Shown here: positions 1-64,000 of the stretch, piece after piece
Position numbering within the stretch: the first letter of the stretch is position 1
Layout: each line of letters begins with the position of its first letter
From: Lachnospiraceae bacterium oral taxon 096
GTDB taxonomy: Bacteria > Bacillota > Clostridia > Lachnospirales > Lachnospiraceae
Direction: 5' to 3'
Assembly: GCA_018141845.1 (NCBI GenBank)
Contig: CP073340.1
Location: 1,451,001-1,515,000 of the forward strand
DNA: 64,000 bases
Notes under the pieces: model-generated
The model's database searches: none
Told to the model about the DNA's origin: nothing
The model's input: the letters and a program-made list of their open reading frames with translations, nothing else
Position numbers and translations under genes: made by a program

Positions 1-1
1 C

Positions 2-76
2 AAGAAAAATTTGCTCTTTGATCAGCTTTCAGATGAAATGAAGCAAAAATTAGAGGATATTCGATTGGGAAAATAG
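2..76 (+). CDS. 3' end of an unidentified protein gene (partial)
   Basis: The first 25 codons of the window form an open frame ending in TAG, directly followed by an intrinsic terminator. The 24 residues are charged and helical-looking (Leu/Lys/Glu/Asp rich, ending RLGK). No family can be named from so short a tail. The following hairpin supports this being a true gene end. Confidence 0.55.
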   Translation, partial: KKNLLFDQLSDEMKQKLEDIRLGK

Positions 77-80
77 AAAA

Positions 81-114
81 AAATAGCCCCAAGCTTATGC
101 TTGAGGGCTATTTT
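81..114. terminator. Bidirectional intrinsic terminator
   Basis: The arms ATAGCCCCAAGC and GCTTGAGGGCTAT pair around TTAT. On the plus strand TTTT follows the stem. On the minus strand a run of seven T follows. It can therefore end both the partial plus-strand gene and the minus-strand feo operon. Confidence 0.8.
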
Positions 115-121
115 CATATCA

Positions 122-292
122 TTATTTTGAATGATCTGTATGGCAAGCGGAATGGCAACTGCCACAACTTCCGCTACAGCCACCACAATTTCCACCACAA
201 GAATGTTTACCGTGTTTCTTGTCTTGGTAGATTACAAAACCTGCACCACCTGCACAGGCAAGAACAATGAGTCCAACAATTGCAGTAGCCAT
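122..292 (-). CDS. FeoB-associated Cys-rich membrane peptide
   Basis: A 56-residue protein: one N-terminal membrane helix (about residues 3-22, IVGLIVLACAGGAGFVIY) followed by a lysine/histidine stretch and a Cys/Gly/His-rich tail with six Cys (CGGNCGGC, then CGSC and a last C). This is the layout of the FeoB-associated Cys-rich family encoded next to feoB. An AGGAGG ribosome site lies 6-7 bases before ATG at 292. The gene starts 12 bases after the feoB stop, so it is the last gene of the feo operon. The family is thought to help ferrous-iron transport, possibly by binding iron at the membrane; the exact role is not established. The family assignment is by layout and context. Confidence 0.85.
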   Translation of the reverse strand: MATAIVGLIVLACAGGAGFVIYQDKKHGKHSCGGNCGGCSGSCGSCHSACHTDHSK

Positions 293-304
293 AATTTTTT
301 CCTC

Positions 305-2467
305 CTATTCAACCACAGAACGATGATTCTTTGCTGTGGATTTTGCTGTTGGCTTTGCAGGGCGAACAAGCTGGAAGATAATCAGTGCAATCAAGATGAT
401 AGCAACTGCTGTTCCAATGCTGAATCCTGCAGCACCAGTAAAGACGATACCTAATTGATAAATAATTAATGAAATAACATAGGCAAAGATACATTCATAA
501 CCAATGGCAATCAAAGTCCACTTTCCAGAGCTCATCTCTCTCTTAATGGCACCGATGGCTGCAAAGCAAGGTGCACATAAAAGATTAAATACTAAGAATG
601 AATAGGCAGCTAATGGAGTGATTGCTGCTTGCAATGCAGCCCAAATTGGCTGGCTGTTATCAACAAGGTCTTCTGCACTGGAGTGGAAGAGAACACCAAA
701 GGTATTGACTACATTCTCCTTTGCAATAAGACCAGTAATGGCTGCAGAGGCAAACTTCCAGTCTCCAAAGCCAAGAGGCTTAAAGATATGGGCAATAACA
801 CCACCAACAGCAGCCAAAATACTAGAATCCATGTCATCTGTCATTCCGAATGAACCACCAGCAAAGCTGAAGTTTGACAATAACCAAATTAAGATAGATG
901 CCAAAAGAATAATGGTTCCCGCCTTTTTGATAAAACTTGTAGAACGCTCAAGCATGGAGCGAAAAATACTACCAGCGGTTGGCATATGATAAGGTGGAAG
1001 CTCGATAACAAATGGAGTTGTATCCCCAGCAAATAGAGCTGTCTTTTTTAACATAATACCAGAAATGATGATGGCAGCCATACCAACAAAGTAGGCACTT
1101 GGTCCAACCCAAGCAGCACCATTAAAGAGTGAACCAGCAATCAATGCGATAACTGGAACCTTTGCAGAACAAGGAATGAAAGTAGTTGTCATAACTGTCA
1201 TTCGACGATCATGCTCGCTCTCAATTGTTCTTGATGCCATAACTCCAGGAACACCACAACCTGTACCAACAAGGATAGGAATAAAACTCTTTCCTGAAAG
1301 ACCAAACTTTCTAAAAATTCTATCCATAACAAAGGCAATTCTGGCCATATATCCACAGCCCTCAAGGAAGGCGAGGAAAAAGAAAAGAAGTAACATCTGT
1401 GGAAGGAATCCAATAACAGATCCAACACCAGCGATAATACCATCTGAAACTAGGCCAATGAGCCATTTTGCACAACCAATATTTGTCAAGAAGTCACTCA
1501 CACCTGGCTGAACAATTTCACCGAAAAGAGTATCATTGATCCAGTCACTGATGGTTTTACCAATATTTGATATGGAAATATAGTAAACAACGAACATAAT
1601 GATGGCAAAGATTGGCAATGCCAAAATACGATTCGTGACAATGCGGTCAATTTTATCAGAGAGTGTCACCTTATTCTTATTGCGCTTTTTGTAGCAACGA
1701 TCAATAATCTTTGCGATATAGGAATAGCGTTCGGTTGTGATAATACTCTCTGCATCATCATCTTGCTCTTTCTCTACTGCAGCAATAATGCCTTCAAAGG
1801 TCTTCATCTGGCTATCAGGGAGAGAAAGTTGATTGAGTATCTTCTCATCTCTCTCAAAGATCTTGATAGCATACCAGCGTCTTGTTGCTTCAGAAACCTG
1901 TGTCAAGGAATCACCAATTTTCTTTAGTGCATCTTCGATTTTTGGATCGAAGTCATGGAGAGACTTTAAAGTAGCTCCAGATTGTGCAGCTGCAACGGCC
2001 TTGGCCACAAGATTGTCAATTCCCGTACTCTTTAGAGCAGAAATTTCAACCACTGGGCAACCCAATGTCTTTGATAGATTGTCAAAGTCGAGAATATCGC
2101 CACTTTTTGCAATGACATCGGCCATATTCACTGCGATAACGACTGGAATGCCAAGTTCAAGAATCTGAGTAGTTAGATACAAGTTTCTTTCTAGGTTTGT
2201 ACCATCAATAATATTGATAATAGCATTTGGTTTTTCATTTAAGAGATAATTTCTTGCAACTACTTCCTCAAGTGTGTATGGAGAAAGAGAATAGATACCT
2301 GGTAAATCGGCAATGGTAATGTCCTTATGACCTTTTAATTTACCTTCTTTCTTCTCCACCGTTACGCCGGGCCAGTTGCCGACATATTGATTTGATCCCG
2401 TGAGGGAGTTAAATAGTGTAGTCTTACCAGTATTTGGGTTACCGGCAAGAGCAATCGTGTACTTCAT
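305..2467 (-). CDS. feoB: Ferrous iron transport GTPase/permease FeoB
   Basis: This 720-residue protein is the Fe2+ transporter of the Feo system in the cytoplasmic membrane. The N-terminal G domain shows all motifs: G1 GNPNTGKT (9-16), G2 Thr in PGVTVEKK (about 36), G3 DLPG (54-57), G4 NMAD (114-117) and G5 SALK (143-146). A helical linker and a multi-helix permease domain follow, with the conserved GCGVPGVMASR and CSAKVPV segments and a second core half containing GLIAKENVV. Length is normal for the family. It lies 16 bases downstream of feoA in an operon feoA-feoA-feoB-Cys-rich peptide. Upstream dyads suggest metal-responsive control of the whole operon. Confidence 0.97.
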   Translation of the reverse strand: MKYTIALAGNPNTGKTTLFNSLTGSNQYVGNWPGVTVEKKEGKLKGHKDITIADLPGIYSLSPYTLEEVVARNYLLNEKPNAIINIIDGTNLERNLYLTTQILELGIPVVIAVNMADVIAKSGDILDFDNLSKTLGCPVVEISALKSTGIDNLVAKAVAAAQSGATLKSLHDFDPKIEDALKKIGDSLTQVSEATRRWYAIKIFERDEKILNQLSLPDSQMKTFEGIIAAVEKEQDDDAESIITTERYSYIAKIIDRCYKKRNKNKVTLSDKIDRIVTNRILALPIFAIIMFVVYYISISNIGKTISDWINDTLFGEIVQPGVSDFLTNIGCAKWLIGLVSDGIIAGVGSVIGFLPQMLLLFFFLAFLEGCGYMARIAFVMDRIFRKFGLSGKSFIPILVGTGCGVPGVMASRTIESEHDRRMTVMTTTFIPCSAKVPVIALIAGSLFNGAAWVGPSAYFVGMAAIIISGIMLKKTALFAGDTTPFVIELPPYHMPTAGSIFRSMLERSTSFIKKAGTIILLASILIWLLSNFSFAGGSFGMTDDMDSSILAAVGGVIAHIFKPLGFGDWKFASAAITGLIAKENVVNTFGVLFHSSAEDLVDNSQPIWAALQAAITPLAAYSFLVFNLLCAPCFAAIGAIKREMSSGKWTLIAIGYECIFAYVISLIIYQLGIVFTGAAGFSIGTAVAIILIALIIFQLVRPAKPTAKSTAKNHRSVVE

Positions 2468-2483
2468 AAAATAAAAGTCCTTT

Positions 2484-2705
2484 CTATTCTACGTCAATAA
2501 GTTCTGCATCTGCTTTTCTCAAAGAAAGCTCATATCCTCTAACTGTTACTTCAATAGGATCACCTAGTGGTGCTACCTTGCGAATATAGACAGTTGCTCC
2601 CTTAGTCAGTCCCATATCCATAATTCTTCTCTTTACAGCACCCTCACCGCGGAGTTTGACCACAGTGACGGTTTCGCCAATTTTGGCTTCTCTTAGATTT
2701 TTCAT
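2484..2705 (-). CDS. feoA: FeoA-domain protein (second copy)
   Basis: A 73-residue SH3-like FeoA protein. The diagnostic FeoA layout is visible: KIGETVTVVKL at the start, RRIMDMGLTKGATVYIRKVAPLGDP in the middle (RxxxMGLxxG type turn) and VRGYELSLRKADAELI at the end. FeoA is a small cytosolic partner of FeoB thought to modulate its GTPase and transport activity. It sits between another feoA and feoB with 12- and 16-base gaps. This copy is closer to canonical FeoA than the upstream one because it keeps the PLGDPIxxxxRG signature. Confidence 0.93.
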   Translation of the reverse strand: MKNLREAKIGETVTVVKLRGEGAVKRRIMDMGLTKGATVYIRKVAPLGDPIEVTVRGYELSLRKADAELIDVE

Positions 2706-2717
2706 TCCTTCCCCTTC

Positions 2718-2930
2718 CTAGCGGATCATAATTTTGGCAGCCATTTCTCGGCTAATTCCAATACGTGAGCCCTTGACATTGACAATCAAGTTTCCGTCAA
2801 GTTCACTGACAACGCTGATTTGTCCGTCAACAACGAAACCCAAATTGTTTAAATGCAATCGCATTTCTTCTGTGCCTGAAACTCGAGTAATGGTATACAC
2901 CTCGCCAAGCTTTGCCATTAACAATGGCAT
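2718..2930 (-). CDS. feoA: FeoA-domain protein (first copy)
   Basis: A 70-residue FeoA-like SH3 protein and first gene of the feo operon. It has LGEVYTITRVSG, then HLNNLGFVVDGQISVVSEL and KGSRIGISREMAAKI, matching the FeoA fold, but it lacks the PLGDP turn of the second copy. Two tandem FeoA proteins before FeoB are common in Firmicutes and may form a complex with it. Start ATG at 2930 is preceded by an AAGGTG ribosome site. A promoter with TTGACA at 3009-3004 (minus strand) and two dyads lies upstream. Confidence 0.9.
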   Translation of the reverse strand: MPLLMAKLGEVYTITRVSGTEEMRLHLNNLGFVVDGQISVVSELDGNLIVNVKGSRIGISREMAAKIMIR

Positions 2931-2950
2931 ATTGTCACCTTCTTTCTCTA

Positions 2951-3096
2951 CCTAGTTAGTCCATACTAATTTACATAGATAAGTTAGCACAAACTAATTT
3001 TCTTGTCAATACTAAAAAGTATTGGACAAGGAGAGGAAGTTTGTTGTATAGTTAAGAAGTACAGTTAGATTATACTAACCGAAGGAGAGAAGAGAG
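2951..3096. promoter_or_regulatory. Divergent feo/araC control region with three GTTAG-N6-CTAA dyads
   Basis: Three 16-bp imperfect palindromes share one pattern: GTTAGTCCATACTAAT (2955-2970), GTTAGCACAAACTAAT (2983-2998) and GTTAGATTATACTAAC (3064-3079). For feo (minus) a TTGACA box at 3009-3004 puts the middle dyad about where the -10 element should be. For the regulator gene (plus) a TTGGAC box (3022-3027), 17-base spacer and TGTATA (3045-3050) put the third dyad just after the expected start point. Sites covering both promoters suggest a shared repressor. The TTAG/CTAA arms resemble sites of DtxR/IdeR-type iron repressors. The adjacent AraC protein binding these sites is an alternative. 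Confidence 0.7.
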
Positions 3097-3099
3097 GTT

Positions 3100-3939
3100 A
3101 TGGAAAATATTGTGCTTGCAGAGGGGATGAACTTACTCTACGCTCGCTTGCACGGGAAACATTTCTCTTATAGGGAAAAGGAAACGAGGAACTTAGCCAT
3201 ATTCTACTGCCTACAGGGGCGAATGGAATGGCTGGATGGAGATTGCATCTGTAGCATCGAAATGGGCGATTTATGGATAAAAGAATTGGAAGTTGGAGAA
3301 GAAATTGATTTGCGGCTTCCATTGGGCAGTGGAAAAACGCTAGCATATTTATTGAATATTGAAAATATGGAAACATTTTTTAAACACTTGCCAAAGGAAC
3401 TTTCTTTATCTGGAGATTGTATCAAGGACATTCGGGGGCAGTTTTTGAAAAAAAAGAGCTGGGCACATATCAAGACAAATGAGACAATCCGTGCGATTTG
3501 GCAGCCATTGAAAGATCAGAATCATTGGAAGAGCCTTGGAATGCTAAAATGTCTGGAACTTTTGGTCTATCTTCGTCATACACACCAAGTGGAAGAAACA
3601 AAAAAGAAATATTTTTATAGGGGACAGATAGAAAAGGTAAAGGGCATTCACGATCAATTGGTTGGCCATCTGGGACAGAGATTTACTATAGAAAAGTTAG
3701 CTAGGGAAAATGATATCTCAATGACAACATTAAAGGATTGCTTTAAATATCTTTTTGGGGCACCAATTGATACCTATATGCGCAGATATCGAATTCATAT
3801 GGCCTGTGAGCGATTAAAAAATACAAAAGATGCGATTGCAGATATTGCGGAGGAAGTAGGATATGAGAGTCCCAGTCGCTTTTCGGCGGCCTTTAAGCGG
3901 ATTGTTGGGATGAAGCCAAGTGAATACAGAAAACAATAA
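3100..3939 (+). CDS. AraC-family transcriptional regulator, divergent from feo
   Basis: A 279-residue protein with a C-terminal AraC/XylS double helix-turn-helix (about residues 190-279): FTIEKLARENDISMTTLKDCF forms the first HTH region, and DIAEEVGYESPSRFSAAFKR with the typical ending GMKPSEYRKQ forms the second. The N-terminal 180 residues are an unclassified ligand or partner domain. Its gene is divergent from the ferrous-iron operon and shares the dyad-containing control region, so it is probably an iron-homeostasis or siderophore-type AraC regulator (inference from context). GGAGAG lies in front of ATG at 3100. No DNA target can be proven from sequence alone. Confidence 0.85.
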   Translation: MENIVLAEGMNLLYARLHGKHFSYREKETRNLAIFYCLQGRMEWLDGDCICSIEMGDLWIKELEVGEEIDLRLPLGSGKTLAYLLNIENMETFFKHLPKELSLSGDCIKDIRGQFLKKKSWAHIKTNETIRAIWQPLKDQNHWKSLGMLKCLELLVYLRHTHQVEETKKKYFYRGQIEKVKGIHDQLVGHLGQRFTIEKLARENDISMTTLKDCFKYLFGAPIDTYMRRYRIHMACERLKNTKDAIADIAEEVGYESPSRFSAAFKRIVGMKPSEYRKQ

Positions 3940-4039
3940 ACCAAATAGCACAGTTTTTGTCTGATTCGCATATCGGTTAGGTTTTCCTTTATGTTAGGAT
4001 AATGCCTGTAGAAAAAAATAATTTTTGGAGGTAATCACA

Positions 4040-4300
4040 ATGATCGATGTAAAGAAGGTAGCAATATTTGTTGGTGGTACAATTTTTGGTTCAGCAGGAT
4101 TTAAGCTCTTGTCAAGCAAGGATGCAAAGAAGGCTTATACCCATACCGTTGCAGCAGCACTTCGTGTGAAGGAGAGTGCAATGGATACAGTGACATGTAT
4201 TCAGGAGAATGCAAGTGATATTCTTGCTGAGGCAAAGGACATCAATGAGGCAAGAGCGAGCAAGGAAGTAGAAGTAGAGGACACATCCGAGGAAGCATAA
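4040..4300 (+). CDS. Small glycine-rich membrane protein, DUF6110-like
   Basis: An 86-residue protein. One membrane segment with a glycine-zipper pattern (AIFVGGTIFGSAGFKLL, about residues 8-24) is followed by KDAKKAYTHTVAAALRVKESAMD and an acidic C-terminal tail. It resembles DUF6110 proteins found directly upstream of P1B-type ATPases in Clostridia. The start ATG at 4040 is chosen because a GGAGG site (4027-4031) is placed correctly for it; an upstream in-frame codon at 4025 overlaps that site. It ends one base before the ATPase start, so the two are almost certainly co-translated partners. Function is unknown; an accessory role for the ATPase is inferred. Confidence 0.75.
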   Translation: MIDVKKVAIFVGGTIFGSAGFKLLSSKDAKKAYTHTVAAALRVKESAMDTVTCIQENASDILAEAKDINEARASKEVEVEDTSEEA

Positions 4301-4301
4301 A

Positions 4302-6383
4302 ATGAAATGTAAAATCTTACACGAGAGTAAGGGAAGAATCCGCTTGCATATGGCGCAAAAGCAAATGACGCTAAGGCAGGCGGATATGCTTTTATATTAC
4401 TTAGAGGCAAATGAAAATGTTTTACAGGCCACAGTCTATGAGAGAACGGCAGATGCGATTCTCCATTACAAAGAAGGAAGTCGCGATAAAGTTTTACAAG
4501 CACTGTCAAAGTTTAGTTATGCCGATGAAAAGGTAGCGGCCCTTGTTCCAGAAAAGACAGGAAGGGCGCTGACGAGGGAATATAAAGAAAAGCTGGTCAT
4601 GATGGTGGCTACAAAGTTTGCAAGGGATTTATTTCTCCCAATGCCAATCAGGACGGTTTTGTTGGTTGCTCATGCCATTAAATATGTCTGGAAGGGAATA
4701 AAATGCTTGTTAAGAGGAAAGTTAGAAGTCGAGGTTCTCGATGCACTTTCCATTGGTATTTCTATTGTGCGAGCAGATTATTCTACCGCAGGTTCTGTGA
4801 TGTTTTTACTTGGTATTGGAGAGTTACTTGAGGAATGGACACACAAAAAGTCCGTCGATGACTTGGCAAGAAGTATGGCTTTAAATGTCGACAAGGTTTG
4901 GCTAAAGACAGAAAATGGTGATGTTTTAGTTCCAATTGGACAGATTAAGGCAAAGGATCTCATTACAGTTCATACAGGAAATGTCATTGCCATTGATGGA
5001 AAGGTTGTCAGCGGAGAAGCCATGGTCAATCAGGCTTCACTCACTGGAGAATCTGTCCCAGTGGCAAAGCGAGAGGGCTCTTATGCCTATGCAGGAACTG
5101 TGGTTGAAGAGGGCGAAATTGTCATCGAGGCCGAGCAAGAAGTTGGCCATGGTCGCTATGACAAAGTAGTTCAGATGATTGAGGATTCAGAAAAGTTAAA
5201 GTCAAATACAGAGAGTAAGTTTGCAAGATTGGCGGATAAGCTTGTGCCATATTCATTGGCAGGAACAGCTTTGACCTATCTGTTGACAAGAAATGTGACT
5301 CGTGCACTTTCTGTATTGATGGTTGATTTTTCTTGTGCACTCAAGCTTTCTATGCCACTTGCGGTACTTTCGGCGATGAGAGAGGCTGGAAAGTACAATG
5401 CCACAGTAAAGGGTGGAAAGTTTTTGGAGGCCATTGCTCAGGCAGATACCATTGTCTTTGACAAGACAGGTACATTGACTTTTGCATGTCCAACCGTGGC
5501 AAAGGTTATTCCTTGTGAAAAGAGAGATGCCAATGAGATGCTAAAAATTGCAGCATGTCTGGAAGAGCATTTCCCACATTCTATGGCCAATGCAGTTGTC
5601 AAAAAGGCAGCAGATATGGGAATTTCTCACAAAGAAATGCATTCTGAGGTCGAGTATGTCGTGGCACATGGAATTGCAAGCAAAATTAATAAGCAAAGAG
5701 TAGTGATTGGAAGTGCTCATTTTGTATTTGATGATGAGCATGTCAAAGTTTCTAAGGCAGATGAAAAGATCTTGGATGCACTGGAGCCAAGATATTCGCA
5801 TCTATATTTGGCAATTGCAGGAAAACTTGCTGCGATTATTGCCATTGCGGATCCACTTCGCCCAGAGGCAAAGGATGTGCTTGCTCAGTTGAAGGAGCTT
5901 GGCATTAAAAAGACAGTAATGATGACAGGAGATAATGCTCAGACAGCACAGGCGATTGCAGGGGAAGTTGGCGTAGATGAGTTCCATGCAGAAGTTTTGC
6001 CAGAGGACAAGGCCGCACTTGTGGAGCAGAGAAAGGCCGCAGGACATACGGTAATTATGATTGGCGATGGCATCAACGATTCGCCAGCACTTTCGGCAGC
6101 AGATTGTGGTATTGCTATTGGTGCTGGAGCAGCCATTGCAAGAGAGATTTCTGATGTCACCATTGCAGCAGAAAGCCTTGAGGAGCTTGTCATGCTAAAG
6201 CGGTTGGCCAATTTAATGATGAAGAGAGTTCATAATAATCATCACTTTGTCATTGGATTTAATGGAGCATTGATTCTACTTGGAACCATGGGCATATTAC
6301 AGCCAACAGTGTCAGCGCTACTGCATAATGCTTCAACGCTGGGTGTATCTTTGGTAAGTATGACCAATTTAATAGAAAACTAA
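4302..6383 (+). CDS. P1B-type metal-transporting ATPase with atypical FSC metal motif
   Basis: A 693-residue P-type ATPase. Visible motifs: TGES of the actuator domain (248-251), DKTGT with the phosphorylated Asp (387-391), the HP-like motif in EEHFPHS (421-427), TGDN (542-545) and GDGIND (588-593). The N-terminus is a degenerate HMA-like domain (KGRIRLHM) with no CxxC. The transmembrane metal site normally reading CPC or a variant is D342-F-S-C-A-L-K here, keeping only the second Cys and losing the Pro. The substrate is therefore not the usual Cu or Zn by motif. Proximity to feo suggests iron or manganese efflux, but this is inference. It is paired with the DUF6110-like protein. Confidence 0.9.
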   Translation: MKCKILHESKGRIRLHMAQKQMTLRQADMLLYYLEANENVLQATVYERTADAILHYKEGSRDKVLQALSKFSYADEKVAALVPEKTGRALTREYKEKLVMMVATKFARDLFLPMPIRTVLLVAHAIKYVWKGIKCLLRGKLEVEVLDALSIGISIVRADYSTAGSVMFLLGIGELLEEWTHKKSVDDLARSMALNVDKVWLKTENGDVLVPIGQIKAKDLITVHTGNVIAIDGKVVSGEAMVNQASLTGESVPVAKREGSYAYAGTVVEEGEIVIEAEQEVGHGRYDKVVQMIEDSEKLKSNTESKFARLADKLVPYSLAGTALTYLLTRNVTRALSVLMVDFSCALKLSMPLAVLSAMREAGKYNATVKGGKFLEAIAQADTIVFDKTGTLTFACPTVAKVIPCEKRDANEMLKIAACLEEHFPHSMANAVVKKAADMGISHKEMHSEVEYVVAHGIASKINKQRVVIGSAHFVFDDEHVKVSKADEKILDALEPRYSHLYLAIAGKLAAIIAIADPLRPEAKDVLAQLKELGIKKTVMMTGDNAQTAQAIAGEVGVDEFHAEVLPEDKAALVEQRKAAGHTVIMIGDGINDSPALSAADCGIAIGAGAAIAREISDVTIAAESLEELVMLKRLANLMMKRVHNNHHFVIGFNGALILLGTMGILQPTVSALLHNASTLGVSLVSMTNLIEN

Positions 6384-6392
6384 AATAAGATA

Positions 6393-6581
6393 TTGACAAG
6401 GAAGGTGAACTTTGCTAGACTATTAAAAGTTACTTTAAACAAGAAAGCAGGTTCGCCTCACCTTGGCACAATCGTGACCCGGGTTCATAATTTTGCATAC
6501 CTTGGGTGTGTTTTTTTATGGCGGATGGTTTTCTATCGGCTATTTTTTTAGCGTTAAACATTATTTGGGGGGTATACGACT
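6393..6581 (+). promoter_or_regulatory. Promoter and structured leader of infC-rpmI-rplT with probable attenuator
   Basis: TTGACA (6393-6398), a 17-base spacer and TAGACT (6416-6421) form a good vegetative promoter. The expected transcript starts near 6428 and has about 150 untranslated bases. The leader includes a GC-rich part (6449-6486) and a hairpin CATACC-TTG-GGTGTG (6496-6510) directly followed by seven T, that is, an intrinsic terminator inside the leader. Leaders of infC operons in Firmicutes are controlled by L20 or by attenuation, so an autoregulatory leader is likely. The exact class was not recognised. Confidence 0.65.
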
Positions 6582-7091
6582 ATTAGCAATCAATTGATTA
6601 ACGAACAGATTAGAGCAAAGGAAGTCCGTCTAGTTAGTAGTGATGGAGAACAGCTCGGTGTGGTATCCATTGCTGAGGCGATGGCAAAGGCCGAAGAAGC
6701 AGAACTTGACCTTGTACTCATTGCACCAACGGCTAAGCCACCGGTTTGCAAGATTATTGACTATAGCAAGTACAAGTATGAACTTGCAAGAAGAGAGAAG
6801 GAAGCAAAGAAGAAGCAGAAGGTAATCGAAGTGAAAGAAGTTCGTCTTTCGCCGAATATTGACACTAACGATCTGAACACAAAGATTGGGTCTGCCAGAA
6901 AGTTCCTTGAGAAGGGGAATAAGGTAAAAGTCACACTTCGATTCAGAGGTCGTGAGATGGCACGTATGTTTAAGTCGAAGTACATTCTGGATGATTTTGC
7001 TGAGGCGCTTTCAGAGGTAGCCGTAATTGATAAGCCTTCTAAGGCAGAGGGCAGAAGTTTGGTAATGTTTTTATCAGCAAAGAAAGTTTAA
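6582..7091 (+). CDS. infC: Translation initiation factor IF-3
   Basis: The protein has the IF-3 N domain ([29 protein letters not shown]), the linker ([15 protein letters not shown]) and the C domain ([14 protein letters not shown]). The start is placed at ATT (6582-6584), reading [16 protein letters not shown] ribosome site (6567-6572) lies nine bases upstream. No ATG is available at this position, and the alternative TTG at 6594 would sit too far from that site. A rare AUU start is a known feature of infC because IF-3 itself rejects such codons and so limits its own synthesis. 169 residues is the usual length. It is the first gene of infC-rpmI-rplT. Confidence 0.93.
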
Positions 7092-7120
7092 TTGAGATAT
7101 ATTTAAGGAGGACAATCGTA

Positions 7121-7318
7121 ATGCCTAAGTTAAAGACTAGCAGAGCAGCAGCAAAGCGTTTTAAGAGAACAGGAACAGGTAAGCTTGTAAGAAATAAGGC
7201 GTATAAGTCACACATCTTAACTAAGAAGTCAACAAAGAGAAAGAGAAATCTTAGAAAAGATATCGTAACCGATGCAACAAATGCAAAGGTTATGAAGAAG
7301 ATTTTACCATATTTATAA
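7121..7318 (+). CDS. rpmI: Ribosomal protein bL35
   Basis: A 65-residue, very basic protein with the bL35 signature: [21 protein letters not shown] at the N-terminus and [16 protein letters not shown] in the centre, ending in KKILPYL. It is a structural component of the 50S subunit. It lies 29 bases after infC with an AAGGAGG site and 31 bases before rplT, the standard order in Firmicutes. Confidence 0.98.
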
Positions 7319-7349
7319 GTTGAATAGTTAAGAGGGAGGATATACCAAA

Positions 7350-7706
7350 ATGGCAAGAATTAAGGGCGGATTAAACGCTAAGAAGAAGCACAATAGAGTT
7401 CTGAAGATGGCAAAGGGCTATAGAGGAGCTAGATCTAAGCAGTATAGAATTGCTAAGCAGTCAGTAATGAGAGCATTGAAGAGCTCTTATGCAGGTAGAA
7501 AAGAGAGAAAGAGACAGTTCAGACAGCTCTGGATTGCTCGTATTAATGCGGCATGTAGATTGAATGACATTTCTTACTCAAAGTTTATGTATGGCTTGAA
7601 GCTTGCAGGTATCGAGATGAACAGAAAGATGCTTTCTGAGCTTGCAATTAATGACGCAGCTGCATTTACAAAGATTGTTGAAGCAGCAAAGGCTAAATTG
7701 GCTTAA
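7350..7706 (+). CDS. rplT: Ribosomal protein bL20
   Basis: A 118-residue bL20: the start MARIKGGLNAKKKHNRVLK, then YRGARSKQYRIAKQSVMRA and RQLWIARINAACR are diagnostic. It binds 23S rRNA early in 50S assembly and in Firmicutes is also the autoregulator of this operon by binding the infC leader (known for the family, not shown here). A GGGAGG ribosome site precedes it. It is followed by a strong terminator, closing the operon. Confidence 0.98.
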   Translation: MARIKGGLNAKKKHNRVLKMAKGYRGARSKQYRIAKQSVMRALKSSYAGRKERKRQFRQLWIARINAACRLNDISYSKFMYGLKLAGIEMNRKMLSELAINDAAAFTKIVEAAKAKLA

Positions 7707-7761
7707 TTTAGGGCGTGCCCATCAAAGCGATGGGAGCTTGAAAAGATGACATGATAGAGAG

Positions 7762-7804
7762 AGGCTATAAATTTGGATTTCCAAATCTATAGCCTTATTT
7801 TTTT
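7762..7804 (+). terminator. Terminator of infC-rpmI-rplT
   Basis: The arms AGGCTATA-AATTTGG and CCAAATCTATAGCCT pair around ATTT (one mismatch) and are followed by a T-rich tract (TATTTTTTT). IS607 copy 1 begins 17 bases after it, so the insertion does not disturb the operon. Confidence 0.9.
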
Positions 7805-7935
7805 GTTAAAAAAATGGAGGCTAACAACTGTTAAGAGTAATTTATAAAAAAATTATAAATATGTGTTGATTTTTATAAGTTTTAATGATAGAATAAAATA
7901 TAAATATTGAAAAGGAGGCTTTAAGAACTTTAATT

Positions 7936-8553
7936 ATGAGTAAATACTATTCTATCAGAGAATTTTCAAGAATTTTAGGAGTATCAGCCCAAACACTTAG
8001 AAATTGGGATGCAAACGGTAAACTTCATCCACATCATGTGTCTAGTAATGGATACAGATATTATTCTCATGAACAATTAAATCAGGTTATGAATATAAAA
8101 TCTGATTTGAATAGAATTGTCATTGGATATTGCAGAGTTTCAAGCAATAAACAAAAAGATGATTTAGAAAGACAAATAGAGAATATGAAGCTGTATCTAA
8201 ATACTCAAGGGAAACCTTATGAAATAATTTCGGATATAGGTTCTGGAATTAATTATAAGAAAAAGGGTTTAAGAGAATTAATTAAACGTATATCTCAAAA
8301 TAAAGTGGAAAAAGTTGTAGTTCTTTACAAAGACAGACTACTAAGATTTGGATTTGAATTAGTTGAATATGTTGCAAGTTTATATAATTGTGACATAGAA
8401 ATAATTGATAATACAGAAAAATCAGAACAGCAAGAGCTTGTAGAAGATTTAGTTCAAATTATCACAGTTTTTAGTTGTAAATTACAAGGCAAACGTGCTA
8501 ATAAAGCTAGAAAATTAGTAAATGAATTAATTGAGGTTGACAGTGAAAAATGA
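7936..8553 (+). CDS. tnpA: IS607 serine recombinase (transposase TnpA)
   Basis: A 205-residue protein with an N-terminal MerR-like HTH (IREFSRILGVSAQTLRNWD, residues 7-25) followed by a small serine recombinase domain. The catalytic Ser lies in GYCRVSSNKQ (S69), and the conserved arginines are in KDRLLRFGFE. This reversed order, DNA-binding domain first, is the hallmark of IS607 transposases. The nearest GGAGG (7913-7917) is 18 bases from ATG, an unusually long distance, and both copies share it. The stop overlaps the tnpB start by four bases (ATGA). It should catalyse excision and insertion at GG sites. Confidence 0.95.
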   Translation: MSKYYSIREFSRILGVSAQTLRNWDANGKLHPHHVSSNGYRYYSHEQLNQVMNIKSDLNRIVIGYCRVSSNKQKDDLERQIENMKLYLNTQGKPYEIISDIGSGINYKKKGLRELIKRISQNKVEKVVVLYKDRLLRFGFELVEYVASLYNCDIEIIDNTEKSEQQELVEDLVQIITVFSCKLQGKRANKARKLVNELIEVDSEK

Positions 8554-9725
8554 TAAAATCAATAAAAATCAGACTATACCCAAATAATAAACAGATTACT
8601 AAACTATTTCAATATGCTGGATGTGCGAGATTTGCTTACAATTGGGCTATTGCAAAGGAACAAGAGAACTATAAGCAAAAAAATAAATTCTTATCGGATA
8701 ATGAATTACGAAAAGAATTTACACAGCTAAAGAAACTGCCAGAGTATAGATGGTTAAATGAAGTAAGTAATAATGTAACAAAGCAAGCAATCAAAGATGC
8801 TTGTAATGCCTATAAAAAATTTTTCAAAGGGCAATGCAAATATCCTAAATTTAAAAGTAAAAAGCATTCAACTCCTTCTTTTTATCAAGATACTGGTAAA
8901 ATTCAGTTTACAGATACTCATGTAAAAGTCGAAGGATTTTCAATGAGTAAAAGACGAAATAAACAAAAATTGAATTGGATTAGACTTTGTGAAAAAGAAA
9001 GAATACCAATTAACTGTAAATACTTAAATCCACGCTTTACATATGATGGATTGTATTGGTATGTATCCATTGGAATTGAAGTAGATGACAATAATAATCT
9101 TCCATCAAATGATGGTGTCGGAATTGATTTAGGTATTAAAAACTTAGCAGTTTGTTCTGATGGAAATACTTATAAGAACATAAATAAAACACAAAAAGTA
9201 AGAAAAATAGAAAAGAAAAAACGCAGGTTACAGCGTTCAATATCAAGAAGATATGAGAAAAATAAGAAAGGAGGCAGTTATTGTAAAACAAGTAACATAA
9301 TAAAAAGAGAAAAAGAACTTTTAAAAGTAATAAAACGATTAACAAATATTCGTCAAAACTACTTACATCAGACAACATCTGAAATCATAAAGCGAAAACC
9401 AAGTTTTATCTGTATGGAAGATTTGAATGTAAGTGGAATGATGAAAAATAAGCATTTATCCAAAGCAGTACAACAACAATGCTTTTATGAATTTAGAAAG
9501 CAGATTGAGTATAAGTCTAACTGGAATAATATTTCAGTCATTATAGCAGACAGATTCTTTCCAAGTTCTAAACTATGTAGTTGTTGTGGAAATATTAAAA
9601 AAGATTTGAAACTGTCTGACAGAATTTATAAATGTGAATGTGGAAACATCATAGATAGAGATTTTCAAGCAAGTTTGAATCTAAAGCAGTATGGAGAGAA
9701 TGTTTTAAAACAATCTGTAGTGTAA
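8550..9725 (+). CDS. tnpB: TnpB RNA-guided nuclease of IS607 copy 1
   Basis: A 391-residue TnpB, the ancestor type of Cas12. The RuvC residues are all present: Asp in GIDLGIKNLA, Glu in CMEDLNVSG, and Asp in IDRDFQASLNL. The zinc ribbon CSCC ... CECG lies between the last two. The N-terminal MIKSIKIRLYPN and FQYAGCARFAYNWA segments are typical. Nothing is truncated, so it is probably active. Family members cut DNA next to a target-adjacent motif under guidance of an RNA made from the element's right end, which helps keep the element at donor sites. Translation is coupled to tnpA by the ATGA overlap. Confidence 0.95.
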   Translation: MIKSIKIRLYPNNKQITKLFQYAGCARFAYNWAIAKEQENYKQKNKFLSDNELRKEFTQLKKLPEYRWLNEVSNNVTKQAIKDACNAYKKFFKGQCKYPKFKSKKHSTPSFYQDTGKIQFTDTHVKVEGFSMSKRRNKQKLNWIRLCEKERIPINCKYLNPRFTYDGLYWYVSIGIEVDDNNNLPSNDGVGIDLGIKNLAVCSDGNTYKNINKTQKVRKIEKKKRRLQRSISRRYEKNKKGGSYCKTSNIIKREKELLKVIKRLTNIRQNYLHQTTSEIIKRKPSFICMEDLNVSGMMKNKHLSKAVQQQCFYEFRKQIEYKSNWNNISVIIADRFFPSSKLCSCCGNIKKDLKLSDRIYKCECGNIIDRDFQASLNLKQYGENVLKQSVV

Positions 9726-9895
9726 CACTTTAAAGTTATTACAGATATGTACCGAACGTTAATAGGGAATTGACGCCTACGGAGAGTACAAGAACTTGTA
9801 ATTAGTATTTGAATTTATTCAGTATGAAAGCATACTCGATGAAGTAGGAATGAAACATAAAAGTTTATTAGCTTTTTATAAGTTTTCAGTAACGG
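9726..9895 (+). ncRNA. Putative TnpB guide (omega) RNA scaffold, copy 1
   Basis: The 170 bases between the tnpB stop and the right end contain no gene but ordered structure: hairpin AGTATG-AAAG-CATACT (9821-9836), the segment GATGAAGTAGGAAT, then a longer hairpin (9852-9863 with 9872-9887) ending eight bases before the element boundary. GATGAAGcAGGAAT followed by a terminal hairpin is characteristic of RNAs paired with TnpB. The guide would be the host sequence starting just after 9895. The 5' limit is not known and may lie inside tnpB. Confidence 0.7.
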
Positions 9896-9936
9896 AAGAG
9901 GAATAATTAGAGCTTTTCGGGCGTAGAGTGGCTTGA

Positions 9937-10056
9937 GTGGAAGATATTTTAGCTGCAGTTGATCCTGAGGACAATGATCTTTTAAATGATGCCATTATTG
10001 AAAATCAGCAGACCGTTGAGATGACCGACATCTACCGTGAAATCATTGATGGAACA
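9937..10056 (+). pseudogene. Fragment of a CorA-type magnesium transporter gene
   Basis: About 40 codons (EDILAAVDPEDNDLLNDAII, then ENQQTVEMTDIYREIIDGT) match the cytoplasmic helix leading into the first membrane segment of CorA proteins, where families read ENxxAIEM-xIYxxILxGT. The similarity breaks off right after GT, just before the membrane part should begin, and there is a stop immediately upstream in frame. Both ends of the gene are missing. The remnant lies between IS607 copy 1 and a tRNA. Family assignment is by motif memory, so confidence is moderate. Confidence 0.5.
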
Positions 10057-10109
10057 GGACAATATGTTCTAAAAAAAATAGGCCGTGGTATACCACAGCC
10101 TAAGATTCG

Positions 10110-10193
10110 TGCAGAAAAAGGGACTTGAACCCTCAAGGTATTGCTACCACACGGACCTGAACCGTGCGCGTCTGCCAATTCCGCCATTTCTGC
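10110..10193 (-). tRNA. tRNA-Leu (anticodon CAG)
   Basis: Class II tRNA with long variable arm. The acceptor GCAGAAA pairs with TTTCTGC, with discriminator A at 10110. The anticodon stem CACGG/CCGTG encloses TTCAGGT, giving CAG. The T arm is GAGGGTTCAAGTCCC. CCA is not encoded. Its promoter (minus) is TTGACT (10232-10227), 17 bases, TATACT (10209-10204). Confidence 0.95.
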
Positions 10194-10203
10194 TTGCCGT
10201 AAT

Positions 10204-10295
10204 AGTATAGGTGAAGTTAAAAGAAAAGTCAAGAGAATATATTTTTTTAAAAAATAAAAAAAGTGCTTGCATTATTTGAAAATAGATGATATACT
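10204..10295. promoter_or_regulatory. Divergent promoters for two leucine tRNAs
   Basis: On the minus strand TTGACT (10232-10227) and TATACT (10209-10204) are 17 bases apart and drive tRNA-Leu(CAG). On the plus strand TTGCAT (10267-10272) and TATACT (10290-10295) are 17 bases apart and drive tRNA-Leu(AAG). The region between them is A/T-rich. Confidence 0.8.
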
Positions 10296-10321
10296 CTTGA
10301 ATGTCCTTAAGAGAGGGATAT

Positions 10322-10405
10322 GCGGGGATGCTGGAATTGGCAGACAGGCTAGACTAAGGATCTAGTGATTGTATGATCGTGAGGGTTCAAGTCCCTTTTC
10401 CCGCA
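10322..10405 (+). tRNA. tRNA-Leu (anticodon AAG)
   Basis: Class II tRNA: the acceptor GCGGGGA pairs with TTCCCGC and the discriminator is A at 10405. The anticodon stem CTAGA/TCTAG encloses CTAAGGA, giving AAG. A long variable arm and GAGGGTTCAAGTCCC T arm follow. CCA is not encoded. A34 implies deamination to inosine to read CUU and CUC. A terminator follows at once. Confidence 0.95.
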
Positions 10406-10409
10406 CGGC

Positions 10410-10443
10410 AGAGAGCAGGAACGAGAGTTTCTGCTCTCTTTCT
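10410..10443 (+). terminator. Terminator of tRNA-Leu(AAG)
   Basis: AGAGAGCAG and CTGCTCTCT pair around GAACGAGAGTTT, followed by TTTCT. It separates the tRNA from the orphan RNA transcription unit downstream. Confidence 0.8.
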
Positions 10444-10468
10444 ATTGATATCATAGTAAAAATTAATA

Positions 10469-10497
10469 TTGCATATTTTCTTTAAGAATGTTATATT
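10469..10497 (+). promoter_or_regulatory. Promoter of the orphan RNA
   Basis: TTGCAT (10469-10474), a 17-base spacer and TATATT (10492-10497) form a good vegetative promoter, with the start expected at about 10503-10505, exactly where the RNA's closing stem begins. Confidence 0.75.
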
Positions 10498-10500
10498 TAG

Positions 10501-10866
10501 AAGGTATTATTTTTGATTGCAATCGGTAATACACGAAACTGCATTGAGAACCCAAGGTGGTGGATGACCGCCGTGTTGGCTAATGCACAGAGGGAGTGGA
10601 TGCAGGAGAGGGTAATGCAGTAGACACATTTGGAAGTAAGATTTAGAGATGCCCCGCAACAGAATTGATCACTTTGTTAGTATTGTAGCATCAATAACTT
10701 TTATCACTGAATGTTGGTTATGCCTAGTATGAGTAGTATTGAGCTGTGAACTGCAGATGTTAATGAGAAAATCCATAGGCGGCTTTTGTTTCGCAAGTGG
10801 AGCAGGAGTAATACCCTTGTTATCATTAAACTACGCGCCATATCATTTTTGATATGGCGTTTTTTC
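10501..10866 (+). ncRNA. Orphan structured RNA of about 365 nt, class not recognised
   Basis: This stretch has its own promoter and its own terminator, no credible reading frame on either strand, and long-range pairing. GGTATTA at the 5' end (10503-10509) pairs with TAATACC near the 3' end (10809-10815). TGCATT (10540-10545) pairs with AATGCA (10582-10587). Inside that, CCAA (10552-10555) pairs with TTGG (10576-10579) and GGTGGT (10556-10561) with ACCGCC (10567-10572) around GGATG. It ends in a perfect 10-bp terminator hairpin. It is not RNase P RNA (found elsewhere in the window), and lacks the tRNA-like end of tmRNA and the GGAAG-type S-domain loop of SRP RNA. It is also longer than typical 6S RNA. 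It could be a diverged known class. Confidence 0.7.
10836..10866 (+). terminator. Terminator of the orphan RNA
   Basis: A perfect 10-bp stem CGCCATATCA/TGATATGGCG with a TTTT loop is followed by six T. The tract is only on the plus strand, which fixes the RNA's orientation. Confidence 0.92.
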
Positions 10867-10875
10867 ATTTTCTGG

Positions 10876-10917
10876 GATATAATTAGGTAATGCTAATTAG
10901 GGATACCTAATTATATC
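10876..10917. repeat. Perfect 14-bp inverted repeat before the LRAT-like gene
   Basis: GATATAATTAGGTA (10876-10889) and its exact reverse complement (10904-10917) flank a 14-base spacer that itself contains TAATTAGG-like sequence. The right arm ends two bases before the GGGAGG ribosome site of the next gene. It could be an operator, a transcript hairpin affecting translation, or a footprint of a mobile element. No T tract follows, so it is not a terminator. Confidence 0.85.
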
Positions 10918-10929
10918 TGGGAGGTGAAT

Positions 10930-11634
10930 ATGTTACTTGCACTTGTGATTGCGGCAACAGTATTGAAAAAGAAGGTCGGAGATCGGCCAAATAGAGAGAG
11001 AAAAGTGAATGAAAGGGATACCGCATGGGAGAATGTGCAGGAGAATCAGATGTGGTGTTTGCAGAGATATCGAAAAAGTGACAGGGCAAGAATTCTCAAT
11101 GCACAAAATATTCAAATGGCGTGGGGCACATGGTCTGCGATGGAAGATAAGTTTTTTCGACTGAGCAGTGGACAATTTTTTAGAGCAGGTGATGTTATTG
11201 GAATTGACCGAGGACTGTATCGACATTTTGGAGTCTATGTGGGCGATGGAAAAGTGATTCACTACGCAGCAGATGATGGAGATTTTGGAAGAAATCCAAG
11301 CGTGAGAGAGACGACAATAAAAGATTTTAGTAAAAATATAGATGATATCTTTGTGTTGCATTTTCCAGGAGAGGGAAGGGCACCAGAGAAAATAAGAAAA
11401 AAGATGTCAAGACATTACAAAACAGAAAAAAGAGGCTTGTGTGACTTTTTATTTCGAGAAAAATATGAGTTGTTTTCAGCAGAAGAAACTGTAAAAAGAG
11501 CCTATCAAAGACTTGGGGAATGTGCCTATAATTTGACGAGAAATAATTGTGAACATTTTGCACTGTGGTGTAAGACAGGAGTTTCCGCTTCTAGGCAGGT
11601 GGATCGGTTTGTAAGTGAATTGGTTGGTATATAA
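10930..11634 (+). CDS. LRAT-domain (NlpC/P60-superfamily) protein
   Basis: A 234-residue protein. After a short hydrophobic N-terminus and a charged stretch comes an LRAT-like fold: GDVIGIDRGLYRHFGVYVGDG (88-107) with His99, a second His in VIHYA (111), and the catalytic-type NCEHF motif (206-210) with Cys207. LRAT proteins are permuted papain-like enzymes that use a His/His/Cys set for acyl transfer or hydrolysis of lipids or amides. In bacteria their roles are mostly unknown. ATG at 10930 is chosen because GGGAGG (10919-10924) is well placed; a GTG at 10924 overlaps that site. It stands alone between a terminator and the dnaG promoter. The substrate cannot be inferred. Confidence 0.8.
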   Translation: MLLALVIAATVLKKKVGDRPNRERKVNERDTAWENVQENQMWCLQRYRKSDRARILNAQNIQMAWGTWSAMEDKFFRLSSGQFFRAGDVIGIDRGLYRHFGVYVGDGKVIHYAADDGDFGRNPSVRETTIKDFSKNIDDIFVLHFPGEGRAPEKIRKKMSRHYKTEKRGLCDFLFREKYELFSAEETVKRAYQRLGECAYNLTRNNCEHFALWCKTGVSASRQVDRFVSELVGI

Positions 11635-11651
11635 TATAAAAAAGTAGTATA

Positions 11652-11689
11652 AAAAAGCTGTCGAGTGTGACAGCTTTTTGTGATATAAT
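11652..11689 (+). promoter_or_regulatory. Terminator of LRAT gene overlapping the dnaG promoter
   Basis: AAAGCTGTC and GACAGCTTT pair around GAGTGT, with TTTTT included at the end (to 11679): an intrinsic terminator. An extended -10, TG-A-TATAAT (11681-11689), begins two bases later and probably starts the dnaG operon. The -35 (TCGAGT, 11661-11666) is weak and lies inside the hairpin. Confidence 0.7.
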
Positions 11690-11720
11690 ACAAAAATATA
11701 TGTGAAAAAAGAAAGGAAGG

Positions 11721-13502
11721 ATGGACTTGTACTATTCAGAAGAAACAATTGAAGAGGTCAGATCAGCAAGTGATATAGTGGATGTTGTCTCTTCCTATGT
11801 GAAGATTCAAAAAAGAGGAGCCCAATATATGGGACTTTGCCCATTTCATAATGAGAAGACCCCTTCCTTTTCGGTATCGCCATCAAAGCAGATGTATTAC
11901 TGCTTTGGCTGTGGGGCTGGTGGAAATGTCATCACTTTTATTATGCAATATGAGAATCTAACTTTTATAGAGGCACTAAAGTTTCTAGCTGAGCGTTCAA
12001 ATATTGCATTGCCACAGAAAGAAGAAACACAAGGGGAAAGAAAGACTCGCAGTGAAAAAAATATTTTGTTAGAAATCAATAAATTGGCGGCAATGTATTT
12101 CTATCATCAACTCAGACAACCACAGGGGGATCAGGCCAGAGATTATTTGTTGGCAAGAGGATTATCTGCAGAGGACATTGTTCACTTTGGTCTGGGATTT
12201 TCAAATAAAACTTCGGATGACTTGTATCGCTATTTAAAGAGCAAAGGATATGACGATGCTATTTTAAAGCAAACAGGACTTGTGACGGTGGAAGAGCGGG
12301 GAAGCAGAGATAAGTTTTGGAATCGAGTGATGTTTCCTATTCTGGATGTCAATAGTCGAGTGATTGGCTTTGGTGGGCGAGTGATGGGCGATGGAATGCC
12401 CAAGTACTTGAATTCGCCGGAGACAAAATTATTTGACAAGAGTAAAAACTTGTATGGTCTTAATTTTGCACGCTATTCGAGGAAGGAGGATATGATTCTT
12501 TGCGAGGGATATATGGATGTGATTGCCCTTCAGCGGGCAGGATTTGTCAATGCAGTGGCTTCTCTTGGAACAGCACTGACCATTTCTCATGTTCAACTAC
12601 TTCGTCGGTATGTAAAGCGGGTGATTTTGGCCTATGATTCAGATGGAGCAGGAATCAATGCGGCCAGGCGAGCAATTGGGCTTTTGCGGGAAGCAGGAAT
12701 GAGTGCCCGAGTATTGAATATGCAGCCATACAAAGATCCAGATGAATTTATTAAAAATTTGGGCAAAGATGCCTATCAAGAGCGGATTGATCGGGCAAAA
12801 AATGCATTTTTGTGGGAAATTGATGTGCTTGAAAAAGAATTTGATCTTCATGATCCTGAGCAGCAGACGGATTTTCAGCGAAAAGTGGCCGAAAGATTGT
12901 GTAGCTTTCAGGACGGATTGGAGAGAGAAAACTATATGCAAGCTGTCTGCAAGGAGCATTTTATTGCCTATGAGGATATGCGTCGCATGGTCAATGGAAT
13001 GGGGGCACAAGTACAGCTACAAAATGCTATTCAAAGTCAGAGAGAGAAAGAAAAAGAAAAGCATTCGATCCAGCGCAGGGAAAAGGAAGATGGAATAAAA
13101 AAGAGTCAGAGGCTTTTACTCACTTGGATGATTGAGGATGCAAAGGTATTTGAAAAAATTAAAAACTATATCTCGCCCTCTGATTTCATTGAGAAAATTT
13201 ATCAAGATGTGGCAACAAGGATCTATCAAGATTATGAAAAGGGTGTGGTAAATCCCGCAGCGATTCTTGATGAATATATGGAAGATGAGGAGTTACAAAA
13301 ACAGATTACCAGGCTATTTCATGCAGAGCTTTTAGGGGAGGTGACAGAGAAAGAGAAGAAGAAGGCAATGGAAGAGAGTATTTTGAAATTGAAGTTGGCC
13401 AGTCTTGACTTGCGTGCAAAGTCAGCACTCAGTCCGACACAATTTCAAGAAATTATTTTAGAGCAGGCACAATGGAGAAAGAAGGGAGTACATATTGAAT
13501 AG
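11721..13502 (+). CDS. dnaG: DNA primase
   Basis: A 593-residue primase that makes RNA primers for replication. The N-terminal CHC2 zinc site is Cys40, His43, Cys61 and Cys64 (CPFH ... CFGC). The TOPRIM catalytic core follows with Glu262 in ILCEGYMDVIAL and the acidic AYDSDGAG and KDPDEFI motifs. The C-terminal region, which usually binds the DnaB helicase, is present. An AAGGAAGG site precedes ATG at 11721. The stop overlaps the trmK start by one base. The rpoD gene that usually follows dnaG in Firmicutes is not here. Confidence 0.97.
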   Translation: MDLYYSEETIEEVRSASDIVDVVSSYVKIQKRGAQYMGLCPFHNEKTPSFSVSPSKQMYYCFGCGAGGNVITFIMQYENLTFIEALKFLAERSNIALPQKEETQGERKTRSEKNILLEINKLAAMYFYHQLRQPQGDQARDYLLARGLSAEDIVHFGLGFSNKTSDDLYRYLKSKGYDDAILKQTGLVTVEERGSRDKFWNRVMFPILDVNSRVIGFGGRVMGDGMPKYLNSPETKLFDKSKNLYGLNFARYSRKEDMILCEGYMDVIALQRAGFVNAVASLGTALTISHVQLLRRYVKRVILAYDSDGAGINAARRAIGLLREAGMSARVLNMQPYKDPDEFIKNLGKDAYQERIDRAKNAFLWEIDVLEKEFDLHDPEQQTDFQRKVAERLCSFQDGLERENYMQAVCKEHFIAYEDMRRMVNGMGAQVQLQNAIQSQREKEKEKHSIQRREKEDGIKKSQRLLLTWMIEDAKVFEKIKNYISPSDFIEKIYQDVATRIYQDYEKGVVNPAAILDEYMEDEELQKQITRLFHAELLGEVTEKEKKKAMEESILKLKLASLDLRAKSALSPTQFQEIILEQAQWRKKGVHIE

Positions 13503-14224
13503 TGAAGAAGGTGAGGCTGTCAAGTAGATTAGAAAGAATTGCGAGTATGGTAAAAGACAATGCCATACTTGCTGATATTGGAACAGATCATGGATTTATT
13601 CCAGTGAAATTAGTTGATGAAGGACGGATTCAAAAGGCCATTGCCTGTGATTTGTGTTCGGGTCCACTTGAGCGTGCCAGAGCTCATATTCGGGAATATG
13701 GATTGGAAAATCAAATTGAGACAAGACTGTCTGATGGTTTGTGTGAGATTGTCGCAGGTGAAGTGGACACTGTGCTCATTGCGGGAATGGGAGGAGAACT
13801 CATTGTTCGCATACTAGAAGAAAGAAAAGACTTAAAAGAGGGCATAAAGGAGTATATTTTATCACCACATTCGGAGTGGTCACTTGTTCGCAAATACTTG
13901 TGGGCAAATGGATATTCCATTGTGGAAGAGGAAATGCTTTGTGAGGATCACAAATATTATATCATTTTGCGTGTGTTGCCAGAGCGAGATATGCGAGAAA
14001 AAACAGAAATCTATGCACTCTTTGGTGAGGATTTAATTCAAAAGAATCATCCTGTATTGAGGGAGTATCTTTTGAAGGAAAAAAAGAAATTTGTACAAAT
14101 TTTGTCTGGACTAGAGGATGGCGGTGAAAAGCTAAATCAGAGAAGGCAAGAAATTACACATTATATCTCGTGCGTTGAGGAGGCAGAACATGAAATGCAA
14201 GGAAATACTAGAAAATTTAAATAA
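13502..14224 (+). CDS. trmK: tRNA (adenine(22)-N1)-methyltransferase
   Basis: A 240-residue SAM-dependent methyltransferase of the TrmK/YqfN type, which makes m1A22 in tRNA. The SAM-binding loop reads LADIGTDHGFIPV, followed by AIACDLCSGPLERA and the GMGGELIVRIL region, then LSPHSEWSLVRKYLWANGY, all typical. It starts at GTG overlapping the dnaG stop (TAGTG), so it is translationally coupled. The C-terminal extension (about residues 160-240) is helical. The neighbouring dnaG and Nif3-like gene match the usual Firmicutes cluster minus rpoD. Confidence 0.92.
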   Translation: MKKVRLSSRLERIASMVKDNAILADIGTDHGFIPVKLVDEGRIQKAIACDLCSGPLERARAHIREYGLENQIETRLSDGLCEIVAGEVDTVLIAGMGGELIVRILEERKDLKEGIKEYILSPHSEWSLVRKYLWANGYSIVEEEMLCEDHKYYIILRVLPERDMREKTEIYALFGEDLIQKNHPVLREYLLKEKKKFVQILSGLEDGGEKLNQRRQEITHYISCVEEAEHEMQGNTRKFK

Positions 14225-14984
14225 GATTATGCCAATGGAGCTTGCCATGTCTTGGGACAATCCAGGACTACTTGTGGGAAGAAGAGATTGCTCTGTAAAG
14301 CGGATATTGTTGGCACTCGATGTCACAACAGAGGCAATTGAGCAGGCGGTTGCTCTGGGGGTAGATTTATTGATCACACATCATCCATTGATTTTTTCAC
14401 CACTAAAAAAGATTAATGATGAAGATATTTTTGGAAGCAGAATTCTTTCATTGGTTGAAAATCGTATCAATTATATTGCAATGCACACAAATTATGATGT
14501 GGCCATAGGATGTATGGGGGACTTGGCTGCAGAAAAAATAGAAATTCAGGGAAGACCACTGGAAGTCACAGGGCAGATCGATGGCGTGGAAATCGGTGTG
14601 GGAAAAGTGGGGAAATTAAAGAATGTTTGTACCTTGGAGGCCTTAATTGCTCATGTAAAGGCAAAGTTTTCACTGCCATTTGTCAGTGTCTATGGAGCAG
14701 AACTATTGGAAAATAAGCGAGTTGAGACAGTGGCTATTTCTCCAGGATCGGGAAAGGGGATGTATTCTTATGCAGTAGCAGCAGGAGCACAGGTTCTGAT
14801 TACAGGAGATATCACTCACCACGAGGCACTGGATGCCAGAGAAGCAGGGATTTGTATTATTGATGCTGGTCACTATGGACTGGAGCATATTTTTATGGAA
14901 GATATGGAAAAGAAAATCAAGAAATTTATGCCAAGAGTTGCCGTGTACAGAGTGCCATTTGCCATTCCTGTACAAGTGAGGTAA
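14190..14984 (+). CDS. Nif3-like dinuclear metal-center protein
   Basis: A 264-residue Nif3/YqfO-family protein. Metal-binding motifs are visible: LLITHHPLIFSPL, MHTNYDVA, GDITHHEALDA and IIDAGHYGLEHIFMEDM. The family forms hexameric rings with a two-metal site; suggested functions include GTP cyclohydrolase or hydrolase activity, but none is firmly established. It is the short form without the PII-like insertion seen in Bacillus YqfO. ATG at 14190 is chosen because GAGGAGG lies six bases ahead. It overlaps the end of trmK by 35 bases, indicating co-translation. Confidence 0.88.
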   Translation: MKCKEILENLNKIMPMELAMSWDNPGLLVGRRDCSVKRILLALDVTTEAIEQAVALGVDLLITHHPLIFSPLKKINDEDIFGSRILSLVENRINYIAMHTNYDVAIGCMGDLAAEKIEIQGRPLEVTGQIDGVEIGVGKVGKLKNVCTLEALIAHVKAKFSLPFVSVYGAELLENKRVETVAISPGSGKGMYSYAVAAGAQVLITGDITHHEALDAREAGICIIDAGHYGLEHIFMEDMEKKIKKFMPRVAVYRVPFAIPVQVR

Positions 14985-14986
14985 AA

Positions 14987-16636
14987 ATGATTTGTGTCAG
15001 ATACCAAGAAAAAGAAAATTTATTTGATGAAAATGTCACCTTTAAAGATATTGTGAATGAGATTTCTCCTGATAGCGATGCACTCTTGGTGCGCTACAAT
15101 AAAAAGTTATATGAACTTGCTAGTAAAGTTACAGAAAGTGGAGAAATTGAGCTTGTCACCATAAGCCAAAGGCCAGGAATGCAGACATTGGAGCGAACGA
15201 CCTTGTTTGTTTTGATGAAGTCCTTTTTTGATGTGATTGGCAGGGAAAATATTGGCAAGTTAAAGGTGGAGTATTCCACAGGAAATGGTATCTTTATCCG
15301 TGCACTTGATGGGCTAAATATTGATGTTTCCCTTCTTTTAAAAGTGAAGGAAAGAATGAAAGCGTTGATTCGTTGTCACGCAAAAATTGAAAAGAAAAGC
15401 CTTTCCACCACAGAGGCGATGAAACACTTTCACCAATATGGAATGCTTGACAAGGAGAGATTATTTTATTTTCGTAGGGCATCGACAGTCAATGTCTATT
15501 CCATTGATGGATTTGAGGACTATTACTATGGCTATATGGCTCCAGATGCCAGTTATATCAAAAAATTTGACATCATTTCTTATCAGGATGGCTTCGTTTT
15601 ATTGTTACCGTCGCCAAGACATCCCAAAGTACTGACGAAGTTTCAGCCATCAGAGAAGGTATTTCAAAAATTAAATGAGTCATCACGCTGGGCAGAAAAA
15701 CTTGGCTGTGCAAATGTGGCTGCACTCAATGAAGAGATTTCAAGGGGCAATACAACAGAGATGATTTTAATTTCTGAGGCAATGATGGAAAAACAAATTG
15801 GAGATATTGCACAGGATATTGCCGGCAAAGAGGGAAAGAAGTTTGTGATGATTGCGGGGCCATCTTCGTCGGGAAAGACGACATTTTCACATCGCTTGAG
15901 CATACAGCTGAGGGCGAATGGTCTTTGTCCTCATCCGATTGCTGTGGACAATTATTTTAAAGAGAGGGAGGACACACCAAAGGATGCGGATGGAAATTAT
16001 GATTTTGAAATATTAGAGGCCATTGATATCGAAAAGTTTAATGAGGACATGACAAAACTTTTAGCTGGAGAGAAAGTAGAATTACCTCACTTTAATTTTA
16101 AGGTGGGAAAGAGAGAATATAATGGGGATTTTTTACAGCTAGGAAGAGAGGATATTTTAGTTATTGAGGGGATTCATTGTCTAAATGACCGATTGTCCTA
16201 TAGTTTGCCAAAGGAGTCAAAGTATAAAATTTATATTAGTGCGTTGACACAATTAAATATTGATGAGCACAATCGCATTCCTACAGCCGATGGGCGGATG
16301 ATTCGGAGGATGGTGAGGGATGCAAGGACTCGGGGAATTTCGGCACAGTCGACCATTCAAATGTGGCCTTTAGTGAGAAAGGGAGAGAATGAGAATATAT
16401 TTCCGTTTCAAGAGAGTGCAGATGTGATCTTTAATTCTGCATTGATTTATGAACTTGCGGTATTAAAGGCCTATGTCGAGCCACTTTTATTTGGAATTCC
16501 AAGGCAGGCACCCGAGTATGAGGAGGCCAAAAGGTTATTAAAGTTTTTGGATTATTTTTTAAATATTCCCGAAGAGCACATTCCACAGAATTCAATTTTA
16601 AGGGAATTTGTTGGTGGAAGTTGCTTTAAGGTCTAA
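14987..16636 (+). CDS. Nucleoside (uridine-type) kinase with TGS/editing-like N-terminus
   Basis: A 549-residue fusion. The N-terminal half looks like the TGS and second-additional domains of threonyl-tRNA synthetase (TFKDIVNEISPDSDALLVRYN start; MKHFHQYGML later). The C-terminal half is a uridine-kinase-like P-loop domain: IAGPSSSGKTTFSHRL with the Walker A at about 291-299, IAVDNYFKERED and VIEGIHCLNDRL. Clostridia carry such proteins as nucleoside kinases, sometimes annotated as uridine kinase. It starts at ATG 14987, two bases after the Nif3-like gene. The actual nucleoside substrate is not certain. It is followed by rnpB. Confidence 0.85.
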   Translation: MICVRYQEKENLFDENVTFKDIVNEISPDSDALLVRYNKKLYELASKVTESGEIELVTISQRPGMQTLERTTLFVLMKSFFDVIGRENIGKLKVEYSTGNGIFIRALDGLNIDVSLLLKVKERMKALIRCHAKIEKKSLSTTEAMKHFHQYGMLDKERLFYFRRASTVNVYSIDGFEDYYYGYMAPDASYIKKFDIISYQDGFVLLLPSPRHPKVLTKFQPSEKVFQKLNESSRWAEKLGCANVAALNEEISRGNTTEMILISEAMMEKQIGDIAQDIAGKEGKKFVMIAGPSSSGKTTFSHRLSIQLRANGLCPHPIAVDNYFKEREDTPKDADGNYDFEILEAIDIEKFNEDMTKLLAGEKVELPHFNFKVGKREYNGDFLQLGREDILVIEGIHCLNDRLSYSLPKESKYKIYISALTQLNIDEHNRIPTADGRMIRRMVRDARTRGISAQSTIQMWPLVRKGENENIFPFQESADVIFNSALIYELAVLKAYVEPLLFGIPRQAPEYEEAKRLLKFLDYFLNIPEEHIPQNSILREFVGGSCFKV

Positions 16637-16652
16637 TTTGTGGTAAAGTAAA

Positions 16653-17000
16653 GTTCTTGAGTAAGACAGATGGTCGCGGCTACAATGCCGAAAGGTAGTA
16701 GGTGAGGAAAGTCCGGGCTTCGCAGGGCAAGATGCCAGATAACGTCTGGTGGAGGTGACTCCAAGGACAGTGCAACAGAAATATACCGCCAGGAAACTGG
16801 TAAGGGTGGAAGGGTGGTGTAAGAGACCACCGCCCCTGTGGTAACACAGGGGGGATATGTAAACCCCATCTGAAGCAAGACCGAACAGAACGAAGGGCGG
16901 CCCGTCCATGTTCAGGTAGGTTGCTCGAGCATATTGGCGACAATATGCCTAGATAGATGACCATTTGATACATAACCCGGCTTACAGTTTTGCTCAAGGA
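16653..17000 (+). ncRNA. rnpB: RNase P RNA (bacterial type A-like)
   Basis: All landmark segments are present: GAGGAAAGTCCGGGCT near the 5' end, GACAGTGCAACAGAAA, GACCGAACAGAAC-type conserved core and the 3' TTACAG element. The ends pair as P1, with CTTGAG at 16656-16661 and CTCAAG at 16993-16998. It is the catalytic RNA that trims 5' leaders from pre-tRNAs. The terminator at 17013-17052 ends it. Confidence 0.97.
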
Positions 17001-17012
17001 AAAGAAAACAAA

Positions 17013-17052
17013 GGGATTGCGAAAGAGTTGATGTTCGCAATCCCTATTTTTT
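17013..17052. terminator. Shared terminator between rnpB and coaX
   Basis: An 11-bp stem GGGATTGCGAA/TTCGCAATCCC is followed by TATTTTTT on the plus strand. The minus side ends CCCTTTGTTTTC, so it may also serve the converging coaX gene. Confidence 0.88.
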
Positions 17053-17815
17053 AGGTATTCATTTGATATAAGATCAATAGCCCCTTGAGCAATAAATCTT
17101 CTTCAAGAACAATCTTGTGCTTACAGAGTGGGACAATAAATTTAGCTAAACCGCCCGTGGCCACGACCGTTAATGGTTTGCTTAGTTCTGTTTCCATGGC
17201 GGATAAAATGCCATCTACCATTCCAGCATGGCCATAGAGAATGCCATTTTTCATGGAATCGACTGTATTTTTTCCAATCACAGAGCCTGCCTGATTCAAA
17301 TCAATGAATGGTAGTTGTGCTGTGCGAGAGGATAAGGAATCGAGGCTCACACGAATACCGGGGTGGATAATTCCACCGATGTAATTTTTATTTTCATCTA
17401 CAATGGTAATGGTTGTCGCTGTGCCCATATCGACGACTGCAAGGGGGAGGGGATACTCGTGCATGGCGGCAACCGAATCGACAATTAAATCGGAACCAAT
17501 AGTCTCAGGGTGATCCATTAAAAAGCCAAGCCCTGTTTTCATGTGTGTGTTGACACAGAGGCATTCAAGTCCTGTAACTTTTTTTACAGCATTCGTAATT
17601 GTGGTATTGAGTGGAGGTACAACACTGGATAAAATAGCTCCATCAATATCTTTGATCATGGTCTGGTGAATTTCAAGAATATTTTTGATATCCACAGCAT
17701 ATTCAAGATCTGTGCGGTTTCGATTGGTGGTAATGCGCTCTAAAAAATAGGTCTGTTGTTTATCAATTCCGCCAATGACAATGTTGGAATTGCCCATGTC
17801 GATGGTTAAAATCAT
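17051..17815 (-). CDS. coaX: Type III pantothenate kinase
   Basis: A 254-residue ASKHA-fold kinase that phosphorylates pantothenate, the first step to coenzyme A. Motifs: MILTIDMGNSNIVIGG (phosphate 1 site with Asp6), DGAILSSVVPPL, SDLIVDSVAA, VVDMGTATTITIVD (phosphate 2) and GGIIHPGIRVS. Type III enzymes are not feedback-inhibited by CoA. It is divergent from coaBC, which carries out the next two CoA steps, so the 90-base gap likely controls both. Confidence 0.96.
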   Translation of the reverse strand: MILTIDMGNSNIVIGGIDKQQTYFLERITTNRNRTDLEYAVDIKNILEIHQTMIKDIDGAILSSVVPPLNTTITNAVKKVTGLECLCVNTHMKTGLGFLMDHPETIGSDLIVDSVAAMHEYPLPLAVVDMGTATTITIVDENKNYIGGIIHPGIRVSLDSLSSRTAQLPFIDLNQAGSVIGKNTVDSMKNGILYGHAGMVDGILSAMETELSKPLTVVATGGLAKFIVPLCKHKIVLEEDLLLKGLLILYQMNT

Positions 17816-17842
17816 TGTGCATTCTTCCTTTCAGTTTTTTTC

Positions 17843-17872
17843 TATGATATAATGACTCCTATGTTATCATAG
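17843..17872. promoter_or_regulatory. coaX/coaBC intergenic promoter with 8-bp dyad
   Basis: CTATGATA (17843-17850) and TATCATAG (17865-17872) are exact inverted arms 14 bases apart. The left arm overlaps an extended -10, TGATATAAT (17845-17853), pointing to coaBC. This arrangement fits an operator, but no regulator is recognised. Confidence 0.5.
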
Positions 17873-17905
17873 CACGGCTATAAATTTGTGACAATGGAGG
17901 GGCAT

Positions 17906-19096
17906 ATGTTAAAAGGAAAGACAGTGATATTGGGAGTTTGTGGTGGCATTGCGGCCTATAAGATCGCCAATCTGGCCAGTGCACTTGTAAAACAAGGGGC
18001 AGACACCTATGTATTGATGACAAAGAATGCGACCAATTTTATCAATCCAATTGCGTTTGAGACACTGACAGGACATAAATGTGTGGTGGACACCTTTGAC
18101 CGCAATTTTGAGTTTCATGTGGAACATGTTGCACTGGCGAAGAAGGCAGATATTGTGATGATTGCACCAGCAACAGCAAATGTCATTGGAAAGCTTGCAG
18201 GGGGCATTGCCGATGATATGTTGACGACGACAGTATTGGCCTGCCGATGTCCTATTCTTGTTGCACCAGCGATGAATACGAGAATGTATGAAAATCCAAT
18301 TGTGGGAGAGAACATGGCAAAGTTGAGGCGTTTTGGCTTTCATTTTGTGGATGCCGTGAGTGGGTATTTGGCCTGTGGCGATGTGGGAGCAGGAAAAATG
18401 CCTGAGCCAGAGGAGCTTCTTGACCATATTCTCTATCACATTGCCTATCAAAAGGACTTGATGGGAAAAAATATTCTTGTCACGGCAGGGCCGACGAGGG
18501 AGGCTATTGATCCTGTGCGCTATTTGAGCAATCATTCCACAGGAAAGATGGGCATTGAGATTGCTAGGGCAGCAGCTTATCGAGGAGCAAATGTCACTTT
18601 GGTGCTTGGACCAACTTCTGAGCGTGCACCAAGATTTGTGCAGGTAAAATCGATTACATCGGCACAGGATATGTTTGAAGCAGTGACGGCAGTGTCAGAG
18701 AAAATGGATATTATCATTAAGGCAGCAGCAGTGGCGGATTATACTCCACTATCCGTGGCAGATCAAAAGCTAAAAAAGGGCGATGGAGATATGCAAATCC
18801 CATTGAAGCGGACAAGGGATATTTTGGCTTATTTGGGAGAGCACAAGACAGAGAAGCAATTTTTATGTGGATTTTCGATGGAAACAGAAAATATGATCGA
18901 AAACACCAAGAAAAAGTTAATCAAAAAGAACTTGGATATGATCGTTTGTAACAATGTCAAGCAGGCAGGAGCAGGTTTTGGTGGAGACACCAATGTCGTG
19001 ACCTTGATGACTAGAGAGAAGATGGAAGAACTGGAGATGATGAGCAAGGCACAGGTATCCCATATATTGCTCGATCGAATTATTGGAGGATTATAA
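17906..19096 (+). CDS. coaBC: Bifunctional phosphopantothenoylcysteine synthetase/decarboxylase
   Basis: A 396-residue fusion. The N-terminal CoaC part is an FMN decarboxylase: GVCGGIAAYK, the active His in HVALAKKADIV, APATANVIGKLAGGIADDML and the APAMNTRMYENP loop, and a catalytic Cys in GYLACGDVGAGKM. The C-terminal CoaB part begins at ILVTAGPTREAIDPVRYLSNHSTGKMG and joins cysteine to phosphopantothenate. ATG at 17906 follows a GGAGGGG site; more upstream in-frame codons overlap the promoter. It is the first gene of a likely operon with prfC, pepV and metNIQ. Confidence 0.96.
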   Translation: MLKGKTVILGVCGGIAAYKIANLASALVKQGADTYVLMTKNATNFINPIAFETLTGHKCVVDTFDRNFEFHVEHVALAKKADIVMIAPATANVIGKLAGGIADDMLTTTVLACRCPILVAPAMNTRMYENPIVGENMAKLRRFGFHFVDAVSGYLACGDVGAGKMPEPEELLDHILYHIAYQKDLMGKNILVTAGPTREAIDPVRYLSNHSTGKMGIEIARAAAYRGANVTLVLGPTSERAPRFVQVKSITSAQDMFEAVTAVSEKMDIIIKAAAVADYTPLSVADQKLKKGDGDMQIPLKRTRDILAYLGEHKTEKQFLCGFSMETENMIENTKKKLIKKNLDMIVCNNVKQAGAGFGGDTNVVTLMTREKMEELEMMSKAQVSHILLDRIIGGL

Positions 19097-19097
19097 A

Positions 19098-20687
19098 GTG
19101 AATTTTAATGAAATTAAAAAGAGAAGAACATTTGCCATTATCAGCCATCCAGATGCTGGTAAGACGACATTGACAGAGAAGTTTTTGCTCTATGGTGGAG
19201 CAATCAATCTTGCAGGAAGTGTCAAGGGAAAAAAGACAGCAAAGTATGCGGTCAGCGACTGGATGGAAATTGAGAAGGAGAGAGGAATCTCCGTTACTTC
19301 TTCAGTAATGCAATTTAATTATGAGGGATATTGCATCAATATTTTGGACACACCAGGACATCAAGATTTCTCTGAGGACACTTACCGAACATTGATGGCG
19401 GCAGATTCTGCGGTGATGGTTATTGATGCCAGCAAGGGTGTGGAGGCCCAGACCATTAAGCTCTTTAAGGTGTGTGTGATGCGACATATTCCAATCTTTA
19501 CATTTATCAATAAGCTCGACCGAGAGGCAAGAGATCCATTTGAGTTGATGGATGAAATTGAGGAAGTTCTTGGCATTCGTACCTGCCCAATTAATTGGCC
19601 AATTGGATGTGGAAAGAATTTTAAGGGAGTCTATGACCGCCACACAAAGAAGATTACTACATTTACAGCAAGTGCATCGGGAATGAAGGAAGTAGAATCT
19701 AGAGAAATCGATATTGACGATGATGGTGTGGAAGCCGCCATTGGAGCGGACTATCAGGCTCAGTTGAGTGATGAGATTGAGCTTCTTGATGGTGCGAGCG
19801 ATGAATTTGATCAAGAGAGAGTCAGCAATGGAGAACTTTCTCCTGTCTTTTTTGGATCGGCACTCACCAATTTTGGTGTGGAGACTTTTCTTGAGCACTT
19901 TTTAAGTATGACTACGCCACCACTGGCTAGAAAGACAAAAGATGGTCTTGTTGATCCGATGAAAGATGAGTTTTTCTCTGCCTTTGTCTTTAAGATTCAG
20001 GCAAATATGAATAAGGCACACAGAGATAGAATTGCATTTATGCGCATTTGTTCGGGTGAATATCATGCAGGAATGGAAGTGACGCATATTCAAGGGGGAA
20101 AGAAAATGCGTCTGAATCAATCGACTCAGATGATGGCTGATGAGAGAAAAATTGTAGACACGGCCTACGCAGGAGACATTATCGGACTCTTTGATCCAGG
20201 CATTTTTTCTATTGGAGATACTTTGACGGATGGACCGACAAATACAGAGTTTGAGGGAATTCCAACATTTGCTCCTGAACATTTTGCCAGAGTTCGCCAG
20301 ATGGACACAATGAAGAGAAAGCAATTTTTAAAGGGTGTCTATCAAATTGCCCAAGAGGGTGCTATACAGATTTTTCAAGAGTTTAACACAGGGATGGAGG
20401 AGATTATTGTGGGCGTTGTCGGTGTCCTTCAATTTGAGGTCTTGACCTATCGTCTACAAAATGAGTACAATGTAGAGGTGAAACTCGAGAGATTGCCATA
20501 CGAACATATTCGCTGGATTGAAAATCCTTCAGAGATTGATGTCAATAAGATTCAGGGAACAAGTGATATGAAAAAAATTAAGGATTTAAAGGACAATCCA
20601 TTGTTAATCTTTATCAATCCTTGGAGCATTCGTATGGTGGAGGAGAGAAATCCTGACTTAAAGTTGAGCGAGTTTGGCAAAAACTAA
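19098..20687 (+). CDS. prfC: Peptide chain release factor RF-3
   Basis: A 529-residue translational GTPase that recycles RF1/RF2 from the ribosome. G motifs are clear: SHPDAGKTTLTEK, DWMEIEKERGISVTSS, ILDTPGHQDFSEDTYR, and FINKLDREARDP. The start is placed at GTG 19098: GGAGGA (19085-19090) lies seven bases ahead and the codon follows the coaBC stop by a single base; the family start NEIKKRRTFAIISHPDAG fits. It lies between coaBC and pepV with tight spacing, an arrangement without obvious functional logic. Confidence 0.95.
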   Translation: MNFNEIKKRRTFAIISHPDAGKTTLTEKFLLYGGAINLAGSVKGKKTAKYAVSDWMEIEKERGISVTSSVMQFNYEGYCINILDTPGHQDFSEDTYRTLMAADSAVMVIDASKGVEAQTIKLFKVCVMRHIPIFTFINKLDREARDPFELMDEIEEVLGIRTCPINWPIGCGKNFKGVYDRHTKKITTFTASASGMKEVESREIDIDDDGVEAAIGADYQAQLSDEIELLDGASDEFDQERVSNGELSPVFFGSALTNFGVETFLEHFLSMTTPPLARKTKDGLVDPMKDEFFSAFVFKIQANMNKAHRDRIAFMRICSGEYHAGMEVTHIQGGKKMRLNQSTQMMADERKIVDTAYAGDIIGLFDPGIFSIGDTLTDGPTNTEFEGIPTFAPEHFARVRQMDTMKRKQFLKGVYQIAQEGAIQIFQEFNTGMEEIIVGVVGVLQFEVLTYRLQNEYNVEVKLERLPYEHIRWIENPSEIDVNKIQGTSDMKKIKDLKDNPLLIFINPWSIRMVEERNPDLKLSEFGKN

Positions 20688-20700
20688 GATGGAGGAAGTA

Positions 20701-22110
20701 ATGACAATGTATAGAGAAGAAATTGAACGCTATATTGATGCCCATACACAGGAAATGTTAGAAGACATCAAAAGTATTTGTGCCATTGATAGTCAAAGGA
20801 GTGCGTACAAAGAGGGAATGCCATTTGGAGAAGGACCTGCAAAGGCTTTGGGTGTTGCCCTTGAGATGGCTGAAAAATATGGCTTTTTTGTTTGCAACTA
20901 TGATAATTTTGCAGGGGCTATTGATCTTTTTCAGGACAAAGAAAAGCAATTGGATATTTTGGCTCATCTTGATGTTGTGCCAGAGGGCGAAGGGTGGACA
21001 GAAACAGAGCCATTTGTTCCTGTGATTAAGGGAGACAAAATCTTTGGTCGAGGAACTTCAGACGATAAAGGACCAGCTATTGCTGCATTGTACGCAATGC
21101 GTGCGGTAAAGGAGTTAAATCTTCCTGTCAGCAAAAATGTGCGATTGATTTTGGGAACTGATGAGGAAACAAATAGTGAGTGCATTGAGCACTACTATGA
21201 GTTTGAAAAGGAAGCACCAATGACCTTTACACCAGATGGAGAGTATCCTGTAGTTAATATTGAAAAGGGGAGATTGCCAGGACATTTTGTGGGCCGATTT
21301 GGAAGAGAGCACTGTGAGAAGGATTTGGTTTCCATTCATGCAGGCACAAAAATCAATGTCGTTCCACCAAAGGCAAAGGCGGTCATTTCTGGGTTTGCAC
21401 TAAAGGATGTCGAGCCTGTGGCTGATGAGGTGACAAAGGAAGTTGGCATTCGTTTCGAGTTTGATCTGGCCAATGGATTTGAGATTACAGCTATGGGAGA
21501 AAATGCCCATGGATCAACACCAGAGCATGGAAATAATGCCCTCACAGGCCTGTTGATGCTCATTGATCGATTGGATTTTGGTGAGAACAAAAAAGTAAAG
21601 ACCATTAAAGATTTGTATCATTTAATGCCACACAATGACTTTGGTGGAGAGGGGCTTGGCATTGCCGTCGAGGATGAAAAAAGTGGTGCATTGACATTGG
21701 CCTTTTCCATGCTTTCCTTAGAAGACCATATGCTCGAAGGCTTTTTTGATGCTCGTGTACCAGTGAGTGGAGATGCAAAACAGATTTTGGAAGTATGTCA
21801 CAAAAAGTTTAAGAGTATTGGACTTGAATTTACCAATGACCACATGGTACCACCCCATGAGGTGGACGAAAATTCCGAATTTGTGCAGACACTTCTTCGT
21901 GTGTATAGTGAGTATACAGGACAAAAGGGAGAGTGCATTGCCATTGGTGGAGGAACCTATGTGCACAACATAAAGAATGGTGTGGCCTTTGGTGCCGTAA
22001 TGCCAGGAACAGATACAAGGATGCATGGAGCAGATGAATTTGCTGTAATCTCTGAGCTTGTGGTGACTGCAAAGATTATTGCACAGTGCATTGTGGATTT
22101 GTGCCACTAG
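20701..22110 (+). CDS. pepV: PepV-type M20 dipeptidase
   Basis: A 469-residue metallopeptidase of the M20A/PepV group, which removes N-terminal residues from dipeptides such as beta-Ala-dipeptides. Metal and catalytic motifs: ILAHLDVVPEGEGW (His and Asp), IFGRGTSDDKGP (bridging Asp), ILGTDEETNSECIEHY (catalytic and ligand Glu), FTPDGEYPVVNIEKG, and GGGTYVHNIKNGVAFG near the end. ATG at 20701 is preferred because GGAGG (20691-20695) lies five bases upstream. It follows prfC by 13 bases and precedes metN by ten, so it may be co-expressed with the methionine importer. Confidence 0.93.
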   Translation: MTMYREEIERYIDAHTQEMLEDIKSICAIDSQRSAYKEGMPFGEGPAKALGVALEMAEKYGFFVCNYDNFAGAIDLFQDKEKQLDILAHLDVVPEGEGWTETEPFVPVIKGDKIFGRGTSDDKGPAIAALYAMRAVKELNLPVSKNVRLILGTDEETNSECIEHYYEFEKEAPMTFTPDGEYPVVNIEKGRLPGHFVGRFGREHCEKDLVSIHAGTKINVVPPKAKAVISGFALKDVEPVADEVTKEVGIRFEFDLANGFEITAMGENAHGSTPEHGNNALTGLLMLIDRLDFGENKKVKTIKDLYHLMPHNDFGGEGLGIAVEDEKSGALTLAFSMLSLEDHMLEGFFDARVPVSGDAKQILEVCHKKFKSIGLEFTNDHMVPPHEVDENSEFVQTLLRVYSEYTGQKGECIAIGGGTYVHNIKNGVAFGAVMPGTDTRMHGADEFAVISELVVTAKIIAQCIVDLCH

Positions 22111-22120
22111 TGGGAGGAGA

Positions 22121-23158
22121 ATGAAATCAATTATTAAAATTGAACATATGTTCAAAAGCTTTCAGACGGCCAATGGTTCGGTGACAGCTCTTAGGGATAT
22201 CAATTTGGATATTGCCCACGGGGAGATTTTTGGAATTATTGGTCTGTCTGGTGCGGGAAAATCAACACTTGTTCGTTGTATCAACTATTTGGAGGAGCCA
22301 ACAGAGGGTGATGTGCTCTTTGAGGGAGTGCCGCTGGGAAAGATGAAGAAAAAAGAGCTTCGCATGGCGAGACAGTCGATGGGAATGATTTTTCAGCAAT
22401 TTAATTTGCTCGAGCAAAGAAATGTCTTAAAGAATGTCTGCTTTCCGCTGGAGCTTGCGGGAATAAAGAAGGTTGTTGCAGAAAAGAGAGCGAAGGAGCT
22501 TTTGGCTATTGTGGGACTCGAAAATCGAATGAAGGCCTATCCTGCACAGCTTTCTGGCGGACAAAAGCAACGTGTGGCCATTGCCAGAGCCATTGCCACA
22601 AATCCCAAGGTATTGCTCTGTGATGAGGCGACTTCAGCACTTGATCCAAATACAACAAAGCAAATTTTGGAATTATTAAAGGACATCAATCAAAAAATGG
22701 GGATTACGGTCATTATTATTACCCATGAGATGAAGGTCATTGAGAGTGTGTGTGACCGTGTGGCGATTATTGCAGACAGTCGCATTGCAGAGGTTGGAGA
22801 GGTGTCAAAGGTTTTTGCAGATCCTCAATCTGATGTTGGAAGGCAATTGATTGTTGGAGAGACCTTGCCAAAGACAATGCCTGAAGGTGGAAAAGTTATT
22901 CGCATTATTTTTGATGGGCGCAGTTCATTTGAACCAATGATTGCGAATATGGTTCTTAGTAGTGGGGTGCCTGTCAATATTTTGGGAGCATCGACAAAAA
23001 ATATTCAGGGAATTTCGAGCGGTCAAATGGTGATTCAATTGCCAAAGGACCCTGTTCAGTCAAATAAAATTTTGTTTTATTTGACAAGTAATAATGTCCT
23101 ATTTGAGGGGGTGAGTGAGAGTGAACTTAGATCCACAGACCACAAGCATGATTATTAA
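22121..23158 (+). CDS. metN: Methionine ABC importer ATP-binding protein
   Basis: A 345-residue ABC ATPase: Walker A IGLSGAGKST, signature LSGGQKQRVAIARA, Walker B LLCDEATSALD and the H-loop ITHEMKV. The C-terminal about 80 residues (VIRIIFDGRSSFEPMIAN onward) form a NIL/ACT-like domain, which in MetN senses methionine and inhibits transport. ATG at 22121 follows GGGAGGAG. It forms a complete MetNIQ importer with the next two genes. No SAM or T-box element lies between pepV and metN, where only ten bases are free. Confidence 0.95.
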   Translation: MKSIIKIEHMFKSFQTANGSVTALRDINLDIAHGEIFGIIGLSGAGKSTLVRCINYLEEPTEGDVLFEGVPLGKMKKKELRMARQSMGMIFQQFNLLEQRNVLKNVCFPLELAGIKKVVAEKRAKELLAIVGLENRMKAYPAQLSGGQKQRVAIARAIATNPKVLLCDEATSALDPNTTKQILELLKDINQKMGITVIIITHEMKVIESVCDRVAIIADSRIAEVGEVSKVFADPQSDVGRQLIVGETLPKTMPEGGKVIRIIFDGRSSFEPMIANMVLSSGVPVNILGASTKNIQGISSGQMVIQLPKDPVQSNKILFYLTSNNVLFEGVSESELRSTDHKHDY

Positions 23159-23786
23159 GGGATTGCAAGAAACAATCTATATGGTCATTCTGTCTTCCGT
23201 ATTATCTTATGCTATTGGAATTCCACTGGGCATTTTTCTTGTGGTGACGGATAAAAATGGAATACGACCACTACCTTTTTTCAATATGATTGTGGGCGTG
23301 CTCATCAATTTGTTGCGTGCAGTGCCATTTATGATTTTGCTGATTATGGTTTTGCCGTTTACAAGAGCCTTGGTGGGAACAACCATTGGTGCAAAGGCGG
23401 TCATTCCACCGCTGGTCATTGCCGCAGGTCCATATATTGCTAGAATGGTAGAGTCTTCTTTAAAGGAAGTAGATGCTGGTGTGATTGAAGCAGCAAAATC
23501 CATGGGGGCATCGACTTGGCAGATTATTGTTAAAGTTTTGATTCCAGAGTCAAAGCCATCATTGATGATCGGTGCAGCAATTTCCATGACAACTATTTTA
23601 GGATATTCTGCAATGGCAGGATTTACTGGTGGTGGTGGACTGGGCACCATTGCGATTAACTATGGATATTACCGCTATGAAACAGAGATGATGTTGATTA
23701 CCGTGGTGATGATGGTCATTATTGTCCAGATTATTCAGGAATTTTGGACAATTTTTGCAAAGAAAACAGATAAGAGAATTCGATAA
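23121..23786 (+). CDS. metI: Methionine ABC importer permease
   Basis: A 221-residue permease with about five membrane helices and the MetI EAA loop VIEAAKSMGASTWQIIVKVLIPES. It moves D/L-methionine across the membrane with MetN and MetQ. It overlaps the end of metN. The start is one of the closely spaced GTG codons at 23115 and 23121; 23121 has the better distance to the GAGGGGG site (23105-23111). Confidence 0.94.
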   Translation: MNLDPQTTSMIIKGLQETIYMVILSSVLSYAIGIPLGIFLVVTDKNGIRPLPFFNMIVGVLINLLRAVPFMILLIMVLPFTRALVGTTIGAKAVIPPLVIAAGPYIARMVESSLKEVDAGVIEAAKSMGASTWQIIVKVLIPESKPSLMIGAAISMTTILGYSAMAGFTGGGGLGTIAINYGYYRYETEMMLITVVMMVIIVQIIQEFWTIFAKKTDKRIR

Positions 23787-23808
23787 TAATCGATTATGGA
23801 GGGAAAAT

Positions 23809-24684
23809 ATGAAAAAGAGATGGTTATGGTTGGCAACAAGTTTATTAGCTGTGGGACTTTTGGCAGGTTGTGGTCAAAAGGCTTCAAATGGATCAAGCTC
23901 AGCAGATACATCAAATTCATCCACAGCTTCAACAGTAGCAGGAAAGAGTGACAAGGCAAAGACGATCAAGGTCGGAGCAAGTCCTTCTCCTCATGCAGAG
24001 ATTTTGGAAGAGGCAAAGAAGGTCTTGGCTGAAAAGGGATACAATCTTGAAATTGTACAATACACAGATTATGTTCAGCCAAATAAGGCATTGGAATCAA
24101 AAGAAATTGATGCCAATTACTTCCAGCACAAGCCATATCTTGATGAGTTTAATCAAAAGTATGGAACACACTTAGTTGCAGCAGGAACTGTGCACTATGA
24201 ACCATTTGGCATCTATGCAGGAAAGACAAAGACATTGGATGCACTAAAGGATGGGGCAAAGATTGCCGTTCCAAATGATGTGACCAACGAGGCAAGAGCA
24301 CTTCTTTTATTGCAGGCACAGGGACTAATTAAGTTAAAAGATGGAGCAGGTCTTACAGCAACAAAGCAAGATATTGTAGAAAATAAGAAGAACCTCGATT
24401 TGTATGAGGTGGAAGCTGCACAATTGCCAAGATCATTGCAAGATGTTGACCTTGCTGTAATCAATGGAAATTATGCCATTGAGGCAGGACTTAAGGTGAG
24501 CGATGCATTGGCAACAGAGAAGGCCGATTCTGAAGCAGCAATTACCTATGCCAATATCATTGCTGTACGCGAGGGCGATGAAAAGAGTGAGGCGACCAAT
24601 GCACTTTTGGATGCTGTTCGAAGTGATGATGTAAAGAAATTTATTGAGACAAAGTATAACGGATCAGTTGTGCCAATGTTTTAG
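23809..24684 (+). CDS. metQ: Methionine-binding lipoprotein MetQ
   Basis: A 291-residue lipoprotein with a signal peptide and lipobox LLAGC (Cys21), then a Ser/Thr-rich linker and the NlpA-family body: IKVGASPSPHAEILEEAKK, the QYTDYVQPNKALESKEIDANYFQHKPYL region and AVINGNYAIEAGL. It captures methionine outside the cell for MetNI. ATG at 23809 has GGAGGG eight bases ahead. A strong terminator follows, so this is the last gene of the operon. IS607 copy 2 lies just downstream. Confidence 0.95.
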   Translation: MKKRWLWLATSLLAVGLLAGCGQKASNGSSSADTSNSSTASTVAGKSDKAKTIKVGASPSPHAEILEEAKKVLAEKGYNLEIVQYTDYVQPNKALESKEIDANYFQHKPYLDEFNQKYGTHLVAAGTVHYEPFGIYAGKTKTLDALKDGAKIAVPNDVTNEARALLLLQAQGLIKLKDGAGLTATKQDIVENKKNLDLYEVEAAQLPRSLQDVDLAVINGNYAIEAGLKVSDALATEKADSEAAITYANIIAVREGDEKSEATNALLDAVRSDDVKKFIETKYNGSVVPMF

Positions 24685-24693
24685 TTGAGGGAC

Positions 24694-24730
24694 GGCCATA
24701 TCAGTGCGACTGGTATGGCTGTTTTATTTT
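24694..24730 (+). terminator. Terminator after metQ
   Basis: An 11-bp stem GCCATATCAGT/ACTGGTATGGC with a GCG loop is followed by TGTTTTATTTTT. IS607 copy 2 starts seven bases after this tract. Confidence 0.9.
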
Positions 24731-24851
24731 TGAAGGGCTAACAACTGTTAAGAGTAATTTATAAAAAATTATAAATATGTGTTGATTTTTATAAGTTTTA
24801 ATGATAGAATAAAATATAAATATTGAAAAGGAGGCTTTAAGAACTTTAATT

Positions 24852-25469
24852 ATGAGTAAATACTATTCTATCAGAGAATTTTCAAGAATTTTAGGAGTAT
24901 CAGCCCAAACACTTAGAAATTGGGATGCAAACGGTAAACTTCATCCACATCATGTGTCTAGTAATGGATACAGATATTATTCTCATGAACAATTAAATCA
25001 GGTTATGAATATAAAATCTGATTTGAATAGAATTGTCATTGGATATTGCAGAGTTTCAAGCAATAAACAAAAAGATGATTTAGAAAGACAAATAGAGAAT
25101 ATGAAGCTGTATCTAAATGCTCAAGGGAAACCTTATGAAATAATTTCGGATATAGGTTCTGGAATTAATTATAAGAAAAAGGGTTTAAGAGAATTAATTA
25201 AACGTATATCTCAAAATAAAGTGGAAAAAGTTGTAGTTCTTTACAAAGACAGACTACTAAGATTTGGATTTGAATTAGTTGAATATGTTGCAAGTTTATA
25301 TAATTGTGACATAGAAATAATTGATAATACAGAAAAATCAGAACAGCAAGAGCTTGTAGAAGATTTAGTTCAAATTATCACAGTTTTTAGTTGTAAATTA
25401 CAAGACAAACATGCTAATAAAGCTAGAGAATTAGTAAATGAATTAATTGAGGTTGACAGTGAAAAATGA
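24852..25469 (+). CDS. tnpA: IS607 serine recombinase (transposase TnpA), copy 2
   Basis: 205 residues, same MerR-like HTH plus serine recombinase layout as copy 1 with the catalytic Ser in CRVSSNKQ. It differs from copy 1 by four amino acids: Thr-to-Ala in LNxQGKPYE, Gly-to-Asp and Arg-to-His in LQxKxANKA, and Lys-to-Glu in ARxLV. No silent difference was seen. All catalytic residues are kept, so both copies may be functional. Three of the changes cluster near the C-terminus. Confidence 0.95.
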   Translation: MSKYYSIREFSRILGVSAQTLRNWDANGKLHPHHVSSNGYRYYSHEQLNQVMNIKSDLNRIVIGYCRVSSNKQKDDLERQIENMKLYLNAQGKPYEIISDIGSGINYKKKGLRELIKRISQNKVEKVVVLYKDRLLRFGFELVEYVASLYNCDIEIIDNTEKSEQQELVEDLVQIITVFSCKLQDKHANKARELVNELIEVDSEK

Positions 25470-26641
25470 TAAAATCAATAAAAATCAGACTATACCCAAA
25501 TAATAAACAGATTACTAAACTATTTCAATATGCTGGATGTGCGAGATTTGCTTACAATTGGGCTATTGCAAAGGAACAAGAGAACGATAAGCAAAAAAAT
25601 AAATTCTTATCGGATAATGAATTACGAAAAGAATTTACACAGCTAAAGAAACTGCCAGAGTATAGATGGTTAAATGAAGTAAGTAATAATGTAACAAAGC
25701 AAGCAATCAAAGATGCTTGTAATGCCTATAAAAAATTTTTCAAAGGGCAATGCAAATATCCTAAATTTAAAAGTAAAAAGCATTCAACTCCTTCTTTTTA
25801 TCAAGATACTGGTAAAATTCAGTTTACAGATACTCATGTAAAAGTCGAAGGATTTTCAATGAGTAAAAGACGAAATAAACAAAAATTGAATTGGATTAGA
25901 CTTTGTGAAAAAGAAAGAATACCAATTAACTGTAAATACTTAAATCCACGCTTTACATATGATGGATTGTATTGGTATGTATCCATTGGAATTGAAGTAG
26001 ATGACAATAATAATCTTCCATCAAATGATGGTGTCGGAATTGATTTAGGTATTAAAAACTTAGCAGTTTGTTCTGATGGAAATACTTATAAGAACATAAA
26101 TAAAACACAAAAAGTAAGAAAAATAGAAAAGAAAAAACGCAGGTTACAGCGTTCAATATCAAGAAGATATGAGAAAAATAAGAAAGGAGGCAGTTATTGT
26201 AAAACAAGTAACATAATAAAAAGAGAAAAAGAACTTTTAAAAGTAATAAAACGATTAACAAATATTCGTCAAAACTACTTACATCAGACAACATCTGAAA
26301 TCATAAAGCGAAAACCAAGTTTTATCTGTATGGAAGATTTGAATGTAAGTGGAATGATGAAAAATAAGCATTTATCCAAAGCAGTACAACAACAATGCTT
26401 TTATGAATTTAGAAAGCAGATTGAGTATAAGTCTAAGTGGAATAATATTTCAGTCATTATAGCAGACAGATTCTTTCCAAGTTCTAAACTATGTAGTTGT
26501 TGTGGAAATATTAAAAAAGATTTGAAACTGTCTGACAGAATTTATAAATGTGAATGTGGAAACATCATAGATAGAGATTTTCAAGCAAGTTTGAATCTAA
26601 AGCAGTATGGAGAGAATGTTTTAAAACAATCTGTAGTGTAA
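25466..26641 (+). CDS. tnpB: TnpB RNA-guided nuclease of IS607 copy 2
   Basis: 391 residues with an intact RuvC triad (GIDLGIKN, CMEDLN, IDRDFQAS) and zinc ribbon. Only two residues differ from copy 1: Tyr-to-Asp in QENxKQKN and Asn-to-Lys in YKSxWNN. Start overlaps the tnpA stop as ATGA. If active, this protein could use RNA made from either right end, since the scaffolds are almost identical. Confidence 0.95.
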   Translation: MIKSIKIRLYPNNKQITKLFQYAGCARFAYNWAIAKEQENDKQKNKFLSDNELRKEFTQLKKLPEYRWLNEVSNNVTKQAIKDACNAYKKFFKGQCKYPKFKSKKHSTPSFYQDTGKIQFTDTHVKVEGFSMSKRRNKQKLNWIRLCEKERIPINCKYLNPRFTYDGLYWYVSIGIEVDDNNNLPSNDGVGIDLGIKNLAVCSDGNTYKNINKTQKVRKIEKKKRRLQRSISRRYEKNKKGGSYCKTSNIIKREKELLKVIKRLTNIRQNYLHQTTSEIIKRKPSFICMEDLNVSGMMKNKHLSKAVQQQCFYEFRKQIEYKSKWNNISVIIADRFFPSSKLCSCCGNIKKDLKLSDRIYKCECGNIIDRDFQASLNLKQYGENVLKQSVV

Positions 26642-26811
26642 CACTTTAAAGTTATTACAGATATGTACCGAACGTTAATCGGGAATTGACGCCTACGGAG
26701 AGTACAAGAACTTGTAATTAGTATTTGAATTTATTCAGTATGAAAGCATACTCGATGAAGTAGGAATGAAACATAAAAGTTTATTAGCTTTTTATAAGTT
26801 TTCAGTAACGG
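26642..26811 (+). ncRNA. Putative TnpB guide (omega) RNA scaffold, copy 2
   Basis: Same right-end structure as copy 1, with a single base change (AATCGGG for AATAGGG at about 26680). The guide would start right after 26811, reading AAATGATGGACAATTATC, which is the beginning of the M42 peptidase gene. It would thus point to the unoccupied version of this very site. Confidence 0.7.
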
Positions 26812-26813
26812 AA

Positions 26814-27851
26814 ATGATGGACAATTATCAAGAGAGATTAAAGAAGGAAATTATAGAGATTATGGGCGTGGATAGCCCGACTGGTTTTACGCAGGCAGTG
26901 AGCAAGGTATTGACGAATCAACTGGCAGAGATGGGATACCAATACACCGTGGGCAATCTTGGAAATATTATTGTGACTGTTGATGGAAGAGATAATTCAA
27001 AGACAGTCGGTTTTTCTGCCCATTTGGATACTCTGGGCTTAATGGTTCGTTCCATTACGCCAGAGGGGGAACTTCGATTTGTTCCTGTAGGTTCTCCGCT
27101 TGTGCCAAGCCTCGACGGAGAGTATTGTAAGATTTATACCCGAGATGGAAGAGTCTACACAGGAACCATTCTTTCGCTTTCGCCATCAAAGCACACATTT
27201 AAGGATGCCACAGATAGATTGCGTGTGCCAGAAGAGATGTCCATTCGCATTGACGAAGAGGTGGATTGTGCAGAAGATGTGCGAGCACTGGGGATTGCTG
27301 TGGGAGATTTTATCTGCTATGATCCAAAGACCGTCATTACAGAGAGCGGATTTTTAAAGTCAAGATTTATTGACGACAAAGCCTGTGTCTGTCTTGAAAT
27401 GGTTCTTCTAAAGTATTTAAAGGATAAGCAAGTCAAGCCGAAGTACAAGACGCATTTCTGCTTTTCTGTGCACGAAGAAATTGGCTATGGCGGTGCAACA
27501 CTGCCAAAGGATTTGGATGAACTTTTGGTCGTTGATATGGGCTGTGTGGGACTTGATTTAAGTTGTAATGATCGTCAGGTTTCAATTTGTGCAAAGGATA
27601 GCCTCGGTCCATATGACTATGAGATGACCACAAGATTGGTAGAAATTTGTAGAGAAAGAAATATTGATGCGGTGACAGATATTTATCCAATGTATGGTTC
27701 TGATGCCGGAGCACTCTGGCGGGCTGGGTATGACACAAGATGTGCATTAGTTGGACCGGGGGTGAGTGCATCTCATGGAATGGAACGCACGCATATGAAG
27801 GCGTTGATGGGAACTTTGGAATTGATGGGAGCATATATTGATGTGATGTAG
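26814..27851 (+). CDS. M42-family metallo-aminopeptidase, start region disrupted by IS607
   Basis: A 345-residue M42 peptidase (glutamyl-aminopeptidase/tetrahedral aminopeptidase type). Metal ligands and catalytic motifs: VGFSAHLDTLG, RFIDDKACVCLE, VHEEIGYGGAT, LVVDMG, GSDAGALWRAGY and SHGMERTH. The natural start is ATG 26814 or 26817. The IS607 right end stops at 26811 and has removed the native ribosome site, which now lies before the left end of the element (GAAGG at 24733-24737). An in-frame ATG within the element (26766) would add 16 foreign residues but also lacks a well-spaced ribosome site. The body of the gene is intact, yet expression is doubtful. Confidence 0.9.
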   Translation: MMDNYQERLKKEIIEIMGVDSPTGFTQAVSKVLTNQLAEMGYQYTVGNLGNIIVTVDGRDNSKTVGFSAHLDTLGLMVRSITPEGELRFVPVGSPLVPSLDGEYCKIYTRDGRVYTGTILSLSPSKHTFKDATDRLRVPEEMSIRIDEEVDCAEDVRALGIAVGDFICYDPKTVITESGFLKSRFIDDKACVCLEMVLLKYLKDKQVKPKYKTHFCFSVHEEIGYGGATLPKDLDELLVVDMGCVGLDLSCNDRQVSICAKDSLGPYDYEMTTRLVEICRERNIDAVTDIYPMYGSDAGALWRAGYDTRCALVGPGVSASHGMERTHMKALMGTLELMGAYIDVM

Positions 27852-27925
27852 AGGTCATTGCCATTACTTGGGGTTTTTCATTGGTTAGCAAAAAGCCTAC
27901 AGTGGTATGGAGCTAGATCAATATG

Positions 27926-27953
27926 GGCTGTCGCACAAAAAAGTGTGACAGCC
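27926..27953. repeat. Stem-loop between the peptidase and reductase genes
   Basis: GGCTGTCGCAC and GTGTGACAGCC form an 11-bp stem (one wobble) around six A. Neither strand has a proper T tract, so it is at best a weak terminator for the two converging genes. Confidence 0.6.
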
Positions 27954-27960
27954 TACAATA

Positions 27961-29484
27961 TTAGTATGGACAATATTTGTCCAATAGATTGATGAATTGG
28001 TTCATATGTCCTTCGATCCACTCGTCATAACAAAGGTTTTCTCGATGTAATACATCGGCTAGGTCGGCAAGAAAATCGGGCACCTTGTCTACAGGAATGG
28101 AATGGGCGACTTTGGCCAGGCGCTCTGTGCCCAGTTGCTTTGAACCATTGTAGTAGATGCTGACACAGGGAGTCGCAGTAAATGTTGAGTGAATGCCCTG
28201 AAAACCCAAAGAAGCGATTTGCTGTGCACTGCAAGAGGCAGCACAGCCAGAAATATGCAACTTTGGAAGTAAGTTTTCATCAATACCCATTTTTCTGATA
28301 CGCTGCATGCAGTCATCAAGTAAATTTTGAGTATTGATTAGACCATCTCTACAATGTTGATTTCCAGCACATATAATGGAAGCTTCAAAGAGATTTTCTG
28401 CTCCGCCCTTAGTGATTTCATAAATTGTTTCTGCTTCTTTTGCAGTTAAGTTGGCAATGTATACGCCACCATCTGTGGAAAGTCTTAATTCAACCAATTT
28501 CATTGTAACAATATTCATATAGATTTTTTTGAGCATTTCTGGTTCAAAAAATCCCCCCACAGGCATATATTTGACATAGTAGAGCCCCTTTTGCTTTTGC
28601 TTTTTTAGGCGAAAGTTTTCTTGGGTTTCACCATCTCCTTTTTTGGGAATGGAGCGTGCAGTGAGCGTGAGATCAAGGTCTTTTTGCTCCATTACACTCT
28701 TTAATTTCTTCTCAAAAATTTCTAAAAATTCATTGTCTCCAAGATAGGTTGGAATATATCTGGCTTTGGTGTAACTATACTCAGCCAACACATCCATCAT
28801 TGTGCGAATATAGTAGAGGATATGCTGGGGATTAATATTATTTCCAACGAGGATGCCAAGACGTGGATTTTCTCCAAGACCACCGCCAGCATAGACATCA
28901 AAATGTCGATTTTGTCTCGCAGCAAAACCTAGGTCATTGAATGAGGCATGTCCTTCATTGTCCTTAGAGCTGGAGAAAGAAATTTTAAAATTTGTTGGAA
29001 GTGCAGCAACCGATTGGTACTTTAGTAGGTAATTGGAAGCTGCTTCTACATAGGGAATCACATTGATGTACTCTCCTGGCTTTAATCCGGTTAGTGGTGA
29101 GCAGATTACATTTTTGGTATAATCTGAGCCATTGCCTACACTAATAAAGCCAGCCTCCCATGCTTTTGGTAAAATCTTTAGCACAGTATCTAGGTTCAAA
29201 TCATGAAATTGAATAGATTGTGAAAATGTAATCTTTAAGTTTTCAATATGATAATCTCCAATGGTATTGAGGAGAAATCGAATTTTCTCCTTATTTAGGC
29301 GACCACCAGGAAGTCCGAGGCGAAGGATGTGTTGATTGTCCTGGCCAGGTTGAGGTGATGTGCCATAGTGGGCCGCAATATGAGCGTATTCCTTTGAGCT
29401 TAGGTTTCCGCTTTTAAATTGAGCAACCGCTTCTTGTAAAATTGAAAATTCAGAATAAAAATGATCTAATACTTCTTTGTCCAT
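27961..29484 (-). CDS. Siroheme [4Fe-4S] nitrite/sulfite reductase family protein
   Basis: A 507-residue protein of the ferredoxin-type nitrite/sulfite reductase family. Two ferredoxin-like half-domains are followed by cluster-ligating motifs CAGNQHC (C-x5-C) and SGCAASC (C-x3-C) that bind [4Fe-4S] and siroheme. Six-electron reduction of nitrite to ammonium or sulfite to sulfide is the family reaction; which one is not decidable here, though nearby glnA-gltBD would suit ammonium production. ATG at 29484 has an AGAGGA site seven bases ahead; an upstream TTG-type extension runs into the promoter. No siroheme biosynthesis gene is nearby. Confidence 0.85.
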   Translation of the reverse strand: MDKEVLDHFYSEFSILQEAVAQFKSGNLSSKEYAHIAAHYGTSPQPGQDNQHILRLGLPGGRLNKEKIRFLLNTIGDYHIENLKITFSQSIQFHDLNLDTVLKILPKAWEAGFISVGNGSDYTKNVICSPLTGLKPGEYINVIPYVEAASNYLLKYQSVAALPTNFKISFSSSKDNEGHASFNDLGFAARQNRHFDVYAGGGLGENPRLGILVGNNINPQHILYYIRTMMDVLAEYSYTKARYIPTYLGDNEFLEIFEKKLKSVMEQKDLDLTLTARSIPKKGDGETQENFRLKKQKQKGLYYVKYMPVGGFFEPEMLKKIYMNIVTMKLVELRLSTDGGVYIANLTAKEAETIYEITKGGAENLFEASIICAGNQHCRDGLINTQNLLDDCMQRIRKMGIDENLLPKLHISGCAASCSAQQIASLGFQGIHSTFTATPCVSIYYNGSKQLGTERLAKVAHSIPVDKVPDFLADLADVLHRENLCYDEWIEGHMNQFINLLDKYCPY

Positions 29485-29529
29485 AGATTTCCTCTTATGT
29501 TTTGTATTTATGTGAAACGAACTATTGAC

Positions 29530-29554
29530 ATTATAACACATTGTGAAACACAAT
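29530..29554 (-). promoter_or_regulatory. Promoter and candidate operator of the reductase gene
   Basis: On the minus strand TATAAT (29535-29530) is a good -10. Directly upstream, where the spacer should be, lies the perfect dyad ATTGTG-AAA-CACAAT (29540-29554). A related half TTTCACATA is present at about 29509-29517. The dyad would be blocked or bound in a regulated fashion. It only loosely resembles Rex or Crp/Fnr sites. Confidence 0.5.
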
Positions 29555-29567
29555 TCATTTGGATTTT

Positions 29568-29610
29568 TTAGCACTCAAGACTTGACAGTGCTAATAATAA
29601 GTGATATAAC
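29568..29610 (+). promoter_or_regulatory. groESL promoter with CIRCE operator (HrcA target)
   Basis: TTAGCACTC-N9-CAGTGCTAA (29568-29594) matches CIRCE with one mismatch in the right arm (C for G). It overlaps the -35 TTGACA (29582-29587), which is 17 bases from TATAAC (29605-29610). CIRCE is the binding site of the heat-shock repressor HrcA. Confidence 0.95.
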
Positions 29611-29654
29611 ATTGCTTAGTGATTGAAGAAGATAATAATCAGGAGGGTTTTCAT

Positions 29655-29939
29655 ATGAATTTAGTTCCATTATTTGATCGAGTTGTATTAAAGCAATTGG
29701 TTGCCGAAGAGACCACCGCATCGGGCATTGTATTGCCAGGACAGGCAAAGGAAAAGCCATCACAGGCTGAGGTTATCGCAGTTGGTCCAGGTGGAGTTGT
29801 CGATGGAAAAGAAATTACAATGCAGGTAAAGCCTGGAGATAAGGTTATTTATGCAAAGTATTCAGGTACAGAAGTTGAGGTGGACGGACAGTCCTATGTT
29901 GTTGTCAAGCAAAATGATATTTTGGCAATTATCCAATAA
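29655..29939 (+). CDS. groES: Co-chaperonin GroES
   Basis: A 94-residue co-chaperonin that caps the GroEL ring. Motifs: LVPLFDRVVLKQL at the start, the mobile loop TTASGIVLPGQAKEKPSQAEVIAVGPG, VKPGDKVIYAKYSGTEV, and the ending KQNDILAII. ATG at 29655 follows AGGAGGG. It is transcribed from the CIRCE promoter together with groEL, 44 bases downstream. Confidence 0.98.
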   Translation: MNLVPLFDRVVLKQLVAEETTASGIVLPGQAKEKPSQAEVIAVGPGGVVDGKEITMQVKPGDKVIYAKYSGTEVEVDGQSYVVVKQNDILAIIQ

Positions 29940-29977
29940 CTAATATAGTAAAAATCAGTAAGATTTTAAAGGAGTAG

Positions 29978-31609
<1,632 letters not shown>

Positions 31610-31676
31610 TCAAGAATTAGAGAATAAGGAATACACATTTTGCAAATTCAATAGAATCATGTATTGGAAAAAGTAC

Positions 31677-31780
31677 TTGACAGTTTTGTACAGTTCGAGA
31701 TAGTATATAGACCATATAAGGATTCATACAAAATGCGATGGCGCTTCGGGGAAGTATCCCCGTGGCGCCTTTTTTGTTTT
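31677..31780 (+). promoter_or_regulatory. glnA promoter with an intrinsic terminator in the leader (attenuator)
   Basis: TTGACA (31677-31682), an 18-base spacer and TAGTAT (31701-31706) form a promoter. Downstream and still before glnA is a strong terminator: GGCGC-TTCGGGGA paired with TCCCCG-TGGCGCC (31740-31769) followed by TTTTTTGTTTT. Transcripts from this promoter must read through it to reach glnA, so control by antitermination is plausible. It also ends groESL transcripts. No known glutamine aptamer was recognised, and the leader before it is only about 30 bases. Confidence 0.7.
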
Positions 31781-31795
31781 GAGGAGGAAAACAAT

Positions 31796-33883
31796 ATGAG
31801 AGTACCTGAAATTTATGGGAGTTTGGTTTTTAATGACAGCGTGATGAGGACAAAGCTGCCAAAAGATATTTACAAGGCATTAAAAAAGACAATAGAAAAT
31901 AACACACATTTGGAGCTTGATGTGGCCAATGCAGTTGCAGTTGCAATGAAGGAATGGGCAGTGGAGCATGGAGCAACACATTATACGCATTGGTTTCAAC
32001 CTCTGACGGGAACCACAGCAGAAAAACATGACAGTTTTATCTCACCGATGGAAAATGGCGAAGTTTTAATGGGATTTTCTGGAAAAGAGCTCATTAAAGG
32101 AGAGCCAGATGCCTCCTCTTTTCCATCAGGTGGACTTCGTGCAACTTGTGAGGCCAGAGGATATACAGCTTGGGATCCAACATCACCAGCATTTATTAAG
32201 GATGGCACGCTTTGCATTCCAACAGCATTTTGCTCTTATAGTGGGGAGGCATTGGATAAGAAGACACCATTACTTCGCTCAATGGATGCACTCAATAAAC
32301 AGGCCGTTCGAGTATTGCATTTGATTGGCTTAACAGATGTCAATCATATTATTACAACAGTTGGACCAGAGCAGGAGTATTTTTTAATTGATGAGAAGGA
32401 TTTTAAGAAAAGAAAGGATCTCATCTTTACAGGAAGAACCTTGCTCGGTGCACCAGCACCAAAGGGGCAGGAAATGGATGATCACTACTTTGGAACTTTA
32501 AAGCCAAGAGTTTCAGAGTATATGAAAGACCTAGATATGGAGCTTTGGAAGCTTGGAATCCCAGCAAAAACTAAGCACAATGAGGTGGCACCTTGTCAAC
32601 ATGAGCTTGCACCCGTATTTGATACTTGCAATGTGGCTGTAGATAGAAATCAGCTCACTATGGAAATGATGAAGAAGGTGGCAAAAAAACATGGCTATGT
32701 TTGCCTGTTACATGAGAAGCCATTTGAGGGCATTAATGGTTCAGGAAAACATGACAACTGGTCACTATGCACGGATACAGGAATTAATTTATTAGAGCCA
32801 GGAAAAACTCCAGGAGATAATATTAAGTTTTTAGTATTTCTTGCTGCAGTTGTTTGGGCTGTGGATGAGTATGCCGATTTAATGAGATTTTCTGTGGCAA
32901 GTGCAGGAAATGACCATAGATTGGGTGCAAATGAGGCACCTCCAGCGATTATTTCTATCTTCCTAGGTGATGAGCTCACCGCCGTTGTGGAAGCCATTGA
33001 AAAAGGTGAGTTTTTTGGAAAGAGCGAGAAGGTGAGAATGGAAATGGGAGCAGCGGTTATCCCTCATTTTACACGAGATACAACAGATAGAAATCGAACC
33101 TCACCATTTGCCTTTACAGGAAATAAGTTTGAATTTCGTTCTCTTGGATCAGCTGCTTCTGTTGCAGATCCAAATATTATTTTAAATACAGCAGTGGCTG
33201 AAATTTTAAAAAGATTTGCAGATCAATTGGAAAAGGTGGAGGGTGATCGAAGTGACACCATTCATACATTGATTCGAGACACCTTTGCAAATCACAAGAG
33301 AGTCATTTTTAATGGCAATGGCTATTCTCAAGAGTGGGTGGATGAGGCAAAAAAGAGAGGGCTGTATAATTTTAAATCCACACCGGATGTATTGCCTGTA
33401 TTTTTGGAAGAGAAGAATCGGAAATTATTTAGTGAACATGGAATTTATAATCAGCAAGAGATTGAATCAAGACATGAAATTAAGGTGGAAACTTATTGCA
33501 AAACTTTGCACATTGAGGCCAAGACTTTGGTGGATATGTTAATTCATGAATTTTTGCCAGCAGTTTCTAAATATACCGATAGCATTGCTGATAGTATTTT
33601 AAAGAGAAGACAAGTCTCAGATATTCCTACAGAGTCTGACGAGACAAGAATGAGAAAATTGGTTGCGGGCTATGAGGAGCTTTCCCATCTTTGTGATGAA
33701 TTGAAGGAAGAGATTAAGGTTGCCGATGCCACAAATGACTTGCTAGCTCAGGCCAGATACTATCATGACCATGTCTTAGTGCTGATGGATGATATTCGAT
33801 TGCTTGCAGATAAGATTGAAGAAGAGATGCCAAGTGAGTTTATTCCATATCCAACATATGCCGATATGTTGTTTTATGTGTAA
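31796..33883 (+). CDS. glnA: Glutamine synthetase type III
   Basis: A 695-residue GSIII enzyme, much longer than GSI (about 450), making glutamine from glutamate, ammonia and ATP. The start [17 protein letters not shown], the [31 protein letters not shown] region, [10 protein letters not shown] (metal-binding Glu), [14 protein letters not shown] and GSGKHDNWS, and the [19 protein letters not shown] segment are typical of GSIII. ATG at 31796 has GAGGAGG ahead. It is followed after 30 bases by gltB and then gltD, giving the complete GS-GOGAT ammonia assimilation cycle in one operon. Confidence 0.97.
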
Positions 33884-33913
33884 GTTTAGGAAAATAAATT
33901 TGGAGGAAATATT

Positions 33914-36900
33914 TTGAAGTGTAACAGAGGATTATATCGAGCTGATTTTGAACATGATAATTGTGGTATCGGTGCGGTAGTAAATATTAAGGGAAATCAG
34001 ACACATGCTCTCGTTGATGATGCCCTAAAAATTGTGGAAAATCTCGAGCATAGAGCGGGAAAGGATGCGGATGAAAAAACAGGAGATGGTGTTGGAATTT
34101 TGACTCAAATTCCCCACAATTTTTTGAAGAAAATCTGCAAAAAAGAAGAAATTGAGCTTGGCGATGCGAGAAGCTATGCCGTTGGTATGTTCTTTTTTCC
34201 ACAAAATGAGTTACAAAAGAGACAATCCCAAAAGATGTTTGAAGTCATTACAAAAAAGGCAGGACTAAAGTTTTTGGGCTGGAGAAAAGTACCAGTTAAT
34301 CAAGAAGTCTTGGGAACCAAGGCATTAAAGAGTATGCCAGATATCTATCAGGGATTTGTAGAAAGACCAAAGAAGGCAAAACAAGATATTGATTTTGATC
34401 GCATACTTTATGTTATTCGACGAGAATTTGAGCAGAGCAGCACACACACCTATGTACTTTCCCTTTCTTGTAGAACCATTGTCTATAAGGGAATGTTTTT
34501 GGTTGGACAGCTGAGAACATTTTTCCTTGACCTGCAGGATAAGGACTATTGTTCAGCAATTGCTATGGTGCACTCAAGATTTTCAACGAATACCAATCCA
34601 AGTTGGGAGAGAGCACATCCAAATCGAATGCTTGTTCACAATGGCGAGATTAACACCATTAAGGGCAATGTAGATAAGATGTTAGCTAGAGAGGAGACAA
34701 TGAGCAGTGTTCATTTTTCTGATGAGGAGATGACGAGTGTGTTTCCAGTAGTTTCTTCTCAGGGATCAGATTCCGCTATGCTTGATAACACTTTAGAATT
34801 TTTAGTGATGTCAGGAATGGAACTTCCACTAGCAGCAAGCATTTTAATCCCAGAGCCATGGGCACATAATGATACAATTTCTCAAGAAGTAAGAGACTTC
34901 TATCAATATTATGCGACAATGATGGAACCATGGGATGGTCCAGCTTCTATTCTCTATTCAGATGGAGATGTTATGGGAGCAATTCTTGATCGGAATGGTC
35001 TCCGCCCTTCTCGCTACTATTTGACGAATGATGACCGCTTAATTTTAAGTTCTGAAGTTGGCGTATTGCCAATAGATGAGTGCAACATTGTGAGAAAGGA
35101 AAGACTTCATCCAGGAAAAATTCTTCTTGTCGATACAAAGAAGGGAAGGATTTTTACAGATGAGGAATTAAAGGAAAGGTATGCAACAAAGGAGCCTTAT
35201 GGCGAGTGGTTAGACATGAATTTGCTCACCATGGACAAAATCAAGATGCCAAATGCAAGGATCAAAAATTTTGAAAAAGAAGATTTCTGTCGCCTATTAA
35301 AGTCATTTGGCTACAACTATGAGGAGTACACCGAAGAGATTGAGGCAATGGCCAGAACAGGCAATGAGCTTGTTGGAGCGATGGGAATTGATACGCCACT
35401 TGCAGTCCTTTCCAAGGAGTATCAACCATTATTTAGCTATTTTAAACAACTCTTTGCTCAGGTGACCAATCCACCAATTGATTCAATTCGAGAAAAGATC
35501 GTCACTTCGATGTCAGTCTATTTGGGAACCAATGGAAATCTTTTGTCAGAACAACCAGAAAATTGCCATGTATTAAAACTAGATAGTCCAATTCTTTCTG
35601 ACCTTGATTTATTGAGAATTGAAAGTATTCAGGCACCAGGATTTCAAGTGGCCAGGGTTCCGATTACCTATTATAAGAGCACTCCAATGGAGCGTGTTCT
35701 AGAGCATCTTTTTGTCGAGGTAGACAAGGTCTATCGAGAGGGTGCTAATATTTTGATTCTTTCTGACCGAGGGGTAGATGAAAATCATGTGGCCATTCCA
35801 TCTCTACTTGCTGTGGCAGCTGTACACGGACATCTGGTAAGAACGAAAAAGGCGACAGCTATGTCCATTATTTTGGAATCAGGAGAGCCAAGAGTAGTTC
35901 ATCATTTTGCAACATTGTTGGGATTTGGTGCAAGTGCAGTCAATCCATATTTAGCTCATGCGGCAATTCAAAAGCTGTGCAGGGAGGATTTACTTGAAAA
36001 GGATTACTATGCTGCAGTGAGTGACTACGATATGGCAGTTTCTACAGGAATTGTAAAAATTGCGTCAAAAATGGGAATTTCAACGATTCAATCCTATCAG
36101 GGTAGCAAGATGTTTGAGGCCATTGGTATTGATCAGAAAGTCATTGATCAATACTTTACCGGAGTAGTCAGTCCTGTTGGAGGAGTTACCCTAGAAGATA
36201 TTGAAAGGGCTACAGATGAACAACATTCCAAGGCATTTGATCCACTAGGCTTATATGTTGATTTGACAATTGAGAGTAAAGGAATGCATAAGATGCGTTC
36301 AGGTGGAGAGGAACATCGCTATAATCCAGCGACCATTCATTTATTGCAAAAATCAACTAGAGATGGAGATTATGAGGAGTTTAAGCAATACACACAGATG
36401 GTTGATCGGGAGGAGACAGGATATCTTCGCAGTTTGATGGACTTTGCCTATCCTGAAAAGGGGATAAAACTGGATGAAGTGGAGAGCGTAGAAAACATTG
36501 TCAAGAGATTTAAGACAGGTGCGATGTCCTATGGCTCAATTTCTCAAGAAGCCCATGAGGCAATGGCGATTGCAATGAATCGTCTAAAAGGAAAGTCAAA
36601 CTCTGGTGAAGGCGGCGAGTCCGATGAAAGATTGGAATCTGCAGGCACGGCACATGATCGAAGTTCAGCGATTAAGCAGGTAGCCTCTGGTCGATTTGGT
36701 GTGACAAGTAGATACTTGGGATCGGCAAAGGAAATACAAATTAAATTGGCACAGGGAGCAAAACCTGGAGAGGGTGGCCATCTTCCAGCAAAGAAAGTTT
36801 ATCCATGGGTGGCAAAGACGAGGCATTCTACACCTGGAGTGAGCTTAATTTCACCTCCACCACATCATGATATTTATTCCATTGAGGATCTTGCACAATT

Positions 36901-38437
36901 AATTTATGATTTAAAAAATGCCAATAAGAGAGCAAGAATTTCTGTCAAATTAGTTAGCGAGGCAGGCGTGGGAACGATTGCTGCTGGTGTAGCCAAGGCA
37001 GGGGCACAGGTTGTATTGATTTCTGGCTATGATGGCGGAACAGGAGCAGCACCACTAAGTTCTATTCACAATGCAGGTCTTCCTTGGGAGCTTGGACTTG
37101 CAGAGACACATCAGACATTGATTCAAAATGGATTGAGAAAGAGAGTGGTTATTGAGACAGATGGAAAGTTAATGTCAGGAAAGGATGTTGCGATTGCTGC
37201 CATTCTTGGTGCAGAGGAGTTTGGATTTGCAACGGCTCCACTGGTCACTTTAGGATGTGTGATGATGAGGGTTTGTAATCTTGACACCTGTCCAATGGGC
37301 GTGGCCACACAAAATCCAGAGTTGAGAAAACGCTTTGTTGGAAAGCCAGAATATGTAGAAAACTTTATGAGATTTATTGCCATGGAGCTTCGAGAGTATA
37401 TGGCAAAACTTGGCGTAAAAACCGTGGATGAGCTTGTGGGAAGAACAGATCTTTTAAAGAAGAAAGAAGAACTTTCTGGTGTAGCAAAGAAAATTGACTT
37501 GAGTAAGATCTTATATAGAGAAGAAAATGTCACCTTTGACCCAAGTGCTCAGTATGATTTTAAGCTGGAAAAGACAAAGGATGAAGCTGTCCTTTTAAAA
37601 GATAAGGCCGTACTAGAGGCATTAGAAAAGGGAAAGAAGGCAAGAATATCGGCACACATTGGAAATACAGATCGAACATTTGCAACACTGCTTGGTGCTC
37701 AACTTACCCGCCTTCATCACAATGGACTGGAGGAAGATACAATCACCATTGACTGCCAGGGGGCAGGTGGACAAAGCTTTGGGGCCTTTATTCCAAAGGG
37801 ATTGACACTTGATCTGGTAGGTGATGCAAATGACTATCTTGGAAAGGGACTTTCTGGTGGAAAAATTATAGTGAAAGCACCAAAGGATGCAGGATATAAT
37901 CCACATGAGAATATTATTGTGGGAAATGTTGCTCTCTATGGGGCAACATCAGGAGAGACTTATATTGCAGGTATGGCTGGAGAAAGATTTTGTGTGAGAA
38001 ATTCAGGTGCGATTGCCGTTGTCGAGGGAGTCGGAGAACATGGCTGCGAGTATATGACAGGTGGTAGAGCTGTAATTTTGGGAACGACAGGAAAGAACTT
38101 TGCTGCGGGTATGAGTGGTGGTGTTGCTTATGTCTATGACGAGGACAATAAATTGTATCGAAACCTGAATAAGGGAATGGTCTTGATGGAAAAGATGGAA
38201 AATAAGACTGACCGAGAGGAATTAAGAAGTATTCTGGAAAAACATTTGCACTACACAGGTTCAAAAAAGGCAGAGCAGATTTTAGCAAATTTTGAGGAAA
38301 ATCTCATGAAGTTTAAAAAGATTATTCCAGAAGACTATAAGAAGTTGATTGGCTTGACTGTGATGTATGAAGAGCAGGGAATGAGTAGAGAAGATGCACA
38401 AATTGAAGCATTTTATGCTGCGACAGGAAATAAGTAG
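33914..38437 (+). CDS. gltB: Glutamate synthase (NADPH) large subunit
   Basis: A 1507-residue enzyme that makes two glutamates from glutamine and 2-oxoglutarate. The N-terminal amidotransferase domain has nucleophile Cys17 in DNCGIGAVV after a 16-residue leader that should be removed. The central and FMN-binding synthase domains follow, with SNSGEGGE, KPGEGGHLPAKKV, SPPPHHDIYSIEDL and the 3Fe-4S motif CVMMRVCNLDTC (C-x5-C-x4-C). The GXGXG beta-helix domain closes the protein. The start is TTG at 33914, seven bases after GGAGG; no ATG fits. It lies between glnA and gltD. Confidence 0.97.
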   Translation: MKCNRGLYRADFEHDNCGIGAVVNIKGNQTHALVDDALKIVENLEHRAGKDADEKTGDGVGILTQIPHNFLKKICKKEEIELGDARSYAVGMFFFPQNELQKRQSQKMFEVITKKAGLKFLGWRKVPVNQEVLGTKALKSMPDIYQGFVERPKKAKQDIDFDRILYVIRREFEQSSTHTYVLSLSCRTIVYKGMFLVGQLRTFFLDLQDKDYCSAIAMVHSRFSTNTNPSWERAHPNRMLVHNGEINTIKGNVDKMLAREETMSSVHFSDEEMTSVFPVVSSQGSDSAMLDNTLEFLVMSGMELPLAASILIPEPWAHNDTISQEVRDFYQYYATMMEPWDGPASILYSDGDVMGAILDRNGLRPSRYYLTNDDRLILSSEVGVLPIDECNIVRKERLHPGKILLVDTKKGRIFTDEELKERYATKEPYGEWLDMNLLTMDKIKMPNARIKNFEKEDFCRLLKSFGYNYEEYTEEIEAMARTGNELVGAMGIDTPLAVLSKEYQPLFSYFKQLFAQVTNPPIDSIREKIVTSMSVYLGTNGNLLSEQPENCHVLKLDSPILSDLDLLRIESIQAPGFQVARVPITYYKSTPMERVLEHLFVEVDKVYREGANILILSDRGVDENHVAIPSLLAVAAVHGHLVRTKKATAMSIILESGEPRVVHHFATLLGFGASAVNPYLAHAAIQKLCREDLLEKDYYAAVSDYDMAVSTGIVKIASKMGISTIQSYQGSKMFEAIGIDQKVIDQYFTGVVSPVGGVTLEDIERATDEQHSKAFDPLGLYVDLTIESKGMHKMRSGGEEHRYNPATIHLLQKSTRDGDYEEFKQYTQMVDREETGYLRSLMDFAYPEKGIKLDEVESVENIVKRFKTGAMSYGSISQEAHEAMAIAMNRLKGKSNSGEGGESDERLESAGTAHDRSSAIKQVASGRFGVTSRYLGSAKEIQIKLAQGAKPGEGGHLPAKKVYPWVAKTRHSTPGVSLISPPPHHDIYSIEDLAQLIYDLKNANKRARISVKLVSEAGVGTIAAGVAKAGAQVVLISGYDGGTGAAPLSSIHNAGLPWELGLAETHQTLIQNGLRKRVVIETDGKLMSGKDVAIAAILGAEEFGFATAPLVTLGCVMMRVCNLDTCPMGVATQNPELRKRFVGKPEYVENFMRFIAMELREYMAKLGVKTVDELVGRTDLLKKKEELSGVAKKIDLSKILYREENVTFDPSAQYDFKLEKTKDEAVLLKDKAVLEALEKGKKARISAHIGNTDRTFATLLGAQLTRLHHNGLEEDTITIDCQGAGGQSFGAFIPKGLTLDLVGDANDYLGKGLSGGKIIVKAPKDAGYNPHENIIVGNVALYGATSGETYIAGMAGERFCVRNSGAIAVVEGVGEHGCEYMTGGRAVILGTTGKNFAAGMSGGVAYVYDEDNKLYRNLNKGMVLMEKMENKTDREELRSILEKHLHYTGSKKAEQILANFEENLMKFKKIIPEDYKKLIGLTVMYEEQGMSREDAQIEAFYAATGNK

Positions 38438-38447
38438 GAGAGGGAAT

Positions 38448-39950
38448 ATGGGAAAGACTACAGGATTTTTAGAATATGAGCGCAGGACGGGAGATAGTGT
38501 CTCTGCGGACAAGAGAATAAAAAACTTTGATGAATTCCATGCAACTCTCTCATTGGAGGAACAGCAGGAACAGGGAGCAAGATGTATGGCCTGTGGAGTG
38601 CCATTTTGTCAATATGGTGGCATGATTGCAGGAATGACTTCGGGTTGTCCGCTTCATAATTTGGTGCCAGAATTTAATGACCTTGTCTACAGAGGTCGAT
38701 GGGAACAGGCATATGAGCGATTAGAAAAGACGCATGATCTGGCTGAGTTTACCTGTAAGGTTTGTCCAGCACTCTGTGAAAAGGCCTGCACTTGTGGAGC
38801 CAATGGGGAGCCAGTGTCTACTAAAGAAAATGAGAGAGCCATTATAGAATATGCGTATGCTCATGATCTAGTTAAGGAGATTTGCCCAAGTGCACGCACA
38901 GGAAAAAGAATTGCCATTGTCGGAAGTGGCCCAGCTGGACTTGCTGCTGCCCAGATGCTCAATCGCCGTGGACATTTGGTGACCGTATTTGAGCGAAATG
39001 ACCGAGTGGGCGGATTATTGCGCTATGGTATTCCAAATATGAAGTTGGATAAAAGGAATATTGACCGAAGAGTTAGGCTTTTAGAAGAGGCGGGAGTGGA
39101 ATTTGTCTGCAACACAAATGTCGGTGTGGATGTTACGGCAGAGGATTTGCAGTCAAAATTCGACCGAATTATTCTTTGCTGTGGTGCGTCTAAACCAAGG
39201 GACTTGGCTGTCAAGGGAAGAAATGCCAAGGGGATTTACTTTGCTGTTGATTTTTTGTCTGAAGTGAGCAAAAAGTTAATGGATTTTGACTATGATAGCG
39301 AAAGAGTGATGGAAAGTCGAGATTTTAGCTTTGAGAGTGTCAAGGGCAAGAAAGTTGTTATTGTTGGCGGTGGAGATACAGGAAATGACTGTGTTGGAAC
39401 AAGCATTCGACTTGGTGCGGCAAGTGTTGTTCAAATTGAGATGATGCCAAAGCCACCAGTAAAGAGAAGTGAAAAAAATTCATGGCCAGAGTGGCCTAAG
39501 GTTCTCAATACAGACTACGGTCAGGAAGAGGCGATTGCAAAATTTGGTCACGACCCAAGAGTTTATCAAACGACAATTAAGGAGATTGTGGCGGATAAAA
39601 ATGGCAATGTAAAATCTGTTATCACTGTGTCTTTAGAGCCAAAAATAGATGAAAAGACAAAGAAAATCAATATGATTGCCATTGAGGGAAGCGAAAAGGA
39701 AATCCCTGCTGATCTAGTATTGATTGCTGCTGGGTTTATTGGTGCACAGGACTATGTCAAGGAAGCATTTCAGACGGATTCAGATGCAAAAGGAAATATC
39801 TTGTCCAATCGAGCATTTGAGACATCAAAGAAAAATATTTTTGCTGCGGGAGATGTTCGCAGAGGACAATCCTTAGTTGTGTGGGCAATGGCTGAAGGAA
39901 GAGCGGTTGCAAAAAGTGTAGATGAATCTTTGATGGGCTATACAAATTAA
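38448..39950 (+). CDS. gltD: Glutamate synthase (NADPH) small subunit
   Basis: A 500-residue FAD/NADPH oxidoreductase that feeds electrons to GltB. The N-terminal region has two Cys clusters for [4Fe-4S]: CMACGVPFCQ and CKVCPALCEKAC. The FAD fold reads IAIVGSGPAGLAAAQML and the NADPH fold VVIVGGGDTGNDCVG. The C-terminal NIFAAGDVRRGQSLVVWA is typical. ATG at 38448 follows GGAGAGGG, ten bases after gltB. It is the last gene of the operon. Confidence 0.97.
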   Translation: MGKTTGFLEYERRTGDSVSADKRIKNFDEFHATLSLEEQQEQGARCMACGVPFCQYGGMIAGMTSGCPLHNLVPEFNDLVYRGRWEQAYERLEKTHDLAEFTCKVCPALCEKACTCGANGEPVSTKENERAIIEYAYAHDLVKEICPSARTGKRIAIVGSGPAGLAAAQMLNRRGHLVTVFERNDRVGGLLRYGIPNMKLDKRNIDRRVRLLEEAGVEFVCNTNVGVDVTAEDLQSKFDRIILCCGASKPRDLAVKGRNAKGIYFAVDFLSEVSKKLMDFDYDSERVMESRDFSFESVKGKKVVIVGGGDTGNDCVGTSIRLGAASVVQIEMMPKPPVKRSEKNSWPEWPKVLNTDYGQEEAIAKFGHDPRVYQTTIKEIVADKNGNVKSVITVSLEPKIDEKTKKINMIAIEGSEKEIPADLVLIAAGFIGAQDYVKEAFQTDSDAKGNILSNRAFETSKKNIFAAGDVRRGQSLVVWAMAEGRAVAKSVDESLMGYTN

Positions 39951-39969
39951 AAATAAAATAGAAAATAAA

Positions 39970-40007
39970 AAATGCCTCTCCCCACTATTTTTGGGGGAGA
40001 GGTATTT
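39970..40007. terminator. Terminator between gltD and the converging pyr operon
   Basis: ATGCCTCTCCCC pairs with GGGGAGAGGTAT around ACTATTTTTG. The T run is best on the minus strand (TTTTTTATTTTC), so it chiefly ends the pyrBI transcript, but the hairpin also follows gltD. Confidence 0.8.
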
Positions 40008-40773
40008 ATGTAGAGGGCATATTGGATATAAATTTTGGAATTGTGCCCTGAAAGTTTAATTTCATTATATGCTCGACCTTAGTTGAAGGATAGTTGGCAT
40101 CTTTTAGCTTGTAATACAATGTGACATCAAATCCAGATTTTTGTCCCCGTGTAAATTTGATTTCCTTTGGGGAAACATCAGGGCGGTAAGAAATATAGAT
40201 TTGACTGTTAGAGTCATAGTCCCAGTGAAGAGGTTGTTTCGCATCTGCATAATTCGTTGTTGTAGTTTCTTTGACATATTGGTCAATTTGATAAGAATTA
40301 TAGGCAAATAACTTGACATCTCCTTCTTTTTTTTGGATTTTTTCTAGGTAAGACTTCTTGATTTCCTCAGGGATTTTTGTCTGCGGGGCATCAACATAGA
40401 CAAGGACGGTACTCCAATCAATGGACTGGGGCTGATTGTAATCGCAGAGAAAAAAACCATAGTAATGTTCTCGAAAATAGGTTGCCAATGTCTTTAGTTC
40501 ATTTTCATCAATGGACTGAAGGGCATAGGAATGTGTCTGTGTCTCGGCAGGATTTGTTTCTGTCGATGGGTAGGTTGTCACACTTTCCGAGATGCTAGAA
40601 ACTTTATTTGGTCGATTGCCGAATAGGCTTTGCAAAAAAGTCAATCCCATCAGTACAATGAGTATGCCAATACAAATAGGGGCAAAGCGATCAAGTTTTT
40701 TCTTTTTCTTCTTTGGTGGGGCACCTGCTGGACTGGCAGGTGCCTTTGGTTTATCTTCTGGCTTTTTATCCAT
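40006..40773 (-). CDS. Single-pass membrane protein of unknown function
   Basis: A 255-residue protein. The N-terminal 28 residues are Pro/Ala/Lys-rich with a run of six Lys. One membrane helix follows (about residues 30-50, FAPICIGILIVLMGLTFLQSLF), and the rest is an extracytoplasmic domain with many Tyr and Asp (YYGFFLCDYNQPQSIDWSTVLVYVD). No known family was recognised. It lies two bases after pyrI on the same strand, so it is transcribed with pyrBI, but nothing in it suggests pyrimidine metabolism. Confidence 0.75.
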   Translation of the reverse strand: MDKKPEDKPKAPASPAGAPPKKKKKKLDRFAPICIGILIVLMGLTFLQSLFGNRPNKVSSISESVTTYPSTETNPAETQTHSYALQSIDENELKTLATYFREHYYGFFLCDYNQPQSIDWSTVLVYVDAPQTKIPEEIKKSYLEKIQKKEGDVKLFAYNSYQIDQYVKETTTTNYADAKQPLHWDYDSNSQIYISYRPDVSPKEIKFTRGQKSGFDVTLYYKLKDANYPSTKVEHIMKLNFQGTIPKFISNMPST

Positions 40774-40775
40774 AG

Positions 40776-41204
40776 CTATTCATGCTTTTCATCGCAATAC
40801 ATACAGCGATAAGTCTCCGCCTTTTCGTCAGAAAGATAAAAGACATTGGGAAGTTCTTGTTCAATCGAAGTGATGCACCTTGGATTTTTACATTGAATGA
40901 CATTGGTGATCTTTCTTGGCAATTTCAGCCTTTGCTTTTCGACAATCTTATTTTCGTGGATGATATTGACGGTGATGTTGTGGTCAATATAGCCAAGAAT
41001 TTCAAGGTCAAGGGTCTCTAGGATATTGCCACCTTCAATCTTGATAATATCTTTTTTGCCCATTTTACTGCTTCTTGCATTTTTAATAATGGCCACTTGG
41101 CAGTCGAGCCGATCAAGCCCGAGGTGATAATAGATGTCAAGGCTCTTTCCTGCCTGAATGTGGTCGAGAACAATTCCCTCATTGAGTCCGCTAATATTTA
41201 ACAT
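40776..41204 (-). CDS. pyrI: Aspartate carbamoyltransferase regulatory subunit
   Basis: A 142-residue PyrI. The nucleotide-binding N domain ([15 protein letters not shown], then IIKIEGGNI) is followed by a zinc domain with Cys105, Cys110, Cys134 and Cys137 (CKNPRC ... CMYC), which contacts the catalytic chain. It makes the enzyme respond to CTP and ATP. It overlaps the end of pyrB by a few bases, so the subunits are co-translated. PyrI is absent from Bacillus but present in many Clostridia. Confidence 0.95.
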
Positions 41205-42118
41205 GGTGTCACCCCCAATAAATTCATAATTAATGCCATTCGAACATATACACCGTATTGTGCTTGCTTAAAGTAGGCCGCTCTTGGGTCATTATCGACT
41301 TCTACGCTAATTTCATTGACACGTGGAAGTGGATGGAGAATATACATATTTTCCTTGGCAAGTTTTAGTTTCTTCTTATCTAAAATATAGGAATCTTTTA
41401 GTCGGATATAGTCCTCCTCATTGAAGAAGCGTTCTCTTTGCACACGAGTCATATACAAAATATCCAACTCAGGCATTGCACTGTCGAGGTCACCGACTTC
41501 CTTAAATTCGATATTTTTTGCGCTGAGAACATCTTCACGGATATACTCAGGAACACGAAGTTCAGGTGGAGAAATCAAGACAAAGCGAATATCTTCATAG
41601 CGAGATAGGGCGTTGATTAGAGAGTGTACAGTTCGACCAAATTTTAGGTCACCGCATAGACCGACGGTGAGATGATTGAGTCGCCCAGATAAGGAGCGAA
41701 TGGTCATCAGATCCGTGAGCGTTTGTGTTGGATGCTGATGTCCGCCATCGCCAGCATTGATCACAGGGATGCGAGAGTATTGACTGGCAACCAGTGGGGC
41801 ACCTTCTTTTGGATGACGCATGGCAGCGATATCCGCATAGCAAGAAATGACACGGATGGTATCGGCAACACTTTCCCCCTTGGAAGCAGAGGAAGAATCG
41901 GCAGAGTGAAAACCAAGAACACTTCCGCCGAGATTGAGCATAGCGGCCTCGAAAGAAAGTCTTGTTCTGGTGCTCGGTTCATAAAAGAGTGTGGCGAGTT
42001 TCTTTCCATCGCACACATGGGCGAATTTTTTTGGATCTACCTCAATTTGGCGAGCAACAGCCAAAATAGCATCAATTTCTTTGACGCTTAGATCTAGAGG
42101 GTTTAACAAATGTCTCAT
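41198..42118 (-). CDS. pyrB: Aspartate carbamoyltransferase catalytic subunit
   Basis: A 306-residue transcarbamylase, catalysing the first committed step of pyrimidine synthesis from carbamoyl phosphate and aspartate. Motifs: the carbamoyl-phosphate loop [14 protein letters not shown] (48-60), the 80s-type loop with [36 protein letters not shown] and HPLPRVNEI. Its promoter is TTGTTC (42173-42168), 17 bases, TATAAT (42150-42145) on the minus strand. No PyrR-binding attenuator is seen in the short leader. Confidence 0.97.
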
Positions 42119-42144
42119 AATTTTGCTCCTTTTTTTTATTCAAT

Positions 42145-42240
42145 ATTATATCAATGCAAAACTTAAAGAACAAGAGTAAAATATTGGCAAAATAATCTTT
42201 AGAGAAATGAAATATATTTTTTTAGTAATTGTGTTATACT
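42145..42240. promoter_or_regulatory. Divergent promoters for pyrBI and the ABC exporter operon
   Basis: Minus strand: TTGTTC (42173-42168), 17 bases, TATAAT (42150-42145) for pyrB. Plus strand: an extended -10, TG-T-TATACT (42232-42240), for the exporter operon; its -35 is poor. The roughly 170-base gap holds no gene. Confidence 0.65.
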
Positions 42241-42285
42241 ACGGATGCATATGGAAAAAAGTAGAGACAAAGAGAAAGGCAGGAA

Positions 42286-43014
42286 ATGAAACAGAAGGAA
42301 AAGACAGTAATTTCGGTGGGAGAACCGATTATTATTGTAAAAAATTTATATAAATTTTACCAAGCAGGAAGTGAAAAAGTACATGCACTGGATGGTTTGG
42401 ATTTTGAAATCAATAAGGGCGAATTTTGTGCGATTATTGGTCCATCGGGATCGGGAAAATCGACATTGCTCAATATGCTTGCCGGTCTTGAAAAACCAAG
42501 TAGAGGCGAAATTATTATTAATGGAAAACATATTGAAAAATTGAATGAAAATCAACTTGTGCGGTTTCGAAGGGATCATATTGGATTTATCTTTCAAAGT
42601 TATAATTTGTTGCAGACGATGAATGCGGTAGAAAATGTGGCTATGCCATTGATGTTTCGTGGAGTAGCCAAGGCAAAGCGAACGGAGATTGCAAAGGAGT
42701 ATTTGCGATTGGTGGGACTAGAAAAATATATGTATCACAAGGGAAATGCGATGAGTGGAGGTCAACAGCAACGAGTGGGCATTGCCAGAGCACTGGCGAT
42801 GCAACCAGATATTATTTTTGCCGATGAGCCAACTGGAAATTTGGATACAAAGACAACAGCAGAAGTTCTTGAATTGATGCAAAAGATCGTGAAAGAGAAA
42901 CATCAGACTTTGATTATGGTCACGCACGATCCAGAAATTGCAGGTTTTGCCGACCGACAGATTCGCATTGTTGATGGAAAAATTAACAATGAATTTCGGC
43001 TAGATATTGTGTAG
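42286..43014 (+). CDS. ABC exporter ATP-binding protein (MacB/LolD type)
   Basis: A 242-residue ATPase: Walker A IGPSGSGKST, Q-loop FIFQSYNLLQTM, signature MSGGQQQRVGIARA, Walker B IIFADEPTGNLD and H-loop VTHDPE. This is the class that works with FtsX/MacB-like permeases as a mechanical or export machine. The gene is the first of a three-gene operon with a surface-anchored protein and the matching permease. The first 12 residues before the ABC domain are extra relative to typical LolD. Substrate unknown. Confidence 0.93.
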   Translation: MKQKEKTVISVGEPIIIVKNLYKFYQAGSEKVHALDGLDFEINKGEFCAIIGPSGSGKSTLLNMLAGLEKPSRGEIIINGKHIEKLNENQLVRFRRDHIGFIFQSYNLLQTMNAVENVAMPLMFRGVAKAKRTEIAKEYLRLVGLEKYMYHKGNAMSGGQQQRVGIARALAMQPDIIFADEPTGNLDTKTTAEVLELMQKIVKEKHQTLIMVTHDPEIAGFADRQIRIVDGKINNEFRLDIV

Positions 43015-43034
43015 AGATTGGAGAGAAGATCAAA

Positions 43035-44840
43035 ATGATAAAGAAAATAAAGATTTGCCTCATGGCTATATTTTTAATGAGTTCAGTGGTGAGCGTGCCA
43101 AGTTATGCCGCTCTTGTCAACATAGAAGGGAACAATTATCTTTCGCAGTCAAAGATTCCTCAGGGAAAGACAGGAAAAATAATGAATGTGACCTTTTCCT
43201 TCACGCCAGGAAGAGACTATGACAAGGCCTTCGCAGGCATTGCCTATGATGACCAGACCAATAGTAGAGATGACGGGACAGAGGGGGGAAATAATGATTT
43301 AAATAATGCCTTTCCGTTTGAGTTGACTTCGGAGACAACGAAACTTCGCTCTCTTGGAAAATTGCAAAAGGGAAAGAAGAAGACGGTTACCTTACAGGCC
43401 AGAGTCAGAAGGGATATCCCCGAAGGCTACTATGGTGTAAAAATTTATATCACAGATGATGGCAATAGCCATGATGTGGAAGAATATGTCAATGTATGGA
43501 TTAGCAAGTCAACAGAGGCCGAGACAACCGAAGAGACGACAACCGCAGCACCAGATAAAAATGCACTATTTATGTTGGGAGAGGGACAGGAAACGCCCTA
43601 TGGCGTGTATCCAAATGTCATGAATTTTGCAATTAATTTGCGAAATAATGGAAAGACTACCGCCTATGATGTCACCGCCCATATGGTGCTTGACAAAGAC
43701 AGCAAAGTCTTTCCGTTTGACATCAATGAAGTTAGCTATGACCATTACTTTGATCACATCGATGTCAATCAAGTGATGCCGATGAATTACAGCTTTATGA
43801 TCCGAAAAGATACCTATTCGGGAACCTATCCGATTAAGCTGCAAATTAGCTATCGAGATAAGGAATTTGGCGAGTTAAAGACCTTAGAAACAGAGTTTTA
43901 TGTCAATATTAAAAATAAGGAGGAGGTGGAGACAACCACAGCTCCAGAGACAACAGCTGCACCCGAGTTTAATGCCAATGAGAGAAGTAAAGCAAGAATT
44001 GTGGTTGACAGTTATCAGACGATTCCCGAAAAAGTGATTGCTGGACAGGAATTTGAATTAGTGATTAACATGAAGAATGCGACAACAAATTTAAATGCCA
44101 GCAATATTTTATTTTCCTTGGAGTCAGAAAAGGTAAGTGATAGTGCAGTATTTACCACAAGTTCGGGATCAAATTCTTTTGTGGTCAATTCTTTGGCCGC
44201 AGGAGCGACAACACAACTTCGAGTGAAAATGACAGCAAAGCCAGGTGTAGACCAGCGTTCCTATGGCATTAAGATTGGAGAAAAATATGATTCTCCAGAC
44301 TTTAAGAATGCGGAGGAATCGGTAAATATTGATGTTCCTGTATATCAGGTTGCTCGACTTGGAATTGGAAATATTGAGGCAGCACCAGCAAGCATTGCGG
44401 TCGGTGAGGAGAGCGATGTCACTTTCCAGATCAATAACACAGGAAAGGTTGTGCTCTATAATGTTTCTGCCAAATTTACAGGGGATAGCATCAAGGAAAA
44501 TGAAGTCTATGTCGGAAATATTAAGCCAGGAGAAAGTGGCAATGTTGATGCGATGATTAAGGGAGCCAATGTCAGTACAGAAGATGAAAAGGTAAAGATT
44601 TTGATTTCCTATGAGGATGAAAATGGTCAAGTGAGCACCGAAGAAAAGGAAATGGATTTACCCGTGACCGATGCCAATGCTTCGACAGAGGAGACAAGTG
44701 GTGAAGAAGTTGTCGATGACAATACAAAAAAAGGATCTATTTTGCCTAAGATTTTAATTCCGTTGGTTGTTCTTGTTGGCGGCGGCAGTGGCGGATTTAT
44801 CTACTATAAGAAGAGAAAGAAGAGAGAAGATGGAGAATAA
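43035..44840 (+). CDS. Membrane-anchored extracellular protein with CARDB-like domains, exporter partner
   Basis: A 601-residue protein with a signal peptide (KICLMAIFLMSSVVSVPSYA), a large extracellular part and a C-terminal membrane helix followed by KKRKKRE (ILIPLVVLVGGGSGGFIYY). The body has several immunoglobulin-like segments of the COG1361/CARDB sort, for example FAINLRNNGKTTAYDVTAHM and DVTFQINNTGKVVLYNVSA, separated by Thr/Glu/Ala-rich linkers (TTEETTTAAP, TTTAPETTAAP). It sits between an ABC ATPase and permease, with the permease start overlapping its stop. It probably projects from the membrane as a cell-wall-spanning element of the exporter, an inference from layout. Confidence 0.8.
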   Translation: MIKKIKICLMAIFLMSSVVSVPSYAALVNIEGNNYLSQSKIPQGKTGKIMNVTFSFTPGRDYDKAFAGIAYDDQTNSRDDGTEGGNNDLNNAFPFELTSETTKLRSLGKLQKGKKKTVTLQARVRRDIPEGYYGVKIYITDDGNSHDVEEYVNVWISKSTEAETTEETTTAAPDKNALFMLGEGQETPYGVYPNVMNFAINLRNNGKTTAYDVTAHMVLDKDSKVFPFDINEVSYDHYFDHIDVNQVMPMNYSFMIRKDTYSGTYPIKLQISYRDKEFGELKTLETEFYVNIKNKEEVETTTAPETTAAPEFNANERSKARIVVDSYQTIPEKVIAGQEFELVINMKNATTNLNASNILFSLESEKVSDSAVFTTSSGSNSFVVNSLAAGATTQLRVKMTAKPGVDQRSYGIKIGEKYDSPDFKNAEESVNIDVPVYQVARLGIGNIEAAPASIAVGEESDVTFQINNTGKVVLYNVSAKFTGDSIKENEVYVGNIKPGESGNVDAMIKGANVSTEDEKVKILISYEDENGQVSTEEKEMDLPVTDANASTEETSGEEVVDDNTKKGSILPKILIPLVVLVGGGSGGFIYYKKRKKREDGE

Positions 44841-46270
44841 TGAAATTTATTGATTTATTGACCATGAGCTTTGGCAATCTTGTGCGAAGAAAGATGCGAA
44901 CAGCATTGACCATTTTGGGCGTAATTATTGGAACGGCCTCGGTGGTCATTATGTTGTCCATTGGTATTGGAATGAAGGAAATGACGGACAAGATGTATGA
45001 AGGTGAGGGATCATTGACTCAAATTCAAGTTGATCCAAAAGATGATGTTGGTGGCAATGGGAAAAGTAATGCCAATCAACAGCAATATCTAAAGGATGAG
45101 GATATTCAACAGTTAAAGAGTTTGGAGCATGTGCAAGGCATTTCTCCCGTGATTGAGACGAGTGTCATTTTATTGCAGGGAAAGTGGATAAGTTTTGCCA
45201 CCTTGACAGGATCTGACGAAGAGTATATGAAAAATTTGAAGTTAAAAGATGGCGAAATTCCAAAGGCCAGTGACAAGGAACTTAGAGCCATCTATGGCGA
45301 TGCAGTGTTAGAGAGTTTTAATGATGCAAAGACAGGAAAAGGTTTTTTTGACACAGGAGTCAAGCCAGATGTTGATTATTCCGCTCCAATGTTTGTGATT
45401 TATGACACAGATGCCTATTATGCCTCAAAGACACCAAATTCAGCAAATTCAACAGATGCGGGAGCGGTTGGTGGAGCAGCAGATGCAGGGGGGAGTACAA
45501 GTGCATCGGGGGGAGATTCTACACAAAAGCCCAAGCCACCAAAGCGCTATCCTATTGCCAAAGCAGGGGAGCTAAAGAGTGAAGAAGATGGCGTGTATGG
45601 AACCTATAGTTATGGTGTGTATGTCAATATCGATCAGCTAAAGGCAGAGCTAAAAAAAGTTTTTCGAGGAAAGGCAATTCCCAATCAGCCGACAACCAAG
45701 AAGGGGAGACCGCTCAATTTTTGGGCCTATCAGCACTTGATTGTCAATGTAGATAAGATGAAAAATGTTGCCAGTGTACAAAAGAAAATGAAGGATCTTG
45801 GCTACAATGCAACTTCCAATGTCGAATGGATTAGTTCAGCAAAAAAGCAGACACAAATGATACAGATGATGCTTGGTGGTATCGGTGGTGTTTCCTTATT
45901 TGTTGCCGCCATTGGCATTGCCAATACGATGATGATGTCGATCTATGAGAGAACCAAGGAAATTGGAATTATGAAAGTTCTTGGCTGTGATATGAACAAG
46001 ATTCGGGATATGTTTTTGATGGAATCGGCAATGATTGGCCTTGCTGGAGGAATGATCGGCATTGGAATTAGTTATGGCGTGTCTATCATTTTAAATCATC
46101 TGGGAGGAGCAAAGATGATTATGTCAATGGATGGGGACATTTCCATTATTCCACTGTGGCTTTCGGGACTTTCGGTGGTGTTTGCAGTGATTGTGGGTAT
46201 GCTGGCTGGATTTTTCCCATCCATTCGTGCGATGCGTCTTAGCCCACTGGCTGCACTTCGAAATGAATAG
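44840..46270 (+). CDS. ABC exporter permease (MacB/FtsX family)
   Basis: A 476-residue permease of the MacB fold. It has an N-terminal helix in the LVRRKMRTALTILGVIIGTASVVIMLSIGIG motif, a large extracytoplasmic domain (about residues 45-340) with a Gly/Ser-rich insert (GGAADAGGSTSASGGDS) and three C-terminal helices including ERTKEIGIMKVLGCD and ending in IRAMRLSPLAALRNE. It pairs with the ATPase at 42286-43014 as a homodimer. The start ATG overlaps the stop of the surface protein. The low-complexity insert is unusual for the family. Confidence 0.9.
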   Translation: MKFIDLLTMSFGNLVRRKMRTALTILGVIIGTASVVIMLSIGIGMKEMTDKMYEGEGSLTQIQVDPKDDVGGNGKSNANQQQYLKDEDIQQLKSLEHVQGISPVIETSVILLQGKWISFATLTGSDEEYMKNLKLKDGEIPKASDKELRAIYGDAVLESFNDAKTGKGFFDTGVKPDVDYSAPMFVIYDTDAYYASKTPNSANSTDAGAVGGAADAGGSTSASGGDSTQKPKPPKRYPIAKAGELKSEEDGVYGTYSYGVYVNIDQLKAELKKVFRGKAIPNQPTTKKGRPLNFWAYQHLIVNVDKMKNVASVQKKMKDLGYNATSNVEWISSAKKQTQMIQMMLGGIGGVSLFVAAIGIANTMMMSIYERTKEIGIMKVLGCDMNKIRDMFLMESAMIGLAGGMIGIGISYGVSIILNHLGGAKMIMSMDGDISIIPLWLSGLSVVFAVIVGMLAGFFPSIRAMRLSPLAALRNE

Positions 46271-46272
46271 GC

Positions 46273-46424
46273 TTGTAAAAAGAATAAATTTTTAGTATAA
46301 TCAAAGAGCATATAACTGGCGAAGTGGAGCACCACAGGGAGTATGTAGATAGAAAATGTCGACCGCCTGGGCAGAACAAAGGTATCAATAGGTATTTTTG
46401 TTTTGTTTTGGCGGTTATTTTTTT
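46273..46424 (+). promoter_or_regulatory. Promoter and ZTP (pfl) riboswitch with terminator
   Basis: TTGTAA (46273-46278), 17 bases and TATAAT (46296-46301) form the promoter. The aptamer (about 46311-46375) has the pfl landmarks ACTGGCGAAGTGG, CCACAGGGAG and the diagnostic CCGCCTGGGCAG (46363-46374). ACCGCC within that last motif can also pair with GGCGGT (46410-46415), giving a terminator followed by TATTTTTTT. Ligand binding would keep ACCGCC in the aptamer and prevent termination. ZTP/ZMP accumulates when 10-formyl-tetrahydrofolate is short, and the genes downstream are the purine enzymes using that step. Confidence 0.93.
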
Positions 46425-46440
46425 GCAGAAAGGAAAGTTT

Positions 46441-47154
46441 ATGGAAAAGATTTCACTGTATGAAGAATTAAGAAGTAATGCCTACCCAGGTAGAGGAATT
46501 GTCATTGGACAAAGCGGTGATGGAAAAAAGGTCGTGATTGCTTATTTTATTATGGGAAGAAGTAGCAATTCCAGAAATCGTATTTTTGTCACAGAGGGCG
46601 ATGGTATTCGCACACAGGCTTTTGATCCGTCCAAACTTGAGGATCCTTCTTTGATTATCTATGCGCCAGTGCGAGTGCTTGGAAATAAGACGATTGTGAC
46701 CAATGGAGATCAAACAGATACCATCTATGAGGGAATGGACACCCAATTGACCTTTGAGCAAAGTCTAAGAAGTCGAGAGTTTGAGCCGGATGCTCCAAAT
46801 TATACGCCAAGAATTTCAGGAGTTGTGAGACATGAAAATGAGAAATTCCACTATGCACTCTCCATTTTAAAGTCTGATGATGGTGATCCAAGTTCTTGTC
46901 TTCGCTTTCACTATGCCTATGCAACACCAAAAGCAGGAGAAGGACATTTTATTCATACCTATATGAGCGATGGCAATCCATTGCCAAGCTTTTGTGGTGA
47001 GCCAAAGAAAGTAAAAATTGAAGGGGATATAGAGGAGTTTACAAAGAACTTGTGGGAGAGCTTAAATGAGGAGAATAAGGTTTCTCTATTTGTGCGCTTT
47101 ATTGACCTAAAGACAGGGCAGGCACAGACAAAGATCGTGAATAAGAATCAATAA
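46441..47154 (+). CDS. purO: IMP cyclohydrolase, PurO type
   Basis: A 237-residue protein of the archaeal-type IMP cyclohydrolase family, which closes the ring of FAICAR to IMP. Motifs: SNAYPGRGIVIGQS near the start, AYFIMGRSSNSRNRIF, IYAPVRVLGN, and EPDAPNYTPRISGV. Lachnospiraceae use such a protein instead of the C-terminal half of the PurH fusion. ATG at 46441 follows an AAAGGAAAG site and the riboswitch terminator. The next gene, ten bases downstream, supplies the previous step, so together they equal a split PurH. Confidence 0.9.
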   Translation: MEKISLYEELRSNAYPGRGIVIGQSGDGKKVVIAYFIMGRSSNSRNRIFVTEGDGIRTQAFDPSKLEDPSLIIYAPVRVLGNKTIVTNGDQTDTIYEGMDTQLTFEQSLRSREFEPDAPNYTPRISGVVRHENEKFHYALSILKSDDGDPSSCLRFHYAYATPKAGEGHFIHTYMSDGNPLPSFCGEPKKVKIEGDIEEFTKNLWESLNEENKVSLFVRFIDLKTGQAQTKIVNKNQ

Positions 47155-47164
47155 GGAGAAAAAA

Positions 47165-48343
47165 ATGAAAGAATTACAATTAAAGTACGGTTGTAACCCA
47201 AATCAAAAGCCATCAAGAATCTTTATGGAAAATGGCAAGGACCTTCCGATTGAAGTGCTCAGTGGAAGACCTGGATATATTAATTTTCTTGATGCCTTCA
47301 ATGGATGGCAGTTAGTCAGCGAATTAAAAAAGGCGGTGGGACTTCCTGCGGCAACTTCATTTAAGCATGTCTCTCCTGCGGGAGCTGCTGTGGGCAGACC
47401 GCTAAGTGATGTGTTAAAGAAAATTTATTGGGTGGAAGATGAAGAACTTAGTCCGTTGGCCTGTGCCTATGCAAGGGCAAGGGGAGCAGATCGCATGTCT
47501 TCCTTTGGAGATTTTATTGCTCTTAGTGATATTTGCGATGCGTCGACAGCCAAATTGATTAAGAGGGAGGTTTCCGATGGCGTGATTGCACCAGGATATA
47601 CAGAGGAGGCACTTTCCATACTAAAGCAAAAGAAAAATGGCAACTACAATATTATTGCGATTGATCCCAATTATGTGCCTGAGCCAATCGAAAGAAAGCA
47701 AGTCTTTGGCATTAGTTTTGAGCAGGGAAGAAATGATCTGTCAATCAATGCTGATTTGCTAAAAGATGTGGTGACACAGAATAAAAACATTCCACAATCT
47801 GCAAAAGAAGATTTGGTGATTTCTTTAATTATTTTAAAGTATACTCAGTCAAACTCTGTCTGCTATGTCAAGGATGGTCAAGCCATTGGGATTGGTGCAG
47901 GTCAACAATCGAGAGTTCATTGTACAAGGCTAGCAGGGAACAAGGCTGATAATTGGTATCTTCGTCAAAATGAAAAAGTGCTTTCTCTACCATTTCAGGA
48001 AGGAATCAAGAGAGCAGAACGAGATAATGCCATTGATGTCTATATTGGAGATGACAGCGTGGAAGAATTATTAAGTGATGGCAGATGGGAGCATTTGTTT
48101 ACAAGAAAGCCAGAGGAATTTACTAAGGAAGAGAAGAGAGCTTGGCTAGAGACATTGACTGGTGTATCCCTTGGATCCGATGCGTTCTTCCCATTTGGTG
48201 ATAATATTGAGCGCGCAAGGCGAAGTGGAGTGGAGTATATTGCTCAGCCAGGAGGCTCAGTGAGAGATGACCAAGTGATTGCAACTTGCGATCAATATGG
48301 CATTGCAATGGCGTTTACAGGAATTCGCCTTTTCCATCATTAA
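47165..48343 (+). CDS. purH: AICAR transformylase (stand-alone PurH formyltransferase domain)
   Basis: A 392-residue protein corresponding only to the AICAR formyltransferase part of PurH. Its Lys-His catalytic region is SFKHVSPAGAAVG, with YGCNPNQKPSRIF at the start and the ending QPGGSVRDDQVIATCDQYGIAMAF and TGIRLFHH. It transfers a formyl group from 10-formyl-THF to AICAR. The IMP cyclohydrolase domain of fused PurH is absent and supplied by the PurO gene immediately upstream. Under ZTP-riboswitch control this makes good sense, because ZMP is its own substrate. Confidence 0.94.
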   Translation: MKELQLKYGCNPNQKPSRIFMENGKDLPIEVLSGRPGYINFLDAFNGWQLVSELKKAVGLPAATSFKHVSPAGAAVGRPLSDVLKKIYWVEDEELSPLACAYARARGADRMSSFGDFIALSDICDASTAKLIKREVSDGVIAPGYTEEALSILKQKKNGNYNIIAIDPNYVPEPIERKQVFGISFEQGRNDLSINADLLKDVVTQNKNIPQSAKEDLVISLIILKYTQSNSVCYVKDGQAIGIGAGQQSRVHCTRLAGNKADNWYLRQNEKVLSLPFQEGIKRAERDNAIDVYIGDDSVEELLSDGRWEHLFTRKPEEFTKEEKRAWLETLTGVSLGSDAFFPFGDNIERARRSGVEYIAQPGGSVRDDQVIATCDQYGIAMAFTGIRLFHH

Positions 48344-48356
48344 AATATAAAAATAA

Positions 48357-48386
48357 TTGACGCAATCTTGAAGTTTGATGTATAAT
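48357..48386 (+). promoter_or_regulatory. galE promoter
   Basis: TTGACG (48357-48362), an 18-base spacer and TATAAT (48381-48386) with an upstream TG make a strong vegetative promoter 32 bases before the galE start. Confidence 0.8.
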
Positions 48387-48418
48387 ATAGACAAAATTTA
48401 TCTGTTGGAGGTAGAAGA

Positions 48419-49438
48419 ATGTCAATATTAGTGACTGGTGGTGCGGGATTTATTGGAAGCCACACTTGCATTGAACTATTGAATTCGGGCTATGAGGTTG
48501 TTGTCGTGGATAATCTCGTCAATTCTAGCAAGAAATCATTGGAGAGAGTGGAACAAATCACAGGAAAGAAAGTTACCTTTTATGAGGTGGATTGTTTAGA
48601 TAAAGACGGCTTAGAGCGTGTCTTTCACGAGCAAAAGATTGAGGCGGTCATTCACTTTGCTGGACTAAAAGCGGTGGGCGAATCGGTGTATAAACCACTG
48701 GAGTACTATCACAACAACATCACGGGAACCTTGGTTCTTTGTGATGTGATGAGAAATCATCAATGTAAGAATATTGTATTTTCTTCTAGTGCAACGGTGT
48801 ATGGAGACCCAGCATTTGTGCCAATTACAGAGGAGTGTCCAAAGGGAGAGATTACCAATCCCTATGGTCGCACCAAGGGAATGCTCGAGCAGATTTTAAC
48901 AGATTTACATACAGCAGATCCAGAGTGGAGTGTGATGCTTCTTCGCTACTTCAATCCGATAGGAGCCCATGAGTCGGGATTAATCGGTGAGAATCCAAGA
49001 GGCATTCCAAACAATCTTCTGCCGTATATCACACAGGTGGCTGTTGGAAAATTAGATTGTCTAGGTGTATTTGGAAATGATTATCCAACTCCAGATGGCA
49101 CCTGTGTCAGAGATTATATTCATGTTGTGGATTTGGCTGATGGTCATGTCAAGGCATTGGATAAGATGTTAAGAGATGAAAAGAAGGTTAGAATTTACAA
49201 TCTTGGAACAGGGGTTGGCTATTCTGTCTTGGATGTCATCAATGCATTTGAAAAGGCCAATCATTTGACCATTCGCAGGGAGTTTAAACCAAGAAGAGCG
49301 GGCGATGTACCACAGTGTTACTCCGATGCCACAAAGGCAAAGGAGGAACTTGGTTGGGTGGCCAAAAGAGATATCGAAAAGATGTGTCAGGATGCTTGGA
49401 GATGGCAAAAGAATAATCCAAATGGATTTGAAGATTAA
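48419..49438 (+). CDS. galE: UDP-glucose 4-epimerase
   Basis: A 339-residue extended SDR enzyme that interconverts UDP-glucose and UDP-galactose. The NAD loop is [16 protein letters not shown], then [30 protein letters not shown] with the catalytic Ser, and [10 protein letters not shown] with Tyr and Lys. The end [20 protein letters not shown] is typical. A GGAGGTAG site precedes ATG at 48419. It is a single-gene unit with its own promoter and terminator; sugar nucleotides for the envelope are the probable use. Confidence 0.97.
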
Positions 49439-49446
49439 AGTTTTTT

Positions 49447-49479
49447 GGGGGTGTGTCTTAGGCATATCCCCATTTTTTT
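49447..49479 (+). terminator. Terminator after galE
   Basis: GGGGGTGTGT pairs with GCATATCCCC (with wobbles) and is followed by ATTTTTTT. The nuclease gene begins 12 bases later. Confidence 0.88.
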
Positions 49480-49490
49480 AGAGGGAGAAA

Positions 49491-50228
49491 GTGTTGGAAG
49501 ATTTAAAAAAGAATAATAAGCTAAAGACGATATTGGCCATTGTAGTCATTCTTGTACTCTATTTTTTTCGTGGCGTATTGCCAGGGGTGCATCAAACGGA
49601 CCAAACACAACTTTCAGGAGATGTGCGCTATCCAGAGTTTTATAAGGTTGTAGGAAAGGCCAATATTTCTTCACAGGACAAAAAACTGAGAAAGGGAGAT
49701 ATTAAATACGATGGCTACGATCGCCTCAATCGAACATTAGCGGCTCATGGATATTTGACCTACAATAATATCAAGCGAGGTCAAGATGCCAGAGCTGACA
49801 TCAGTAAAATCAAGCCAAGTGGTTGGGTGAGCAATGGAAGGGTCAGCGTAAAATATGCCAATGGAAAATCTTATAATGGAACATTTTACAATCGCTCCCA
49901 TCTCATTGCCCATACGCTGGGTGGAGATGATAAAGGCTATAATTTAATTACAGGAACTCGGGCACAGAATGTGGGCACAGGGGATGGTGACGAGGGAATG
50001 CAATATCCAGAATCACTGGCAAAGAAGTATTTGACACAGAATAAAAAGGGAAGTTTGTATTATATTGCCACACCGATTTATCAGGGAGATGAATTGGTTC
50101 CTAGGGAAGTGACGGTGGATATTTTATCTGATGATGGAAGCATTAATCAACATATTATTGTGAGCAATGACATGCCAGGGTATCGCATTGACTATGCGAC
50201 GGGAACCTATGCCCCAGTTGGCAGATAA
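49491..50228 (+). CDS. Membrane-anchored DNA/RNA non-specific endonuclease (EndA-like)
   Basis: A 245-residue protein with an N-terminal membrane anchor (about residues 12-29, LKTILAIVVILVLYFF) and a beta-beta-alpha metal nuclease domain. The DRGH-type motif is NRSHLIAHTLGG (catalytic His137), followed by YNLITGTRAQNVG with the metal-binding Asn. This resembles streptococcal EndA, the DNA-entry nuclease, and secreted nucleases of Firmicutes. The start is GTG 49491 or TTG 49494, both after GAGGGAG. It is followed by a MacA-like gene after 18 bases, an unusual grouping. Competence-like ComM and DprA genes lie a few kb downstream. Confidence 0.85.
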   Translation: MLEDLKKNNKLKTILAIVVILVLYFFRGVLPGVHQTDQTQLSGDVRYPEFYKVVGKANISSQDKKLRKGDIKYDGYDRLNRTLAAHGYLTYNNIKRGQDARADISKIKPSGWVSNGRVSVKYANGKSYNGTFYNRSHLIAHTLGGDDKGYNLITGTRAQNVGTGDGDEGMQYPESLAKKYLTQNKKGSLYYIATPIYQGDELVPREVTVDILSDDGSINQHIIVSNDMPGYRIDYATGTYAPVGR

Positions 50229-50246
50229 CTTTGAAAGGAGGAGATA

Positions 50247-51629
50247 ATGAAAGGAAAGGAAAAAGATGTTGACGAGCAAATCCAAAAGATGATGGAGCAG
50301 CCAAGTGGTAAGATGAAGAAAAAACGAGGTATTGTGGGGAAATTGGTCATTGGTATTGTGGTCATTGTGCTGGCTGTCTTTGCAGTGAAAAAGTTTATGC
50401 CAAAGAAAAAAACATTGCCAATGGTCAGTGCACAGATGCTAGAGAAGGGAAATATTGATGACACTTTGGTGATTACAGGACCAATTGAGGGAAGTGACAG
50501 TGTAGATATTACTTCAGGTCTTCACAGCAAGGTGACAGAACTTTTAGTGAAAGAAGGTGACCATGTAGAAGCTGGAGCCGTTTTGGCAAAGATTGATCCA
50601 GAAGACATTCAAAAGAATATCCAGACAGCAAAGGGAGCTTATGAACTAAAAGTTGCTCAAAAAGAAGCCAAGCAAAAAGAAGATCAAAAGGCCTATGAAA
50701 AGGCCTTGGCTGATGTGGACACAGCACAACAAAATTTCAATCGCCAGAGTGAACTTGTTGCCGCAGGGGCAGCTCCTCAGGCTGAGCTTGACAACGCACA
50801 AAAGACCTTGGATGATGCCAAGCGTGTGGTGGATGGATTTGATGTAGAGGATGGAAAGGTTATCCCTGATCAGAGCTTTGATATTGACATTCAAAATGCA
50901 CAAACAGAACTGGATCAGCTCAATAAAAAATTAGATGATGTTATTATCAAGGCACCTATTTCTGGAACCATTACCAGAGTCAATACAAAAGTTGGTCAAT
51001 TTGCCGATGGTGTCGATGCAACACAAAGTAAGGGCATAATGATGAGCATTGAGAACTTACAGAATTTGCAAATGGAATTAGATATCAGTGAGTACAATAT
51101 TGGAAAGGTAAAGATTGGTCAGGCAGTGAGCATCAGTGCGGACATCCTTGGAGAGGGCAATACTGTGCGTGGAGAGGTGACTTCCATCAGCCCAACAGGT
51201 GAGAAAAAGTCAGAGACAAGTACAGAGAGAGTGATTCCTGTCAAGGTAAAAATTGTCGATGCCAATACGGCACTTATTTCTGGGATTACAGCTAAGGCAA
51301 AGATTGTCCTTGATTCAGCTCAGGATGCCTACATTGTTCCGATTTCCGCTATTGGTGATGATGGCACAGGAAAGACGGTGATTCAGATGCTACAACCAGA
51401 TGGAAATAATGGTTATACCGTACATATTGTACCTGTGGAAACGGGAATTGAAGACGATATCAATGCGCAATTAAAGGAAAATCCAATGCCTGGAGAGGAT
51501 ACAGCTTACTATGTCAAGACCTATGACACAAAATTGATGGAAGGAGAACAGGTTCAACTGCAAACGGGAGAGGATGATTCGGCGACAGCAGGGGATAAGA
51601 CAAAATCAAGTCAAGAGAAAGTGGAGTAG
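50247..51629 (+). CDS. Efflux periplasmic-adaptor-type subunit (MacA/HlyD family)
   Basis: A 460-residue membrane-fusion protein adapted to a Gram-positive. The cytoplasmic head is charged, with one membrane helix (about residues 31-50, LVIGIVVIVLAVFAVKKF), a lipoyl-like half (GLHSKVTELLVKEGDHVEAGAVLAKIDPEDI), a long coiled coil rich in Lys/Gln/Ala (about 130-230) and the second lipoyl/barrel part (DVIIKAPISGTITRVNTKVGQ). It ends in an acidic Ser-rich tail. It links to the MacB-type ATPase and permease encoded next, and completes a tripartite-style exporter without an outer-membrane part. Substrate unknown. Confidence 0.9.
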   Translation: MKGKEKDVDEQIQKMMEQPSGKMKKKRGIVGKLVIGIVVIVLAVFAVKKFMPKKKTLPMVSAQMLEKGNIDDTLVITGPIEGSDSVDITSGLHSKVTELLVKEGDHVEAGAVLAKIDPEDIQKNIQTAKGAYELKVAQKEAKQKEDQKAYEKALADVDTAQQNFNRQSELVAAGAAPQAELDNAQKTLDDAKRVVDGFDVEDGKVIPDQSFDIDIQNAQTELDQLNKKLDDVIIKAPISGTITRVNTKVGQFADGVDATQSKGIMMSIENLQNLQMELDISEYNIGKVKIGQAVSISADILGEGNTVRGEVTSISPTGEKKSETSTERVIPVKVKIVDANTALISGITAKAKIVLDSAQDAYIVPISAIGDDGTGKTVIQMLQPDGNNGYTVHIVPVETGIEDDINAQLKENPMPGEDTAYYVKTYDTKLMEGEQVQLQTGEDDSATAGDKTKSSQEKVE

Positions 51630-51632
51630 TCG

Positions 51633-52364
51633 ATGAAAGAAATTATTCGTTTAGAGAATTTGGTAAAAATCTATGACACAGGTGCAGTGCGAGTACTGGG
51701 GCTAAAAAAGATTTCTTTGAGCATTCAGCAGGGAGAGTTTGTGGCCATTATGGGGCATTCGGGTTCAGGAAAATCGACATTGCTCAATATTTTGGGATGT
51801 CTTGACCGACCAAGCCTTGGCGATTATTATCTTGACGGCATCAATGTGGCCAAGATGAGTCAGGATGAACTCAGCCGTGTGCGAAATGCAAAACTTGGAT
51901 TTGTCTTTCAGTCCTTTAATTTGATCAGCCGAATGAGCATTTTAAAAAATGTAGAGGTTCCAATGACCTATGCTCGTGTAAAACCATCAAAGCGAAGGGA
52001 AAGAGCAATGGAGTTACTTGCAATGGTTGGACTTTCCGAACGAATGAATCATGAGCCAAATGAGCTTTCTGGAGGTCAGCGACAGAGAGTGGCTATTGCC
52101 AGAGCACTCTCGAATCGTCCGCCCCTTATTCTTGCAGATGAGCCGACGGGAAACTTGGATTCTCAGGCATCAGTGGAGATTATGGAGCTCTTTGCCCAGT
52201 TAAATGCCCAGGGCAATACGGTGATTGTAGTTACACATGAGGACAATATTGCCCAATATGCCCATCGCATTCTCACCTTTAATGATGGCGTGATGATTTC
52301 TGATGAAATCAATCAAAATCCAACACCGATTACAGAAGGAGGAGGAATTCATCGTGTTAGTTGA
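51633..52364 (+). CDS. ABC exporter ATP-binding protein (MacB type)
   Basis: A 243-residue ATPase: Walker A GHSGSGKST, Q-loop FQSFNLISRM, signature LSGGQRQRVAIARA, Walker B LILADEPTGNLD and H-loop VTHEDN. It starts three bases after the adaptor gene and its end overlaps the permease start by 11 bases, so all three are co-translated. The arrangement adaptor-ATPase-permease is the usual Firmicutes MacAB-like order, used for peptides or antimicrobial compounds in known members. Confidence 0.94.
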   Translation: MKEIIRLENLVKIYDTGAVRVLGLKKISLSIQQGEFVAIMGHSGSGKSTLLNILGCLDRPSLGDYYLDGINVAKMSQDELSRVRNAKLGFVFQSFNLISRMSILKNVEVPMTYARVKPSKRRERAMELLAMVGLSERMNHEPNELSGGQRQRVAIARALSNRPPLILADEPTGNLDSQASVEIMELFAQLNAQGNTVIVVTHEDNIAQYAHRILTFNDGVMISDEINQNPTPITEGGGIHRVS

Positions 52365-53571
52365 GAACTTCAAGATGGCGGTTGCGGCCATTCTGGCCAA
52401 CAAAATGCGTGCATTTTTGACGATGTTAGGTATTATTATTGGCATTGGCTCCGTGATTATTACGACGGCCTTGGGAGACAGTGTGCGAAAGATGTTTTCT
52501 GACATTTATGCGGGAATTGGTGTGACACAGGGAATGCTCCATATCAGCGGGGAGGATTTTCGAGAGTCCGATTTGTTTACCATAGATGACATTGAAAAGT
52601 ATAAGAGCGTATTTGGAAAGGATCTTGTCTATATTGATGCCATGGATTCGGCCAATATTGAGTTGAAGACCAATTTAAAGAAGGAGAGCATCTCCCTCAG
52701 TGGAGTGCTTGACAATTTTCTTTCCTTACAGCCACAGATGGAGATGGTGGAGGGAAGATTTCTCAGTACTTCAGATGTGGAAAAGAAGCGCACAGCTTGT
52801 GTGATTGCAGAAAAAGATGCTATGGAGCTCTATGGGACAAATAATGTCGTTGGACGGACATTTCGTGTTAATTTTAATCAGACAATGACAGAATTTCATA
52901 TTGTGGGAGTGTATCGCCTAAATATGAGCCCGATTCAGAAATTATTGATGGGCAATACTTTGAGTGGAACCGTGTATGTGCCATGGAGTCTATTTGATGA
53001 AGAACATAATAGAGGAATGAGTATTCTTCGCTTTTTTGCAAATCCAAAGATGACCAATGAACAATTGGGAGAATTTAATCGAAGTTTTAAATCCTATGTC
53101 AGCAAGACAAAGAAAAGAAGTGAAGGGGAGACTCAGCTTGAATCTGCACAGGAATCTATGACACAGGCCGATGGAGTTTTGAGAGGACTTTCTATTGTTC
53201 TTGGTTCCATTGCAGCCATTTCTTTACTTGTCGGTGGTATCGGTATTATGAATATTATGCTGGTATCGGTGACGGAAAGAACAAGAGAAATCGGAACAAG
53301 AAAGGCATTGGGTGCAACCACAAAAGATATTTTGACCCAATTTTTAATTGAGTCTGCGGTGCTTTCTATGGTTGGTGGAATGCTTGGCGTTCTCTTTGCT
53401 GTCAGTGTCGTTTCCACTGCAGGTGCAATATTAAAGATGAGTGTGGTCATTAGCATTCCAAGTATTGTGATTGCAGTTGGGTTTTCTGCACTAGTGGGTG
53501 TGTTTTTTGGTATTTTTCCTGCAAGGAAGGCAGCAAAAAAAGATCCTATTGAAGCATTGCGTTACGAGTAA
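52354..53571 (+). CDS. ABC exporter permease (MacB type)
   Basis: A 405-residue permease: the N-terminal ANKMRAFLTMLGIIIGIGSVIITTALG helix, an extracytoplasmic MacB core domain, and three C-terminal helices with SVTERTREIGTRKALGAT and ending ARKAAKKDPIEALRYE. The start is GTG 52354, after AAGGAGGAGG (52337-52345), and overlaps the ATPase gene. It pairs with the ATPase and MacA-like adaptor upstream. Length and features match the family. Confidence 0.93.
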   Translation: MLVENFKMAVAAILANKMRAFLTMLGIIIGIGSVIITTALGDSVRKMFSDIYAGIGVTQGMLHISGEDFRESDLFTIDDIEKYKSVFGKDLVYIDAMDSANIELKTNLKKESISLSGVLDNFLSLQPQMEMVEGRFLSTSDVEKKRTACVIAEKDAMELYGTNNVVGRTFRVNFNQTMTEFHIVGVYRLNMSPIQKLLMGNTLSGTVYVPWSLFDEEHNRGMSILRFFANPKMTNEQLGEFNRSFKSYVSKTKKRSEGETQLESAQESMTQADGVLRGLSIVLGSIAAISLLVGGIGIMNIMLVSVTERTREIGTRKALGATTKDILTQFLIESAVLSMVGGMLGVLFAVSVVSTAGAILKMSVVISIPSIVIAVGFSALVGVFFGIFPARKAAKKDPIEALRYE

Positions 53572-53614
53572 GCAAGTGACAAGGAGGTGGATTGACTACC
53601 TCCTTTTTGCTTGC
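53572..53614 (+). terminator. Terminator after the MacAB-like operon
   Basis: AAGGAGGT pairs with ACCTCCTT around GGATTGACT, followed by TTTTT; outer arms GCAAG and CTTGC extend the stem. It ends the nuclease-exporter unit. Confidence 0.88.
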
Positions 53615-53729
53615 AATTTTTTTGATTTTGTAGTAGTCTAAATATGTATAAATTCTTGTACAATCTTGGCATTTCGCCAGATATTTTCAATGTTAAGTAA
53701 AAATTGGATATTTGATAGGTGGTGAGGCT

Positions 53730-55274
53730 ATGGTCAGTAAGGCGTATGGCGTTGGTATTTATGGCGTTGAGGGTATGCTCGTTTGTTGTGAGACAGATGT
53801 TTCCAATGGGCTTCCAGGAATTTCCATCATTGGTTATCTTTCAAGTCAAGTTCGGGAAGCAACCGAGCGTGTTCGCTCGGCCATAAAGAATGCGGGGGTT
53901 TGTGTAAAGCCAAAAAAAGTGGTCATTAATTTAAGTCCTGCTGATATAAAAAAAGAGGGCAGTGGTTTTGATTTGACCATTGCGGTGGCGATGTTGCTTG
54001 CCTATGGGGCAATGAAATCCACAAAGACAAAAGAGGCAATCTTTGTAGGAGAATTATCGCTTTCTGGAGAAATTTTGCCAGTGCATGGGGCACTTGTGAT
54101 TGCAGAGACAGCAAAAAAGCATGGGTTTACCCGCTTATTTTTGCCAGTGCAAAATGCAAAGGAAGCCGCAGTGATGGAGGGAATTTCTTGTATTGCTGTG
54201 TCAAATTTAAAGGAATTAATTCAAATATGTAATGATCAAGTTTCAGAAGATGATTTTTTGGCTGAAGTAAAGGAAGAGGAAGAAGTTGTGGATGGGGAGG
54301 TCGATTTTTCAGACATTTTGGGGCAGGAGTTTGCCAAGCAGGCAACGATGATTGCCGTTGCAGGACATCACAATATTCTCTATATAGGAGCAGCAGGCAG
54401 GGGAAAGACAATGCTGGCTATGGCCATCCCTAAAATTATGCCTTTGATGAGCAAAGAGGAGCGACTTGAAATTTCTAAAATTCAATCAATTTGTGGTCTA
54501 CTGCCAAAAGATTGTGCACTGGTAAAAGCAAGACCATTTCGAGCACCACATCATACGATATCGGCAAGTGCTCTTTGTGGTGGAGGACAAAGACCAAGAC
54601 CAGGAGAGATTACGATGGCATCAGGAGGTGTCTTATTTTTAGATGAATTTGCAGAATTTCGACCGAATGTATTGGATGGACTTCGCCAGCCCTTAGAAGA
54701 AAAATGCATTCGCATTACAAGGTTGGGTGGAAGTTATACTTTTCCAGCAGATTTTATGCTCTGTGGAGCAATGAATCCATGTCGATGTGGGTTTTATCCC
54801 GATCGGAGTCGCTGTCATTGTACGCCGGGAGATATTGCTAGATATAGGGGGAGGATTAGTCGTCCCATTGTCGATCGCATGGATATTTGTGTGGAGATCA
54901 ATGCGAGGGAGAGCGTAAAAATGGAAAAGGGAGAAAGTAGTATAAGCATTCGAGAAAAGATTATGCAGGTGGTGGAGATACAGAGAAAAAGATTTGCAAA
55001 GAGCACGATTTTATGGAATGCCCAGATGGATGCCCAAATGATACTTCGCTATTGCCAATTGCTTCCAGAAGATGAACAATTTTTGCAGGAAATTTATGTG
55101 CAAAAGGGGATGAGTGTTCGTTCCTTACAAAAAGTAAAAAAGGTGGCAAGGACGATTGCAGATTTTTCCAATAGCGAGCAGATTTTAAGACCTCATTTGG
55201 CACAGGCCTTGAGTTTTCGTGTGATGGAAGAAAAATATTGGGGAGGTGAAAGCAATGCAAGTACAAGACATTAG
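53730..55274 (+). CDS. comM: YifB/ComM-family AAA+ ATPase (Mg-chelatase-like)
   Basis: A 514-residue protein: an N-terminal ChlI-like domain (GIYGVEGMLVCCETDVSNGLPGISIIGY), an AAA+ core with Walker A GAAGRGKTM, Walker B VLFLDEFAEF and the FRAPHHTISASALCGGG loop, and a C-terminal Mg-chelatase domain containing CGAMNPCRCGFYPD and SRPIVDRMDICVE. In other bacteria ComM is a helicase aiding branch migration in natural transformation. ATG at 53730 has a GGTGAGG site. It overlaps dprA, another transformation gene, by 20 bases, as is usual in Clostridia. Confidence 0.92.
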   Translation: MVSKAYGVGIYGVEGMLVCCETDVSNGLPGISIIGYLSSQVREATERVRSAIKNAGVCVKPKKVVINLSPADIKKEGSGFDLTIAVAMLLAYGAMKSTKTKEAIFVGELSLSGEILPVHGALVIAETAKKHGFTRLFLPVQNAKEAAVMEGISCIAVSNLKELIQICNDQVSEDDFLAEVKEEEEVVDGEVDFSDILGQEFAKQATMIAVAGHHNILYIGAAGRGKTMLAMAIPKIMPLMSKEERLEISKIQSICGLLPKDCALVKARPFRAPHHTISASALCGGGQRPRPGEITMASGGVLFLDEFAEFRPNVLDGLRQPLEEKCIRITRLGGSYTFPADFMLCGAMNPCRCGFYPDRSRCHCTPGDIARYRGRISRPIVDRMDICVEINARESVKMEKGESSISIREKIMQVVEIQRKRFAKSTILWNAQMDAQMILRYCQLLPEDEQFLQEIYVQKGMSVRSLQKVKKVARTIADFSNSEQILRPHLAQALSFRVMEEKYWGGESNASTRH

Positions 55275-56361
55275 CGATCAGAAGATGCTATTTTTTCTCT
55301 CTGAAATTTCAGGGTTTGGGGCAGCAAGTATTCAAAGGCTTTATGAAAAAATTAAGCCACTGTCTCGCTTATTGCATATAGAAGAAAAAGAACTGTTGGA
55401 ATTTGAAATTTTGCGAAGGGATCAAATTCATGCACTATTGCTGGAGCAAAAAAATTGGCTTGAGATAGAGGAACGCTATCAAGAATTGACAGAGAGAAAA
55501 ATTGCATTTGTGACACCACTTGAGCCAAATTATCCCGATAAATTGCGACAAATTCATCATCCGCCAATGGGATTATATGTGCGAGGGCAGTTGCCAAAAG
55601 AGGAAAAAAAGAGTGTGGCCATTGTGGGGAGTCGAGATGCCAGCGAATATGGAATTTCTATGGCTAGAGAGTATGCCAAGGTATTGGCAGAAAATGGCGT
55701 ACAAATCATTAGTGGTCTAGCTCATGGTGTGGATGCGGCTGCTCATGCGGGGGCCATTCGTTTTGGGCTCAGTTTTGGTGTTCTTGGATGTGGAATCAAT
55801 ATTGCCTATCCAAAGGAAAACTACACACTCTATGAAAAAATGGCAAAAGATGGCGGAGGAATCATGAGCGAGTATCCACTTGGCACTTCGCCACTGGGGA
55901 AAAATTTTCCCATTCGAAACCGAATTATTTCGGGGCTTTCGGACATTGTTTTGGTGATAGAAGCCAGAGAACGATCGGGATCTTTGATTACGGTAGAGCA
56001 TGCTCTAGAGCAGGGAAAGGAAGTTTTTGCCCTTCCAGGAAGAGTGAGTGATCCGATGAGTAAGGGATGCAATGCCTTGATTTTTCAGGGAGCAAGCATT
56101 GCCACTAGTCCAGAGGTGATGATGGAGAGCTTAGGAATATTGCGGGATAAGAAGCTTCAGGTACAGGGTAATTTACAAGATTTGCTTGCAACAAATGAAA
56201 AAAGGGTGTATAGTTGCCTCGATTTACAATCTAAATTTTTGGAAGATATTGCCACAGAAGTGAATATGGATTTTGGGGAGTTGACAGCGATTTTACTTGA
56301 GCTGGAGTTAAAGGGACTTGTGCGGCAAGTATCGAGCCATTACTATGCAAAAAATAATTAA
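55255..56361 (+). CDS. dprA: DNA-processing protein DprA
   Basis: A 368-residue protein that loads RecA on incoming single-stranded DNA. The Rossmann domain has VAIVGSRDASEYG, IISGLAHGVDAAAH, GVLGCGINIAYP and NRIISGLSDIVLVIEARERSGSLIT. It has an N-terminal SAM-like segment (LSEISGFGAASIQRLY) and a C-terminal winged-helix part (VNMDFGELTAILLELELKGLV). ATG at 55255 has GGAGG eight bases ahead. It lies between comM and topA, a conserved order in Firmicutes. Confidence 0.95.
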   Translation: MQVQDISDQKMLFFLSEISGFGAASIQRLYEKIKPLSRLLHIEEKELLEFEILRRDQIHALLLEQKNWLEIEERYQELTERKIAFVTPLEPNYPDKLRQIHHPPMGLYVRGQLPKEEKKSVAIVGSRDASEYGISMAREYAKVLAENGVQIISGLAHGVDAAAHAGAIRFGLSFGVLGCGINIAYPKENYTLYEKMAKDGGGIMSEYPLGTSPLGKNFPIRNRIISGLSDIVLVIEARERSGSLITVEHALEQGKEVFALPGRVSDPMSKGCNALIFQGASIATSPEVMMESLGILRDKKLQVQGNLQDLLATNEKRVYSCLDLQSKFLEDIATEVNMDFGELTAILLELELKGLVRQVSSHYYAKNN

Positions 56362-56372
56362 AGGAGAAGAAC

Positions 56373-58451
56373 ATGGCGAGCAGTCTGGTTATTGTGGAGT
56401 CACCAGCAAAAGTGAAAACAATCAAGAAATATCTAGGTTCTGGTTATGAAGTTGTTGCATCAAATGGTCATGTGCGTGATTTGCCAAAGAGTTCCATGGG
56501 GATTGATATTGAAAATGACTTTGAACCAAAGTATATTACGATTCGTGGAAAGGGAGAGATTTTGGCCAACTTGCGAAAGGCGGCAAAAAAAGCAGATAAG
56601 ATTTATCTAGCTACTGACCCTGACCGAGAGGGCGAGGCGATTAGTTGGCATTTGTCAAAGGCACTGAAACTAGACGAGAGCGGAAAAAAAATCTATCGCA
56701 TTAGTTTTAATGAAATTACAAAAAATGCGATTAAAGAGGCCATCAAACATCCAAGGGCATTGGATATGAATCTTGTAGATGCACAGCAGGCTAGGCGTGT
56801 ACTTGATCGAATGGTGGGCTATATGATTAGCCCTTTGTTGTGGCAAAAAGTAAAGCGTGGACTTTCAGCAGGACGAGTACAATCTGTGGTTCTTCGAATG
56901 ATTTGTGATCGAGAGGCAGAAATTGATGCCTTTATTCCTAAGGAATATTGGACGATTGAGGGAACGTTTACTTCAAATGTCAGCAAAAAAATTTTGGATG
57001 CTAAATTCTATGGCAAAAAGAGTAAGATGGAGATTGCCAGCAGAAAAGAGTGTGATGCTATTTTAGCTGCATTAGAAAATGTGGACTATGTTGTGGATGA
57101 GGTCAATGAGGGACAAAGAATAAAGAAGTCTCCATTGCCATTTACGACTTCGACTTTACAACAAGAGGCGAGTAAGACATTAAACTTTTCAACACAAAAG
57201 ACAATGCGCATCGCACAGCAACTTTATGAGGGTGTAGAGATTGAGGGAAAGGGAACGATTGCCCTCATCACTTACTTGCGTACAGATTCGACAAGAGTAG
57301 CTGAAGAGGCTGATGAAAGTGCCAGAAAATTTGTCACAGAAACCTATGGTGCAGAATATGTTATGGATGCTCCGAAAAAGAAGGAGGAGAAGACAAAGAT
57401 TCAAGATGCCCATGAGGCAATTCGACCAACCGATATCACACTCACACCAGTCAAAGTAAAGGACAGCCTTTCGAGAGAGCATTTTCGGCTGTATCAATTG
57501 ATTTGGAAGCGCTTTACAGCCAGCCGAATGAAGCCAGCGATTTATAAGACAACTTCTGTCAAAGTAAAGGCGGGGGAGTACTTCTTTACAATGGCAGGTT
57601 CCAGTGTCAGCTTTGATGGGTTTATGGGCGTATATAGCTCGGACGAAGAAAAAGAGGGTTCCGATACGGTTATTTCCAAGTTAAAAAAGGGGGATATTCT
57701 CGCCAAAAAAGATTTGATCGAGACGCAACATTTTACTCAACCACCAGCACATTATACTGAGGCCAGTTTAGTCAAGGCTCTTGAGGAACAAGGAATTGGA
57801 CGTCCTTCGACCTATGCACCGACCATTACTACGATTTTGGCTAGGCGCTATATTGTCAAGGAACAAAAAAATCTCTATGTGACAGAGATTGGTCAAGTGG
57901 TCAATTCGATGATGGAGAGTCATTTTGCCACCATTGTTGACAAGGATTTTACAGCGAATTTGGAAATGCTTCTTGACTCTATTGGAGAGGGAAAGATGCC
58001 TTGGAAGCGAGTGATTGAAAATTTTTATCCTGACCTTGAGGAATCTGTAGAGGTGGCAGAAAAGGAACTGGAGTCCGTGACTATTCGAGATGAAGAGACG
58101 GATGTGATTTGTGAAAATTGTGGAAGAAATATGGTCATTAAATATGGACCGCATGGAAAGTTTTTAGCTTGTCCAGGATTTCCAGAGTGCAAAAATACAA
58201 AGCCATATTTAGAAAAAATTGGTGTGACCTGCCCAGAGTGTGGGGGAGAAGTCTGTATAAAAAAGACGAAAAAGGGAAGAATTTACTATGGTTGTGAAAA
58301 TAACCCAACTTGTGAGTTTATGTCTTGGAATCGTCCGACAAATAAGAAGTGCCCAGAATGCGGAAAATATATGGTGATTAAGGGCAATAAATACCTTTGT
58401 TCCGATCAAGAATGTGGCTATATGGAAACAATTCCGAAAGAAGAAAAATAA
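56373..58451 (+). CDS. topA: DNA topoisomerase I
   Basis: A 692-residue type IA topoisomerase that relaxes negative supercoils. The N-terminal TOPRIM domain has VIVESPAKVKTIKKYL and ATDPDREGEAISWHL, and the catalytic Tyr301 lies in ITYLRTDSTRV. Three zinc-ribbon units follow near the end (CENCGR ... C-x5-C; CPECGG ... C-x5-C; CPECGK ... C-x4-C). Length is normal. It starts 11 bases after dprA. Confidence 0.97.
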   Translation: MASSLVIVESPAKVKTIKKYLGSGYEVVASNGHVRDLPKSSMGIDIENDFEPKYITIRGKGEILANLRKAAKKADKIYLATDPDREGEAISWHLSKALKLDESGKKIYRISFNEITKNAIKEAIKHPRALDMNLVDAQQARRVLDRMVGYMISPLLWQKVKRGLSAGRVQSVVLRMICDREAEIDAFIPKEYWTIEGTFTSNVSKKILDAKFYGKKSKMEIASRKECDAILAALENVDYVVDEVNEGQRIKKSPLPFTTSTLQQEASKTLNFSTQKTMRIAQQLYEGVEIEGKGTIALITYLRTDSTRVAEEADESARKFVTETYGAEYVMDAPKKKEEKTKIQDAHEAIRPTDITLTPVKVKDSLSREHFRLYQLIWKRFTASRMKPAIYKTTSVKVKAGEYFFTMAGSSVSFDGFMGVYSSDEEKEGSDTVISKLKKGDILAKKDLIETQHFTQPPAHYTEASLVKALEEQGIGRPSTYAPTITTILARRYIVKEQKNLYVTEIGQVVNSMMESHFATIVDKDFTANLEMLLDSIGEGKMPWKRVIENFYPDLEESVEVAEKELESVTIRDEETDVICENCGRNMVIKYGPHGKFLACPGFPECKNTKPYLEKIGVTCPECGGEVCIKKTKKGRIYYGCENNPTCEFMSWNRPTNKKCPECGKYMVIKGNKYLCSDQECGYMETIPKEEK

Positions 58452-58536
58452 CACACAATTATTGCGTATTTATTAGAATTGTGCTAATATTTACTTATCT
58501 AAAGTGCTGGAGTATTTCGATAAGGAGGCTTTTGGG

Positions 58537-59328
58537 ATGAGTGTAGAACTATTGGATAAGACGAGAAAGATTAATCAGCTTTTGCATAATAATCATTCGC
58601 ATAAAGTAGTATTCAATGACTTTTGTGTCGTATTGAGTGGCATCTTAAAGTCAAATATTCTTGTGATTAGCAAAAAGGGGAAGGTTTTAGGTATTGGTGA
58701 CGATCCAGATACAGAGGATATTCAAGAGATGTTGACCAATCAAGTGGGAGGTTTTGTGGACAGAGCACTCAATGAGCGCTTGCTCTCGATATTGTCGACA
58801 AAGGAGAATGTAAATCTAGTCACCTTGGGTTTTGACCGAGAAAATTGTCAGAAGTATCAAGCAATTATTACGCCAATTGACATTGGTGGGGAGAGATTGG
58901 GCACACTATTTATCTATAAGTGTGGCGATCCATTTGATATTGATGATATTATATTGAGCGAGTATGGCACAACCGTAGTGGGGCTAGAGATGATGCGCAG
59001 TGTCAATGAGGAGAATGCAGAGGAAAATCGAAAAGTACAGATTGTAAAATCGGCAATCTCCACACTTAGTTTTTCGGAGTTATCTGCAATTACACATATT
59101 TTTGATGAATTAGAAGGCAATGAGGGCATTTTAGTGGCCAGTAAGATTGCTGACCGTGTGGGCATCACAAGAAGTGTCATTGTCAATGCATTGAGAAAGT
59201 TTGAGAGTGCAGGGGTGATTGAAAGTAGATCTTCGGGAATGAAGGGAACCTATATTAAGGTGCTCAATGATGTTGTCTTTGATGAACTAAAGAGAGTAAA
59301 GAGTGCACAACAATACGATAATCATTAG
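58537..59328 (+). CDS. codY: GTP-sensing transcriptional regulator CodY
   Basis: A 263-residue global regulator. The N-terminal GAF domain binds branched-chain amino acids (NDFCVVLSGILKSNILVISKKGKVLG, then SILSTKENVNLVTLGFD), and the C-terminal winged helix-turn-helix is VASKIADRVGITRSVIVNALRKFESAGVIESRSSGMKGTY. It represses nutrient-acquisition genes when GTP and isoleucine are high. ATG at 58537 follows AAGGAGG. In many Firmicutes several genes (xerC, hslVU) separate topA and codY; here they are adjacent. It could control the nitrogen genes of this window, which is only inference. Confidence 0.96.
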   Translation: MSVELLDKTRKINQLLHNNHSHKVVFNDFCVVLSGILKSNILVISKKGKVLGIGDDPDTEDIQEMLTNQVGGFVDRALNERLLSILSTKENVNLVTLGFDRENCQKYQAIITPIDIGGERLGTLFIYKCGDPFDIDDIILSEYGTTVVGLEMMRSVNEENAEENRKVQIVKSAISTLSFSELSAITHIFDELEGNEGILVASKIADRVGITRSVIVNALRKFESAGVIESRSSGMKGTYIKVLNDVVFDELKRVKSAQQYDNH

Positions 59329-59336
59329 GATTTTTC

Positions 59337-59443
59337 TTGATTTTTAGGAAAGAATATGATATCATCGAATAGCTAATTTAGAAAGCACGTCTGTGCAAGG
59401 GTAGGAGCGGTGCCCAAAGGGTACTCCGTGCAGCGCATAGACG
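59337..59443 (+). promoter_or_regulatory. rpsB promoter and structured leader (candidate S2 leader)
   Basis: TTGATT (59337-59342), 17 bases and TATCAT (59360-59365) form the promoter. The leader folds into one compact stem: CGTCTGTGC (59388-59396) with GCGCATAGACG (59433-59443), enclosing GGAG/CTCC (59404-59407/59424-59427) and TGCCC-AAA-GGGTA (59411-59423). No T tract follows, so it is not a terminator. Autoregulation by protein S2 is the obvious hypothesis. Confidence 0.7.
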
Positions 59444-59470
59444 GAAGAGAAAAACCAAAGGAGAAAAACA

Positions 59471-60214
59471 ATGAGCGTAATTTCAATGAAGCAATTACTC
59501 GAGGCAGGTGTTCATTTTGGACATCAGACAAGAAGATGGAACCCTAAGATGGCTCCATACATCTACACAGAAAGAAATGGTATCCACATTATCGATCTTC
59601 AAAAGAGTGTCGGTATGGTCGATGCAGCATACAAGGCAATTGCCGATGTAGCTGCTGAGGGCGGCACAATCCTCTTTGTAGGTACAAAGAAGCAGGCACA
59701 GGATACAATTAAGGAAGAGGCTGAGCGCTGTGGAATGTTCTATGTCAATGAGAGATGGCTCGGTGGTATGTTGACAAACTTTAAGACCATTCAGTCAAGA
59801 ATTAAGAGACTTCAAAAGATTGAAGAGATGAGCCAGGATGGAACATTTGACGTTCTTCCTAAGAAGGAAGTCATTGAGATCAAGAAGGAGTGGGATAAGT
59901 TAGAGAAGAACCTCGGCGGTATCAAGAACATGAAGAAGCTTCCAGATGCAATCTTTATTGTTGATCCTAAGAAGGAAAGAATTTGTATCCAAGAGGCACA
60001 CAATCTTGGCATCGAGTTGATCGGTATCTGTGATACAAACTGCGATCCAGAGGAGCTTGACTATTGCATTCCTGGCAATGATGATGCTATCCGCGCAGTG
60101 AAGTTGATCGTGTCAAGAATGGCCGATGCAGTTATCGAGGCAAAGCAGGGCGAGGCAGTTTCAGCAGAAGAGGCTGAGAGTGCAGCAGCTGATGCAGAGA
60201 CAACAGAGGCATAA
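59471..60214 (+). CDS. rpsB: Ribosomal protein uS2
   Basis: A 247-residue 30S protein: [22 protein letters not shown] at the start, [47 protein letters not shown] and [26 protein letters not shown] are diagnostic. The acidic Ala/Glu-rich tail after residue 225 is a variable extension. A GGAG site precedes ATG at 59471. tsf follows, as nearly always in bacteria. Confidence 0.98.
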
Positions 60215-60231
60215 TTTATTATAAGCACAAT

Positions 60232-60253
60232 AGCCCTGTAGTATTACAGGGCT
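60232..60253 (+). terminator. Hairpin between rpsB and tsf (weak terminator or processing site)
   Basis: AGCCCTGTA pairs with TACAGGGCT around GTAT. It is followed by GTATTTATC, a poor T tract, so read-through into tsf is expected. It may set the ratio of the two products. Confidence 0.55.
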
Positions 60254-60287
60254 GTATTTATCATAATTGAGATTGAGGAGGACAAAA

Positions 60288-61229
60288 ATGGCAGCAGTTA
60301 CAGCAGCAATGGTGAAAGAACTTAGAGAAATGACAGGTGCAGGTATGATGGACTGCAAGAAGGCTCTTGCAGCTACAGAGGGAGATATGGACAAGGCAGT
60401 CGATTTCCTTCGTGAGAAGGGACTTGCTGGTGCACAAAAGAAGGCAGGACGTATTGCAGCAGAGGGTATTGTTGCAACCGTTGTTAGTGCAGATGGAAAA
60501 AGTGCAGTTGCTGTTGAGGTGAATGCAGAGACTGATTTCGTGGCAAAGAATGAGAAGTTCCAAAGCTATGTAAATGAGGTTGCAGAGCAGGCCTTGACAA
60601 CAAAGGCAGCAGATATCGATGCATTCCTTGCAGAGCAGTGGGCACTAGATAACTCCTTAACTGTCAATGAGAAGCTTTCTAGCATGATTTCCATCATCGG
60701 TGAGAATATGCATATCCGTCGTTTCCAGCAGGTACATGAGGACAATGGTGTTGTTGTATCTTACATCCATGCTGGCGGAAAGATTGGTGTTTTAGTTGAC
60801 ATCGAAACAGATGTTGTCAACGATGCGATTTTGGAGATGGGCAGAAATATCGCAATGCAGATTGCAGCACTTAAGCCACTCTACACATCAGATAAGGAAG
60901 TAGATGCTGACTATATTGCTAAGGAGGAGGAAATCCTTCGTGCACAGATTGCCAATGATCCTAAGGAGTCTCAAAAGCCTGCAAATGTAATTGAAGGTAT
61001 GATTAAGGGACGTATCAACAAGGAGTTAAAGGAGATCTGTCTTCTTGACCAGGCATATGTAAAGGCAACAGATGGAAAGCAATCCGTTGCAAAGTATGTT
61101 GAGGAAGTTGCAAAGGCAAATAATGCAAAGATTACGATTAAGTCATTTGTTCGTTTTGAGACAGGTGAGGGTATCGAGAAGAAGACTGAAGATTTTGCAG
61201 CAGAAGTTGCAAAGCAGATGGCACAGTAA
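60288..61229 (+). CDS. tsf: Elongation factor Ts
   Basis: A 313-residue nucleotide-exchange factor for EF-Tu. The UBA-like N-terminus MVKELREMTGAGMMDCKKALAATEGDMDKAVDFLREKGL and the core EVNAETDFVAKNEKF are characteristic. ATG at 60288 follows GAGGAGG; the reading frame extends further upstream without a ribosome site. Length is normal. A terminator follows. Confidence 0.98.
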   Translation: MAAVTAAMVKELREMTGAGMMDCKKALAATEGDMDKAVDFLREKGLAGAQKKAGRIAAEGIVATVVSADGKSAVAVEVNAETDFVAKNEKFQSYVNEVAEQALTTKAADIDAFLAEQWALDNSLTVNEKLSSMISIIGENMHIRRFQQVHEDNGVVVSYIHAGGKIGVLVDIETDVVNDAILEMGRNIAMQIAALKPLYTSDKEVDADYIAKEEEILRAQIANDPKESQKPANVIEGMIKGRINKELKEICLLDQAYVKATDGKQSVAKYVEEVAKANNAKITIKSFVRFETGEGIEKKTEDFAAEVAKQMAQ

Positions 61230-61241
61230 TAGTTTGAGGGA

Positions 61242-61275
61242 GGACCACCGACTGCAGTCGTGTGGTCTTTTTTCT
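61242..61275 (+). terminator. Terminator after tsf
   Basis: GACCAC-CGACTGCAGTCG-TGTGGTC folds into a long hairpin followed by TTTTTT. It ends the rpsB-tsf unit. Confidence 0.88.
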
Positions 61276-61306
61276 TAGATAAAGAGTGATTGAGGGAGTG
61301 AATAAT

Positions 61307-62107
61307 ATGAGAATAGGGCAGATTGTAGCAATTACTGCGGCAATTGTATGGGGGGCATCCTTTTCGGCCATGGCAGATCAAAATACCGTCAGAGCCATTG
61401 CCACTGATCTCTATGCAAATGAAAATGATACCACAATTCGGCAATTGGGTATTGATTCGATGGTGGCGAGTGTGACAAAGGCTAATCCTGGCGAGTGGTT
61501 TACAAAAGTTGGAGAGTATGCACCGGATGCGAAGTTATTGATGAGTAGCAATGCTGTAGCCTCAACCTATCCTTATGCTTTTGCAAAGCGTGGGGACAAG
61601 GTGTTTGTGGCACTGGCCAATGCCAATACAGAAGAAAATATTGCTCAAAATGAGCAATACATCCATACCCTCTACAATGTCGCAAAGAAAATAAAGACCA
61701 AGACAGCAAATATGGATGAGTTTTCAAAGGCAAAGTATATTGCAGACTATATTTGTACGCATTCGTCCTATGACTATACGCACAGCAATTATGGGGCGGC
61801 GCCAATGTTAGCTACAGGAAAGGGAACTTGTCAGTCCTATGCGGCGTTGTTTTATATTTTGGGACGCTATTGTGGATTGCAGACCAATGTCGTGGCTGGG
61901 CAATTTAAGACAGGCAGCGTGACAACGAATCATACATGGAATGAGATCAACATTCAGGGAAAATGGATGTTTGTCGATTTGACCTCCTTTGATACCAAGC
62001 AAGATGCCCAGTACCTATTTCAGCCAATCGAGAAGGAAAGTCAAATCTACACTCAATATACAGGAAATTATGATCAGGTATTTGAGGTGTTTAAGAAAAA
62101 CCAATAG
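61307..62107 (+). CDS. Secreted transglutaminase-like protein
   Basis: A 266-residue exported protein. A signal peptide (IGQIVAITAAIVWGASFSAMA) is followed by about 120 residues of unclassified sequence and a transglutaminase-like domain with the expected Cys-His-Asp set: GKGTCQSYAALFYILGRYCG (Cys), NHTWNEI (His) and FVDLTSFD (Asp). Such domains act as proteases or cross-linkers of wall proteins. The start ATG 61307 is chosen for the GAGGGAG site at 61292-61298. The following small Dabb gene begins within a dozen bases. Function is not known. Confidence 0.85.
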   Translation: MRIGQIVAITAAIVWGASFSAMADQNTVRAIATDLYANENDTTIRQLGIDSMVASVTKANPGEWFTKVGEYAPDAKLLMSSNAVASTYPYAFAKRGDKVFVALANANTEENIAQNEQYIHTLYNVAKKIKTKTANMDEFSKAKYIADYICTHSSYDYTHSNYGAAPMLATGKGTCQSYAALFYILGRYCGLQTNVVAGQFKTGSVTTNHTWNEINIQGKWMFVDLTSFDTKQDAQYLFQPIEKESQIYTQYTGNYDQVFEVFKKNQ

Positions 62108-62119
62108 GAGATGGAGAAG

Positions 62120-62416
62120 ATGTTAAAGCATATTGTGATGTGGAATATAAAAAAGGAAGTCAAGGATGTTGAAAAAGTAAAAAGAGAAGCCAAGGAAGCT
62201 ATTGAAGGCCTATATGGAAAGGTGCCAGCAATTCAAAAGATTACTTTTGTTACCGAGACCTTGCCAAGTAGTAACATGGATGTTGCGGTCATTGCAGAAG
62301 TCAAAGATGAAGAGGCACTAAAGGCCTATGCCACCCATCCGCTTCATGTGGAGGCAGGAGAAAAGTTTATTCGCCCATTTATGGAAAATCGCAGTTGCAT
62401 TGACTTCTTTTATTAA
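62120..62416 (+). CDS. Dabb-family (stress-responsive A/B barrel) protein
   Basis: A 98-residue protein with the dimeric A/B-barrel (Dabb) pattern: MLKHIVMWNIKKEV at the start, then a central segment with VTETLPSSNMDVAVIAEVKDEEALKAYATHPLHVEAG, and a terminal RSCIDFFY. The family includes small stress proteins and some enzymes, but no reaction is assigned here. ATG 62120 fits the AGGAG and GGAG sites just upstream; an in-frame ATG at 62111 has no spacing to a site. It is probably co-transcribed with the transglutaminase-like gene. Confidence 0.85.
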   Translation: MLKHIVMWNIKKEVKDVEKVKREAKEAIEGLYGKVPAIQKITFVTETLPSSNMDVAVIAEVKDEEALKAYATHPLHVEAGEKFIRPFMENRSCIDFFY

Positions 62417-62461
62417 ATTTTTTTCTATATTTTACGAAAACATTACAAAATATGAAAAACC

Positions 62462-62490
62462 TTGCAACCCATTGTAAATAATGGTATAAC
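62462..62490 (+). promoter_or_regulatory. Promoter of the surface-protein gene
   Basis: TTGCAA (62462-62467), a 17-base spacer and TATAAC (62485-62490) lie 45 bases before the ATG. The upstream region is very A/T-rich, like an UP element. Confidence 0.75.
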
Positions 62491-62534
62491 TACAATTGTT
62501 TTGAGGTTAAAATAAGAAGAAGGAGTGTTTTACA

Positions 62535-63551
62535 ATGAGAAAGAATTTAAATAAGACACGTGTAGCTATTGCTACTGGTGCAGTAGCTTCCATGATGGCC
62601 TTTGGTGTCGTAGCACTTGTTAACAGCAATCCAGTTGATACATTTGCGACAACATCTGCAGCATCAAACAGCAATACAAGACCAGTGAACCCAGCAAACA
62701 ACAATGGTACAAGACCAGTGAACCCAGCAAACGACAATGGTACAACACCAGTGAACCCAGCAAATAACAATGCTCAGGCACAGGAACAGTTGAATCAATT
62801 ACTTGCTGCTGTCAATGGCAAAACAGGTGCACAGGCAAAGCAGATTTTGGATGCAAAGTTTGGTAGACCAGCATCTACAACAAACAGTGTTGTCGATGGA
62901 AAGCCAGCAACAACTTATAACTATGTAATTCCAGCAGGATTTACTTCTGCAAGAATTACGGTTACAGAGAAGGATGCAAATGGCAACTTGATTGCAACTT
63001 ACTACTACAATGTTCCTGTAGGTAATAGCAATGCAAATACAAATACCAACACAAATACCAACACAGATACAAGAACAGCAACACCTTCAGACTTAAGACG
63101 CAGAAGCACTGGCGGCGGAACGAAGTCATCAGGTGGCGGTTCAGGCTCCTCAACTCCAGGTAGAAGAGTGGACACAAATGGAACAAGCCAGAATACAACA
63201 AATAACACAACTACAGATAACACAACATCAAATGTAACTCCAGGTTACACAACTGATGATACGGCTACAGTAGATGGTGCTCCAGCAAATCGTGGATTCA
63301 ATGGAGCAAATGGTGTTAAGGGAAATGCTGGTGTCAATGGTGCAAATGGTGCAAGAACAAAGTCTGGTGTCAATGGTGTAAGTGGTGCTAAGTCAAAGTC
63401 AACAAAGGGCGGCGTAGCAGGTACATCTGATGTCAGAAAGGGCAAAGTGCCAAAGACAGCTGATCAGTTTAACCCAGCATTGTATCTTGGTTTATTTGCT
63501 ATTGGTGCAACAGGTGCAGCAGTAGTAGCAAAAAAGAGAAAAGAAGACTAA
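62535..63551 (+). CDS. Sortase-anchored, low-complexity cell-surface protein
   Basis: A 338-residue protein. The N-terminal signal peptide (about residues 8-40) ends near DTFATT. Three tandem 11-residue units TRPVNPANNNG, TRPVNPANDNG and TTPVNPANNNA follow, then a small globular segment (QEQLNQLLAAVNGKTGAQA to YYYNVPVG), Asn/Thr-rich and Ser/Gly-rich stretches, and a Gly-Asn-rich region (GANGVKGNAGVNGANGA) reminiscent of collagen-like spacing. The C-terminus has a wall-sorting layout: VPKTAD, a hydrophobic helix (YLGLFAIGATGAAVVA) and KKRKED. The sorting motif is a variant of LPxTG. An adhesin or wall protein is likely; ligand unknown. Confidence 0.82.
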   Translation: MRKNLNKTRVAIATGAVASMMAFGVVALVNSNPVDTFATTSAASNSNTRPVNPANNNGTRPVNPANDNGTTPVNPANNNAQAQEQLNQLLAAVNGKTGAQAKQILDAKFGRPASTTNSVVDGKPATTYNYVIPAGFTSARITVTEKDANGNLIATYYYNVPVGNSNANTNTNTNTNTDTRTATPSDLRRRSTGGGTKSSGGGSGSSTPGRRVDTNGTSQNTTNNTTTDNTTSNVTPGYTTDDTATVDGAPANRGFNGANGVKGNAGVNGANGARTKSGVNGVSGAKSKSTKGGVAGTSDVRKGKVPKTADQFNPALYLGLFAIGATGAAVVAKKRKED

Positions 63552-63557
63552 TTCTTT

Positions 63558-63592
63558 TAAAAGAGAGCAGGCTTTAGGCCTGCTCTTTTTGC
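63558..63592. terminator. Terminator between the surface-protein gene and tmcAL
   Basis: AAGAGAGCAGGC pairs with GCCTGCTCTTTTT around TTTAG, with T on the plus side and AAAAG/CTTTT on the minus side. It can serve both converging genes. Confidence 0.9.
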
Positions 63593-63593
63593 A

Positions 63594-64000
63594 TTAAATG
63601 ATGACCAGTGGTTGCTGGTAGATATTGGGGAGTTCTTCGCTATAGCAAGAATAGTAGAGGGCACGGTATAGATGAGCAGCGTGAACTTCACAGAAGAGAA
63701 GTTTGAGGGCAGTGGGAGATGTTGAGAGGATATGATTGGCATCGGCGAGTTTGCTGATGATGGGGATGGAGGAATTTTTCTTTAGTTGAGTGAGTAGATC
63801 AGAAGATTCCTTTTTAAAGCCGATTAGTCTTGCATAGGGGGCTAGTTTTCCCTCCTTGTATTCGAGCATATCTTTTTTTGTGATTCCCAAAAAGATATGG
63901 AGCAGTGCACGGCTAACCCGAGAAAAGGTGTATTGTTTGGGCTTTATATTGGTGATAAATTCTTCATAATTACTACCTTGGCGAATATAGTTGATGATTC
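63594..64000 (-). CDS. tmcAL: tRNA(Met) cytidine acetate ligase, C-terminal part (runs off the window)
   Basis: The frame is open from the stop at 63594 to the window edge, giving about 134 C-terminal residues. The stretch QYTFSRVSRALLHIFLGITK and YARLIGFKKESSDLLTQLKK are typical of the C-terminal half of TmcAL/YlbM (nucleotidyltransferase-like DUF795). TmcAL activates acetate with ATP and acetylates the wobble cytidine of elongator tRNA-Met. The N-terminal nucleotide-binding domain is outside the window. A different DUF795 paralogue cannot be excluded. Confidence 0.8.
   Translation of the reverse strand, partial: IINYIRQGSNYEEFITNIKPKQYTFSRVSRALLHIFLGITKKDMLEYKEGKLAPYARLIGFKKESSDLLTQLKKNSSIPIISKLADANHILSTSPTALKLLFCEVHAAHLYRALYYSCYSEELPNIYQQPLVII

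Follow-up and report, generated by a model that had tools for sequence, protein, structure and literature searches.

A putative orphan transcription unit of about 360 nt between tRNA-Leu(AAG) and an LRAT-domain gene in Lachnospiraceae bacterium oral taxon 096

We have analysed a stretch of 64,000 nucleotides from the genome of Lachnospiraceae bacterium oral taxon 096 (hereafter the window), in which 523 bases without a convincing gene separate tRNA-Leu(AAG) from an LRAT-domain gene. This gap contains what is probably an independent transcription unit, credible from its promoter, its terminator and its base composition. The likeliest reading, to which we give about even odds, is a lineage-limited orphan intergenic small-RNA gene of ca. 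360 nt, and such an sRNA may possibly be non-functional. The initial annotation had gone further and described a large structured RNA with no recognised class; a new class of this kind is not demonstrated by the sequence, since the searches turned up no relative and the larger part of the stretch folds like chance. The features discussed are the following (window coordinates).

10322-10406: tRNA-Leu(AAG), upstream of the candidate
10469..10497, plus strand: sigma-70-like promoter TTGCAT-17-TATATT (TTGCAT 10469-10474, 17-nt spacer, TATATT 10492-10497)
10503..10832, plus strand: putative transcript body (core without terminator), non-coding by hexamer score
10503..10607, plus strand: 5' domain, a hairpin (10504-10532) and a branched hairpin (10539-10605), beating shuffles
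10556..10572, plus strand: GGTGGT-GGATG-ACCGCC hairpin (GGTGGT 10556-10561 / ACCGCC 10567-10572), pair probability (P) about 0.95
10608..10818, plus strand: 3' domain, a predicted fold closed by GAGGGTA/TACCCTT (10608-10614 / 10812-10818)
10835..10866, plus strand: intrinsic terminator, stem-loop 10835-10860 followed by a T run
10878..10915, plus strand: near-palindrome TATAATTAGGTAATGCTAATTAGGGATACCTAATTATA, probably serving the LRAT gene as promoter/operator, outside the RNA
10930..11634, plus strand: LRAT-domain gene downstream of the candidate, an ORF with its start codon taken at 10930 and its stop at 11634

Both flanks named in the initial annotation are in place, the tRNA at 10322-10406 and the LRAT gene by its Pfam match (91.6 bits, E 5.9e-26). 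Directly 3' of the tRNA there is a terminator-like hairpin (10410-10439), so the candidate unit probably starts afresh. The promoter also lies where it had been reported, and its pattern (TTGCAT-16..18-TATANT) has 26 matches in the 2.24-Mb genome, against a single one for the pattern read backwards. Nine of these belong to one repeated element present in identical copies; judged by eye, ten of the other 17 directly precede either a tRNA or a gene start that has a ribosome site, one is the candidate and six are unclear or within genes. The window holds two matches, the candidate's and one preceding tRNA-Leu(AAG), where 0.34 would be expected, and two were reached in 2 of 100 shuffles. A generic sigma-70 scan of 10000-11800 found no excess of sites (6 vs. 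5.3 in shuffles) and omits the candidate's promoter, whose -35 box deviates too far from the consensus. At the other end lies a strong, one-sided terminator whose T run, as had been claimed, is found on the plus strand alone; terminator-like sites in 10000-11800 number 4, compared with 1.0 in shuffles.

The G+C content rises from 16% at 10440-10502 to 47% at 10503-10660, a step that falls at the predicted start and coincides with the promoter, and then declines to 36% at 10661-10832 and 32% at 10867-10929. The core as a whole (41%) is little above the pooled gaps of the window (37.6%), a pool in which crude gene calling left some genes, e.g., the ORF 38394-39950. No coding frame was apparent, the best-frame hexamer score being -0.36 vs. 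a 5th percentile of 0.45 among 140 coding pieces, and pieces of 110 nt showed no coding trace by the same score either. A Pfam search with seven stop-free pieces of the candidate returned nothing credible (a single holin match, E 0.1). When 325 ORF translations from the loci of 11 relatives were compared with 10200-11000, matches at E ≤ 0.001 were confined to the tRNA and the LRAT gene; inside the candidate none was significant (best E 0.006 per query), the dgt gene of the metagenome-assembled genome SIG333 included. On the Pfam search and these translations a degenerate protein gene was rejected. Promoter, terminator, G+C step and lack of a coding frame together support what the earlier reading had called a transcription unit without a gene and, as in an orphan intergenic sRNA, promoter and terminator enclose a non-coding stretch. 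RNA polymerase would start near 10503 from the sigma-70-type promoter and stop at the terminator near 10865, releasing a free transcript of ca. 360 nt that encodes no protein. Judging from its sequence, this transcript would be made and be stable; its only well-supported structured parts, the terminator hairpin and the first 105 nt, would provide stability. The likeliest function, if there is any, would be the one usual for such RNAs: as a guess, the 3' two thirds, where structure is weak, may pair with mRNAs.

How much of the ca. 365 nt is structured can be judged against shuffled sequences. With its terminator the transcript has a z of -2.24 (3 of 100 shuffles fold as well), but the 330-nt core without it is no better than chance (z -0.81, 18 of 100 shuffles, or -0.98, 30 of 200), and 16 of 40 random 330-nt windows taken here reach z ≤ -0.81 (40 shuffles each). 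The RNase P RNA of the same window gives z -4.3 with 0 of 100. On the other hand tRNA-Leu itself scores only -1.3 (35 of 300), which shows that function is compatible with a poor z. The plus strand folds better than the minus strand both with the terminator (-2.24 vs. -0.73) and without it (-0.98 vs. +1.2). Taken separately, the 5' domain stands out (z -2.4, 4 of 300 shuffles as good) more than 10608-10818 (z -1.45, 12 of 200), bearing in mind that the borders of both were taken from the predicted fold, a choice that favours both in these tests. Structure is well supported in the 5' domain and in the terminator, but the proposed architecture of ca. 365 nt is not supported.

The individual helices fared unevenly as well. 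Both strands of the proposed closing helix, GGTATTA (10503-10509) and TAATACC (10809-10815), are present and the first begins at the predicted start; in the core ensemble, however, they pair with P about 0.18, in competition with a local hairpin (P 0.62) and with 10608-10614/10812-10818 (P 0.77), and a 7-bp closing helix arises in 125 of 2000 shuffles, which is not clearly above chance. All strands of the proposed nested hairpin exist too, and its inner part, GGTGGT/ACCGCC, is retained at high probability, while the outer stems TGCATT (10540-10545) / AATGCA (10582-10587) and CCAA (10552-10555) / TTGG (10576-10579) have P 0.01-0.03, being outcompeted in the core by CTGCATT (10539-10545) / GATGCAG (10599-10605), P 0.96. 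Folded alone, the hairpin 10540-10588 is stable (0 of 200 shuffles as good); if the selection of this 49-nt piece as the best is allowed for, an equally stable hairpin turned up in 4 of 150 shuffles.

The absence of a recognised class was upheld by a search with the covariance models of Rfam 15, in which no family reached its gathering cut-off over the candidate. Permissive thresholds gave seven matches, all sub-threshold. The best score belonged to the PyrG leader (RF02371), 26 bits vs. a cut-off of 65 and aligned over the terminator hairpin, and the next by E-value was RAGATH-22 (RF03098), 16.4 bits vs. 120.3, so that the candidate scores far under both. The earlier exclusion of RNase P RNA, tmRNA and 6S RNA proved correct, all three being located elsewhere in the genome: RNase P RNA at 16658-17000 of the window (290 bits), tmRNA at G000:C1:1216244-1216582 (135 bits; ARAGORN found none in the window) and 6S RNA at G000:C1:1228195-1228374 (61.7 bits). 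The SRP RNA models had no match in the window at gathering cut-offs and none among the seven permissive matches over the candidate. Elsewhere in the window we noticed a ZMP/ZTP riboswitch (46302-46379, 51 bits) and two stretches, 42425-42859 and 51738-52173, that are 66.5% alike over 442 aligned bases.

The candidate is single-copy in its own genome at E ≤ 0.001. By blastn it was found in one of 41 genomes, its own, whereas the RNase P RNA of the same window was found in 41 of 41; none of the 40 relatives is of the same genus, and this set overlaps the 396 other genomes of the family. Among the 397 family genomes (own included), 298 had some blastn match at E ≤ 1, the best non-self one being of 29 bp (E 4.8e-5 per genome). 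Matches of this size are expected over so many genomes and were rejected as chance. In 28 of the 29 family loci that were fetched, all but L031, the match falls within an open stretch of 100 codons or more, and each locus contains a single matching piece only; those in MatE transporters (L003, L007) and in a carbamoyl-phosphate synthase gene (L006) were likewise rejected as chance. The named genomes searched number seven (SIG333, Lachnospiraceae oral taxon 107 and five of Lachnoanaerobaculum); all carry the query's tRNA-Leu, and one of them gave the best match to the candidate (50 bases, 78%, E 0.005, around 10468-10517). A single-sequence covariance model of 10503-10607 (R1) recovered only itself in 8 genomes, and itself plus one match of 25.9 bits (G073) in the 397 family genomes. 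The latter lies within a carbamoyl-phosphate synthase gene and was rejected as chance. A similar model of 10608-10760 (R2) recovered only itself in the 397, although single-sequence models are weak and the 397-genome searches were filtered more strictly, which may have hidden diverged homologues. Plasmid and phage records had no match to the candidate, nor did viral contigs contain any of three exact patterns. With no homologue in the 40 relatives, the 396 family genomes (overlapping sets) or the seven named genomes, there is no sign of selection on the candidate.

The surroundings of the candidate are disturbed, with an IS607 insertion 0.6 kb upstream and a gene of SIG333 absent. SIG333 has infC and rplT first, then other genes, two tRNA-Leu, an HD-domain gene that we take to be dgt-like, and dnaG (54% over 564 residues to the dnaG-like protein of the window). 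The position of the dgt-like gene is occupied in the window by the candidate together with the LRAT gene, and no trace of a dgt-like gene was detected at the candidate locus. The IS607-type copy (7819-9897) encodes a resolvase with a MerR-type HTH and a TnpB/Cas12f-like protein; it is 99.6% identical to a second one at 24736-26813, and each has a RAGATH-18 RNA near its 3' end. Guide RNAs of IS607 TnpB derived from RAGATH-18 are already published (PMC11061315). A short ORF (9937-10128) between the IS607 end and tRNA-Leu(CAG) resembles the tail of a truncated protein gene, and a Pfam search of it gave nothing at E 0.01.

There are several other explanations for these observations. One would be that the stretch is non-functional leftover DNA of a rearranged intergenic region, with a promoter and terminator that are fortuitous or inherited and any transcript being noise. 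The lack of a homologue in the sets searched, a core fold that resembles random windows, the dgt-like gene that SIG333 has between the tRNA-Leu pair and dnaG instead of this stretch and the LRAT gene, and the nearby IS607 copy are all consistent with it. We nevertheless regard it as rather doubtful, given that neither the ORF translations of the relatives nor the hexamer score of short pieces detected a remnant of a gene and that the promoter coincides with the G+C step. Another alternative, which we find improbable, is that the LRAT gene has the candidate as its 5' leader, with a regulated terminator at its end as in an attenuator or a riboswitch-like element. It is on the same strand and the terminator ends 64 nt upstream of the LRAT start codon, the 5' GTATTA has two possible partners, a local one and the TAATACC close to the 3' end, and the 3' arm of the terminator could pair with 10569-10579 in one weak helix (11 pairs, 6 Watson-Crick). 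However, the 5' arm finds at most 6 pairs (4 Watson-Crick), neither of these alternative pairings forms in predicted folds, the terminator keeps pair probabilities of 0.91-1.0 when the transcript is folded as far as 10930, and a best fold computed with the terminator disallowed leaves its bases without partners. No convincing antiterminator emerged from these folds, and no riboswitch family matched. Moreover, the six LRAT genes of the five Lachnoanaerobaculum and oral taxon 107 (51-56% identity) do without such a leader: inspected by eye, their loci contain nothing equivalent to the candidate and have a different gene a short way upstream, no tRNA was found in the six and no Rfam RNA in the four scanned, and a promoter with CCTAACTT-rich boxes directly precedes the LRAT gene. 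These boxes are similar in kind, by eye, to the TTAGGTAATGCTAATTAGGGATACCTAA palindrome that stands directly upstream of the LRAT gene in the window. The LRAT gene thus probably has its own regulated promoter, to judge from these upstream regions, and this argues against the candidate as its leader. The palindromic TTAGGTAA-type box at 10878-10915, preceding the LRAT gene, appears to resemble the consensus of a DtxR/IdeR-type metal-regulator operator, a putative assignment.

A small messenger RNA is highly improbable. The two short ORFs, of 27 aa (10649-10732) and 31 aa (10757-10852), both have an ATG and, by eye, a hydrophobic stretch, but no good ribosome-binding site lies ahead of either, the coding score is negative, the 31-aa peptide had no tblastn match in plasmids and its ORF runs into the terminator stem. 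A very slim chance is also what we give to a genus-restricted RNA of 360 nt in which the two-hairpin 5' domain of ca. 105 nt would be a new functional RNA, perhaps controlled by the choice of GTATTA between local and long-range closing pairing. The least probable of all is the new, widespread class of large structured RNA of the initial annotation. The 5' domain that beats shuffles and the lack of an Rfam match speak for it, and against it stand the blastn count of 1 of 41 genomes vs. 41 of 41 for RNase P, the two single-sequence models with only the carbamoyl-phosphate synthase match in 396 other family genomes, and a whole-core fold not above chance. This is a case for caution, as a promoter, a terminator and hand-picked stems can mimic a structured RNA class in a stretch for which no homologue was found and which folds at chance level once its terminator is removed. 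The orphan small-RNA reading would, if the unit is transcribed, add to the candidate sRNAs of a Lachnospiraceae-type lineage that has been sparsely sampled.

Compared with known systems, the candidate resembles the housekeeping RNAs in its length (similar to RNase P RNA and tmRNA) and in independent transcription, which is putative here, but it matches none of RNase P RNA, tmRNA and 6S RNA and is not conserved in the relatives searched. Orphan bacterial sRNAs are mostly shorter than the ca. 360 nt of the candidate, which here is predicted from its sequence. With the orphan lineage-specific intergenic sRNAs it nonetheless shares a sigma-70-like promoter, an intrinsic terminator, a non-coding sequence and a short phylogenetic reach.
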